64,000 nt of DNA from Cyanoderma ruficeps (Eukaryota; Chordata; Aves; Passeriformes; Timaliidae). Under the pieces are notes generated by a model. That model was not told the DNA's origin and searched no databases. It was given only the letters and a program-made list of their open reading frames with translations. Numbering within the stretch: position 1 is the first letter of the stretch; every line of letters begins with the position of its first letter. Position numbers and translations under genes: made by a program. The stretch is taken from assembly GCA_008694505.1 (NCBI GenBank), contig VZDJ01007753.1:21758696-21822695 (forward strand), read 5' to 3'. Below, piece by piece: positions 1-64,000 of the stretch.

Positions 1-232
1 TCTAAACTCTAATTACCTAAAAAAAAAATCTGATTCCATTCAGAATGCTTCCAAAGCATCTATCTTCATGACACTGCACTACAAATGAATAAGAATCATG
101 AGATTTGCTTTAATCAATCTAGTACATTAGATGCCAGAGTGGACCTCTGCACAGCGCCCATAGCCCAGCTCACAAAACCAAAATGGCAGCGTTAATGTAG
201 TCCTGCTCCCGGGCTAATCAATCCTGCTATCC

Positions 233-252
233 CTGCACTGCCCCCAGTGCAG
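233..252. repeat. Perfect 8-bp stem inverted repeat
   Basis: CTGCACTG at 233-240 is followed by a CCCC loop and its exact complement CAGTGCAG at 245-252. It is GC-rich for this neighbourhood. Perfect 8-9 bp stems with short loops are expected a few times in 64 kb by chance, so no function is claimed. Confidence 0.5.
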
Positions 253-1190
253 ACCTGTGCTGAAGGCCCTGTATTTCATTGAGTTCTGGAGCTGGCAAGG
301 TCTGCAGGAGCTTACGGGTCTCTGGATAATATCTGAGTAGAACACTGGTTCTTTGGATGACTGCAAACAAATTAGACTTGATGTGTACATGGGAGCAGGG
401 AAAATGAATAGAAGACAAGATGATGTCAAAGATGGCCAAGCTGAAAAATAGAGGGTGAGACAAAAAAGGGAAATGTGAACATAAGGAGACAGAAGGAAGA
501 GAACAAAGGGTGACCTCAACAGTATGTTCATATGTCACCTTTGTTTCATAAAGGGAAAAAGTGTATCTCGCAGGGCATGATTCTCCCTGTTTCTATCCTG
601 ATTCTGCTAGAGGACCCACATATAACTTTGTCGTCTATGATTGCCCTTCCTCTCTCTTCCCTTCTCTTCCTCCCCTTTCTTGATTGCAAGCCTTTGGAAC
701 CAGGATCTGGATACTGAAAGTGACTTGCAGAATACTTGGAACCCCAGCATGATGTGTCTATGAGAGATCAGAAGTAAGATAAAATAAAAAATAAATAAAA
801 CCAGCAATGCTCATCTCTTTTGATAAAAATCTTCTAAACCAACCATAAGTGACATTTTATTGTACCCAGCAAGTGATGGGTTAACTCAACAAATTTAGTT
901 AATTAACTTACTGATTTCAAATTTCATATACTTGATAATGTAAATTAACGAAGTTCTCTTATCACCAGGTTATATTTAATGTCAGAAGTTCATACTTCAT
1001 GAGGCAGTTTAAGTAGAAGTTTAAAGGCATTTATCTCAATCAAAAAAAAATCTTCTGTGCTGCACAGTTTTGTGATGATTTGTTGCAGAAATAGCTCAGA
1101 GTTTACAACAACCCTTAAAATGTGTCACATAGTGTCCATGTGGTTAGCATTGCACACCAAGGGCAGAAAATCGCAGAAGGAAAGCAGAGG

Positions 1191-1224
1191 TGGCTTGGGA
1201 CCACTGGTAAACAAGCCAGTGGTC
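1191..1224. repeat. Two mutually exclusive overlapping hairpins
   Basis: The 9-bp arm GACCACTGG (1199-1207) pairs perfectly with CCAGTGGTC (1216-1224). A second 7-bp pair, TGGCTTG (1191-1197) with CAAGCCA (1212-1218), uses part of the same bases, so only one stem can form at a time. This is seen directly. A biological role is not established. Confidence 0.5.
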
Positions 1225-2107
1225 ACACTGTAGGGAAAAAAATGCACAAGTTTCTGTGCACATTCTGGTTCCACCTCAAATGTGTAAATGCTATGGATGC
1301 ATTCATTTGTCTCTGCATACATAATAAGGGAGTCATTATCATTCCCTTTTGTGGAAGAATGAATCAGTTTAACAGCACAGAGGTGAATCCAGTACAGAAT
1401 ACCTGCAAAAACCCTATCCTCACGCTCCTGCTTTTTCACACATTAATTCACTCTCTGTCCCTGTATATGAACAAATAAACTGCTGAAGTCTAAACCAGGT
1501 TACAATACGAAAGCTCAGAAAAAAGAATAAAATATATTTTTTGTCCACAGTGAACTTAGATCCTTTCCCCTGAAACTTTATTGTGCTTTGGTATTTTATT
1601 TGAATAACAATAACCTTAACATATTTTGTATGAGTTCATAACCTGAAGGTTAATTACCATTCACCAGAAATGGGAACAGTGTTGTTCAGAGAGTTCTATA
1701 ACTCTCCATATAGCAATAACCTGAAGAGTCACTACATAAAAATGGTATTGCAAATGCAAATGGTGTTGACTCCCTACAATCTCCAGGATAATTCTTAGCC
1801 TACTTTCAAAGATATATTTTATGGAGGAAACATGGTTTATATTAATAGAAACTGGATTTAAAATTTGAAGATAATTTGAAGACTTATGTTATTTTTCATC
1901 ACCCATAAGTGCATTCAGATATATCCATTATGCTTGGTGGATTCAAGCACTCCATCATAAAGTTAATTTGAATTTTCAAAGAAGCAACAACAGAAATTAA
2001 TTTCATTGCAGAGAAACAGCATAAAATGTTAAGACCAGAGGATTAAATAAAACCTGAAACAAATTTAAAATGCAATATTAAACTAATACAATTAAATTTT
2101 CAATATT

Positions 2108-2405
2108 TTTTGAGTAATTTTCTTCATCAATTTCCTAATGACCAAGTAGTTTCCTAAACTGAACCTCCCTAAGGATGCTGCCTAGTGTTGCATCACCTGT
2201 CCCTACTAAGAGGCATCTGATACTGTGATGTTTGTAACACCCCTTCAAGTGGTTGTAGAGTGCTTCTTAGACAGTCTTTCTTCACCAACAGACACAGCTC
2301 TCTCTCTCACTCCTAAGAGAACGCAATCTCTAGGCCCTAACTATCTTGGGGATGCCCTCCTGGGCTCACCATAGTGTCTCAGCCTGGAGAGACTGTGGAG
2401 ATTAT
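2108..2405 (-). mobile_element. Degraded CR1 LINE 3' region, minus strand
   Basis: Read on the minus strand, this resembles the 3' part of a CR1 non-LTR retrotransposon (end of the reverse-transcriptase ORF and start of the 3' UTR). The best landmark is the plus-strand phrase CCTTCAAGTGGTTGTAGAG near 2245, the complement of the CR1 segment coding for the LYNYLKGG motif. Further similarity runs from the 'TTTCCTAAACTGAACCTCC' stretch (about 2150) to 'GATGCCCTCCTGGGCTCA' (about 2352). Many substitutions and small indels leave no open frame, so the copy is old. The terminal CR1 3' octamer repeats are not visible. The assignment rests on recalled CR1 consensus motifs. Confidence 0.55.
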
Positions 2406-3824
2406 CCAGATTCACCAGGCAATGACGTAGTTTACCCAATTTAATGCTGCCCTCAGCCCTGTTTTGAGTGAGAGTTGTAGCCAAATGACTTCTCCACAAT
2501 GCTTCAATGACTATATGGCTCACAGCATATCCAATGATTTTTCATTGCAAATGTTTTCCTTGCTTTTTAGACAAAGCAAACCAATTATATAGGTGTCAGT
2601 AAGAAAACCAGATGTCCACTGTGTGTGTAGATCGCATAAACATTTGGGGACAGGGCATCAAATATTTTTGGCTTTACTTAGATATAAAAGTGTGTTGGAA
2701 AGGAATTGCAAGGTGCTTTAGTTGACACTTGAGTATTACCAAAGTTCTAAAACTTTTGTATCTTTTTAACAGCAATTAATATATTTATTAGTAGAAAGGT
2801 AAGAATGTGTCTTGCATTTCTTCAAAACACCGATTTTAATCTAACATGAAATTTTCAGAGAATTGAACCAAATATTTTCACTGTTCTGAAGAGCTTGAAA
2901 AGATTAATTTCTCTCATATTAGTGTAAGCAACTGCACCTTGTGTTATGTAAACCCAGGTAATTATATTTCATGGGTTTTCCTTACTGAGAGACAAAAAGA
3001 CAAATCATCCCCCTAAGTTCTCGTTGGTAAAACTTTGATCATGAAAATGCTATTCAAACTGCATGAAAAGGAAACAACACTTACTAAAATTTTCAGTAAC
3101 TTGATGAATATTAAATGCCAATATGCAGCTAAATTCTTCTAAAAGCTGCTTATAGTTGGCTAACAAACCATATTCTCTTGGAAGTAACATTCATATATCT
3201 ATGACTGCAGATAGGCTGGCTATGCCAGTATATCTGTTGCAAATATTGCAGAAGAAGATATTACCTTATTAGAAATAACTATTTAAAGAAGTGCACAACT
3301 AAAGTGGAAATCTCCTTTAAGATAAAATCCTAAAGAATTCTATTTGAACTCCATATAGAATTTTAATTTCTATATAAAATGTTTACATATTTGCAATAAA
3401 ATAGTAATGTGAGTAAAACTTCATTGTGGTTTAGGAATATTTATTCTGTAGTCTTTTATGTAGATAAATAAATAGTTGGTTATAGGCCAAAGATCCAACT
3501 ACAAAGGTGGAGAGAGCAACAGAAAAGTTTAAACAGCTGAGTCAATAAAACACATTTGAAAAATTGCACAGGTGTAAAAGAACAAATCTGTTTACAGACC
3601 ATTCTCTTATAGAGCAATAATGATTTCTCTTTTTAAAAACATCACACTCTAGTTTTTCATGTGCAGCATTAATGAAGAGTCTTTATACAAATCCAGTAAA
3701 GCGGATTCCGATCTGAGAAGTCAAGATACAGTTGCCCTGGAGCTAAATATTCACAAAGTAAAATGCGAGGGAAATACTGCTTCATAGGCAAAACTTTGTG
3801 ATTTCACTGCTATCTTGTCCTTAT
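2406..3824. other. Unique AT-rich non-coding DNA
   Basis: No gene, RNA or recognisable repeat was seen. Base composition is strongly AT with short A and T runs. Confidence 0.5.
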
Positions 3825-4045
3825 AAGCCTTGTGAGGAGCAGCTGAGGTCAGTTGGTCTGTTCAGCCTGGAGAAGAGGGGACTGAGGGGAGACCTCATTG
3901 CAGCTGCAGCTTCCTCATGAGGGGAAGAGCAGGGGCAGGTACCAATCTCTTCAGTCTCCTGACCAGTGGCAAGACTTGAGGAAATGGCATGAACCTGAGT
4001 CAGGGAAGGTTTAGGTTAGATGTTGGAAAAAAGTTTTTAAAGTTT
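3825..4045 (+). mobile_element. CR1 LINE internal fragment, plus strand
   Basis: This is a clear CR1 segment from the end of the reverse-transcriptase ORF. 'TGTTCAGCCTGGAGAAGAG' (about 3858) and 'GGGGAGACCTCATTGCAGC' (about 3886) are hallmark CR1 words (the protein motif is LFSLEKRRLRGDLIA). They are followed by a diverged 'ACCAGTGGCAAGACTTGAGG' (SDRTRG) and 'GGTTTAGGTTAGATGTTGG' (FRLDI). Similarity stops around 4045, inside the ORF end and before the 3' UTR, so both the 5' and 3' ends are missing. Loss of the 3' end implies a deletion or rearrangement after insertion, because CR1 copies normally keep it. There is no open frame, so this is a dead fossil. Confidence 0.85.
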
Positions 4046-4405
4046 GTTTAATTTGGAATAAAAATATTACCAAAACATTGTTGAATGCTTATTTAGTCCA
4101 CAGGCAAAAGATGGTATCTGTCTGTGTGAATAGCGACAATTTTGAACAAGTACAATATTAAACTATTTAGTATTTCACAATACTAAACTATTTGAGAAAA
4201 TACCCTAATAAAATAACAATAGTAAAAAATTCAAACTGCATTATTGGTTAGGTTGCACTTCATAATTTGGATACATGTTGTGTATCTAATTTCTTTTATC
4301 TCTTTTCTAGTGCACAAAGATATGCACAAATATCTTGCTTCAAACGCTGCACTTCTTTTTGCTTGATATATATGCAAAACTCAAGGATTATCCAATAAAG
4401 AACAT

Positions 4406-4445
4406 CCTTGATGGCCTTTATCAAGGGTAATAAAGGTCATGAAGG
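4406..4445. repeat. Imperfect 16-bp stem hairpin
   Basis: Bases 4406-4421 pair with 4430-4445 at 14 of 16 positions around an 8-base loop. The inner 11-bp arm (4411-4421 with 4430-4440) has one mismatch, which would be a G-U pair if transcribed. It is too short for a typical pre-miRNA stem. It could be a chance palindrome or part of an old DNA transposon; no terminal inverted repeat or target duplication was seen. Confidence 0.5.
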
Positions 4446-4967
4446 CTGTCCTTTACACTGACTGCATCTGAATTTTTTCTAGAATATTAAGACACATATC
4501 AGTATGGGCTATCATTCAACCTCGAGGTGCAGTTAAAATAGAAAAATGATGAGCAGTACTTGGTAGCTACTTATTTTACTAAACTGATCTGTTTAAAAAA
4601 GAGCATGAGATTCAGGGCAACAGAATTGTGTGGCAAGGTGGTGTCTCCTGAACTCCAGTGGAAGGTAAGTCAGAGTAAACACAAGTTTTAATTTCCCATA
4701 GCACAGAGATTATGTCCTTAGAGACTTGGGTTTTCTTCTACAGAAAATAGAGGAATTTCATCTTTCAAGCATAGCAACCAGTAATCTCTCCCTAAGGAGT
4801 CACTGCTTACATAGATGCAAAGGTTTTGTACATAATATCGGTGTGTGTATCACTTATAAACTCACAAAAATATACTGAAAAAACATACCAAATTATAAAA
4901 ATCCCATTTGGCCCAGTAAAAATCTCAAGCCTGTGCAAGTGACACCATAGTTCAACTCTGGTGAGGT

Positions 4968-4997
4968 TATAAAAGGAATGCCCAGAAGGGTCACGTG
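4968..4997 (+). promoter_or_regulatory. TATA-box plus E-box sequence match
   Basis: TATAAAAGG at 4968-4976 fits the core-promoter TATA consensus, and the palindromic E-box CACGTG sits 16 bases downstream at 4992-4997. The downstream DNA has an unremarkable 91-codon frame (5087-5362) and no recognisable gene, so this may be chance. It is listed because both words are exact consensus matches in one small interval. Confidence 0.15.
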
Positions 4998-5707
4998 ATT
5001 AAATCAAGCTTGTGACTGCACAGCTGGGAATCTTTTACCTTTACCCCCTTTGATTAGGTGTATGTCTTTTAATCCGTAACGTATGATTGTGTTGCCCCCA
5101 AGTATCTGATGCTGCCTACAGACCAGGTTCCATACAGAAGAGAGCCCAGCTTTCTGCTCTATACAGCCCAAAGATGTCTTCAGAAGATCTCAAGATTAAA
5201 TTTACTTTTAACAAGTCATCATTGGAAATCAGTGCAATTTTGCCAGGTATCTTAGAACAATACTCAGAATATTTCATCGTCCTCATGCTTGAAATTACAT
5301 TATGTACCACCCTGACTATAGTTTTAAGATTAAACCTCAACAAAATAGGAATTGCACAATGATACCAAAAAAACCCCTTTGTTTTTGGCATATCAGCTGG
5401 TAAAAATCACACAGAAAAGGGTTTTCTCTTCCACTCTCTTATCAGAAAGGATTTATCTGTCAGGTCACCACTTGAGCACCTTCCCTGTCAGCAGCAAAGA
5501 GACCAACACCTTTATGCCACACAACTAAATCATGCAAACCTTTGTTCTGATCAGGAAGCATTGCAGTTAGCCCTTATCTAAAGACATGACAGTGAATGGT
5601 GCTTGTATTGATGAAGATGACTCATTTTACTTTGCGCTTTGCCTTCATTGCAAACATTTCAGCATCCTATCCTATGACTGTGTTCTTCTCATGGACTTGA
5701 AGCAGGT

Positions 5708-5736
5708 ATTTATTTACTTTATTTATTTACTTTATA
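5708..5736. repeat. Short TTTA/TTTAC-rich tandem stretch
   Basis: TATTTACTT and ATTTATTTACTTTA units recur head to tail. This is a short low-complexity tract with no further content. Confidence 0.6.
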
Positions 5737-8700
5737 ATTTGTTTTGCAGTCAAATTTTCATTCAGTTGATGGTGCTGGTTGAGTCCTCTTGGCCTTGAAA
5801 CACTTAATATGAATACATCTATTTCTCTGTAATTTTATTTCCTTTGAAGGAGTGTTGTAAAGAGTAATTACAATTTTTAAAGTACCTTACAAATGTGATC
5901 ATAGAAAGAAAACAATCAAGTGAATGAGACACAGGAATGGAGACTCACCAAAAATGAAGCTACTGAATCATTTTCACAGCTACAAACCTCACCTTAAAGA
6001 GAAAACAGAATTAGTTACAAAAGGATAAAAGAGATAATTAGCAGATTAAATATTATTTAATTCAACAGATGTATTTAATAGATGGAAACACAAATTAAGG
6101 AATATACACATATTGACAAACTGGTGCATGTAATTACCAGAGGCAAAGCTTCTGAGCTGCTATCTGCTTCTTACCGAGTCTCAGTTTTGGCTTTAAAACA
6201 CTCAAGCAGCGTATTTTCAGCAAGAAGAAATGTTTACTTTCACTAGATATTCTGAATTAGTTATTTTGTATTTTCCTTGACTTTCCCTTCCTGCAAGTTC
6301 TTAGCTAATAAAGGCTTCAATAGCTCTCATCATCCATCCATACACCCACATTTCCAAGCAGTATATTTTCTCCAACAGCAGAGACTATTCCTGACCCAAA
6401 GACAAGCACAGCAGGCCTAGCAGGTGTGAAGCTATTTTCCACTTAAAATGTCCAGAACAAGCACAAAGAAGGAATTTTCTTACCAAAGAAAATTATCCTT
6501 TCTCTATAAACTTCTCTATGTCTGCAAAATAGCTGAACTTCCCCACTCACCGCTTTAAATGAAGAGTTGCATTAACTAATCTTTATAATATATTTTCTCA
6601 GGTTTTTTAGTGACTGTTTACTGAGCATGCCTCATTTTAGCAGAACCTTTGGCTGTTTCTGCTCTAAGCTTAAGAACCTCAAAGAAACAAGGACGCAAAT
6701 TTGACTGACTGATATGTGTCTAAGGCATGGTCCCCCAAAGCCCTGCTAATGGAAAAGTATAATAGAAGTCATTGCTGAAGGATCCTAAAATCAGAACCTG
6801 GATGCCAGTTTCACATCTGCATATTTAGGTGGTCTTGAATCATAATGATTTTATTCATGAAAGCCCAGCTCAGATTCAGAAATCAATGCTTCTCTCTGAC
6901 TGAACTCCCAAAAGGATTTTATTCCATAAGTTTTCTTACACTTTGACTTAGCCTGGCTTGCTTTTACACATCTGATTCTCTTAATGTATGCACAGGAAAG
7001 AGGGAGTAATGCCTCATTTTTAAGATCTTGGTGGCTGGAGGCTGGGAAGTACAAGACCTAGTTTTCCTTCCCTCTTCTCATGGAGAATGGGATGAGTGTT
7101 TTTCCCTTGGAAGAGACCTGGATTCTGATCACTCTCATGTTTCTGACATGAAATACTAATTAGATGAAATACATATACCGATTTCAAATTAGTAAAAGTA
7201 TTGGAACCTCCTCAAATAAAATGGCAGAATTTTTCTTAAATTCTCCCTAATGTTTCATTTCTGGTTTCAAGATGGTATTTCTGTTCAGACATACAAGCTA
7301 CCTACCTGTTCCTAATAACCTTAAGCTGGATTGGATAAATGCCTATGAAAAAATCAGGTATAACATCTCTCTGTTTAGATATTTTCTTAACTCAATATCC
7401 AAACTTACAGGCTATGTTTGAAAATATTGTTCTTCACTGTTCCTCAAGTCTTCTGTGCTCTAAGAAATGAAGTAAAATGTTTTGAGCCCATAAGAAAGAC
7501 TGTCAGATCTCCTGAACTAAGAAATGAAAGCAAAACTAATAAACAGAAAAGCCAAAAGCTATAAGTGTCTTACAAGCTAATAAAAGGGAAAATGCAACAA
7601 ACAGGACAAAGCCTAAAAATAGCCACCACAGGCCTCCAGTTCCTTGGTGTTGTGGAGTTTAAAGGCCCAGGCTCTCCAATGCAAGCAGGTGAAAATAGTT
7701 ACAGAAGTGTCGACACAGCCTTCAATACAATAAAAGCCTTTCTTATCTGGAGGAGGGCTGTGTTTCTGCATGCAATGTGCAGCAGGGATATCTCAGCACT
7801 GTAAAACCTGAATTTTAGAAACATGTTAATTCAAATGTTAAAACAATCTGTTGTTAAAGTTTTGAGAACTTTGATATACCATTTTTCCTTAATGTATTAT
7901 CTTATTATATGCATAGGTCTCAGGCTTCCATGACAAATTCAGTACTTAGAAAACTAACTTGATTTTCCTCTATATATCCCACTTAGTATTTCTTCTTCAT
8001 TCACATTGTAACATTTATTGCTAAGCCATACACCAAAATATTGTAAAAATCTTGTTATTGTTATTACATAGGGCTCCTGAAGGAAGAAATATTTTAAAAA
8101 CTGTATCATAGATTATTGACCTATGTTTAAATTATATTTTCACTTACTAATAATTAATGTAACAGAGTGAGCAATTGAGTAAAAGGTTATATCTATAAAA
8201 TTATTAAGAAGGATTAAATTATGCCCAGCAGCTACTAGTGAAAATGCACCCAGCCATGACTATCTATACTGCAGTTGCACTGTCTCAGGTGGAAATTGCA
8301 TATTAATGTGGCCCATTTAGTTTATGCTATAGACTTCTCTGAAGAAGGAACAGTGAGCTGACTAAGATAAAGTACTAATGAAACATAATAAAATGTGGAT
8401 GTTGATATTGAGAAACTAATGGCAATTTTGTACTTCGGCTGCTTTAAGTACACTGTTGTTAATTACGAATCTTAATTTCTTCAATTAGTAGGTACTCTAG
8501 TAATGCTGAATCATTTTTCCTTAAAAGACAAAAGGAAAAACAATGTTCCATTTGGTAAACACACTTTTATCAGAAAAAAAAGAAATTAAAATCAATTATC
8601 TTTCAACAGCTTTTCCCCTCTTATAACTTTACCTGATATTAATACTTATTTTATTCTATATTGTATATCTTATCAGATCATCTAAGGACCTGCCTAAGCT

Positions 8701-10065
8701 TACAGACTACAGTTCCAATATTCAAACTGTATATTAAAAGGAAATAGTTTATTATTATTAGTTTGATTTTTAATCAAAATTGGGGATCTCTTTTCTGTTT
8801 AATGACTTTTGCTACTAATTGATTCTTAAATCTTTGCTGAAGTCCAGAATCTAAGAGTACTTAATACAGAACTTGTTTTAGGCCTGGAACATACATGGGA
8901 GTACTCTATAAGAATCTATCCTGTCCATGCACTAAGCAATGCATTTTTTGATCGTTCTTTATATAGGAACACACAGAAAACTAACAACTAAAAATACAAG
9001 ATTTAATTCAAGAATTGCCTATAATTCTTTCAGTTATCACATTTTCCCATTTCTCATCATCCTGAAGCTTTATCCACACAGTAATTAAAAATGATTTTCC
9101 CCCCTCTGTTGACAAGCCTTCAATTTTGGTATGACAACTCTTGTTTTATAATGAGGTGAAAGGATATTGCTGGTAAAGAAAAATGGACTTCTCTGCTTGC
9201 TAACGACTGTCAAGTATTATACTCCGTTGGACATACTGTCTTATTGGGAAGAAAATAGTCATATGGAGTTCCAAATGTGTACTGGCATGTTTATTTTTGT
9301 AATACAAACAACCACGAATTTAAGGTGACTTTTTCTGAAATTAAAAAGAGAAAAGACTCTTCTTGTCTCAAACACTGGCTATTTCTTCCACTAACTTTAG
9401 AGGGTTTTAAGGAGCTGTGAAACAAAATCACAAACATGGAATTATCTTTTTGGCAACTTTACTGCCCAGTTAGGAAAGGGAGGATAAGCTCTGATGAAAG
9501 TTATGTCCTGTGTTTTGAAGGGTAAACCTCTAGACTGGAGGTCAAGTGTCCGTGTCATTTATGAAGTACATATGTAGAATCTGGATTGCCTATTAAAACA
9601 GTATTTTCTTAGCTCCAAGTGGTGTTAATTTTCTGTTGCTTCCTTCTTCATTTGGTGTGTAAAATCTGCATAACTCTCATCTCACACCAGCAATTTCTTT
9701 AGATGACCTGGCTTCATTTCTGCAATATATTTAGACCATTTGCTCACAAAGGATTTTGTGGCATCTCTAAGTGGCTTAAAAATAATTTAGGTGGTTCCTA
9801 AAGTAAAAGGATGAAGGCCAGTTTACAGAATGTTCTGCTACCCGACCTTCATAGTGATAACTTCCACTATGGAAAGACTTTTCATTCTCTGGCCTTTGGA
9901 AATGCCTAGCTTTAGTTAGATGCTGATTCATTTCCTGCAGCTCTTTAAATACAGCCAGCTGTGTGTATGCTGCTGAGGGTCAGTATTATTTGAGCATTGT
10001 TTCAGAGACTTCCTGTCCCTGAATTCTGTAAGAGGGAAAAAGTCCTGTTTTGCTGTTTGGTATCA

Positions 10066-10141
10066 GGTTTTGTTTTTTTTTTCTTGGTTTTCTTTTTTTT
10101 TTTTTTTTTCCTTTTTTTTTTTTTTTTTTTTTTNTTCTTTC
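10066..10141. repeat. Long T-rich tract with an unresolved base
   Basis: About 75 bp are nearly all T on the plus strand, broken by a few C and G bases, with a single N at 10134. It could be an expanded poly-A tail read from the minus strand, but no retroelement body is recognisable next to it. The N and the homopolymer mean the true length is uncertain. Confidence 0.85.
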
Positions 10142-10994
10142 CTTAGGGGTGTACATTTCTCCCTAAGTAAAAACAAGTCCTTGGGGGAAAAGCTTCTGTA
10201 AATGACTGATAAGGAGTAGAAAAGGAAGTACAGAATCAAAGCATCTAGTTTTTTAGCCAGTTAAATCCCTCCAAGTCTAGGGCATCAAAGAATCTAATAT
10301 CTATATATAAGAACTACGGGAAATTAAATGTATCCTTTACATAGTTTCATAAAGAAAAAGATGTTCTCATAAGGAATATTAGAGATTATCTGATTCTGTG
10401 AGCCTTAATTTATCCACTGTTACGTTGCCACAGAGTATGCAGTGACAATGACAGCAATAAAAGAAAAATCCAAGAGCTTGGAGACCTTGTTTCTCTATTT
10501 GCTTTCAATAATAATTCAGGCTTTGTGTCAAAATAATGATAAGTATTCCCACAAAAATGAACTATTAGTGATGGGACTTTGTTTCTTACTTTCTTATCAC
10601 ATCAAAAAGGGTAAGTCTTTAATTATTTTATTAAATATTCATTTTGGTGGCTGTGAAAATATTAAAAACAAAAATATATTATACAAATGGGTTTATAACT
10701 TACTCTGTCTCAAGGCAAATCCAGCCATAAACCACATTCCCTCTTGATTAATATCTCAGCAGTGTTTACTACTCTTCAACTGCTAGTACAATGTTTATTC
10801 TGTTCATTATACTGTTTCCTGTATCACTGTGGTGTTTATTGTTCTTCTGTGTATTTTTGACCTCTAAAGTTTTATCTGCAGCTCTGCTATTAAATTCACT
10901 CTTTCTTTTATTTGAATGTGGATCCATCCTGCTTGTATATTACTGAATTTTTCAAACCTTTAACATAAAATTATCCTAATGTTTATTGGTAACG
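10142..10994. other. Unique AT-rich non-coding DNA
   Basis: No gene or confident repeat was seen. A 101-codon open frame at 10442-10747 has no recognisable motif. The words near 10230-10260 faintly recall a minus-strand CR1 3' end but are too short to call. Confidence 0.45.
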
Positions 10995-11830
10995 TGAAGT
11001 CAGAAGACTTAAAGAGGAAAGAGCCTTTGCTCTTGGTGTGGTTTGTACAGTACCAGGAATGCTGGACCCAGATGGAGTTCACCTGTTTAAAAGGGGTAAA
11101 ATTACTTTAGCCTGTGAGTTGTCAGGGCTGATTGAGAAGGTTTTAATCTAGGTATGAAGTGGGAAGGGGATAAAACCAAACTCATCAGAGATGAGCCAAG
11201 GGGCAGCATGTCAAGTTTGGGGGTAAAATCAATAATCCAACTGAAGGGCATCTTCCATTTGCTGACTCTGAATCGTGCCAAGCACTCTGGAATGCATTCA
11301 CAGTCTTATGGAGACAAGCCGAGCGCTCCTAAGGACATAAAAATGGACAGGGAAACACCAGAGAGTTATCTCAAAGGAATTAAGGTGTGTTCCTCTAAGA
11401 CAGTGACTAGGCCTACGACCCAGCTGAGGTGCCTTTAAACCAATGCACGCAGCATGGGCAGCAAACAGGAGGAGCTGGAAGCCAAGATGCTACTGGAAAT
11501 CTGTGCTCTTCTTGCCATTACTGAAACTTGGTGGGATGAATCCCGTGACAGGAGTGTGGCTATTGATGGTTACAAGCTGTTCAGAAGAGACAGCAGAGGA
11601 AGGAGAGGCAGAGGAATTGACCTCCCTCTACATCAAGAGGTGGATTGGGTGTGGAGCGCTCTCCTTGAAGAACAGACATGAGCAAGTCGAAAGCCTGTGG
11701 ATAAGAATCAGAGATTGAGGCAACAAAGGCAAGTGAGTGGTTGGTGTCCACTACAGGCTGCCTGACCACCAAAAGAGAAGTCCACTGCTTAGACCTGACC
11801 TGATTAAAGGACATGGCATACCTCAGTGTG
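10995..11830 (+). mobile_element. CR1 LINE 5'-end fragment (5' UTR and endonuclease start)
   Basis: This is the 5' portion of a CR1 non-LTR retrotransposon. Positions 10995-11440 resemble the CR1 5' leader, with landmarks 'GGGAAGGGGATAAAACC' near 11160 and 'GGGGCAGCATGTCAAG' near 11200. From 11454 a frame opens with MGSKQEELEA and carries ITETWWDES near residue 25, the conserved N-terminal stretch of the apurinic-like endonuclease domain including its catalytic glutamate. The frame then reads DGYKLFRRD and GRRGRG before a stop at 11681. Further CR1-like endonuclease residues (ESLWIRIRD) appear in another frame near 11690, so at least one frameshift has broken the gene. Similarity fades around 11830, and no reverse transcriptase or CR1 3' end follows. 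CR1 copies are usually 5'-truncated, so a fragment keeping only the 5' end is unusual. It is inactive. Confidence 0.8.
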
Positions 11831-13960
11831 GAGACTGAAGTTTTAGAGACCTACATCAGTACTTATCAGTTGAATAGATCACTGCTTTAGATTGACATAA
11901 AGAAAGAAACAGGGAATATGCCATTTTTATAGAGGCAGAGAGAATAAACCATATGAAGAACTGTTATGGTAGTATATTTGTTATAAAGGGAGCAACTATA
12001 TTTTCTATCTTGAGATGGTACCTAAAAGGCAGTCTATACCTTTACTCATTATTTTTTACCTTAATCTCTCAGAGATTTTAGGCAGGGAAATAACACATCT
12101 ATGACACTTAAATGTTAAAGGACAATTCTTACACATGAGTGGTAAAATTATAGTCAAAAATGAGATTGAAAACGAGCAAAAGAAATAGCAGCAGACTACA
12201 TTTTTTTTGCAAGTCAAGAAGTATATCTATGTCCTAAGTATCCAGAAAAAAAACAATTAAACAAACAAGAGAAACAAGATTTGTGTGATTTTTTTTTTCT
12301 CAGCCTAAGACTAATTATTCAATTTCCTATAAACCTGGAAGTTACTGGTATTTTACAGTAACTTCAGTGGCACTCCAGACAGCCTTCACATCAGGGATGT
12401 GGGCTGCACCACCACAGGTTCTCCCTGGTGAACACAGTGGTTTTGGAGTCTCAAACTCTTTGTGAACCAAACACATTAACCAGACAGAATGTCATCTGAT
12501 GTGAATTCATTAAAAGATATTGAGTTGGGAATGGCCACAGCACTAAAAATAACAAATAGTTGATTAATTAATTTTGCTCCAAATTTCTAGGTAATGTAGA
12601 AATGCCTGCTCCAGACCTGACAGAAATTCCCAGAAATCATGCAAGGTCCTTGGTTTAAGTTGTACTGCGTTGAACCCAAGATGTTTCACATGAAAGAAAA
12701 CAGCTTTTACTGATCAGCTCTATTCCCAGATGAGTCAAATCAATATAATTGTATTTTGGAATGCATCCCTATCCTTTTAAGTTCAGAACTGGATTGCCTT
12801 CTTTTTTTTTTCTTATGATTTTAAATATCACTTTTAAAATACATTTTAGGTAGTATTATTTTATAGTGTTTTCACCTACTTATCTAGCTGTAAATACACG
12901 TTTAGGTGATAACTGGTAAAGATTCAAACATACGTTTATCCAGATTGGATTTCAACTTCTCTCTCAGTTGGTAACACCTTTTTAGTAGTGACCTCTTCCA
13001 GCAGATGTCATTATGTTGTAAGCAACAAACAGAAAACAGGCAAAGCCTGTACTGCAAAACAGGAGCACCAGAAAATGTTTAGTGCTCTTAATAATTGAAT
13101 GTGTGTGTATGGAAGGAGTTGCATAGTAAACAAAAACATTAGGTAATCCCTTATTTTTCACACTCTTGCTCAAAGCCTATTCAAAACATATTTTCAAACC
13201 TTGCAACAACAAAATGACGAATCTTAAAATGCAAAAGTACCTGTACGTTTAAAGTGTGTGTTTGAGCTCCCATTAGGTATCTCATTATTTCCTTATGTTA
13301 TACATATGGATTAGCCTCAATATTACTAAAATTGATATTGCTGAGATGGAGTGCAACTTTTGCTTCCTAATAAACAAATGCCATTAAAGTTTTTCAGACA
13401 GAAAGACAATATAGCCTGAATTTCTTGACTGTGGGAATTACCCAGATTCAATGAGAATGGCAAGCTTGACAAATTCTGTTATTTCTGAAGTATGATACTC
13501 CTCAAGTGCAAGTAATGTGGAACATACAGTCAGGTACTATTATACCTGAAAGTATTGGTCTGAGTTCTCACGTGTGAGGTGGTTCTAATCTACAGTCATG
13601 TCCTAGTTCAGGAGAGGAAATTTTTCATTTCATGGCATGTGTGTAGACTTTCCTGCCCCTCAGTTAGCAGATCTCAATAATGACTGTGATTTCCCCTCAG
13701 AAATGACTATATGCTTTCTGTAACAACCAACTGCCCACTGAGCACCCATAATTGCCAAACAAATCAGAGTACATTAAAATATCCCAAACCATGAGTGCTA
13801 AGCTTGTATTTCAGCTGCAGTAGTTTGTGTTGTGAGCAGGTGATCCTTCACAATGGAGACAGGAACATCTAGAAGAGGAGCAGTATCAACATGAGGGAAT
13901 GGGAAGCATGACTGTCATCCAAAATTAAGCCATTGATACTTGTGAATATACAGCCAGACC
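11831..13960. other. Unique AT-rich non-coding DNA
   Basis: No gene was seen. The stretch at about 12340-12380 has words reminiscent of old amniote repeats but is too short to call. An open frame at 12982-13173 (minus, 63 codons) has no known match. Confidence 0.45.
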
Positions 13961-13964
13961 CTGC

Positions 13965-14070
13965 CTAACTGTTACTAGCAGTTGTTGTATTGCAGTAGTG
14001 CTCTTGGATGCCAGTCAGAGATTACTGTTCCTGTGGCCAAGCGTGTGAAATGAGAACCTGGAGGAAGCTG
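13965..14070. mobile_element. Possible relic of an ancient amniote repeat
   Basis: The phrase TTGTTGTATTGCAGTAGTGC (near 13982) followed by 'CTGTGGCCAAGCGTGTGAAA' (near 14032) resembles a low-copy interspersed repeat I remember from turtle, crocodile and bird genomes. In that repeat a TTGTATTGCAGTAG word precedes a CTAGGCGCTGTACAAA word at similar spacing. I am not certain of the family name. Divergence is high. Confidence 0.3.
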
Positions 14071-17000
14071 CGGTCCAAGTGAATAGCTGCTGTGCCTAAT
14101 AGTGATTTCACAGAATGCTGCAGGCTTTCTGCACAGCAGTTCTTAACTCTCCAAACCCAGGGTTATTACAGTCACTTAAAGAATTACAAAGAATTTCTCT
14201 ATGACGCAGGCACATTCAAGACTCTTCACAAACAATAGCACAATTTATTGAAGCACCAATTTTCTGCAGTATTGTTGAACGCATATTGTAAAGATCAGAA
14301 AATCCATTTTATCCTGAAAAGGTAAGTTCTATTATTTTAAGAAATAAGTCACTCTTTCAACCCTTTCTTCAATGAAAAATGAAATACACCATCAATTATG
14401 AGCCCATGTGTAATGGTGGCCTTTTTGTTTCCTTATGCTCTATTTTGCAGACTTGTTGGCTTTTAATGCCAGCAGGAGAAATATATGTGTGTATATATAT
14501 ATCAGAATCTTTTTTTTTACATTCTTATTGTAAAAATTCAAAAGGCTTTAAAAGTCTTTAATTGCAGTGATGCTCTATCTGTCCTAGAAGTGCCCCTGGG
14601 AATCATTTGACCATCAAATACTAGTGCATAGTGGAGACTGAGCTGAGCCAGAGGTAAGTAACTCATCAGAAGGAAGAATGTGGACTCTGCTCTTGACTTT
14701 CACCATCTCTGACACAATAACTGAATCTCAGTGTTTTTTGTTACCCATGTGAAGACAGAGATATGGTAGCTTAAACCACACTTCATGATGATGCAGCAAT
14801 GGTTTAAGCAACCTGCTTGGCTTCAGCTGAAAAAGCCAAAGAGAGAGCATGGCTCAGACCAACTGTGATAACTGAGAAAGAGAATTTCTGAAAATTCCTC
14901 CCCAAAACAAAGGAAGTAGATATAGATAAGGAGATTAAAGATGGGCATACAGGCTACACACAAGTGAGGAGCTGCAGAGAAAGAATCAGCATGGGCTAAC
15001 ACACCTGGGGAGAAGGCAGTAATGACGACAACCTCATCAACATGCTCTGTGGATGAAGAACAGAGACTGGCTGACAAAGACCCAGACAAAAAATTGTCCA
15101 TTAGCATTTGTAACACTTAATTTTTTAGTTTTTGTAAGATTCAGGAGGATGATATACTGTATCATCATCCCACACCACTCTTACAAACCTGCTATCAGTC
15201 ATGCTCTTCGAGGAGAGAATAAAAAAGCTTTTCAGCCTTTCATAAATGGATGACTGCTCTGGTGTTAAGGTAGGAATGTGGAAGTGTTGGATCTCTTTTG
15301 CTATGTAGAGGGAAGGTTGGAAAAAATTACCAGTATAAGGACTCAGCTGAAATCAAGTTATAGCCAAACATACAACAGTTTTCAGACTGGAAAATACTGA
15401 CAGATAAAGACTACTATAATTCACCAGAGGTTTGGAAACATTTTCTTATGAAATGGAAGGTGTTTATCTTCAATTAAGACTTTCAGACACATGAGCAGTC
15501 ATAAAATTTTGTTCCAGAAGGTCAGCAACACTGTATTCAATCAATTCCCTCAAACTATGCCTACATTATTAGAAAGCTACTCTTGACAATGACTGTGATA
15601 CCATCAGAGAACATTAGCTTTTGGGTCAGTTTTCTTCTTTGTTTCTATACAATACAAAAAAATTCCACACATTTTCCCTTCAGCCTTGAAGTTATTCCTC
15701 TCAAGTCCTTTGTCCCACTTCAAATTTAAGTAAGCTAAGTTATACACTAAAGTAATTACACATATCCATATTAAAATTCACTATAATGCATCTGTCCAAC
15801 TTCTCTTTTCCTGCAGTTTTTTTTCAAGGTATGCCTTCAGACTTGCTTTAGCATTAGCATAAGAAAATGACTAACAGAATATGCATTAACACTTAATCTT
15901 AGGTGACTGAATTTACTGCACACTTATGGAACTTGTACTGAAGTGTTTTCTGTTTGAGCCCATTGGGTTGCTTGTGCTGGTGTGTGTATTTCACCCACAC
16001 ACCCTGAACACTGTTCCCCCACTATTAGAAATCATGCAACAAACTTCATAGCCAGCAAATAAGGGAGTACTCAGTATAACATAATTGTGATGTCACTGCG
16101 TAGATTTTAAGTCTCATTTAAAATGGATGCGGTGCACACTTAATATTCCCTGAATTCTAACACGTCTCTCAAAAAATTCCTCTGCTCTTTTAATTTTTAG
16201 CTGTCATGCATTAGTAAATAAGTGAGAACGCTTGTGCCTTTTCTTTACTGAGATGCATACAAAATGCCTACTCTGACTGCCAATATCGTAAGTGATTTTC
16301 ATTGTGTGTTTTACGGAACTGTTAGATATGTTGGATGAAATCATGGTCTCCTTTGAAGTTAAGGAGAGCATTACTGTTGACTTAATGAGACCGAGATTTC
16401 TTTTATGTTCAAAGTTAAGCAATGTTATTCACTTTCTTTTTCATTAAAATATACCGCAGAAAGTTAAAAAGTAAATCAGTACTTTCAGTGTTGCATCCAC
16501 AACATCTAAAGGCCTAAAAATGTCAGTAATTCAAAAATCCCCATAAATGGCTTTGAATGCCAGATACAAAGTTAGAATCTGTATAAAGCCAGAAATATAT
16601 GAAAGTGCTTTTTCCTGGCACCAAGTTTGAGTTGGATTACCAAATCCTTATAAAAAAGTTCTATAGAATTTATTTAAAATTAAAATCTATCTTTTTATAA
16701 ACTATTTACTTTCATGAAATTAAAAAAAAATTAATCAGGATTTCTGATAAAAATATTACACCAAAGGATTAAAAAGTAGACAAAAAGATCTAGTTCTTTA
16801 CTAAAGACTATCAGCTCTTACATTGATTTCTAAGAAGTAAATAAAATGTCTGTAGACTCCTATTATTTATTGGTATGACACTTCCATAGGGTGTATGAGA
16901 TTATATATGAGATATAAGGAACATCCCATATTGAGTTATAGCTGTTGAGAACTAGAATTTATAAATACTTCACATACAAAAATAGCATTTTAAAAGAAAA

Positions 17001-18170
17001 TACTTCATATTTCAGCATATTTTAGAGGACATTTGTGTTATGGACATGTTTAGACATATTCTGAGGTCATTCTTCACAACTCATTTCTGGAATGGACATT
17101 GTAAAGTATTTCTTTCAGTAGAAGCTTATCTATTTTTAACAGGTAGGAGTATGTGGACACCATCACTTCAGACTCGGATTTAAATATTGATTAGGCAATT
17201 TTTTGATGGAAAACCAGGATTAAGTAGGTTATTGTCCTTTACGTGTCTTATTGTGGCTTAGTACCTGTAAGACAAGGTCATGAATGATGTTGAAATAATT
17301 ACACAAAGCTAAAAGATGGTAAAACAAATATTTGACACTTCAGTACAACCGTTTTCCTCATTACTAAATGGGTATTACAAAAGCACTAGAAATCTAGCAA
17401 TCTGATGCTTGGTAAGAAAAATCTACAATAGCTAATCTGAGAGCCCTGAAGTCTTAAAACCTCTACTGACATCTAGCAAACACATCACCACAGTCAAATA
17501 GGCAACTTTCAGGATGCCTTGGCCAGTTGCTTCTGCAAAGGCACTATCAGGAGCAGATGGCTGCTTAGGACCAGTCCATAGGCAGCCATAACTGGGCTGG
17601 AGTATTTAGCTTGAATGCTTTTGAAGCTCTTTCTGTCAGTTATTCCATGTTCAAAGGCTCAATCAATAATCCCAGTTAGGATGAATTTTAGATAAAACAT
17701 AATACACAAGGAATGTGTCCAAGAAAGAGGAGAAATATAAATCTAAATGCCTCTTCATATTGTATTGGCTCTAAGACAGAAAAATACTTCAGTTCCTGTG
17801 TCACCCAAAAATCAAAAATGGTAAAAAGATTGATACTATACTATCAATACACAAAAGAATGAATTTAAAATGTTAATTTAAAATGTACCAAACACAGATA
17901 CTTAGACTTTGCCTTTACTTTTTGCCACATCACTTTTCCCCATTTTTACTCTGTCTATTTGCACTGTGAATTACACACAAGAAATGTCCACCTATATATG
18001 TTAATATATAATCAAGGTATATCTCACTTGTTAAAAGCAAGTTAAATGGAATCCTACACCCAGCCCAGAGGTAAAGCTTTTAACTTTAGAGTTGCAGCTA
18101 TGGATGCATATGTTTCCTTCCTATTTTTCTTCTCTTTCTCTTAAACCAAATCTTTCTAGTTTTTTTGTGG

Positions 18171-18185
18171 TTTTTTTTTTTTTTT
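18171..18185. repeat. Poly-T run
   Basis: Fifteen T bases in a row within a pyrimidine-rich stretch. No retroelement body is recognisable on either side. Confidence 0.8.
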
Positions 18186-20337
18186 GGAGTCATCTCACAA
18201 ATTCTGGCTTCTGTGTTTAAAATAAGAAGTGAACATTCTGACAGTTTGTTTTCTTAAACACCTATCTGTGAGAACCCTGGAGCCATGTAGTGTATTATAG
18301 GCAACCAGAATAATACCATAATAACTCCCAAACAGCATTCAAGTTGCTTTACTTATTCTAATAAGAAAGAACAAAAGATTTTTAAAAGGTGGATGTGCCT
18401 GACATTATCATGGTCCCTTACATGGAGATACAGAGAATGGGAATAGCTACAATCAACTCATCATGAAAGAAACTCACTCTGCAGTATACAGAGTATGGAG
18501 TATTTGTTCAGTATGCAGCAGGATAATGAAGCAGTGAGAGACAGAGATTATGCTTTCAGCTTTATTCATATTATGCATAAGAATTCCGAATTCTCTCTTT
18601 GGAGGATAAGCATCCTAAATCACCTGTAAAACATTTGCCTTATCTTTCAACATTAAAGCAGTAGTGGAAGTACTGCTGAGTTCTAAGAAAAAAATTAACT
18701 CGCTTAGGTAATCAGTTTAACATGTTGCAAGTCTTCCAGGGAAATGTTAACTTTTGATATACAGAAGTGCTTGTGAGCACTTAGGCCTAGAAAAGCAAAC
18801 CCACAGGCCCCTCCTTACACCAAAATTTTTTTTTTTTGAACTGAGTAGAAAATATGTATAAGAAAATGCAACTAAATATACTTCTGACAGCTCAAATGAT
18901 ACATAAATATAAGGGCTGACAAGGGTTGGTTTGTCATTGTAGTTCACTTCGATCAACTCTACATGGTTCTGTAGGACAATGAAATTCAATGCACTTATAA
19001 TTTCCAAAAAAGTGAGCTCAGATTCTTTTAAAAGCATTTCTATGTGAAAACGGATCATTTACATGCCAAAAGCACTTTTAATGTGACATATTTAGCACAT
19101 GTATTATTGAGAACGAAAGCTGCTTGAACTTCGTGAATTTTAAAGTCTATAAAATGGCACCCTGCTGAGCAGAAAGGTAGCTGTTCAGTGAATTTCCCAG
19201 TTATGTGATTATTTTGAATAATAGACTTGTACATAACTTTTTTTTATGAAATTAAAGGTATGACATTTGCTTTAGTTCAGTCCTGTAAATTGCACTTTAG
19301 AACAGAAAGAATGGGCTGATGTATGAATTTGTTGTTCCTCCGAGCAATTTTGCTGATTTTTTAAAGAACAGTTTTATGTTTCATCAATTGAGTAACACAT
19401 CAAACAGTTATCTTAGTAGATTTAATGAGCATTCATGTATATCTTAACACATATGAGGAACAGTTAGGAACCTCAAAAATAAAAGTATTGTGTTTTGCTT
19501 TGGTTGTCTAGGACTCACCCAGGCTCTGATGCAAGATGATGACTAGTTTGATGAAAAGTCCTAACACTTAGGAAGCATAATTAAGAAAAGCATCTGGAAG
19601 TATAGAAGCATAACAGATTCATTTAATTTGGCTCAGGTACTCTTTGACTTGATAAAATACACCATATACTTCACTGTCATGGAATTGCACTGTGCTACCT
19701 GCTCCCAGACAAAGAGGAACCCGCAGAACAATGTCTTATCCTGAATTTTTGATTTTATTTTTTTCCCCCATCAGTAACAACATGAAACGCTTGAAAACAT
19801 AAAATACATAACAAAAAGCGTCCATGCATGACAAATATATAAATAATCACTACTTCTTTTCTGAATAGGCTATGGAGAAAAGGCAAAGGTTACAATTTTA
19901 TCATATGACCTAACTTCAGATGAAAAACACACTCCCTAAAACTGGTACTCCATCTGCTTACATTGCTGTCCCACTGGCCACTGGTAAGAATTCACCCAAC
20001 ACACAGAAACTACGAGCTATGGTACTTACATCACTGGATTCCAAAAAGGATCACAATGGCTAGCTATAGAAAGGCACAGCACACAGCCTTGTGCTAAAGC
20101 TTACGAGTGAACAGACCATTTCGAGTTATATGCAGGCTTAAGCACTTTGTGAATTCAGGTCTATGAAACTGAATCCAGAGCATAAAATGGGCATTTGGGA
20201 AGGATATTCATGACATTTTCTGACTGTAAGTTGTTTGTTCACATGAGGTATATAGCAGTCCACAAAAAAGGGGCTTGCAAAGAGTGCAGAAAATCCTTTC
20301 TTTCACGGATCATTGTGCTTTTAACTTAAACGCCCAT

Positions 20338-20384
20338 ACCAAAAAAACCCCAACAAAACAAAACACCAACCACCCCCCAAACCA
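20338..20384. repeat. A/C-rich low-complexity tract
   Basis: The segment is almost entirely A and C, with CAAAACAAAACACC-like units. A similar tract interrupts the old CR1 at 61131-61175. Such tracts are common remnants of decayed simple repeats. Confidence 0.7.
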
Positions 20385-23300
20385 CTGTAAATTGACTCTG
20401 TGTGGAGAGATTGAGGCAGAGAGCAAGTCTCCTGTGATTTCTAAAATCCCCCGTCCCTCAATATCAAAAAAGCTGCTCTCTTGGAACATAGTGCAAATAT
20501 TTCTAGCACTTTTAAATAACTCATGAGCTAGGAAAGAGAATAGTGACATTATCCCCAAAAAGAACATTTAAATAATAATGTCCCCCCTTCCCTTTTTTAT
20601 TTAAAAAGATGCTTTCAGGAAAGATATTCAGAGATATAAGATCAAAATGAGAATATTTCATATTACATGAGATGCTATCTGTAACTTGATCACTTCTTGC
20701 TCTGCTACGTTTTATCCCCTTATTGGTGGGACTGAGGAATTATATTTACTTTTGACTTCAAATCTAATTTAAAACCAGATTGCTACAACAAGCACAACAG
20801 AAAACTAGAAATGTAGATTCAGGCACTAAACAAATCCAGTGATTTACCTCAAAGGGAATGAAATTCTGCTAGGCAATATGACTGCCTGAAAATTTCAGGG
20901 AATTCAGGGCTCCTAATGACAGACAGTACTTTTTTGGTTTAATGTGTCTCTGGAAAGGGCAAAGGACTCACATGGAGGATGGGATAGGTCACTTCCTAAA
21001 TAAATATCCACAGCAGTACAGCTGCTTTGCCAAATGTATGCACATTTTCCCTTAGTTTATAGCCTAGAATGATGAATTACAAATTAAATAAAAATATATC
21101 AATCTTGCTTCCTTGACTTATTTTCAAGTGTGGCATTGAAAAAAAAAAGTAGATTTTCAAAATGCCATAAATGAGGCAGTAAAACAAAAATAAGAGCTTA
21201 AAATTGTTCCCTGTTCACTTATGAAACATAATGTTTTGAAGGTTTTCTCAGATCACCCCCTATTCTTCATCTCCTGTAGTAATCCAACAGTTACTAATCA
21301 GACAAATATGTTGGGGTAGGGGGGGAAAAGGTTGCTTTTAGCAGACAGGCGGCAAGGTTTTAATTTGTAGCTGATAATTTGCTACTGGAAGCTTACCCTG
21401 ATTAGTCTTCTTATGGCACTAACAGTTTTTGAGGTAGTGTGAATTACCTACTGTGTATGTTTTTACCACCCATTCAGGGATGAAAATGAGTTACAACCTA
21501 GGCCTCAATTAAAGCTTGAAATAAGAAAACCTAAAACTTCTTTTATGTCCTCACTTCTAAAGAATAGAATTAGTTGCTTCTGATATTATTGGAATTGTAA
21601 TTCACACTCCTGAAAATCCAGCAATGGATCTTTCAACCCTTTACAATGAAGCACATTTCAGCTGTTACCCAATTATGCTGCCTTTGCTCCAAGTCAAATC
21701 ATCATCCAACAGCTGAGAATTGAAACAGACTCCATTTGTGAAAATGAACGGTGTATTTATCTGTAATGCAGAATGTTTTTAAGTGTTACTCTAGCTGTCA
21801 CGTAGAAATTAAGATGTTATTGCTTGTTCTATTAATTCTCATTTCTGGGAAACTGTTTTGTACCTTGGTCTCATCAGAACTATATGGTAGGCTTTTCGAT
21901 CTACATTATATGCAAACCATGCCATAAGCATTACCACAAGCAATATACTGCCCCTGATTTGAAGCATCTGGCTTAAAATAAAAAGTCATCATAAGAGCCA
22001 TTATTTTTCAAGAGGGGAATCCATGTTGGCCTTTTTGTACATTGGCACTTAGTAGTCCACTAATCTAAGCTGACTTTCCCACAGGATGATGGAAACTATA
22101 TGGAATAATAAATAAAAATTACATAAAACAATGTTCCCCTTACCTAAGTTTCCCCACTTTCTCTTAACAATGTACAGGCATTGTTAAGCTATAGTTTGGG
22201 GCATGTTTCAATAAATATCCATATACAAACACCCTTCACTTTTACCAAGGAACGTAAAATGACAATTTTCTCTGTTTGCCACAATAGTGTGAAAGCTTAT
22301 TTTAGGTTTCATTAATAATATTTTTAAGGAATGGAATAGTGAGAGAAACTCTAACGTTGAGTATCATTGCAAGTATTTTATTCAGTCACTATCCACAGGC
22401 CCCTATAGATGATGCTTAACAACAAGCAATAATGCACCTGGCAGGGGTGGAGAATAACAGCTAGGAGATAGAACATTCTTCATTAACAGGAAAAAAAATT
22501 ACAATCACCTAGAGTAATGGGGAACATTCTGGCCTACCAAAACCACAACATATTTATTTAAGTGGCTACCCTGTGAAAAAAAGTGAAGTTATTACTTCTT
22601 AGCTAATGTCAACCACTCTAGTGAAATGAAAACTAGCTGAAGAAGGCTATCTGTAATGAAATAAATTTTCTGACCACCTCTGTGATTATACCTTTAAAAG
22701 TCAGAGTAGCCACATGCAGGCGAAGCAAAACTAGCAGAATGATGAGCGACCATTGTCAGTTTAGGCATTTCGTGTTAAAGTGGTATTTTTCCTCTACAAT
22801 AATTTTAAGGAATCCTACACAGACTGCATAGAAACCTATTGGATTTAATCCCTGTTAAATTAAATAAGTCTTTTCCAGGGAGAAAAACTGCCCAATATAG
22901 ATTTCTCTTTCTCCTCTACATCCATTACAATTTCTGCTTATTATTCTCTGGTTTTGTGGTAAAAGGACTTATTTAGACTTCCTTTGTCTTTTACCCCTCA
23001 TTACCCTTTCATAGCAGGTTTTGTCATGCAGTCACTGTCAAGATCTTTTTTTTTATTATAAAAGTGACATTTAGAATAATGAACTTAATCTAATTCCATT
23101 TTTGTCATACAAAGGTCCACATTCTCAGCTGCTATAAACTTGTGTATCCTCTCTGAATCCAGTGCATCTGACTTTATTTAAAAAAGGCTGCCAGGTGCAA
23201 AAATTTCTTCCAAAATATTAAAACAATATGGGGATTTTGTCCCAGATTCATTAGACTTTACTTTAGACATCTAATTTAGGTGCTCTGTTTCAGCTGAATG

Positions 23301-24734
23301 CAATGTTTCAGGCATGAAGGGAATCTCCATGATTCACCCAACACCAGGAAAAAATGGTGACCTTTTCTGTTTGTTTTTTCAAAGTTGAGGTCACAGCTCT
23401 GTAGCCAGCAAGGTTCTCCAAAAGAAGAGAAAAATCCTATGGGGCTAGTAAGGATGCTGCCTTCGTCTGCTACTGCTACAGAAATACTATGATAATGCAT
23501 CATTGCCACATATCACATGACATGGCTACCTTATGGAATTGTCTAGGCCAGAAAACATTAAAGGGATGTAAAAAGGAGACTTGGCTTGAGCTATTCACTC
23601 TGTATGAACAGTGCAACACAGATCTATTAGCCTATATTAGCCTTAAAGGAGCAGCTGATTTATGCTACCCAATTTCTCATTAGCTATTTTTGAATTTAAA
23701 TTAATATCTGGTTACAGATTATTTTCAATATGTTAATTTTGACTTAGTGTATTCTTCAGTGTGACTGGTCATTCAAGTTACTTTTTTCTTCTGCAATCTC
23801 CTTTTGATGACTCAGATATTTTGGACATAATACTGGCTGGCAAGTTATGAACAGTGAACAACAGAGAGGTATGCAGGTTCATACGCTCATTTTCCCCATA
23901 CAAATCCAGTTATTCATAACATTCTCTCCCATTCATGTCTCCTTTACACCCCAGTAGCCCCTAAATGGGTATTAAGTGGTCTCTTCCATTGTATATTAAG
24001 ACACACAACACACATTTATTCCATGCTTATTTTGCACTGCTTACAAGCAAGGAAAATCATGTAAATTTTTAAGCACTGAAGTATTCTGTATTTTTTATTA
24101 TTTGTCAAAACTTGGAAATAAGAGGCCCTAATGCATGTGAATTTAAACAGTTTCGTAATTGTTTTAGATTTTAATTGCATTTTCAGATGTATTCAGTATT
24201 CAGATCATTCTCACCAAAAAATCTTTATGATCTTGTATATACATTTCAACAGCAGAAAAATCTAGAAGGTTCAAGAGTAATTTTCTATTATACAAGTAAC
24301 CTTTACTTTTCCTGTTAGGGCATAGTTAGACTTGTTTCTACAGATTTGGAAATAGAAATTGTTGAAGAATATAGTATATCTGAAAGAAAAGAACCTATTT
24401 TTTATGTTAAAAAAGATAACCCCTGGGTTGATTAAAAAATATAGATCTGCTTTAGGAGAAACTGTTACTAGAATAAAGAAAATTATAGAATATTTATTTT
24501 AGAAATTCTTATTACTAGAAAAATCAGGATGCCTCAGATCCTTATTCCCATTCGCAAGAACATATGGAATGCACTAGTACCACCTACCTTGTACCATGAA
24601 CCCAAGAGAATGAGTGTCAGTCTAAGACTATAATTTTTTATAAGTACTGAACATTGGGTCCTGCCACACAGAAACTTGGTAACCACAGCAATAAGCAACT
24701 ATCTTGTGCAACACAAAATCTAGTTTGTACAGTG

Positions 24735-24760
24735 CTTTGAAACGTCACGACATTTCAAAG
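24735..24760. repeat. Short inverted repeat
   Basis: CTTTGAAA at 24735-24742 and its complement TTTCAAAG at 24753-24760 flank ten bases. The context (a GTACAGTGCTTTG word just before) faintly resembles the tail of old amniote SINE-like repeats but is not enough to call one. Confidence 0.4.
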
Positions 24761-25699
24761 TAGTTTACCAGATATATACAATAATTGAATAATACAGTCT
24801 GCAGCTCCAAGCTAATGACGGTAAGCAAAGGGAAAACAAGTGAGTCTTCTCTACTACCAAGGTAGGGAATCTTTCTGTTCCTTAATCTTTTCCTCTCCTG
24901 GGGCTGTCAATTGTGCAAAATGGTTTGAAATTATGGATTTTTTTTTTCTCGTGGACTACAATTTGCTGAGGGACTATTCAAGTAAACAAAGCCATTCAAT
25001 TTATGTTCTGGTTGCCTCTTTCCCTACTATATTTACAATGCATTTTCTGTAATTGTTACAATATTGATCAAGGAGTGTATTGTAAATATTCTATAGAGTG
25101 ATGGTGAGCTCTATATGTGGAAAAAGTCAGATGATGTCGGTCCACATCTATTTTACACACACAGAGATTTGAGCAATATTTTTACTTTGATCAAATCACA
25201 CTTTTCATCCATTTTACATTCCATTTGCATTTTGCTCCATTCTGCAAAAAAACCTCTACAAAGCCTACAACCTGACAAATACCATGAGCTAAATAAAACT
25301 GGAGCTGTGGTGCTATTGAAGCCAATCAGCATGTCAGTGCTGCAAGCACCCTACTTTGAAAGTCATAATGTGCATAGTTTCCGAAGAGTATAAAAGAAAT
25401 TCCTTTTGAAATAAAAGTTAAACCAAAGTAGACTCTTTTAAAGCCCGTGTTCCATTCTACTGTATTAACACAGAACAGAAAGAGGAAAAAAGAGAGAAAA
25501 TCAATACCCAGCAAATATGGCGTTTACTTTTAATACTCTGTAGGTTATCCATGATGGTGATGACTTGCTATGTGCATTTTCCTTTATATTACCCTCTAAA
25601 ACTCTCTATGGAAGTGATTTCAGATAAAAACACTGTTAACTTCTTCATGTCTCTTACCAAGCAGCCCTGAAGAGAAGAACATTTAAATTACAGCATGGC

Positions 25700-26480
25700 T
25701 TCCTTGATAGGCATGTTAGCATTTGGCAGGGATCCCCAGAGCAGCGTGGTGGGGTGAGCACTCTGTCATCTACTGTTACATTTCCAGGTCTGCCTGCAGG
25801 TTTGGGGGCTCCACATGAGTTCTGTTAGTGCCCAAGGTAACATGACAAGCAAGCAGAGTTGTGTTAACCCGAGCTTTATTAGACATGTTCAGGAGCCCGT
25901 AATCTGTGCTGTAACTCCGCAGCCTGTCCCTCAGCAGCACATCAGACACTTTGAGTTCCCTTTTCTGTTCCAACTCCTGTTGAAACCTGAGGCTTTCTCC
26001 CACTCCAGTGTAGTAAGCTACTCTACAGTGCTGATTTGGAAATTGCACAACTATGGTTTTCCACAAACCAGAAGTGGGCTTTTTAACTTTCTAATATGCC
26101 AAGGTGTTAGAACCCCACGCCACATGAGTAGGGGTAGCTATGAACAACAGCTCCATGAGGAGGGGCATAAGGGATGTGCCCTATACATTAATGCAATTGT
26201 AGAAGAGCTACTACACCCAAATATATACGGGAAATGCCTCTTAATGCTGCGTCAGCCCAGGGCATGACTAAGAAACACAGGCCTGGGGTACAACACAGGC
26301 CATTTGCTCTCTCCTGTCCAGCATCACATCCTGCACCAGATACATGAAGCAAGCAAGGAGACTCTGGAGTCCTGTTTACAGTCTGCAGTATGAGATGATG
26401 AAGAATGTGTGAAGCAGGGAGATTGAGATATGACATACCCAGTAGTAAACATCTAGTAGAGCTTATGACATGCAGGTCTG
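25700..26480. other. GC-richer island with long overlapping open frames
   Basis: Composition rises relative to the surroundings and stop codons thin out on both strands. The plus frame at 25815-26267 (150 codons) is the longest in the window. Minus frames at 25776-26066 (96 codons) and 26188-26484 (98 codons) overlap it. None shows a motif or family I recognise. By a simple stop-frequency estimate, one 150-codon frame in 64 kb of this composition is not statistically striking, especially in a GC-richer patch. It could be a decayed retroelement, a non-coding exon or neutral DNA. Confidence 0.3.
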
Positions 26481-27015
26481 TCAATGTGCACTGTTATTGC
26501 ACTTTATGCATTCCTACATACACAGTGACGCAGTGAACGAAGAATGAGGATTCTATTAATTATAAACCCCACAACCTTTGGGTAGCAGTCAGCATTCTAC
26601 TTCTGCTTTACAACTGCAGTGCATGGAGTGAAAATTCATGGTTACGCGCAAAAATCAGAAAAAAAAATTCCTATTTCTCAATGCAGCAATGTCTGTGCAT
26701 TGACAGTCTGTAAGGGTGGAAGGTTGCACATCCAGCCTCAAGCCTGAGAAAGGGGAAGTGGACAAATTCAGAGTAATAGCATTTGTCTGCCTTGTCACTG
26801 ACCTCAACATCAGTCAGGGTATACCACACTTTAAAAAAGCAGCAGCAGGGTGAAGTGAAAGCAGTTTGGCTCCTCTGCTGCTACAGATAGAGTCTGAGTC
26901 AAACCCTTCTGATGAAGGCTGTTAATTAGGTGAATTATATGTGGTGGCTTTGTGATGTCGATTACTGTCCATGAGGGACTGGGTTGAAAACAACAAACTC
27001 ACTGAATATATATAG

Positions 27016-27158
27016 AATATATATAGAATCATAAAATCATAATATGGCTTGGGTTGCAAGAGACCTAAAAGATCATCTTTTTCCAACCCCCTGCCATGGG
27101 TAGAGGTACCTTTCACTAGGCAGCGGGCTCAGAGCCCCATCCAACCTGGCATTGAACA
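27016..27158 (-). mobile_element. CR1 LINE 3' end, minus strand
   Basis: Read on the minus strand, this is the 3' UTR end of CR1. The plus strand shows AGAATCATAAAATCATAATA (27016 on), the complement of the terminal ATTCTATGAT-type repeats that mark the CR1 3' terminus. Then come 'GGGTTGCAAGAGACCTAAAA' and 'AGATCATC..TTTCCAACCCC', the complement of the conserved 'GTTGGA..GATGATC..AGGTC' 3' UTR words. Similarity continues through 'CAGAGCCCCATCCAACCTGG' and ends near 27158. The copy is heavily 5'-truncated (about 140 bp), as is normal for CR1. The TA-rich bases just before it (about 27003-27016) may be expanded terminal repeats. Confidence 0.88.
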
Positions 27159-28285
27159 GATTAGGTGATAAATGTAATTATAAATTATCTAAACTTTCAC
27201 AAAAACTCAATAATACCAAACAATGTAGCAGCTGTATTTTAGATAACTGGACTCTAGATTTGAGTTTGTAGTTATTTCTTATACTGAAACCTGAATTCCA
27301 TTTCTGATTCTTACAGTGTTTTGTAGATACGCTCAGCAACTAAGCAACAGCGCTCTAAAACGGATCAGAGTTTTCTTTTACTTTAAGCAACTGAGTCTCT
27401 TTAGGCACAATTATTCATCAGTTCTTAATTAATTTCTTCCCTCAAATATGGAGCAGTTCTTTCAGTTGGCCTGATCTGGTTTACGGGCAAAATAATTTTC
27501 TGTCTACTATGAAATTATAAGTCGTTTCTTCGTATTTCTGCCTTTATAGCACTCATACTGCACTAAAAAATATCCTACTTGCAACATCAACCACAGTAGT
27601 TAGAGACAGCATAAGTTGAATATGGTTATGTTTGTTGTAAATAAGGTTGTCCCCTTGTCTATGGTTCCACCCATATCTTTGCCAAAAAATCTGTTAAGTC
27701 TGTCAAGTGTGGGCCAAGTGTGGGCAAACTGTCTCTACTTCCCAGACTGACTTGAAAAATTTTTCTGCAGAACCCTTCATTCTTATATCAACACTTGTTT
27801 TGCCTTCTCTCTGGGGTATTCCAAACAATAATTTATTGAATGTCTATATTTTTTTTTTTTGTGAATAGTGACAAAAATCCCAGTCAACTCTCCACCATCT
27901 GAAGCAGTGAAACTCACTTTTCCATGGATTTCTTTATGGTTGACTCTACTTTCAACAAAAGTGCAAACCTCAGCTGCACTGGGTTCAGCAAATGGGCATC
28001 TCTTCCAGATGTGCTTTCTGGTGTCTTTTAAAATTTAAATTATCAGAGAATCCTTCTTCTTCACTTGGGACCTCAAATACATTTTTAAAATTTTATTTGG
28101 TATCTTATCCAATAGATATGGTGTATAAAATTCAATGGAAATCAGAAACTGTTTTCTGAAGTGATTAGCAGAGGACTTTGATAAAAATTCGGAAAAAAAT
28201 GGACACAAATCTGTTTTCAGAAGGAAACAAGGCCTGAGATATTTACACAAGTGTTACAAATATGAAGAACAGATATTACATTGCT
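27159..28285. other. Unique AT-rich non-coding DNA
   Basis: No gene or repeat was recognised. The part at 27400-27500 is rich in ATTA/TAAT words and could be a conserved non-coding element. Confidence 0.45.
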
Positions 28286-28348
28286 GATATATAGATAGAT
28301 ATAGATATAGATATAGATATAGATATAGATATAGATATAGATAGATAT
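28286..28348. repeat. (ATAGAT)n hexanucleotide microsatellite
   Basis: About ten head-to-tail units based on ATAGAT, with a perfect core at roughly 28297-28338 and 4-bp GATA variants at each end. It contains many overlapping GATA words, so it could bind GATA factors, but microsatellites of this kind are usually neutral and length-polymorphic. The minus strand reads as an alternating Tyr-Ile open frame, which is an artefact of the repeat. Confidence 0.95.
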
Positions 28349-28504
28349 AAAACCAAATAAACTTTGTCCACTAAACAGCTTTGTCCAGTAATCAGTAAAT
28401 TTTAAGGCAGGGTAAGCTGTGTGGTTAAGTGGACTGATAACTGACCAGCAGACAGGTCCATAGGTGGTTTTCAGCAAAGAATTACCAAAAAATGAGGGTG
28501 TGTC

Positions 28505-28840
28505 TAGTATGCGAAACTGACACCAGGCTTGACCTTATTTAAAATTTGCATCCACCATATGGCAGTAGATAAACTATCAAGGTTGATAAAAGTGGCAGGT
28601 AACACAGAGATCAGGAAAGCCACGGTGAGCAGTCAAGTATTCTGGGTCCATCCATGCAAAATGTCAGCATAACGAAATGCAAACTTATACACTGAAGAAC
28701 AAGAAATGAATATTCATAACAAGAAAATCACTGCATGCTGGAAAACAGTGGCCGAATGGGACTGGAGGTCACCACAGAAAAGTATCTTGTCGTGAGCTTC
28801 CTGACTGTGCAGAAAGGCTTCCAAGGGAAATGGCTGGCCA
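28505..28840 (+). mobile_element. Possible very old CR1 reverse-transcriptase relic
   Basis: Scattered words resemble the CR1 segment downstream of the catalytic region: 'GAAACTGACACCAGGCTTG' near 28515 (consensus GATGACACCAAGCTGG) and ACAGAAAAGTATCTTGTCGT near 28775 (consensus GCAGAAAAGGATCTGGGGGT). Spacing is roughly right, but everything between is too diverged to align by eye. Confidence 0.25.
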
Positions 28841-29684
28841 GCTCCTTAGTGCTCCCAGGAACACAGCTTCAACAGGCCTCATTACCACATGTGATGGTAG
28901 AACATGTGTTGTACCTGGAATGGGACAGGCTCTCAGCTCAACTCAGCCACCTACACTGAAGAAGATAAAGGAAATGACACCATAATTGAATTTCTGTGCA
29001 CAATTTTACATGTGAGAATGAACAAAGGAGCTTAGTGGCAGAACACATTAGTATGGTGTCCATTCATTGTTTGAGAAATAGTGCAGTATAAACCAGGTCA
29101 CATTGAAACTGGGTTTTGATGTCTCTTTTGAGTTCTTATTTTCCCATATGAAAGGCCCAGGAATATGAACAGCAATGGTATCATAGGTCACAAGCTGTGT
29201 GCTTTTAGGGGATCCATCTTGCAACACCTGCCTATAACCAATCCTACAGTTTTTATAAACAGTGCATTGAGATGCAGTATTTTCTAAACAATGAAGGACA
29301 CTCTGAACAGGCAAACCTGGGGCTTGTCATGTTAATGGCAAGCACATTTTTTGTCACTCTGCAGAACAAAATTTAAAAAAAAAAGAGGAAAAAAAAAGGA
29401 GTTAGCGACTTTTAAAAACGTAATGTACAAACAAAGCATATTTTTAAGAAACTGGCGTCAGCTCCTAGAGCCAGGCAGCACACTGACCCATGAGACCCAT
29501 CCATGACTGTTCTAGGCAAAAGCACCGGGTATTGTGCTGCATGAATAAAGGCATTTTAGGGACCCACATGGACAGAAGATCAACTACGATATATGGAAAT
29601 TCCTCAAAAAGCATTTTTCTTTCTCTGAAGTATTGTAGTGGCCTGGGGGGTTTAGGAGCACAGTAATGACTACTGAGAACTGTC

Positions 29685-29706
29685 CAGCATTCTGCACAGA
29701 ATGCTG
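29685..29706. repeat. Perfect 9-bp stem hairpin
   Basis: CAGCATTCT at 29685-29693 pairs with AGAATGCTG at 29698-29706 across a GCAC loop. A few such stems are expected by chance in a window this size. Confidence 0.5.
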
Positions 29707-30199
29707 CCTAGGAGTGGAGCATTTAGACCAGATGAAAAAAAAATAATGCATTGACTGGGAAAACAGAAAGGTGGGTTTGTGTGTCACACAGAGAACCAGA
29801 CAGGTGGCACAGAAATGTCTGGCACCTGCTTCTAATGGGAATTAACTTCTAAAAGGAGCCTTTCCAGCAGGCCCACAGACCAAGAACTGTCACATTATTG
29901 GATGACGACGTAAACCATATAGTATCTCAGATTCCTTATTGAACAGTGCTTGAGCAGATGTACAACCAGATCGTCTTGAAAAAAGGCTGTAGAAGTAGGA
30001 AGGTTCATAAATGTGTGATTTTTATATTTATTATTCTGCATGCATAAGCACCCATCTATCTCATGTACTCTTTCATGTTCACAGAAACATACTCAAGAGT
30101 ATGTAGTATTTGTTCTGGCGTATACCTGTGCTAAAGCCATGCCCTCCACTTTCCTCAAAACAGTTTAATTTTAGAGTTGTATTTAAATTGTGAAAGGCT

Positions 30200-30221
30200 C
30201 CAGCATTAAAAAAAATGCTGG
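30200..30221. repeat. Perfect 8-bp stem hairpin with A-rich loop
   Basis: CCAGCATT (30200-30207) and AATGCTGG (30214-30221) flank an all-A loop. It is at chance expectation and no function is claimed. Confidence 0.5.
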
Positions 30222-30245
30222 TTATGCAGGTGATAAATATTTCCT

Positions 30246-30268
30246 TTTAGATTTAGATTTAGATTTAT
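30246..30268. repeat. (TTTAGA)n microsatellite
   Basis: About four units of TTTAGA in tandem, ending in TTTATAT. Confidence 0.85.
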
Positions 30269-30328
30269 ATTAGACATTCATCATATACAGTATCCAAAAA
30301 GTTCAGGCTATGTTTTGCACTGGAGTTA

Positions 30329-30347
30329 AGGAAGGAAGGAAGGAGGG
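30329..30347. repeat. (GGAA)n microsatellite
   Basis: Four to five GGAA/GAAG units in tandem. GGAA is also the ETS-factor core word, but the tract is short. Confidence 0.8.
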
Positions 30348-31559
30348 AATACAATAAACCAGAAACTTGCAACTTGTTTCTCTGTGAGGAAAATTTGGTT
30401 TATATATTAAGACAGACTTATAAGTCTGATAAAATTAACATAAACCTATATAATTTATCGAAAATATTGTACCACAATTGTAGAAAGATTCAAAAATGAA
30501 CAAAAATGCAATAATTTAACTTGGTCTCTTTAAAGTTTGATGTCAATTACATGAAGCAAAAAAAAATATTATACAGTAATTGACATATTTCCTTATCTGT
30601 TCTTTCAAAAACCATTTTATTTCTAGATGTAATGTTTTGAACTGCTTTTATGCTAGCACAGCCACTCGTCAGATAAAAACACCCCACTTCCCTGCCTCCC
30701 TAAACCATAAGGGCAAAGACTTGAGTGCTGTAATTTCAGAGTAGCAGACCAGGCATACACTTTTCTACAATTGGAGTATAAAGGGTTCTGTGTGATCTTA
30801 GGCAACACCAGGTTAACTGGAAACAGTACCTAAAAGCTTGAAGATACTGAACGCAGCAACACATTGTGCTAGAGATTTGGAAAAGTGTATCTGTATGCAA
30901 ATTCTTTAGCTACCTTTCTCCTGACAGTAACAGCAACCACCTGCCTGTGGCAAATATAAGCAAACTATGAAATAATACAGAATCTGCATGTCTGCTTGTT
31001 TTCCTCAAGACAGGAAAGAGGGTGTACTGTGGCCTGAAAAAGAAGGGAAGCAGTTCAAAGGCTAAATGCAGCTGAAATGGAGGCTACAGGTCTGTGTGCA
31101 ATTGCTCTGTGACATTTCTGCAGTAATTACCATCCGTCTGTTTTAGGCAGACGCCCCTCTCCCTGCTTTTGCATTCAGACACTCCATTTGCGTGCACACT
31201 TATGGTCATTTTGATTGTAAATATAGTGGGGAAATCAACCTCATCCCTTGTTTTTTGTTGTTGGTTTTTTTTTTTCTTTAAGCGTGGTCCACATTTATAA
31301 GAGCAGAGATAATGATACCACTCCAAAATTTTGCTGTTCAAAAATATCAGTATATTACCTGATGGATATTTGGTTTCCAGATATTCAGAAGTGAAGGAAA
31401 GGAGAAGGGGAGAACAGCTGTAAGCAAGAGTAAAGACATGTTTGAATGAGCAGGCAGAGCTTAGGATAAGAAATAGAGTGACAATATTGTGATTTACAGA
31501 TTAAACATTCCAGCCAAAATCTGTGTATGAAAGCAAGATACAGCACTGTTCCAAATAAC

Positions 31560-31660
31560 AGCATAGCTCTTCAGCTGATGCAATTCAGCAAAGCTCCACT
31601 GGAAACAATGAAGCTACACTGATTTACACTGGCTTGAGATCTTGCTCAATATGTTTATAG
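31560..31660. mobile_element. Relic of an ancient amniote interspersed repeat
   Basis: 'AGCAAAGCTCCACTGG' (near 31588) followed by 'GAAGCTACACTGATTTACAC' (near 31610) and 'TGAGATCTTGCTC' resembles an old repeat I remember from turtle, crocodile and bird DNA. Its consensus has a GAGCTACACTGATTTACACC word followed by a GAGGATCTGGCC word. I cannot give the family name with certainty. The similarity is the clearest of the non-CR1, non-MIR relics in this window. Confidence 0.4.
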
Positions 31661-32794
31661 CTTAATGGCTCAATATTAATCTAAAAATCAGAAAAATAAC
31701 AACTTGTCATTTATTTAACCCCAGCATGATGGAAGGTTGAACTAAATACAGAAAGCCCATAACAAATAGCAGGGACATTCTAAGGTCACCAAATGAAGGC
31801 TGTCGTTTTTGTATTCAGGCCAGTGATAAAAGAGTTTTTAAATGTTTGGACATTCAATCTATGTAGTGCCACAACCTGAACATACCCCTTTGCCAAACAC
31901 AGGCTCACTAAATCCTCTTGGAATGTTGTTTACCTCAGAATAAATCAAATTTGACAGAGTAGGTTAACTTTACAGATTCATTTTTCAATCACAAATGATT
32001 GATATTTTTTACAGAAAGCAAGCTACAAAATTCTTACTGCATAACCGGCAGTTGGAAGTCATATTGTTCTTGGGTGTCATATGAAATCCAGGCAATTTTT
32101 CAAGGACTTTGTTTCATAGCTATCCACCCTCTCTGTGAGAACACAGCAGTGAGTGTACCTCAAACAAGGATCACCCAGCAGAGATAATTTATCAATTATT
32201 TTAAGTTGGTGTCTCTGTCCCAGAGGCTGAACATGCTATACTGTGCATTTTACAACACTGGTCCAATGTTAAAATCCTAAATCCATTATCTAGGCTTATG
32301 TCACACAACAATAAAGAACAGGCTGCTGAAGAAAACGGAATAAAAGCTGAGATACAGGAAGGTTTATTGTTAGCTGATTAAAAACAAATCATAGCAGAAA
32401 GTAGGAAAGAGAGTTAGAAGTAATTTCTTATTATTTGATTTTAAAATATAATATGTTGAAAGGCCAGAAGTAATAAAAAACCCAAACCCCTTCATGTTAA
32501 AAATTGTATGTATTTCTTGTTCCCTTAATTAAAAAATAAATATGCACATAAAATTTGATGCCAGCAACAATATTCATACATTGCATTGCTTGTTTTTCCA
32601 ACTGAATATGCTGTTTTGGTTAGTATCTGTTTAATTATTATATGTAGTACTGCTTGAGGCTATCTGATATGGGTGTCTATGGAAAAATGACTGTAATTCA
32701 CTTTTATTATTATAATGACCTTGGTCTGTGACAGGACTGAATTAAATATCAGTGAGAATTTACACAATTCACTGTGCTCAGGTTTATGCCACTT
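31661..32794. other. Unique AT-rich non-coding DNA
   Basis: No gene or repeat was recognised in this interval. Confidence 0.45.
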
Positions 32795-32900
32795 AACGTT
32801 CAGTGTTTAACTGGAGCACCTAAGTTAGGTGGATGGATTTAGATGTACATTTGTCCTGAGGCTCTCTATAATGTCAATGAAGATTGAGAGACACTGCCAA
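32795..32900. mobile_element. Possible relic of an ancient amniote repeat
   Basis: 'GGAGCACCTAAGTTAGGTGG' (near 32814) followed by 'GGATTTAGATGTACATTTG' and 'TAATGTCAATGAAGATTGAG' (near 32870) follows the word order of an old amniote repeat. That repeat has TTTAGGTG-type words and an AATGTCAATGGAGATT word. Heavily diverged, and the family name is uncertain. Confidence 0.35.
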
Positions 32901-35900
32901 AAGGCAGTTCAGATCTCAGATGGACAGAATTACACTTTGGGGTGGCTGCTGCCTCCATTTACTTTAGAGGTATCCTAGGATAAGTGTTTCTACACTCAGT
33001 GCATCAACTGAATGCTTAACAGTTTTCTGGGGTGTGTGCTATACACACGTTCTATGGAAACACATACTCTCAGATGTTTAATATTCAATGTTGTTTTAGA
33101 AAAATAACATTTCCTGTGCACAAAAACAAAGCCAGTTTGAAAAAATAAATAAATCAAGTGTCCAAATCACTGCTTTGCACTGATCTTCTTGGTGTTTCTT
33201 TGGAAAACAGTCCAAAGTGCTTGAAAATCAATTGTTTCTCAAGAAACAGGAACTAATTTCTACAGTCTTATATATCTGGTTGTTCACCAATTTAATTTTT
33301 ATTCTCTTTCAATGTAGTCTAAAAATATTGTCCTAATAATCCCAGATACCCTCATTATAGATAGGCAAATACTTTATTTGATAACTTTACTTTTCCTATT
33401 CCTATTTTACTGCCAGACTATTAAGCATTTTAATAGAGGAATTGACTTTGGTGGGGTATAGGCACGACTGATAAATAGGGAGTGCTCAGAAGCTGTTCTT
33501 CATTCAGCACAGCTAGGGTGTAGAATAGTTTCTTTAGATCCTAGGTATAAATCCCACTGATACCAACTGAAGTATCTCCCCTGATTTTGAGCAACCATCT
33601 CTCCCTGAGTAACCTGTTGGCTCTTGGTTGTCAATGGTGTCAGGTTAAGAAACTGAACCAAGACATTCACTACTCCCTGTACATGTTTTCCCTGCACTGC
33701 TGCTTTAAGTGCCAACTTCTTCATTCTTGTTATTTTTAAAGGAAAACCAATGCCTGACTACTTTTTTGAAAGTGGAGGCCTGGGGACCTATCTAGAGGAG
33801 GTAGAATCAAACATCACATATATTTCTATATCCTGATGGTAGACAGGCTTGTTCTGATACTCTTTTGCCTTTCTAGAAAGGTTACCTGTAGAGTTCTTTC
33901 GAAGGAGCAGACTAAAAGAAGGAGGTAGGAGGACCCTAAACATAGACTATAAAATGAAAACAGATTAAGTTTTTTCAACACAGTATACGTATTTAGCCAA
34001 AAAAGAAAAGCAAATAACTAAGAACAATTTTTTCCACTTTAGAATCCAAAATGGTAAATTTGTGTTATTCAATCAGTGCTACGAAACCAAATTAATTCCA
34101 GCACACAGTTAATTTTAATGGCCAAGTAAAGAAATTGAAAAATGAGCAGTTTCTAATAAGGCTATCTTAACTAAAGCATAAAGGACATTGCTGCTGAACA
34201 GATATTAGGCCTCAATCAAGATTTTTTTTTTTTTCATTTAACCCTGGCATGTCCTACAATAGCAGCCTTACCATGAATGAAGAATAATGGAACTGTAAAA
34301 CAAGCAGATATTGATTCAAAATTTGGATTTTAGAATTTGACATGAAATATTTTAGGGCACATAATTCACATCTGACACTTTGGAGGTCAAGTCTTGCTAA
34401 CTAAAGCTATTTTCATCTTAAATATCCAGTTAGGATTTCCATCACTTCTGTTATAGACATTTTAATCCAGTGTTCAATCACGGCTGAAAAGTCTCCTCTC
34501 TGGTTTATTTTTATGGAAGGATAAGGCAACAAATAAGCAAGCAGAGCATGACTCTCTAAAATTATATACCACTTCTAGGCTACATGGTTCTTAACTGGAT
34601 CTATAGCTGGAGATATGGACAGACTTTTTTCTGGTTTGAATAGTTCTCCCTCCACACTACTATACAACAAGAAGAAAGAAAAAATTTTGAAGGATTTCTG
34701 TGGGAATAAAGGCAAAACCACAATGAAGTGAGAACAATGAGGGAAAGATCATTACATTCCAAATACCAGTGAGAGTGTCCTTTACATCCGTGTAGGTATG
34801 GGAGTTACTGGTTCAAGTCTTCGATTAATCTTAGGGTCCCATTTTCTAGGTAAGTTCTTTAACTATCCTGATGTATATTTGAGCTGGACAAAACTTTTCC
34901 AATTAACTCAGTTTCGTAAAAAATTAGATTCATTTTACTGCTGCACCTACATGGAATCTAGACAACCTAGGCAGACTAATTTAGAAGAAGGTCTTCAATT
35001 TTGGTCTTATATCTACCAGAGGTATCACATAATAAGCAGGCAAGTGTTTGCTGCATTGTCAGTTGTCCTAACCTTGAAAATCTTTTTTTGGTTTTCTTTT
35101 TTCCCTCAAAGTCTATTTTAAGGCCCCAAGCTATTGAAAACCTCAATTTTCCCCTAAAAATTTTTGGTAAATGTTGCCAGGATCTATTAACTCCCTTAAT
35201 TTAATAGCCATAGATTTACTGTGCAAGCTACTGCAGAAATTATACTTCATGGAAATTCTCCTTCATCTCAACTGCCTTCAGTAGAGAGGTGCTGGAGAAA
35301 ATGAATATATTTAAGAATCAGAGTTACTAATGAACAGAAGAGTGAGCTGTTACAACCCACCCACGAATAAACAGGAAACAGGAAACTTTAGTGCAAAGTT
35401 CAGGCTTAATTAGACACACAGTACTTAAGAGCAGCCTGCTCTGACTTCTCTCTGGCACAGGCCACACCACCACATCTAGTAATTCATACAACGCCTGGTA
35501 AGGTAATTTTGCTCAAGACTCTTGATGTTGTTATTTAATCATCCACTCATTTAGTTGTTCAGCTTTCTGCTGTTTAATGGTAAATTTCTCACTCTCACCC
35601 TCCTTCACTTTAAACAGCTGCAGTATTTAACACACACTATCATTTGCCTATAATTTTTTACCCTTCAAATTGTCATAATGAAAATACTATTATCTATTTT
35701 ATCTTTAGTTACAATAATAATACAAAATTATTATTTCTTTTTGCCCTACTGGAAGGAGTTTAAATATTTGGATATATTAAAAATTTAATCTAGGGTCACA
35801 ATATCCCCTGTCCTGTGAGGAAATCAGATATTGTTGAGCAAAGGATAAGCAGGAAGGATCTGGTGATTCAAAGATTTTCAGCCCTGCTGCAGCCTTGGCA

Positions 35901-36102
35901 ACCGTCTCATTACCCTCAATGTCAATGTAGCCAGGATTTCACCCCAATGTTAATTTGAAATTTCCTTTAGCAGTTGCATCACTGAGGTTGTGAAACAAAA
36001 AGGAATTCATAAAAAAGGGACGTGTCTTGTAAGATATCCCCTACTTACTGTTTCTAGGTAGAAAGCAAGCAACAATGCAATAAAAGATAATGAAAAATTA
36101 TA
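32901..36102. other. Unique non-coding DNA
   Basis: No gene was recognised. The segment 33545-33605 has words similar to the old repeat at 31560-31660 (CCACTGATACCAACTGAAGT, then CCCTGATTT) but is too short for a confident call. Open frames such as 34798-35121 (107 codons) encode nothing recognisable. Confidence 0.4.
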
Positions 36103-36360
36103 ATGACCAGAGAAATGGGCACAAACTGAAAAACAAGATGTTCCTCCTAAATATCAGGAAACGCTTTTTTATTCTGAAGGTGCCTGATCACTGGCATGGC
36201 TGCACAGGGAGATTGTGGATGTATCTCTATCTTGGAGTTATTCAAAAGCCATCTGGACATGGTCCTGGTCCAGCTCTAGGTGACCCTGCTTGGGTTGGGA
36301 GGCTGGACTAAATGACCTCCAGAGGTCCTCTCCAATCTCAAGCACTCTGTGATTCTGTAA
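36103..36360 (+). mobile_element. CR1 LINE 3' end, plus strand
   Basis: A well-preserved CR1 3' segment of about 255 bp covering the end of the reverse-transcriptase ORF and the 3' UTR. Landmarks are 'AATGGGCACAAACTG' (36114), 'TGATCACTGGCATGGCTGC' (36184), 'AAGCCATCTGGACATGGTCC' (36247), 'GACTAAATGACCTCCAGAGG' (36305) and the canonical terminus ending CTGTGATTCTGTAA (about 36347-36360). It is 5'-truncated, as most copies are. It is the least diverged 3' end in the window and hence probably the youngest insertion. It has no coding capacity. Confidence 0.93.
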
Positions 36361-39300
36361 CATCTGCCAAGTGGATTTAGACTACCTCACCCAAGCAAAT
36401 ACTATTATTACTTTCTTACCAAATATTACTGAACAAATTTTTACCATAACCTTGTGAAGAAAAGTTGCCTGCAATCCCTCTACAGGACTAGATTAACAAA
36501 GCACAGTAATCACAGTCCCCTGCAGTACCTCCTAAGATGTCAGCCAGAAATGGCCATTGCCCTCCAATCTGATTCATAAAAGAATATTTCCAAAAGATAT
36601 CATAATTCCATGCATTTGCATGAGTTTCCTGTAGGACAGATTTCCAGTGACCTTAGCCAGCAGCTGCAATTATTCATTACATAAAGGCCCCTTCTCAGTG
36701 CTCAAGAAAGTGAGGACCACCTTCACACTGTCTAGATTATAGTTCAAGATGAGCAATATTAACTTTAAATAGCAAATTAATCTTTTTATAGACTATGTTT
36801 AATCTGTGGGCAGAACCTTACAGTTATGAGCACCACCTGGTGCAATGGGTATAAAATTCACTGCCACTGTTGAGAGACACTAAAGCTTATGCTAGATTTC
36901 AATTCCACTTAAGGTTTCAAATAAGGATTTAAATGGGATTTCGGGATGTGGAGTGAAAGGGATGGCTAAACTAGTCATTTGCCAGGGTGGTGTACTTGCT
37001 GTGAACTCATTTTGTGTGGTTTCTAGACCAAATAAAAGTAATGTAATAGAATATGCCTTTCATTAATTATATAATTAGATTCTGACTATGCATATAATTT
37101 TAAATATAAGCTTAATGTAGATGATAAAGTATATTAAACAAAACAGTAAAAAAAAACATGTCTAACCAGATCATCTGTCTTACATGTTTTTGCTAAACCA
37201 CACGAAACTGAGCTAAAAATGCTTCAATACTTTTTGTCAGACACTACAATTAAAGAAAAATTCAGCGAGCAAGTTTTTTCCCAATGATTGTTTTTGTATC
37301 TTAGATACCCCACAAACATGCAAAACTGGAAAAAAAAAGATTATTTTTCCTATTGATTTAGTCAGTTGGTAAAAAGGGTATGACAGTAAAGGGAATGTAC
37401 AGTACCTGTGTTTTGATCTTTCTTAAGGTTGTAATAGAGAGGTTATACATTTCATCTGAGCTGACAGCAGTTTGAAATGTTATAGATAGGCTTCTTGAGC
37501 ACAACCATTATTTACTGTTTGACTGTAATGTCAGTCTTTTTCTGCTTTTTCAATATTGTTTGCACTTTGCCTCTGTGAAAAGGGTCTTGATTGAACTATA
37601 CAAGAGAAGATATTTCTATCTTTCTGTGGGATCAATGAAGATGTGTTTACAGGTCCAGGACACAGTGTACACACCACAATAATGGATTTTAGTCTGTTTG
37701 TTGACTGAAAGCTCCTTTTCTTTGTAACTTGTCAATCTTGCATCTATTACTTGATTGCAACATAAAAGGCTATTTGGACAAGCTCTAAAACAACAACTGT
37801 ATCAATCTAACCGAAGTGGTTAGCTGCACTAAGTATGCAGCCTTTAGGAAGATAAATCACTTAAAACTTGAAATCATGCAGGACTTTATTTGTGTCTCCA
37901 TCCATCATCTCTCCTGCATGCACAGTTTTCTTTAAAATGCTTTTATTGAGGTGGTACTGATCAACATGTGACTGCACTTAAATAATGAAAATTAAAGCCA
38001 CACACAATTAACCTTTATATTTCTGAACATAAGCAGAAACCATATGAATGAATCCAGCATGTATCTTTTCCACAACTGATCTCTTGTATCCTCCAACGTC
38101 CAATGCATATTTAAGCAAGAGTGACCATCCTTCTCTTCTAGACCTCACATTTTTAATGTTGTCCATTAGAGGAGCGTGGTCTGAACTTCCTTACCTCTCC
38201 AGGTAGGGAGAGATGCATACCCTGAAACATCTCATTACATTTATTGAGTCTTGAAACATACATTAATTCATAATCCAAAAAAATGCATTCATCCCCTAAA
38301 ACAAAGTACAGTTAAACTATTTGAATGTATGACCTTCAAGAGCAAAGAGACTCCACAGGGAGACAGCATGCAGCACAAACTCCATCAGAAATCTTACATT
38401 GTTGCACAGAAAAAAAGGAAAAAACTCCCATTAACCTGGCAACCTCTGCGAATGTTATAATAAGACCAAGAGAAGTGAGAGCTCAGACAATGTGAGCCAA
38501 CAGGGTGAGTTTGCCCCAGACTACCACAGAGGTAGATCCAAAAATGTTTGCAGGAGCAAACACCGTAATCACAGCAGCAGGACTAGCAGAGACAGGGACT
38601 TTGAATTCAACAATGGCTGCAATCAGCAGTGGATTTTCTTGGGTTACCTCTCTGCTTTGTGCCAACTAGAGCCAGCAGTGGGAGCACCTGATCCTCCTAA
38701 CTCGTATGCTTTCCAGCTCCAAAGGTCCACATGTATGCAGTCTGTTGGCCTCACATGGCAGGATGGCAGTGAATTAAAACTATAATTTTCACTTCAAAAT
38801 AGAATTTTAAGGCATGCATCAGCCTGGGCTCCAGCACGTTCCTAGCAGACCACTGCAACTGTACAGAATTGGATATGCTTTTCTAGAAAGCCAAACACTG
38901 AACCAAAGGTGATACTGAAAGAAGTGCTGGGAAAGTTGATGCAGCTCTGAAAAAGAGCCAACGAAAAATGATATTGTCTTAACAAGGTTCAGCCATTTGA
39001 AAAGTATTCATAAACTGCAGACCACTGATGTATTTTCTTACCATAGTGGTAATTTATAAAATTATCATTGCTAGAAGCAGCTATTTCTCAATTGTAATAG
39101 CAGAACCATAGTTGGTGTGACCTGAACTCTGTAATTCCCTAGTAGCAAGCACAGCAACACGAAAAGATGAAAAGGACAGCAAACACCTGTTTCAAAAATA
39201 ATTTCCTATTCGGTAGTGATTAGGCTGCTATCAAGGGAAAATGTTGCAGTCTTGGTGGTATCATACTGGAAAGCTTCAATGGCAGTAACAATTTTAGTAA

Positions 39301-40479
39301 TGCAGCTTTTCAAACTAAAGTGTAGAAATGTTCTTTCTAAATTGCATAAGACTGTGCCTGTTCTACTCGCCTTTGTTCATACTTGCTCACAAAAGTCACA
39401 AGTAATTAACTTCTACCTGAATGAGTCATGGTTCTAAAAGCTTATCCTTTTAAAAAGAGTTCAGAAAGACATTGAGTTCAGAAAGAACTGGAGATCAGCA
39501 TATAACAAATTCAGAATTATTATTTCTATACATTTCACATGCTGTTTCTGAGAAACTTTCGCTCTTTGGCCCTTCTGAGTCTAAGTAAAATAAGCTCCCC
39601 AACAACTTTAGAAAACATTTCTGTGGTTATTCAGTAATGGTTGTCCTCTTAGCTTTGCAGAAGTGGAGCAGAAAACTCTATTCACATACCTTGGTCACTT
39701 AAAAATACTGTTGAGTAGTTACATGGAGTTCCAAGTATTTCTCTGTGGTTTAAATAATCACAGAAACAGTGAGGTGGTTCATCAGGTTACCATACACAGA
39801 GGCTGCTCACTTAATTCTGTTTGTAGTCATGAGGCCAAATCCCACACAACTGTGAACAAAGATGCATTAACTGCAGTCTGCTGAATATTAAGAACCTTCA
39901 AGAATTTTTATAGAACTTTTAGTGTAAAAGGTAATGAAAAATTATTTGTAGAAGTGTATTTCCAATTCCTGTAAGTATTTTTGTTTCAGTCTCAATGCCA
40001 TAAAATTTGTCATCTTAGTCATTGTAATATGGGACATATGATGCAGCCTGAAGAAAGAGAATGAATAAACTAAGTACATTTCTGTTTTTTTATCCTGTTT
40101 TCATCATCTAAAAAGGAAGTTTCTAAAGATAGAAGAAGAAAGCAGCAGGAGCACACGTAAGGGATGGAAGCTGCAGCAAATCAGTATTCCATTTACAATG
40201 CCAGCCAGCAAACAGCTTACTGTAAAACACAGTATCCAAAGAAACAGTTAAGAAACCTTGGGGTTTTTTTTGAGAAAGTAAGGGGAGACAAAGAACATAA
40301 TCATTATATATCTGTAATAAAATATATATTTTGCAACTTCTGGTACTATGATAGCCAAAAATCCCTAAATAGGACAAGCTGCTACTAGTTGCTTTATATA
40401 AGCACCTAAAGATCCAAGTTGTGGAAAAACAGCAACACAAGCCAGTGGCAAGTGGCAGCCCCTCAGTGCCAGCAGCTTA

Positions 40480-40536
40480 GGTTCCACATAACAGGTTTGT
40501 GGAACCTGTTTGTTTTTTTCGGTTGCACATAACAGG
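40480..40536. repeat. Direct 16-bp repeat nested with two alternative hairpins
   Basis: GGTTCCACATAACAGG (40480-40495) recurs as GGTTGCACATAACAGG (40521-40536), 15 of 16 identical, 41 bp apart. The first copy also forms two competing perfect stems. One is GGTTCCAC (40480-40487) with GTGGAACC (40499-40506). The other is AACAGGTT (40490-40497) with AACCTGTT (40503-40510). A T-run separates the second repeat. It could come from small template-switch events or be a protein-binding module; there is no evidence for either beyond the pattern. Confidence 0.6.
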
Positions 40537-43500
40537 CAACTTCAAATGGCATTAGTGGACTCAGCATTTTGATAGGCAAAAGTTTATCTGAGTGAGAAAG
40601 CCATAGAAGGATGGCAAATGTGAAGAAGTCAAAATTTGACAGAATGAATTTTCCATGATCTTCCCTAAGACCCATCAGTTTTGGGATGCTAAAAGGTAAA
40701 TTAGAGGCAGGGTATCACAAAGACAACTTAGATTTGAGTCAGATTTAAAGGACACAACACTTTCTGCTGTTTTATCTAAAATTGCTCTAAATTTGACATC
40801 CAGAGCAACTTTAAAGTACTATCTATCCCCGATTTAATTTGCAAACACTCGGGACATAGCACACTCCCTGCTTAAAGTTACAGTGTGCACTCCAGTTAAG
40901 TCAATGGAAGCTGCCCTGTATTTTTAGTCTTAAACTGACTTCCCACTTGACAGCCTCACATGTCACCTTGATGTCACTACCTCTGTCAGTCCCAGCCAGT
41001 TTTATTTTTGTCAGCCACGAGTAGAAATAAAAGAATGTCCACATATGTTCTTTTCAAAGCTTGATACAGAGACTATTTTTGTAGTTAGTGCACAAATGCT
41101 CAAGCCTTAGCTGGATAACTTCTGCTAATCCACCGTATCACGTCAGCCTGACAAGCCCTGATTATGCTTGCTGCATGTTGTAATATGCACAAGTGAGAAA
41201 ACAGACAGCATTTTTCGGAATATATACATGTGTATCAGTGTCAAGCACCACTTATATTACCTACACAAGCCTCTGGCCCAGGGAATGATTTTACAGTCTG
41301 ACTAAGTGATAGTAAAGTTTAAATACAGTAGACAGCATCAGCAGCATGGTATTTTTAAACCAGTAGCAGAAATAAGAATGTTTTTCACTCTCAGTATCTT
41401 TAATCAGAAGTAAATATCTACAAAAGAAAACTGTGCATCAGATCACACAGCTTTTCTATTTTTTCCCCTGAAAATTAAGAATTTTCTTTTAAAAAATTCA
41501 AAACTTTTACAACATAAATTTATGTGTTTGTGTAGCAGCCTTTTAATTTTCTACAATATGGAAAAAAACCCTTTAACCCTTTACTTGTCACACCGAGTTC
41601 ATGCAATCTTTAAAAAGCTGGATTTAGGAATCAAGTTTCATTTTCCCTCAAGTTGCATAATAGATGGGAGAAAATCATTTTAAAGCTAGATCTGAACAGT
41701 AAATTCAAAGCAATCTTCAGTGTAAACTGAATGACAAGTCACTTTATGAGTTGCAAAGATGGACACCTGCTTCTCAACCCTGTTGCCTAAAAAAGGAGAA
41801 CACCACACCATTACTGATTTTCTGACACTTTTCAAAGGAAATGTACAAAATTTACAATAGAGGGATATAAAAAAATATTTTTTACTACACAACTTATTAA
41901 ATGAGCATGACTGTAATTTGGAGGTAAGACAACTCACATCATTCTTGGCTCAGAAGTCTATCTGTGCAAGTGACATAAAACAATTAGTAGAAAAAATACA
42001 TAGTGCAAGGGAAAATGGAACAAGAACAAGTTTTGGACCATTTTTTCCCATCATAAGTTCCAAAGAATTTCATCATGCCCATCACTCCTCTCAGTTCGGT
42101 GGTTCATGATTTTTCTTCAGCCCAATGGAAATTTTCAGTAGCAGTGACAACATTGATATCTGGAAACACCCATGTAGTCAGAGCAATCTTTGGACAGCTG
42201 AGAAACATTTTGAATTCCTTCATACAATTTGCTTTCAACCCAACTTGTAATCCACAATTAGTACTACCAAGCTTCACAGGCAACAGACCCAACCAACCTC
42301 TCATCTTCGGGGGGAAAAGAAACCAGAATAGCTTTGTTCCTGTAAAACAGAGCATGCAGTCTTTCTACCTACAGTAAAGGATGTTCAGCCATTGGTTCAC
42401 AAAAAAAATCTTTCTTCAGACCTGATTGAGTTCTGGAAAGCAGTGATATTTAAAATATTTTCTGGCTTTAGGGTTCTATTCCTTTATTTATGATTCTAGT
42501 TTGTGAAATCTAAGTTTCTCTATTAATTGTACTACATATCTCTGTAATAATTATAATTAAGTCTTGTGGCCCTTGGAGCAAACACTATTTTGCTTTCTAT
42601 ATAAGACCCATGGTTTAAATGTTGTAATCTGAGAACTGCTATGTCTAAATAATTTTCTAGTTCGTCATTTTACCTGGGAGAGGATACAAAGCAAACACCT
42701 CTCTCCTCAATACAAATTAAGAAAGTTGCTGTTGCAATGCTGTACAATTACAACATAAGAGAAAGATGATTGACTTTGGTAAGTGGTCTAATTGTTTATG
42801 AAGTTGGTAACTTTGACCAAAATTATAATCTTGGAAGTACCTAATTGATCAAGGATTTTTCAAACATGATAGTTTTATGTTACCATGCTGAACCATCATG
42901 TATGTTTATAGGTAGTGTATGCATTTGTAAAATCGGACCATACATTTAGGTTAATTAAATGTCTGCATAAATAAACATATGTATTTAAACATTTTCTTAA
43001 TGGGAAGCCATGATGAAATAGTACAGCTGATTAAATCAACCAAGTATATTCTCCCTACAGATATAGAAGGAATTTCTGCAAATATTTCCCAGATTTCCTT
43101 TTCCTGAAAAGTTGGTTATCTTGTTAATTCATGAAGGTATTAACTATCCAATAAATTCAGCATATCCCTAGTTGTAAGCTGTCAGGATGTGACATAACAT
43201 CCTATAACATGATGCTACATGGTACATAATGCCTCAAATTAAAAAGAAAAAGAAAGCAAGACATTTCTTTCAGAGAAATAGTGGGTAGCTAATCTGAATA
43301 TTTGGGGTAATTGGCTCTAGCAAGAGAGAGAAAGAGATCATTATTTCAGATTCCCTAGTGAGTGTTAATTAGTCATATTGCTTCATTGTTTGACAAAGAG
43401 AACATTGCTCGTGCTGCTAAATCTATAATGACACATAGGCTTTTGCAGAACAGGTATTTTAAACTACCTTGACTGACTGACAGGTGGGTATTTCTATTCA

Positions 43501-43982
43501 TAGTTGAATGGGCTCGCAGAGTTAAAGTTATGTTGTCTCAGAGGTATGAGAGTTTTCTCATCCTGAGAATGAGAAGCTTTATTTTTAAACAACAGGGAAC
43601 AAATTGCACCCTGACCATTAAAATGGGAGTCCTCTATTTGTAAACATAAAGGGTACATGATTTCCTTTAAAAACATGGCCGTGGTGCCTACAGAGCCAGG
43701 CAGCAAACAGCCTTGGGTAAATCACAAGTCCTTTGCTGTCATGTTAGGCATCCAAGTGCAACACTGAGGTGCAGGAGTGGCAGTATCACACCTGTCAAAC
43801 TTTTGTTGTCTGCTTTTGACAGCCAGATCTTTAGCACTAAAAACACAGGTAAGTGAAAAATAGTATCACAAAGATATCAGTATTGTTCTTTACATCTTTG
43901 ACAAGACTACACTGTCCAAAAAGGGATGATAAATTCTGGCTCTACTGCCTATATGAACCTCAGATTATGGTTCTTATTCCAA

Positions 43983-44005
43983 ATTACGTCAATTCATTGA
44001 CGTCA
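43983..44005. promoter_or_regulatory. CRE-like site pair
   Basis: The palindromic cAMP-response element TGACGTCA is exact at 43998-44005. A half-site-like TTACGTCAA lies at 43984-43992, its core 14 bases upstream. CpG is scarce throughout this window, so two ACGTCA cores this close are noticeable. CREB/ATF binding is a possibility from the motif only; there is no recognisable promoter or gene beside it. Confidence 0.25.
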
Positions 44006-45570
44006 AGCATTTCAACAGAAAGGAATTAGAGAAAACAAATAGAAAATTATGTGATGGTCTGGCATTCCCAAACACGTGAAATGTTTTCAAATTGTTCTTT
44101 GCATCCTCAAACCTGGTCTTTCCCCTCCTAACAGGTTTACTAATTGCAACAAAATGTGGGAATAATGCATGTGACTGGATATTGGATATTTCCCCCCTCT
44201 GTTTTTAAAATGAGAAACAGATGACCCAGCCCAGGCATTCAGGCACCTGTTAAGTTACTTACTTTATTATCTTCAGTGTATCTTGCTCGTTACCAGGGTG
44301 GATTGTCATACAGTTTATCATTTTCTGTGTGCGTTTGTGTGAGGACTCAGCAGATAAACATGAAAAATTAAAGCTGGACACATGAAAAGGTTCTTGCTGA
44401 TAATTTTGTGCTCTATTTTTCTTAATCTACTGAGCTGAAACTTTCAATGCCCTGAAAGCCAGTTAATTGATCAGACTTCCCTACCTTGGAAATGTTTTTG
44501 GAGGGCAGAGTAATGGCTGTGAAAGGGAACAGCTTTACTCAGGAAGTCATCATTTCATGTCTGGCAGAACAACTAGACAACTATCTCTTCCCTCAAACTG
44601 TATGAACAATCCTAATAACACTTCCTACAGGAAATTAACCACCACAGTATCTGAATTCCAATGTGGAATTGTAACTTTGTCAAAAGCGACTCTACCCCAG
44701 AAAGGATGGCACTACTTTTTATATGTTACACTGCTCCTCTCACAATCCAGATGTAAGTGCACTTTCTGGATACCTTCCTACAAAAATACATACGGAGATT
44801 TCCACAAATATACAGGCTATTCAGACTTTCATAAAATATGACTTTACATGCCCACCCTATTCAAATATAAATACAGGGGGCTACATTTACCGTGCAGGTG
44901 TAACTTTCCTGACTTCATCAAAGTGGTTCAGTGACTAGAGTATTAGATGACCCTCAGAAGATCTTTCTTTTTACACAGAACTTCTGACCTCTCTTATCTC
45001 ACCTATCTCACAAATATGATAGAGGTTTATCTTCATAAAGTATCACAAGGCCTACTGTACTTTGAAATTGCTAAAAATTAGCTTGACTACCATTACTCAG
45101 CATGAAAATATATGTCTCATAATTATGACAGTCTGTCAATGTCTACAATGGGAGCACCTTTTATGAGAGGTGATTACACCTTACATGACATTGAAGGATA
45201 TAAAAACTCCATCCATAGCATAAGGACATACAGCAGTGAAATAAAGTTACTACTAATTCATAATGACATTTTAAACAGGTATTAGGTATGGTAATAGATA
45301 TGATATGCTAATAGCCACCTGTATCCAATCTTGTCTACTTAAACTTCAAAATTTGTTATAAGAATGTTAAGCAGCAAGGCTCCAGATGTCCTGTGACTGA
45401 ATTTTTGAGGCTTCATAACAAGATATATGGTCCCACAGTGTTTAAACTCCTATATGTATTACTTCCCTCCTAGGGCACATGAGAAGTCCCTGTTATCGAG
45501 GCATGTATACAAAAAAAGATCTCTAAATTTTTTTAAAATTTTTTAAACCATTCTAATGATTTTTTTTTGT

Positions 45571-45815
45571 GCAGCATGTAGCATTTAATGTTTTTAAGGC
45601 ACCACACATACATTAACTAATGTATCCTGACAATATCCCTGTGAGGTAAATGTCTACAATCATCACTATTTACAGATGGTGGTGCAATTGACCCAGAAGG
45701 CCATCTTCATTCATGAGGTACAGTAGGGATGCATTTAACTACATTAGTTAAGTGTCATAGATAATTTTTAAAAAGTCCTTTCTGCATGTTTGCAGCAAAG
45801 GTAGAATTGGAACCT
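45571..45815 (-). mobile_element. MIR-type ancient SINE, minus strand
   Basis: 'ACATTAACTAATGTATCCTG' (45609 on), 'CAATATCCCTGTGAGGTAAA' (45631 on) and 'ATCACTATTTACAGATGG' (45661 on) follow the order and spacing of the reversed MIR CORE-SINE consensus (TTAATCCTCACAACAACCCTATGAGGTAG, then CCATTTTACAGATGAGG, both recalled). Upstream TAAGGCACCACACATACATT fits the MIR 3' part. After a diverged gap, GGTAGAATTGGAACCT (45800-45815) fits the complement of the tRNA-derived head (GGGATTCGAACCC). MIR-like elements predate the amniote radiation and survive in birds only as rare relics. This copy may be interrupted at about 45700-45790. Confidence 0.6.
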
Positions 45816-48800
45816 ATTTTTTTCTTTTTTTCTCGTCAGTCCTCAGGTGCAGTACACTGGTGTAGTACCTAATGACTTTAAGCAATTTTGGGCAACACCT
45901 TCAGCTGCCATCAGTAGCTGCAATTTTTCTGAATCAAAGTTGTACTGAAACTAGGCCAAAGGCTTTCTGAACAGTTTTGCACACAGACTTTTTATGTTTC
46001 TTTTTTTGGCAGCACCTGGTCTCTTCAGGAACACATGTTTAGATTTTATTGAATTGCACACATAATCTAGGCTTTTTGGATGGCAGCAGGCATATTAATA
46101 TTGAACTCTAAAAAGCCACGTACTGGTAATGAGCCCGTTTTGTGTCTTGGCTCTTGGAAAAGAATGTGGGAATACCTTGTTCTGTGGCATTTTTCCTCTG
46201 ACAGTACTGATACAGTGCCGCAGGCACTCTGAAAATAATAGCATGAGGTTAACTGACAATTGCATGTGTATTTACACCAATAGCCTGATATTATCCTATT
46301 GTTAAAGAAAAAAATCTGCAGCTAGAATATGCAACTAAATAAATGTCTAGACATTGAAAGCAGCTGAAGCTAGAAGAGACATTATGCTTGAACTGTTCAC
46401 ATAGCTCACACAGCTCACACATTCTGTATACATGCCATTTCAGAAACCTCTGAGAATCCTAGAGGAGTGGCAGGCACAAGGAAAGCTTTAAAATGCAGCA
46501 GAGCATTAGTTCAGCAGTACTTGCATAACCACTGCTTGCATGGAAGCTAACAGGATCTTTACATAAATGCACTATCAAGCCACACAGAGCAAGAAAATTA
46601 GGCAATGAAGGATTAATCTGGAAATGGACAGGTTTTGAGAGATGGGATTATCTAGAGTTTCTTTAAACAGTAACACATTTTTTCAGGAACTAGGAGAGAC
46701 TTGAATGCCCTAAGCTGCAAGGTCGCCAAGGAATTGAATCCATAGGACAATTAAGAATTAGTGTCAATATGTAACACAGATGTATGTAGTACAGCCCACA
46801 AAAAGGCACAATTGAGACTTCCTAAATGAAACTGTCCTGCCAGTTTCTTGAAAGCTCCCATCCTTGCAGTCTGTACTTAGCAGAATGAAAACTGTTGCGT
46901 TCAATGCCGAGTCTGAACAAACAAAACTCTCTTATGCCTCTCACTGGGTCGTGTCTTGCCAATCAACTCCTCTCCCTGTATCCCCTGTGCTACCTTTATG
47001 TGTCTCCACACTCATACAGGTTCCCATTAATCTGTACAATTTAACCTAGAAACACTGCTCCAGAGCTTAACAAACATGCTAGAAACATATGCTTAGAAAC
47101 ATGTTTTCTTGTTTTGTGCAAGGCTTTTGTTTGCAGTATTATTCTAGATGTTTATGAAGTAACAATTATGTCTCTGAAAGCTCAGTACTCACTGCTTTTT
47201 CTAGGTACACTATTTCCCTTTAACTTTGCTGTCCTGACATATAAAATGACTCTTGCATTTTACCTGCAAATTAAATAAATTTTTGTTCTCCTTTAACTTA
47301 GAAGGACATAAACAAGCTTCACTAATGTAATTTTAATTCTGCAAGAAATTTAATTTATTGTTTTGTCTACTGTACAATCAGAATTGAGTTTCCTAAAGCA
47401 TATGTTCTGTAGCAAGAGATGACTACCAGGAAGTTTAGGTGGTATCACTGTTTTAGTGTTGATGACTGAAGAATTTATGGGGCAATTTCTAGGAAAGTAC
47501 ACTATACCTAACCTTTTCACCAGTTTTCTTATTGCCTGACTTTAAATATTTTTTTACTCAATCAATAATTTCTTAGCTGACAAAAAAAATTTTCTAAAAG
47601 CTATGGTAGTATGTAGAACTTGTTATACAGCATAATTCAACTTGTCATGTTGTCCAATAGAAATATTACCAGAAGGCAATCTACCAGTTTCTGTCACTGT
47701 CATCAGAGTTTAAACAACAACACGGCATTTGAGAAGCAGGGGTTTGCTATAAAATCTACATCAGCTAGTGGTGGCAACCTTCCATATCATGTCACCTCAG
47801 GTGGTGAACTCAGTCAATACCTTTTAAATTGTTACTCAGAGTAAATGCAATTGTGCAATGCAGAGAACTGAAAACACTTTTAGACCACTGAGCTGGTCTG
47901 TTGAGCATGATACAGTATTGCTACTAGAATATCTATCAGAACAACCCCCTTAACAATTATTCCAGCCCTTAAAGTATTAGAGCAGAGCTCTAAAAAATAG
48001 GAGCATATGTTCCCACTGAGACAAATTTGCTAGAAAGGGAAAATAATGCAGAACAAAATACGCTCACGCTCTCTCCTCAACTCCCTTCAAATCTGTGTAG
48101 TTATCCCCAGGGTCCATAGCACCCAGGAACAAAGGGCAGGAGAAGAAATTGCAAAGCATGGCTACAGCAGCCCTACTTGCCACACTTTGGGAGCTTTCTA
48201 TGCTGCTGAAGGAAGCAGGCAGAGGCTGACAAAGCTCCTTTGCCACCACTGTGCCATATCCCACTCTAAGTGATGGTCTGATCTGTGCCATGGATAAGCC
48301 AGCTCACCCTCAGTTAAGATGCTGGATGTGCATTCCAAGTTGTGAATTTCTGAATCTTCTTTGGGGACCTCATGTCTAAAAGCTAATCCAACTAGGAAGA
48401 TAGATTTCCAACACCATATATCACGTGATTTTAACATTGTAAACAATGACCAGGATAAGGAACCCCGGAAGTTAAGAAAAGCGACTTAGATTTGTTTCTT
48501 CTGTCCCTACAACAGCACCTATTGGTGCTTCTCTGCTTTGCATGACAACAGCTTCTCAGTCCCAAAAGCACGACTTCTTAACATTTATATGCTCATTTTG
48601 GTCTTGTGATACCTAGCACTGACGAAAGAAGTTGTGTAACGCTGATGTGATCCTCAAAATAGCACCTTAGTAGCTAAAAGCTAGGGCACAGGTTTTACTA
48701 ATTCCAGCTATATTTAGGATTGTGCTACCTTATAGTTTCTCCAGTAAGCTTGTATTAAGTTAAATGTCATATGTTTAATTCCGGCATGCCAAAGGCCCAA

Positions 48801-49639
48801 CAGCACTGAAAAAAACTGTCCCAACAGCAAGGTCACTTGATTCATAAATCACTGCAACTGACGTCAAATTTTCAGAGGAACTCTAAATCCAAGGCTTGAA
48901 CAGGGAAATATGAAACTTTCAAACAGAGAAGATTCATCCTCTCTGTTTTCCCAGAAATTCAGTTTGTTGTAATCAAATATTTGATTAATAGTCCAGAATC
49001 TCCAAACAAAAATTTCGGTTCAGATACTTTTCAAGAAACTCAATTATGTAATAAATGACTAATAATGTAATAATTAAAAATGAATTCCTTTAGTGTGTGT
49101 TCAGTGAATTGAGGCCTTCCCCAAGTTATTCTCTTTGGGAGGTGGCTTTTGCCTAACTCTGTCTGCAGAGATTAGAAAATAACTGAACTGGATATTACAA
49201 TACCCTTCACGTTACTGACTTATGTTAGTCTAAATATATGAGACAATAAGCAGATTACTCTTATTTTCTAAAGACTGTGCATTGCCTTACAAACTATCAA
49301 AGTCACATCAGTAGCCTTTTGTAAGCAGTGGTACAACAGGAAAGTCAGGCAACTTCAAAATAAAATCTTTTTGTTTTCCAGTCATGAAGATTGCTTTATC
49401 CTTTAAAGTATATTCAAGGTTGGATTTTTTCCTGTTTTTCTTTTAAGAAATAGAAACCAAAAAAATTTTGGTTCTTTTTCCCCCCACTTTTCTTTTCTAG
49501 AGAAGTAGCATTATTTTAAATTTTCAGAATCTTATAATTCTATGAAATCACAGTAGTTAGTGAATAGTGGTATCCAGTTTAAGTCTGCACTTCCAAGGGA
49601 TGCAAACACGCTACTGAAAATTTTCACGCAGTTCTACAC

Positions 49640-49950
49640 GTATCTTCTGGTTTGGCAGCCGTGGCAGGGATTCAGGCAGGGTCTGCTGTGGCAGGTGGGG
49701 TGGCAGCTCTGGTGCTGGCTTCCCTGGCTGGCACTGCTGAAGCCTGTGCAGAGGAGCATCACGCCTGCTCTCCTAAAGTGCTGCAGCCTATGGAAAAGAC
49801 AACCAGGAGAGAGAGAAATGTTGCTGTCAAACTCAGAATAGAAGTACGCTCCGTTAGGATGGCTGTGCCTTCTGCACTGGTTGGAGATCTGGAGGGGACA
49901 TGAGCTCAGGCACTGGGTACTCCTTGGAGACAGGCAGAGCCCATCCCCTA
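49640..49950. other. GC-richer island with degenerate GGCAG/GGTGGCAG words
   Basis: Words such as GGCAGGG, GGCAGGTGGGGTGGCAG and GGCTGGCAC recur irregularly in the first 120 bp, giving open frames on both strands (83-106 codons). The translations are low-complexity (Ala/Gly/Val- or Trp/Leu-rich, depending on frame) and match no family I know. It may be a decayed minisatellite or a non-coding exon. CpG is sparse, so it is not a CpG island. Confidence 0.3.
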
Positions 49951-51104
49951 CCACATGATCAACTGCCCCAAATCATCTCTTCCAGATTTCAGCAACAATT
50001 CACCTGTGTTGTTTCATTTCTTAGATATGGGATTACCATAATTTGATATTTTCCAAGAAGTAAATAGGGTTGATGCATTATGGTTATACATAACACCTAT
50101 CAGATTTTACTTTTTAAGGAGGTCTATCAGCACCAACCTGAGGCAGTTCCCCCTCTGTCTAAGTCTCCCAGATTACACACAGTTTTAAATAATCCTCTAA
50201 ATATCTCACTTGATTTTCCCTCCCTATTATCAATAAAATATTTCTCTATTTTGCCTTTTCATACTTCTGAGCTGGATGCAGTTGTTTCTAGTTATACATT
50301 GGCAGTCACACTTGTTTTTCTCTCTTACCTCCTTCTTGACTACCGCAAGAAATTATCAACAACACATAAAAAAATTTAATCCTTGTCATTCCATCTATTG
50401 CAGAAAAATGTGCCATGCTGGATTTGATTAGTAAAGTTCTTAAGACCTATCTTACATTCATAGCATCAATTTCTTTTAGAGGAAGAACTACAGAGAGTTA
50501 TGTGCAATCAGAGGTACAATATCATTAAACATTTTTCACAGAAGGAGCCTTGTGCATAGATACATTCCTTGGCACCATCCATACTTCCAAAGCACTCTAT
50601 CCTTACTCCTTCATCAACATTTCTCTTCAGCCACAGTTTCTCCTCAGAAAATTCCTGAAGAACTTGAAAGCTCCACTTTTTTCTCAAACTGGCATAGTTG
50701 GATCACTTCTTATATTTTTTCCTATATTCTTGACTTCTTCCATAAGCACATAAACCCCAGTAGTAATCATGGTTTCTCAGTATTGGTCAAGTGCAACGTG
50801 CCAGCAAAGGCAAGTGCAAATTTCTGCTTTTTAACAAATGAAAAAAATTTTTATTAAACAGAAAATACTTTGAAGAAAATAGACACAGCAATATTTAAGA
50901 TATTAAAACATCAGAAATACTTCCCAATTTACTTTAAAGCTGAAAATTTTCATTGTGTTTATTTCCCCCCTCTCAGTTGTTACTCATAGACCTAAACTCA
51001 CCATTCACTCTAGATTAAATACTTGTTCTGATGATAACTGTTTGATGTCACAATCCAAATCCCAGAATTGTTAGGATATGTTTAGAGCAACATAACAATA
51101 TGGA

Positions 51105-51127
51105 TTCAGCAGCCAAAAGCTGCTGAA
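51105..51127. repeat. Perfect 9-bp stem hairpin
   Basis: TTCAGCAGC (51105-51113) and GCTGCTGAA (51119-51127) flank a CAAAA loop. It is at chance expectation for the window. Confidence 0.5.
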
Positions 51128-54100
51128 GAGCTTCAAATCTAATGACACACAATTTATAAGAAGAAATTATTTCTTCTACCAGACTCATTGAATGTGGCTG
51201 TTGAAAGCAAATGAACCTTCAGCTGGAGATACCATCCTTCTGATTCTTCTCTGCCTTAAAGCCTTTTTTTTGCAACCATGTTTATTAAATATTTTACTTT
51301 TCGCTATAATCTTTACTCTCTCTGTAATATCAAGGCTACACCAATATTACTGATTTTAGCTTAGGTGATTGAATTTGCTATGGTGGAAATGTAATACTTG
51401 GAAACTACATTCCAGATTTTTCAGATACTACATGCGCATCATTATTAATTTTTCAGTGTTTGGAAAGTTGCTGTTTATTACACTTGAATAATATGATACC
51501 TAGTAACTGAGTATTCTAGAAGAATTCTTAATTGGAAAAGATATATTAGACTCCATTCTTCCAGCAATACTGGGGAAGGCATTCAGAATATCAACCTTGA
51601 TTTTTTGAGAGTATCCACTTCTGATTCTTGCAGCATTGTAGCTTACTGTCTCCTGCTTTGCTGAGATGATGTTATATACTGCTTCCCCACTTGGGAAAAC
51701 TGTTACATACTGAAAAAAGCAGCATTTATTTACCTGTCCCCTAGGCGCCAGCAATTTCCATAGCACCTCTTACAGCACAGCATCATACCTGCTGGGATGA
51801 GGTGGAATGTTGTCATACAGCTGAAAGAGAGCTGGCAACTAGTAGCAGCCATGTAGACCAAAAATATATTTTAAAATTACACAGAGAAGATTTTGCCAAC
51901 TGGTACATCTTGCAAGAAACTTTTATTTATGATACTCTCTTAAAAAATCTATGGGCTGGTTTTATCAGTTATTTGTCAGTTAGAAAAGACTTGAGAGATC
52001 CTGTGAACAACTTTTCTCTTATTAAATTTGTTTTGTTGTAAAAAAAAAGATAGCCTCCAGCTGTAACATTTGGTTCTCACCTCTTGAATAAACCATGAAC
52101 AGCACTTTAATCAAGGCTTTTGGTCTGGTCCACTGTAAAGGAAGGGGAACTGCAAATTTTCTCATTCTCCAGTTCAGTTTCTGAATCTGATCCTCAGTAA
52201 AGTATAGCAACATGTGAATTGAACTAATTGTTATTTTTTGTGGCTAGAAAATGATGTGTGAAAGCTACTGGTATTAAGCCACTGTGCAGAAGAGGAGAGT
52301 AAGACTGGACTGAAGTGAAAAGAAAAAAACCCAAAAATTGAGAATTTATTTTAGCACCAAAATTGAAACTAAATTTTGAGTTTAAAAAGGAAAAGAAAAT
52401 CCTGTTCAGCTTGAAAGGTAGCAGTCAAAGGGAGAAAACAATGCAAGCCACCAGCTGGGATGGAGCTGGCAGCCACCTGCCTGCTCCTGCCCACAGCGCT
52501 TGCTCCACCATCCTGGCCCCTTAGAGCTGGCTGCTGACATACACATGAGAAAAGGGTGATTGGAAGAACAGAAGCTGTAGACCCAGGGGCTCCCACAGCT
52601 AACGAAGGTGGGGACTGTGGACAAGAGTGATGGGATTCTGTTTTCTGCCCTGTGAATGTATCCAAGGAGGTGGTTTTCTTATCCAAGCCCATTTTGTACG
52701 CTGAGCATAAATCTGGTGTGGAAGTGTTTTTTTAGTAAGTAAATTATGAATTAAAATGCTTTTAACCTTCCTGGGAGTAGAGTAGCCTACACTTTGTCTG
52801 CTTGTCAAATACCATGGCTGTTATTACTAATCCAAAAATAATCTAAAATACCCTTTCCAGGATTAACTACTCAGTGCCAGAAATTTCTATTTCTTGTGGA
52901 TGAAGTGATATTCCAACTGATCGGTGGCATAGTAGATAAAATGAAGGAAAGGGTATGTTTACACAGCAGCTTGATGACCTCTTCATCAGTCCTTGGAAAG
53001 CCTTATAGGATCAGATTGCTCTAGGCTAGATGCATTGCCTTTTTCCCTCTTTGACACGGTTTACATACTCTTTCTTTAATTAGCTGAGTTACACTTGTGT
53101 ATTTCCCTCACGGGGCAGGTGTGCTGGCTTGGTGCCATTCATATGAAAGAGCATTCAAAATGTTTCTGGATAAACTAACATCTGGGCAGGTTTCCACTGA
53201 CCACATGCTTGAGGAGATGCTTTTAAACAATGACTGATAAAGGTTTTCTTTTCATGTTTCTCTATCATGTAGTGGAACAGCACTTAAGTGACTGAATACC
53301 TTTTATAATGTTTAGCACGGAGTAGTTTACAACACTTCATAGGAAATGGAGAAAGCAGCTGATTTAATACTGTAGTCTTGGAGAGTTACCTCAGCATCGT
53401 TTCAGCTTGTTCCTTTACTTTAAAAATGTTGCATTAAGTGTGGTAAAGATGCTGTTCCAAAAGATACACAAGAATCAAACACAAAATAATTGCTGTACAG
53501 TCTTCTGCAAAGGCATTTAAATGAAGATAGTTATCACTGCCAGTGTTAACTGCAATGTTTGGAGACTCTCAAGAGAAACTCAGAAAGTATAACTTCAGTT
53601 TTATATTTAGCATGCTTTTCTTAATTTATAGACAGAATTTTTGCACATTTACAGATAAGTATTCAGATTTGTGTTCTTAAAAACCCTTGTTAAAAACCTG
53701 TAAAATTACAATCTATATTGATGTAAATGAAGCCCTCAATTCTTTTGTCAGCTACATACTCGTACTTTTACATGCAAGTTCAAGGGAGTGGTTATTCATT
53801 TACTCCATGGCATCTTGAATAGTCTTTTCTTTTTTTTTCCACAATAAATCTAAACAATATTAAGCCCTGAAAATGTGACCCCATCTTCAATACTCATTTT
53901 TGATCCATCCTGTTCCATCTCTACTTACTCTGTTTCTTCTTAAACTTTTCTGTTACTGCCCTAGGCCTGGAATAATTTCATGACTATGAGGAAGGAGTTT
54001 TAGAACAAGTAATCCTTGAGACAATTTTTCTATTAAATGCCAGACAGATGTCTTGATTAATTAAAATTAACTCTTTCTCAGAGGAGACATTGCTACTTAT

Positions 54101-54148
54101 CATAGTCATTCCTATTGACAGAGGAAGGATAGTTGAGTACTATGATTA

Positions 54149-54286
54149 ATTCCTTTAAATTCCATTTCTGGTACATCTTGATAGGTGACATTGTGTTAGA
54201 ATGAAAGGTCTAGAAGTTAAAAGTGTACATCAAGGAAATAATACAAAATGATTGCACGTGATTAGTACTCTTTCCAGAATTAACAA
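54149..54286 (+). repeat. 138-bp perfect direct repeat, copy 1
   Basis: Every one of 138 bases matches 56333-56470, with no substitution or indel by direct base-by-base comparison. Identity begins at ATTCCTTTAAATTCC and ends at CCAGAATTAACAA. The flanks of the two copies are unrelated. The unit has no poly-A tail, terminal inverted repeats, target-site duplication or similarity to any transposon I know. It is low-copy, AT-rich DNA, not a simple repeat. The copies are 2,184 bp apart start to start. Confidence 0.98.
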
Positions 54287-56332
54287 ATTCTTTTTCTATG
54301 TGTTTACTATATTGAGTGTGGTTTTTTAAACTTTGAAGAAGTGATTTTTTTTCTCTCCTTTTCATAGTTAAATAATCACAGATTGTTTTTGAGATACAAT
54401 ATGATCCATAATATGAGATGTCATTTCAGTAAAGTGTTTCTTCTGTTTGGTCCTCCCAGTGACATAAGGTTTGTTAACTAAGAAACTTACTTGGTCTTAT
54501 GCATGAATTTCCTATGGTAGCTGGAACAATTCCTTCATCAAACTAGAGCTATTTCTGACCTGCTTTATTCTCTCACTGCTTTGGTTTAATTTTTTCTCAC
54601 TTGAATTGCATCTATTACCATTGACCACGGCTGATGTTTTAAGGGTAACAGAATTCAAGTATACCAAACTTTGAAGCAAATATTTTTCTCAACTTCAACA
54701 GTTTTTGTATCTGCCTTTGCCACTCTGGCTTGTTTATCTCAGCTAATGAACAAGTGTCATTGCCCGGAGTGTAAAAAGTAAATATGGGAGAAGATTTTTT
54801 TTTTTCAGTCCTCCATGTGGTAGAAGAAGTCTTGTTCCTAATAACTTGTTTCACATCACTTCATGAGTAAAGAGTAAGCTAAGCAGACAGTACCTGGAAG
54901 ACTGCTTATCTAATTTTTCTCATCTAAAGCAACCAGAGCAAATGTTTGCAGTTGCATGTACAAGACATCAGGTAAGCTTTTGATTTAGAATTTTTTTCAT
55001 GAAGTATGTACCTTCTGCATAATATTCCTCGTTTAAATTTTTTTTATAGACAATTGTTCTCTTATTCCTTCTAACAGCAATACTGGGGGTTTTAGACTTG
55101 AAAGTAAAGAACAATTAGAAGCTTGAATAAGTTGCTGTGTGGGAAGAGGTGCAGCACTAAACTTATACCCTAGGGAAACAAAAATAAAGTTGTGTTAAAA
55201 TGCTTATGTGCTCTCTGGGGGGGGGGTTTTGTTGACTTTAGGAGCCGAATGGTTTAACTATAAGAAGTTGTCACCAGCTGCCTGGGGAAGTAGAACTAGG
55301 CAGAATCTTCAAGCAAATATTCATACCATCCCAACTTTTACACACCTTGTTTACAGTGTCTTGGCTGTGGCATCTCCTCCACTCTCCAGAAGCTCCTGAG
55401 AAGAAAGTTTGTAGGTATCTCCTTTAATACCTTCAGCAAAAATAAAAATAAGAGGTCTTTATACTTCATTTATCCCTTTTTACCCTCTACATGTAATCAG
55501 TCAAATCCATAATCTGTGAAAGGTTTTTGTATGAGCAGAAGCTTGACTCATACACCAGAAAAACCTTTCTCTAAAGGAAGCCTTTAACATATCTAACCCA
55601 ATATTTAAAATATTTAGCAACAGAGGCCAATAAAAATCCATAAAATAAAAATGCATCTGATTCACTGTACTCACTAAAATTTTGGAAAAAAAGCTACAAG
55701 ATATAAGTTCTAAAGTTTTTAACAATCCTTACGGGGCATTTCTTTTAAATCTATAACTTCTTTGATGTATTTCAGATGCTGCTTCAGTTTAATTATACCA
55801 ACAGGAAGATACTTAAGTTGCAGGAAGATATCAATTTGCATTGTCTTTAATTTTTTAAGATGCCATGCTTGACGTGCCAATCAATAGGACCCGGTGTCTG
55901 GTAATCTGAAGTTTATCATATATCATTTAGTACTGACTGTCACCCCATATCCTCAACAGGTTAATGCATTATAGGTGAATTCAGTCATATGGCTATGAAG
56001 ATGAATAGAAACCTATTCCTTCATAGCGCCATATACATATAATGAATAGCCTAATAAATAATTAGAAAAAAATATACTTCACCCCATGTATTTTCCTATA
56101 ATTATGTAATTGTCTTCACACATCTGGGAAACAGGAACCTTTTTTCTATTGTCACAAGTGAGTTACTGCCAATAAGAAAAGATAAAAAATAATTCTAGTA
56201 TTAGCAGATAGATCTTTGCTCTCTAATCTAACTTTTCAAAAGCTACTACAGTAATGCTACTCAGACAATGCCATGGATCCTTCACAGTCAAATACTGGAG
56301 GAAGAGTAGCCAAGCAAGGGTATGGAGCTTCT
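54287..56332. other. Non-coding DNA between the two 138-bp copies
   Basis: About 2 kb of AT-rich DNA without a recognised gene or transposon. It contains a run of ten G (55217-55226) and a micro-exon-like segment at 54930-54971 (described separately). Confidence 0.5.
55217..55226. repeat. G10 homopolymer
   Basis: Ten consecutive G bases, uncommon in this AT-rich DNA and prone to sequencing and replication slippage. It is a single run, so it does not form a standard four-tract G-quadruplex motif. Confidence 0.9.
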
Positions 56333-56470
56333 ATTCCTTTAAATTCCATTTCTGGTACATCTTGATAGGTGACATTGTGTTAGAATGAAAGGTCTAGAAG
56401 TTAAAAGTGTACATCAAGGAAATAATACAAAATGATTGCACGTGATTAGTACTCTTTCCAGAATTAACAA
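56333..56470 (+). repeat. 138-bp perfect direct repeat, copy 2
   Basis: Identical to 54149-54286 over all 138 bases and in the same orientation. Left flank (AGCTTCT) and right flank (TCATTGTAGG) differ from those of copy 1 from the first base beyond the repeat. Which copy is ancestral cannot be told from this sequence. Homologous exchange between the copies would delete 2,184 bp. Confidence 0.98.
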
Positions 56471-57674
56471 TCATTGTAGGAGAGTTGTTATTTCAAGTGA
56501 TGGAAACTGTCAGATGAAGAACCAAACAGGGTACTGCATTATTCTAAATTACCAAGTCAGTGTGGGGGGAGAGAGGACAAGTTGTTCCACACTCCCTCAG
56601 AACACCAGAGTTCACATTGTACCTACTTCCTGTAATGTGAAAATTATGAGAAAATACAAATACAAATGCAAAGCTGGGGGCATACCACCCATGAGGTGTG
56701 GGTGCCTGAAAGTAATGCATGCAGTCAAAAGGAAGTAACTTGGTCAAGCAGGCAGTAAAGGAAAGCAACAGCTCTGAGAAGCATTCATGTTGTTAGGAAA
56801 TGGGGAAAGAGGGAACTCTTGCTGACAGCCACACTGTCTTCCTCTTGCATAGGCAGCAGGATGAAAGACAGTCACAATGCTGAGAGATTTTTCAGGACTC
56901 ACTGAAATTCCAAATCCGACTACCCAACAGACTGACACCTTTTTTATTGCTACTCCATCTTCTTGCCACCTTGTACTATGTACATGCACTGAATCATTCT
57001 CAGGATCTTCAACACATAGCCATTTCCTTCTTCTCCCATGCCCTTTTCCCATCATACAGTCTCCGTCACCAGGTAAGGTATGCCCTCTCAGCTTTTTTCT
57101 AATCTAATTTGTCTCAAAGTGGCAAATAGGAATTAAAAAAAAGTACTTGAAAGCAAGGTTGTGTCATTTTTTGCCAAACATTAATGGAAATTTTGAGCAC
57201 TTTTGTGCCATGTGCATATTGACTAGCTTCCTGCAAAGACCATTCAAAATATCTCTGTCTCAATTAATATGGTCAATAGCTCAGCACAAATGGGAACCTG
57301 GGGTAACGTCTGAGGGATGCTAGATACTGAATACCTATGTGTAATACTGTTTCTTTTCTCCTTGAGACTGCAATTTTCAGATCCATTTTACCAGACTTAC
57401 ATGAAGGCAAAATTCTCATGCTCTGTCTTTTTCAGTGGTCCTTCTTTGCTTACCACATGGCGAAGAATTAGCATTTGAGAGGCTACAGTGGTAAAACATA
57501 CAAGTTTGAAGGTAAAACAAGGCAGAGTCCTTTTGGCAGCTTCCCTGAACTGATATTGAGGCAGAAGAACCAACAGTCTCAAATGAGTAAAAACCATTAT
57601 GAAGTCTCTAGCTTATTATCTGTAACTTTCTCATCTGCTGCCAAATGGTGAGTAACAATAAAGTGACTGGGTCA
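56471..57674. other. Non-coding DNA with an exon-like segment
   Basis: No protein family was recognised. The segment 56853-57072 is flanked by good splice consensus but is closed by stops near its start in all three forward frames (described in the findings). The other open frames are overlapping and anonymous. Confidence 0.4.
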
Positions 57675-57905
57675 GAAACGTTAGCTTGCCATGCTGATTT
57701 GAAGGCATAAGTTTCTCTGAGGTCTCCAGCCTAATGTGTCTAAAAGTGGTAGACTTCGTCATGTGCCCTTGAAGTCACCAGCTCATCAGTATATTGAATA
57801 GCGCAGTGATGTCAAAGCACAGACCTCTCTGGAGAACTGACTCAGGCCTTCTGTCTTGCTGGACTGGTGTCAAAACTTCTGTAGGATCAAGCTGGATGAA
57901 AGCCA
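57675..57905 (-). mobile_element. Degraded CR1 reverse-transcriptase fragment, minus strand
   Basis: On the minus strand, GTTCTCCAGAGAGGTCTGTG (complement of 57814-57833) corresponds to the CR1 reverse-transcriptase GVPQGSVLGP segment. It is followed by CGCTATTCAATATACTGATG (complement of about 57786-57805), matching the LFNIFINDL segment, at the expected spacing. Downstream minus-strand similarity is weak, through a CAGCATGGCAAGCT word where CR1 has its FADDTKL-coding GAYACCAAGCT. Frames are broken and the copy is old. Neither element end is present. It lies on the opposite strand to the CR1 at 60.8 kb. Confidence 0.5.
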
Positions 57906-59593
57906 AGGAATAGGCTCTTGTAGAATTACTGGCACATCCCCTTGAATTTTCTGGGCCTATGTCAAGATAATGACAAGGCCATTCTGTTTCCCTTAGCTTC
58001 TGTGGAGAAGAGTACGTAGTTGGGTATCCATTTTATTATGCAGAAATTGAAACACTGAAAGCAAAAGATTCTCACTCTTTTTCTCCTCTCCAGAGGACCT
58101 CGCACACACCGGAAATGGTACAAGATTTTCAGTATTGACCTAGGTAACTCTCATATCCACGACTGATCGGTTACTTCTGTTAAGATAGAACTAGAAGATC
58201 CCCATATCCCCAGTATTTACGAACTTCTCTAATACCTCCTTTTAGCTGATGGTTTTCTTATTTTTAATGCTTGAAATGAAATGGTAAGAAATCACTACAA
58301 TTGCATTTTTGAATAAGGGAACAATGCCTCACCCAAGGTATTAAAATAAAACGTAAACAATTATTCTTCCCTGAATTAAAAATGAGAAATCTATCTCTGT
58401 CTAACATGTACCCCATGGTCTTTTAAAATGTGAATTTCTTTCCATGTTCTGTGAAACCTGTACTTTGTTATTAAGAAATCACAACATTCTTATCATATCA
58501 TTATTTGAAAAGAGAAGGCTCATATAAGAGACTATAAGCTTTTGATGTACCTAGAATATCTTGAGTTCCTATGAGCTTTCAAGAAGAATATAGGAAAGAC
58601 TCAGATTATAGAGAACAACAAATTATATATATTACAAAAAATCATTTGAAGTGATGCAACAACACCTGTTTCCTGACTTCTATGATTCCAACATAAAATT
58701 GTATTAAAAAATAAAAGAATAATCGTCCCTTTGAGGACAGTACTTAAAGAGGCTGACAACAACACAAAGTGGTTCTTGCGTTGAAAAACTAGCCACTGTT
58801 GAAACTAGGGCTAATATTTAGAAAGTTACCAAAGGTGACCTGAGATTCTGTATGCTTCTGCTTGAAGTGACAGTAGTGAGAGACAGAAAATTCACAGAGA
58901 GTTAGTATATTTATGAACTTATCTATATTATAGTTTTTAAACCATTAAAACACCTATGATGGACTTGTAGGCTTCATACTTTCAAAGATCCAGTCCAAGT
59001 CACTTCTGAAATTAGAATTTATGTTCTTAAGTGATTTGAATGTTTTGAAATGTTTTTCCTTTGATATTCTCTATAGGTTATGCAGACTGTTGACAAAATG
59101 CAATATATATTTTTAGTAGTCTTTGGTATCATTGCCCCATTTCAGTTGAAAGAAATTAAAAATTGTAATATGGATGAATTTACTATGGCTTAGTTTTTAA
59201 CTAAATAAGATGCTTGATTTATATTGTTTGAAATCACATTTGAAAGGATAACAGCTTAACTATATTTAGAAAAATATAGTGCTGTGCTAACAAAGCTAGC
59301 CTCTAGAGCTGATACTTCATCAGCCTGACATATCACTATTAATTTGAATGTGAAACTTTCAGGAAAGAAATAATCCATTAATTTATATATTTTTAATGTG
59401 TTTGTGTTTTATCCATCAATTGTTTTAAGCATGCATTTCCAAGCGGGTTATTTAATAGCTCTTCCTGTGTTTACTGGAGCCAACTCAAGCAAGTTTAGCT
59501 TTTTTGAGAATAACATAGGAAAGAATCAATTTCATTTTTGATTCTGTAGCTCTGTAGACAACCTTATTATATTTAAAATGCTACTTCTATGAG
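57906..59593. other. Unique AT-rich non-coding DNA
   Basis: No gene or repeat was recognised. It becomes strongly AT-rich from about 58900 onward. Confidence 0.45.
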
Positions 59594-59834
59594 TTGTAAA
59601 CCATATTTTCTAATAATTGCTATAGTAGAAGTGTAATTTAGTGTATTTTTACAGGCTTAGTACTTTTTGTTCTATTGTAAACCATATTTCCTGATAATTA
59701 CTATAGATAGACAAATAATTTAGTATATTTTTATAGGGTAGTACATTTTTATATTATGGTAAACCATATTTCCTTATAATTACCAGAGAGAGAAAAATAA
59801 TTTATATTTTTATAGGTTAGTACATTTTTATTAC
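59594..59834. repeat. Three-unit ~81-bp tandem repeat (minisatellite)
   Basis: Three head-to-tail units start at 59594, 59675 and 59757. Each opens with (T)TGTAAACCATATTT or TGGTAAACCATATTT, continues through CTRATAATTRCTATAG-like sequence and a TAATTTAGTRTATTTTTA block, and ends in a TTAGTAC(A)TTTTT block. Unit lengths are 81, 82 and about 78 bp. The units differ by scattered substitutions and small indels, so the array is not recent. No CR1 or SINE similarity was seen in the unit. Confidence 0.85.
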
Positions 59835-60790
59835 TGTACATTTTCTGCAGATTAAGTACTATGTACTTTTTCTTTTTAAAGGAGTCTCATTTCCTCTGTA
59901 ACCATTTTTTATTATTTATATAATTTACAGATGATGACTTCTTAAACTTGTTTTCCCTATTTTGCATTTCGAAGTTTCTATATAAATGTATGTGCTGCTA
60001 ATTTTGAAGGAAGAACAAAGCATCTGTGAGACACTGTAGAAGTTAATGACATTGTTAAAATGATGACAGATTGCTTTAATGGTAGATATGCACTTAATTG
60101 GAGGAAGTATAACAAAATGTGCTATTTCATACTACTAAAAAGAGTCAGTCAGGAGCCATCACCCATTTACTGTCTTGTCTTCCTCCAACTCACAATGCAT
60201 GTACAGTATGATAACTGATAGACATTGCTAGGCATGTATTCATGTACTGTACATTCATTCCGACAACCCATTAAATAGTGTTTGTTAACCTTTAATTCAG
60301 ATGTCTGCAATAAGATAATACAATGTAAAACACAAGTCAATGGAGGGTCGTAAAGCTGTTTCTGCTACAGTTTTTATTAGCCTGTTATTCAGTGTAGAAC
60401 GCAGCTACACCCTGAAGCAAGTCTTACATAAAAGTACAATGTCAATATATTATGATGCAAACTCAACCTATAAAATCAATGACAAGTATTATGTCTGTTG
60501 CTATCAGCTACTAAAATATAGATACTGTTTTTAATGGATGCAGTGGTGCTGGACTCAACATAGTTGTGCCATTAAGCTTAACCCCTTAGGCATGAAGCAC
60601 AGTTACAGGGCTCCTGGACAAGGAATGCTCGCTGTAGGATGCTGCATCAATCAAGACAGACTGACCACAGAATATGTTAGTGTAAATCAGTTTTCAAAGC
60701 ATACTGAAGCAAAACAGAACTCCAATGTGCACCATGGTGTGATTCTCCATAATATTCCACTTAATCTGTAGAAAAAGGGGACTATCTCTC
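59835..60790. other. Unique AT-rich non-coding DNA
   Basis: No gene was recognised. Two adjacent open frames (60340-60534 and 60538-60771) encode nothing familiar. Confidence 0.45.
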
Positions 60791-60794
60791 CCAT

Positions 60795-61610
60795 TATCCA
60801 GGTGTTTGAATCTTGATTAACGATTTGGGTAACTGAATTGAAACTGTGTTTGTGGAATTTGAAAATGGCATTGAGTCAAGGTGGATTTGAGTATTCTGGG
60901 GAATATGGCTAGGATCCAAAGAGACCTTGATAAACTGCAAGAAGGATCTGAAGGCAGTAAAATAAAATTCAGCACAAATAACAGCAAAATACTAAGGGGA
61001 GGTTTCCCCCCTACCCCCACCTAACTGCATAAATAAAAAATTCTGAGAAAACTAGAAGGAATAATGAAACCGGATCCAAGCTGAAAAACAAATAATGATA
61101 TTTTGGAAAAAAAATCAAAAAGCAACACTAATTACAACAACAAACCAAAACAAAACCCAAAAAACCAAACCCAAATATCATCCTGTCATGTACTAATAAA
61201 AGTGCTGCATTTATGACCAGAAGTAATTATTATTCTCTGCAAAGCACAAAAAATTTTGCAACTGGAATTATGTGTCCAATTTTTAGTAGCACAGGGTTAG
61301 GCCTATGGAATAAAGTTTAAAATGGGGTAGAAACATTAGAGAGCAGCAAGCAGAATTAGGGGATGGCATGTGGCACACAAGAGCTGCCAGTACAGGTTGC
61401 AAAGACAGAAAATTATTCTGTAATTGCATAATTTTACAGTAAATATATAAGGAAAACTGTTTTGGCATAAAGAATAATTTAATTAGGATAGGTCAGCTAG
61501 GATTGTGGAAAATGACAAACATTTGTATACATATTCTTGCTCACAGTAGAGGAGAGGCCTAGATATTGCTGAAGATCTGTGTCAATTCAGCATTTCTACG
61601 ATTCTGTGAA
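60795..61610 (+). mobile_element. Old CR1 LINE 3' half, plus strand
   Basis: About 815 bp of a strongly diverged CR1, from the catalytic region of the reverse transcriptase to the 3' terminus. 'TTGATTAACGATTTGGGTAA' (near 60812) matches the INDLG segment. 'GGAATTTGAAAATGGCATTGAG' in two parts (near 60855) matches the KFADDTK region. 'AAAGAGACCTTGATAAACTG' (near 60918) matches the QRDLDKL segment. 'CCAGAAGTAATTATT' (near 61218) and 'AACTGGAATTATGTGTCC' (near 61260) match the REVI and LEYCVQ segments. It ends with TTCTACGATTCTGTG (to about 61608), the CR1 terminus. An A/C-rich tract (61131-61175) interrupts it. Frames are destroyed. Divergence suggests an ancient subfamily. Confidence 0.75.
61131..61175. 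repeat. A/C-rich low-complexity tract inside CR1
   Basis: Almost only A and C, with CAACAAACC and AAAACCC-like units, lying within the old CR1 copy. It probably expanded after insertion. Confidence 0.7.
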
Positions 61611-61828
61611 AACCTCCCTGTGTTGTTTCTATCTGTTAGAACTGTTAAACAAAAGCACTTGAAGAGCAAAAAGAATTAGAGCTCTGTAAAACTAATTTTG
61701 CCAATTTATTTTCCATCGAATGACTGGGTTTTGTATCTAAAGCAATGAAATAACTATTGTCAATGCAGAAGGATTTGATTCAGAATAGGGAAATACCTGA
61801 AGAATATAGTGCTAATGCATGCTACACC

Positions 61829-61844
61829 TTTTTTTTTTTTTTTT
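61829..61844. repeat. Poly-T run
   Basis: Sixteen consecutive T bases. No adjoining retroelement body was recognised. Confidence 0.85.
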
Positions 61845-62034
61845 GTCGTTTCTTCTATATGCAGTGTTTTTGTTGGTGGAAGAAAGTGTGTAATTTCTCA
61901 CAATGATGTAACTATTGGCAGTGCATTCACAGATAGCACAGCTGCTGACTGCTCTCTGTTTCAATTTCATTTTCATATCTCATTGAAGGCAGGGTTGTTT
62001 GCTATATGCCCTGTTTTGAATGGTGCAGAAAGTC

Positions 62035-62057
62035 CATATCATCATCATCATGATATG
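62035..62057. repeat. Palindromic ATC-rich element
   Basis: CATATCAT (62035-62042) and ATGATATG (62050-62057) flank a CATCATC loop, so a short ATC microsatellite is capped by an inverted repeat. Confidence 0.6.
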
Positions 62058-63758
62058 AGAATAGTTCTGTAATAATTGATGGATGAAGGAATTCATTATG
62101 AATATGATGTAATGGAATAGGCACCATGATTTAATCATCAGAAGAGGGGCTCTGTGGATCTCACACAAAGGTATCAAAGTCATTCCCATGATAAATAGCA
62201 TGTGATAAGCTGTTTAGAAAACGCTAATGCAAACCACAGAAAAATGTGCAGGAAGGAGACATACCAATTCCTTGTATGGAAACCAGCTGACTCCTAAGAA
62301 CCAAAGAGGCAGTCTAATGAGGAAGGGAAACAGCAGTGTCAATGGATCCATCAACATTTTGAAAATTATCCTCCTTGATAGGCACATTTGTTAGGATTAA
62401 AACTTATTTGCTTGACTATTGTTCACAAAGCCTTTCACGCACTATTCACCGGGGACCTAAGTCTAAGGAAATATTTTTACAGTGATTTAGAAACACAGTG
62501 TGACCTTTTCTGCCTTTTTGTTTTCTTTTGGTATTTCTTTACATGAAAAACTTTTCTCAAGATTTTATATAAGTTGTAAACCAATTTTAGTCCAGGTAGG
62601 AACTGTATCTCAATTTCAGCTGCAATATCTTCCCCTAGCATTATCTGAGATGCTCTGGGTTTTCTTGTGAGATACAGAAAACATCCCTAGTGCAAATCAA
62701 AATTCTGTATATGCAATGTACAATGTGGAAGATTACTGAAAAATTGATACAGGAATGGTACTTCTTGCTTAGTAATAGATTTATCACAGTTCACTGATAG
62801 TGTCACTAGTCATCAAACACCAGCACTATTACTATTATTCCTCCAGGTCTTTGCAGGCCATCACGAAAAAGATCAAAAACTGTGACTGAATGAAGACAAA
62901 CTCTCCTGATATAAGAGGTTTCAATGAGAAAATCACCAGAGGTTTGCAGAGACAATTATTACTATTATCAGTGACACTAGAGAGAGCTAAAAGTGTTTGC
63001 TCTTGATGTACTGCCATGTTTCGTTGCAGATAATGTGGTCATCCAAAGAAGAGTCATATCCTTTACAAGCAGAAAATATGCCCCCAAAATTCTCTTCAGA
63101 TTTCATTTACAGTACCTGCTTATCAATGTCCAGCTCTCAGATGAACTGTGTGGAGAGCACAGTACACATTCCAAATTATGAACATTAAAATTGCTTCATT
63201 CACTTTTCCTGAGGTAGTCCACATATAGCAATGGTTGAAGAAGTTTTCAGTTCTAGAATATTTTTTCCCTGCTGCCACAAACAAACTAAAAGAAAATCTA
63301 TCTGTGACATAATGTGACAGGAAATGATGACAATTCAATTATCTTAATTGCCACCCCAAAATGCCCAGCAGTGAGTAGTTAACACCCACAGAATCTCATA
63401 AACTCTTTGTTGAGAAATAGAAAGAAACATAATTATACTGAGATATCTGCTTTTCACTGAATTTTTCAGCTACTGTCTAGATGTGAGTACTGGTTGCTTT
63501 ATTATACATATATATCTCTCCAGGACCTTCTTAAACACAGTTTGTGCTTTATGAAGAAAAAAATAGCCATAGAAGATTCTTTTCTCCTGAATCTGATAGT
63601 ATAAATAAAATAGCTCATGTTGAAAATACTGACCCAGTGACATCATCTCCTGGACCTACGTTCTCATTTGGAATTCCTGTAGAGGGAATAACTGGATATC
63701 AGGAGCTATAAGGCACCATTATTTGTGTATTAGGCTTGTCATCCAGGTTTGTAAAATG

Positions 63759-63777
63759 GAGAGAGAGAGAGAGAGAG
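63759..63777. repeat. (GA)n microsatellite
   Basis: About nine GA dinucleotides in tandem. Confidence 0.9.
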
Positions 63778-64000
63778 TATTTCAGGGGAAGCATGGAGCT
63801 CCACCTGGCGAGGTGCAGACAGATGATGTCAGAGGATATGGTTGCCCAATGTTTTCCTATAAAACAGCCAGGTATCCTTTGCTCCAGACAATCAAATACA
63901 TTCTTTGCTGGGAAACTGCAAGGCTAGTGCTTACAACTCCAAAAGATGAAAAGGGGAAGAGAGATTGTTTGGGTGGCAAATATTAAAGCTTTTTCTGATT

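Follow-up and report, generated by a model that had tools for sequence, protein, structure and literature searches.

A perfect 138-bp direct repeat in AT-rich bird DNA, probably a young duplication left by break repair

The stretch of bird DNA analysed here, 64 kb in length and referred to as the window, is AT-rich, with a GC content of 30–41%. No gene was recognised in it: the window holds no tRNA and no Rfam match at the gathering score, and ten open frames (some trimmed by a few bases) of the 107 with at least 70 aa matched no Pfam family at E ≤ 0.1. Its central feature is a pair of 138-bp sequences lying about 2 kb apart. The features of the pair and of the rest of the window are listed below; P0121 denotes a predicted protein from another genome that aligns to one member of the pair.

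54149–54286, plus strand: copy 1 of the repeat, 138 bp, read as the derived insert (acceptor) from its identity to copy 2, a one-way 4-bp junction match and P0121.
54149–54152, plus strand: left-junction ATTC of copy 1, either microhomology with the target flank or half of a 4-bp target-site duplication.
54287–54290, plus strand: ATTC directly after copy 1, the second half of a 4-bp direct repeat.
54291–54295, plus strand: run of five T (T5), 4 bp beyond the right end of copy 1.
54287–56332, no strand: spacer of 2,046 bp separating copy 1 from copy 2, free of N and with a base composition similar to that of the adjoining sequence.
56333–56470, plus strand: copy 2 of the repeat, 138 bp, read as the ancestral source (donor) from the gapless P0121 alignment over 56254–56472.
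56473–56482, plus strand: 10 bp extra in the window relative to P0121, with best placements starting at 56473–56476.
4396–4455: imperfect palindrome of 60 bp, 77% self-complementary, from blastn self-comparison.
10068–10140: long T-rich run holding the only N of the window (10134).
11439–11678: CR1-like, endonuclease-type open reading frame fragment, from its protein relatives.
59594–59831: AT-rich tandem array with three copies of an 82-bp unit, 78–84% alike, from blastn self-comparison.

Among the features away from the pair, the T-rich run is likely a weak point of the assembly. The frame at 11439–11678, which we take to be part of a CR1 retrotransposon, has 160 relatives at E ≤ 0.001. Among the 120 best listed, 32 contain PF03372, an endonuclease-type domain, and 14 carry a source name, 13 of them birds (Limosa lapponica 8, Grus japonensis 3, Spheniscus humboldti 1, and Mycteria americana 1) and one labelled Klebsiella pneumoniae. 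This set of relatives supports an avian origin of the window, which is very probable. Some of the bird relatives bear host-gene names, such as “mitochondrial fission process protein 1” and “nipped-b-like protein”, and are apparently misnamed pieces of retrotransposons. The entry labelled K. pneumoniae (P0072) aligns with 54% of the bird retrotransposon query at 65% identity and is possibly animal DNA within a bacterial assembly.

The two members of the pair show 138/138 identity in the same orientation, with a spacing of 2184 bp from start to start, and the match extends by 0 bases on either the left or the right side. In 64 kb of such composition, a match of this length has a chance expectation of about 10^-69. 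Apart from self-overlaps of a GATATA microsatellite at about 28.3 kb, the window contains no other exact direct repeat of at least 30 bp, and no exact inverted repeat of that size at all. The remaining self-matches, obtained by dust-filtered blastn at E ≤ 1e-3, are 78–84% and 77% alike. Comparison of the 1-kb flanks of both copies, in six pairings, revealed no left–left or right–right similarity at E ≤ 0.1. Two pairings showed a weak match, one of 33 bp at 76% (E 0.008) and the other of 44 bp at 68% in inverted orientation (E 0.02), and these lie hundreds of bases away from the edges of the copies. The spacer has a GC content of 34.5%, compared with 37.5% in the 2.1 kb upstream and 39.7% in the 2.1 kb downstream. 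The repeat itself starts with ATTCC and ends with AACAA, and neither end carries an A or T tail. These results bear out a first-pass annotation of the sequence, which had described a perfect same-orientation duplication of 138 bp with sharp ends and unrelated flanks; its remark that every other repeat in the window is diverged is broadly true. The duplication is very probably a real feature.

Other roles for the repeat were considered and discarded. Considered as a structured RNA, the 138-mer folded no better than shuffled sequences (z +1.25 and +0.30 for the two strands). Each of its six frames is interrupted by stops (1 to 7), and we attribute no coding role to it. Searches of bacterial, phage, viral, and plasmid collections yielded no related DNA.

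The direction of copying could be approached through an orthologous locus. A very large protein collection was searched with the open reading frame that spans the boundary between the end of copy 2 and its right flank, and a single match was obtained, P0121, a protein of 148 residues from a contig of 6,159 bp. P0121 reads through the locus orthologous to copy 2 in another genome, where the frame happens to be open. It aligns to the window without gaps over 56254–56472, spanning the left flank and the whole repeat with 53 of 73 residues identical, and continues in two further frames to 56699 in the right flank (21/28 and 34/45 residues). Amino-acid identity across left flank, repeat, and right flank is 69–79%. 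At copy 1 the similarity is confined to the repeat (31/45 residues), and the remaining matches are at chance level. In the other genome, the repeat therefore sits inside the flanks of copy 2, marking copy 2 as the old locus, or donor, and copy 1 as the insert, or acceptor. A comparison with the orthologous locus had been recommended by the first-pass annotation; for copy 2, P0121 shows the repeat in the corresponding place in another genome. A search of the same collection with a 71-aa reading frame across copy 1 gave no candidate, and a pattern of joined flanks, representing the empty site, had no match in viral contigs. Nine stretches that fit a peptide pattern were set aside, none encoding a relative by tblastn, as were six viral contigs that fit a 17-base flank pattern by chance, none of which resembles the window (blastn, 1e-3). 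As a side observation, predicted proteins from contigs can replace missing vertebrate alignments, with P0121 serving as an orthologue of apparently non-coding bird DNA.

The junctions provide a further indication of polarity, obtained before the P0121 match. When copy 1 is treated as the insert, its left end matches the target flank by 4 bp (ATTC) and its right end by 1 bp, whereas copy 2 treated as the insert gives 0 bp on both sides. Across 200,000 random placements within the window, a junction match of at least 4 bp arose in 1.1% per direction, or 2.2% across the four junction tests. Since the match, short at 4 bp, occurs at copy 1 only, it points to copy 1 as the insert. The ATTC pair had been overlooked in the earlier annotation. 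It is valid as a target-site duplication only if the first ATTC is assigned to the target; strictly outside the 138 bp, a target-site duplication amounts to 1 bp at most at either copy. On the basis of one orthologue, P0121, together with the junction test, copy 2 is read as ancestral and copy 1 as derived.

The age of the insert was estimated relative to the split from the P0121 genome. Divergence was taken as the fewest base changes that turn the codons of the window into the residues of P0121, and the counts are minima since P0121 is a protein. They amount to 7/81 in the left flank (the last 2 bases of these 81 belonging to the repeat), at least 14/135 in the repeat, and 7/84 and 8/87 in the right flank, where residues after a 2-residue gap are omitted. 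Minimum divergence is similar throughout, and the repeat is conserved no better than its surroundings between the two genomes. A simulation on the codons of the left flank and repeat that accounted for the open frame places the real divergence near 8–10%. The contrast between 0/138 differences separating the copies and 14/135 separating the genomes gives a Fisher p of 4e-5, or 2e-4 once three codons read as stops in the window are removed. Because the copies do not differ while the orthologous repeats differ at no fewer than 14 positions, this comparison supports an origin of copy 1 after the split from the P0121 genome, unless gene conversion intervened. Assuming no gene conversion, the insert would be no older than about 22–27% of that split (95% limit), a figure that requires no rate. 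Avian neutral rates were taken as 1.2–3e-9 per site per year, and the corresponding 95% upper limit on absolute age is 3.6–9 million years, a rough value given that these rates come from general background; titles and abstract starts in a literature search offered nothing useful on them. The insert is thus young in evolutionary terms, and zero differences do not equate to an event in living populations. The proposal in the first-pass annotation of a very recent templated insertion holds as regards templating and recency relative to the split, while the absence of differences alone permits several million years.

Taken together, we consider the 138-bp pair, with a probability of roughly 85%, to be a repair-mediated proximal duplication, or “doublet”, in which copy 1 was copied from copy 2 during the repair of a break. 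The starting point would have been a double-strand break or stalled fork between 54148 and 54287. From this opening, a 3′ end terminating in ATTC would have paired with the ATTC that begins copy 2, some 2.2 kb further right, and copied 134–138 bp of it before being released. Rejoining of the released end across the break, with 0–1 bp of homology, would leave a template-identical insert of 138 bp at copy 1, with ATTC at its start and directly after it. In this scheme we infer the earlier absence of copy 1, the break itself, and the pathway. Candidate pathways may include synthesis-dependent strand annealing and microhomology-mediated template switching or polymerase-theta joining, between which the sequence does not discriminate. 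Typical polymerase-theta insertions are much shorter. The templated insertions attributed to MMBIR or polymerase theta, as described in PMC8421209 and PMC2895639, are similar in that another template is copied after pairing over a few bases.

Repair-mediated duplications are known from vertebrates, and the survey of Pace et al. (2009; PMC2671141) describes proximal cases with a donor less than 5 kb away, a median length of 147 bp (maximum 619), microhomologies of 2–9 nt, and target-site duplications of 4–21 nt. Such events are recognised by an insert of at least 50 bp whose donor lies at a distance of over 50 bp but under 5 kb, by microhomology, deletion, filler, or a target-site duplication at the breakpoint, by the lack of a polyA or polyT tail at the insert end, and by a donor that can be told from the acceptor. 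Further marks are a single other copy in the genome and either an acceptor site that is empty in a relative or a transposable element interrupted by the insert; here the 64 kb contain one other copy, and the searches with the copy-1 frame and the joined-flank pattern brought up no copy-1 locus of a relative. The present pair combines a 138-bp insert at 2,184 bp from its donor, a 4-bp ATTC at copy 1 with a chance of 1–2%, a tail-free end beyond which the T5 run lies outside the insert and 4 bp off, and a donor distinguished through one orthologue. It resembles the published class in length, distance, lack of a tail, and 4-bp junction homology or target-site duplication, and it differs from the cases described there in being found without an interrupted transposable element, its donor being identified by an orthologous reading frame. 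It is also akin to the short paired duplications, or “doublets”, of Thomas et al. (2004, as cited in PMC2671141), which are short, local, and identical or nearly so; according to the same source, doublet surveys focused on duplicons below 100 bp, whereas the present one measures 138 bp. In some of the youngest cases reported in PMC2671141, seven human-specific ones, donor and acceptor sequences are the same, and typing of human-specific cases in 80 people found 1 of 10 still polymorphic, fixation being commoner.

An assembly error at the copy pair is unlikely. Under this explanation, copy 1 would stem from read chimerism or erroneous gap filling, and the true locus would join 54148 to 54287 or hold other DNA; the length of 138 equals k−1 for k = 139, an overlap size that a de Bruijn assembler could produce. 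False duplications, as characterised in PMC9516828, are most often separated by gaps, sometimes by a gap in read depth, and wrong gap filling also occurs. The present pair resembles them as near-identical duplicated sequence within one scaffold and differs in having no N between the copies and different flanks on both sides. There is likewise no N near the copies, the P0121 alignment identifies copy 2 as a genuine ancestral locus, and the flanks of copy 1 share just 4 bp and 1 bp with the repeat, which would be too little for overlap-based joining. An artefact would moreover have to reproduce the length, the distance, and the junction of a known kind of repair scar. The false join of overlapping contigs raised in the first-pass annotation is disfavoured by the reality and age of copy 2, the lack of nearby Ns, and the small flank overlaps. 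A second explanation, which we judge very unlikely, is that an old duplication was kept identical through gene conversion. Nearby direct repeats can convert. Against this explanation, 0/138 differences would have a probability of only about 1e-6 to 1.6e-5 at 8–10% divergence without conversion, and the homology of 138 bp is shorter than the lengths given in PMC3966225 for efficient meiotic recombination (over 200 bp in mouse cells; an estimated 337–456 bp in humans). By the same measure, the deletion or duplication polymorphism of 2,184 bp that had been predicted from exchange between the copies is possible and not required. Single-strand annealing in flies, as reported in PMC9836020, fails at 50 bp and reaches full efficiency only with 500–2,000 bp, so a certain amount of it may be possible with 138 bp. 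If the locus is polymorphic at all, a 138-bp insert at copy 1 that some chromosomes carry and others lack would be likelier than a 2,184-bp change.

Mobile elements account for the pair less well. It is highly improbable that an RNA of copy 2 was reverse-transcribed and inserted by CR1 machinery with a 4-bp target-site duplication, even though ATTC stands at the start of copy 1 and directly after it, the T5 run follows at 4 bp, and CR1-like sequence is present in the window. Both ends of the 138 bp lack an A or T tail, an argument weakened in that CR1 itself is not known to need a polyA tail. Landing 2.2 kb from the source is unexpected for retrotransposition. A polyA/T tract was published for 0 of 39 proximal acceptors, as opposed to 17 of 29 distant ones (PMC2671141). 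That a low-copy transposable element some 138 bp long inserted twice is next to negligible as an explanation. Both copies have the sharp ends that such insertions would leave, but the ends match as terminal inverted repeats at only 2 of 15 bases, the target-site duplication at copy 2 is 1 bp at most, and the window holds no convincing diverged relative (best match 53 bp at 70%, E = 0.008) and no tRNA or Rfam match. The repeat also diverges from P0121 about as much as its flanks do. Terminal repeats and duplications at each copy are thus lacking, and there are two copies, counted in the window only, in agreement with the earlier statement that transposon hallmarks are absent.

Under the preferred reading of a repair-mediated duplication, one detail at the donor deserves mention. 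The 10-bp length change relative to P0121 lies 2–5 bp past the last donor base and is most likely a coincidence, small length changes being common in such DNA. A very improbable alternative is that the insert and the donor-side change stem from one event, in which templated repair scarred the template as well as the target; to our knowledge, strand annealing models do not lead one to expect scarring of the template. If true, the two changes would have arisen together, and the copying event would have marked both ends of the exchange.

What is new here is the polarity and the relative date of the copy pair; the phenomenon itself is known, and the understanding of its mechanism is unchanged. A literature search returned no paper combining “repair-mediated duplication” with “avian genome”. 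Table 3 of the survey PMC2671141 counts six cases in chicken, and, avian cases being few in that survey, a young and polarised case from a bird is usable as a data point. Presence or absence of the 138 bp would offer a simple marker if it proves variable. Each repair scar of this kind represents one germline repair event with a readable donor, target, and junction.
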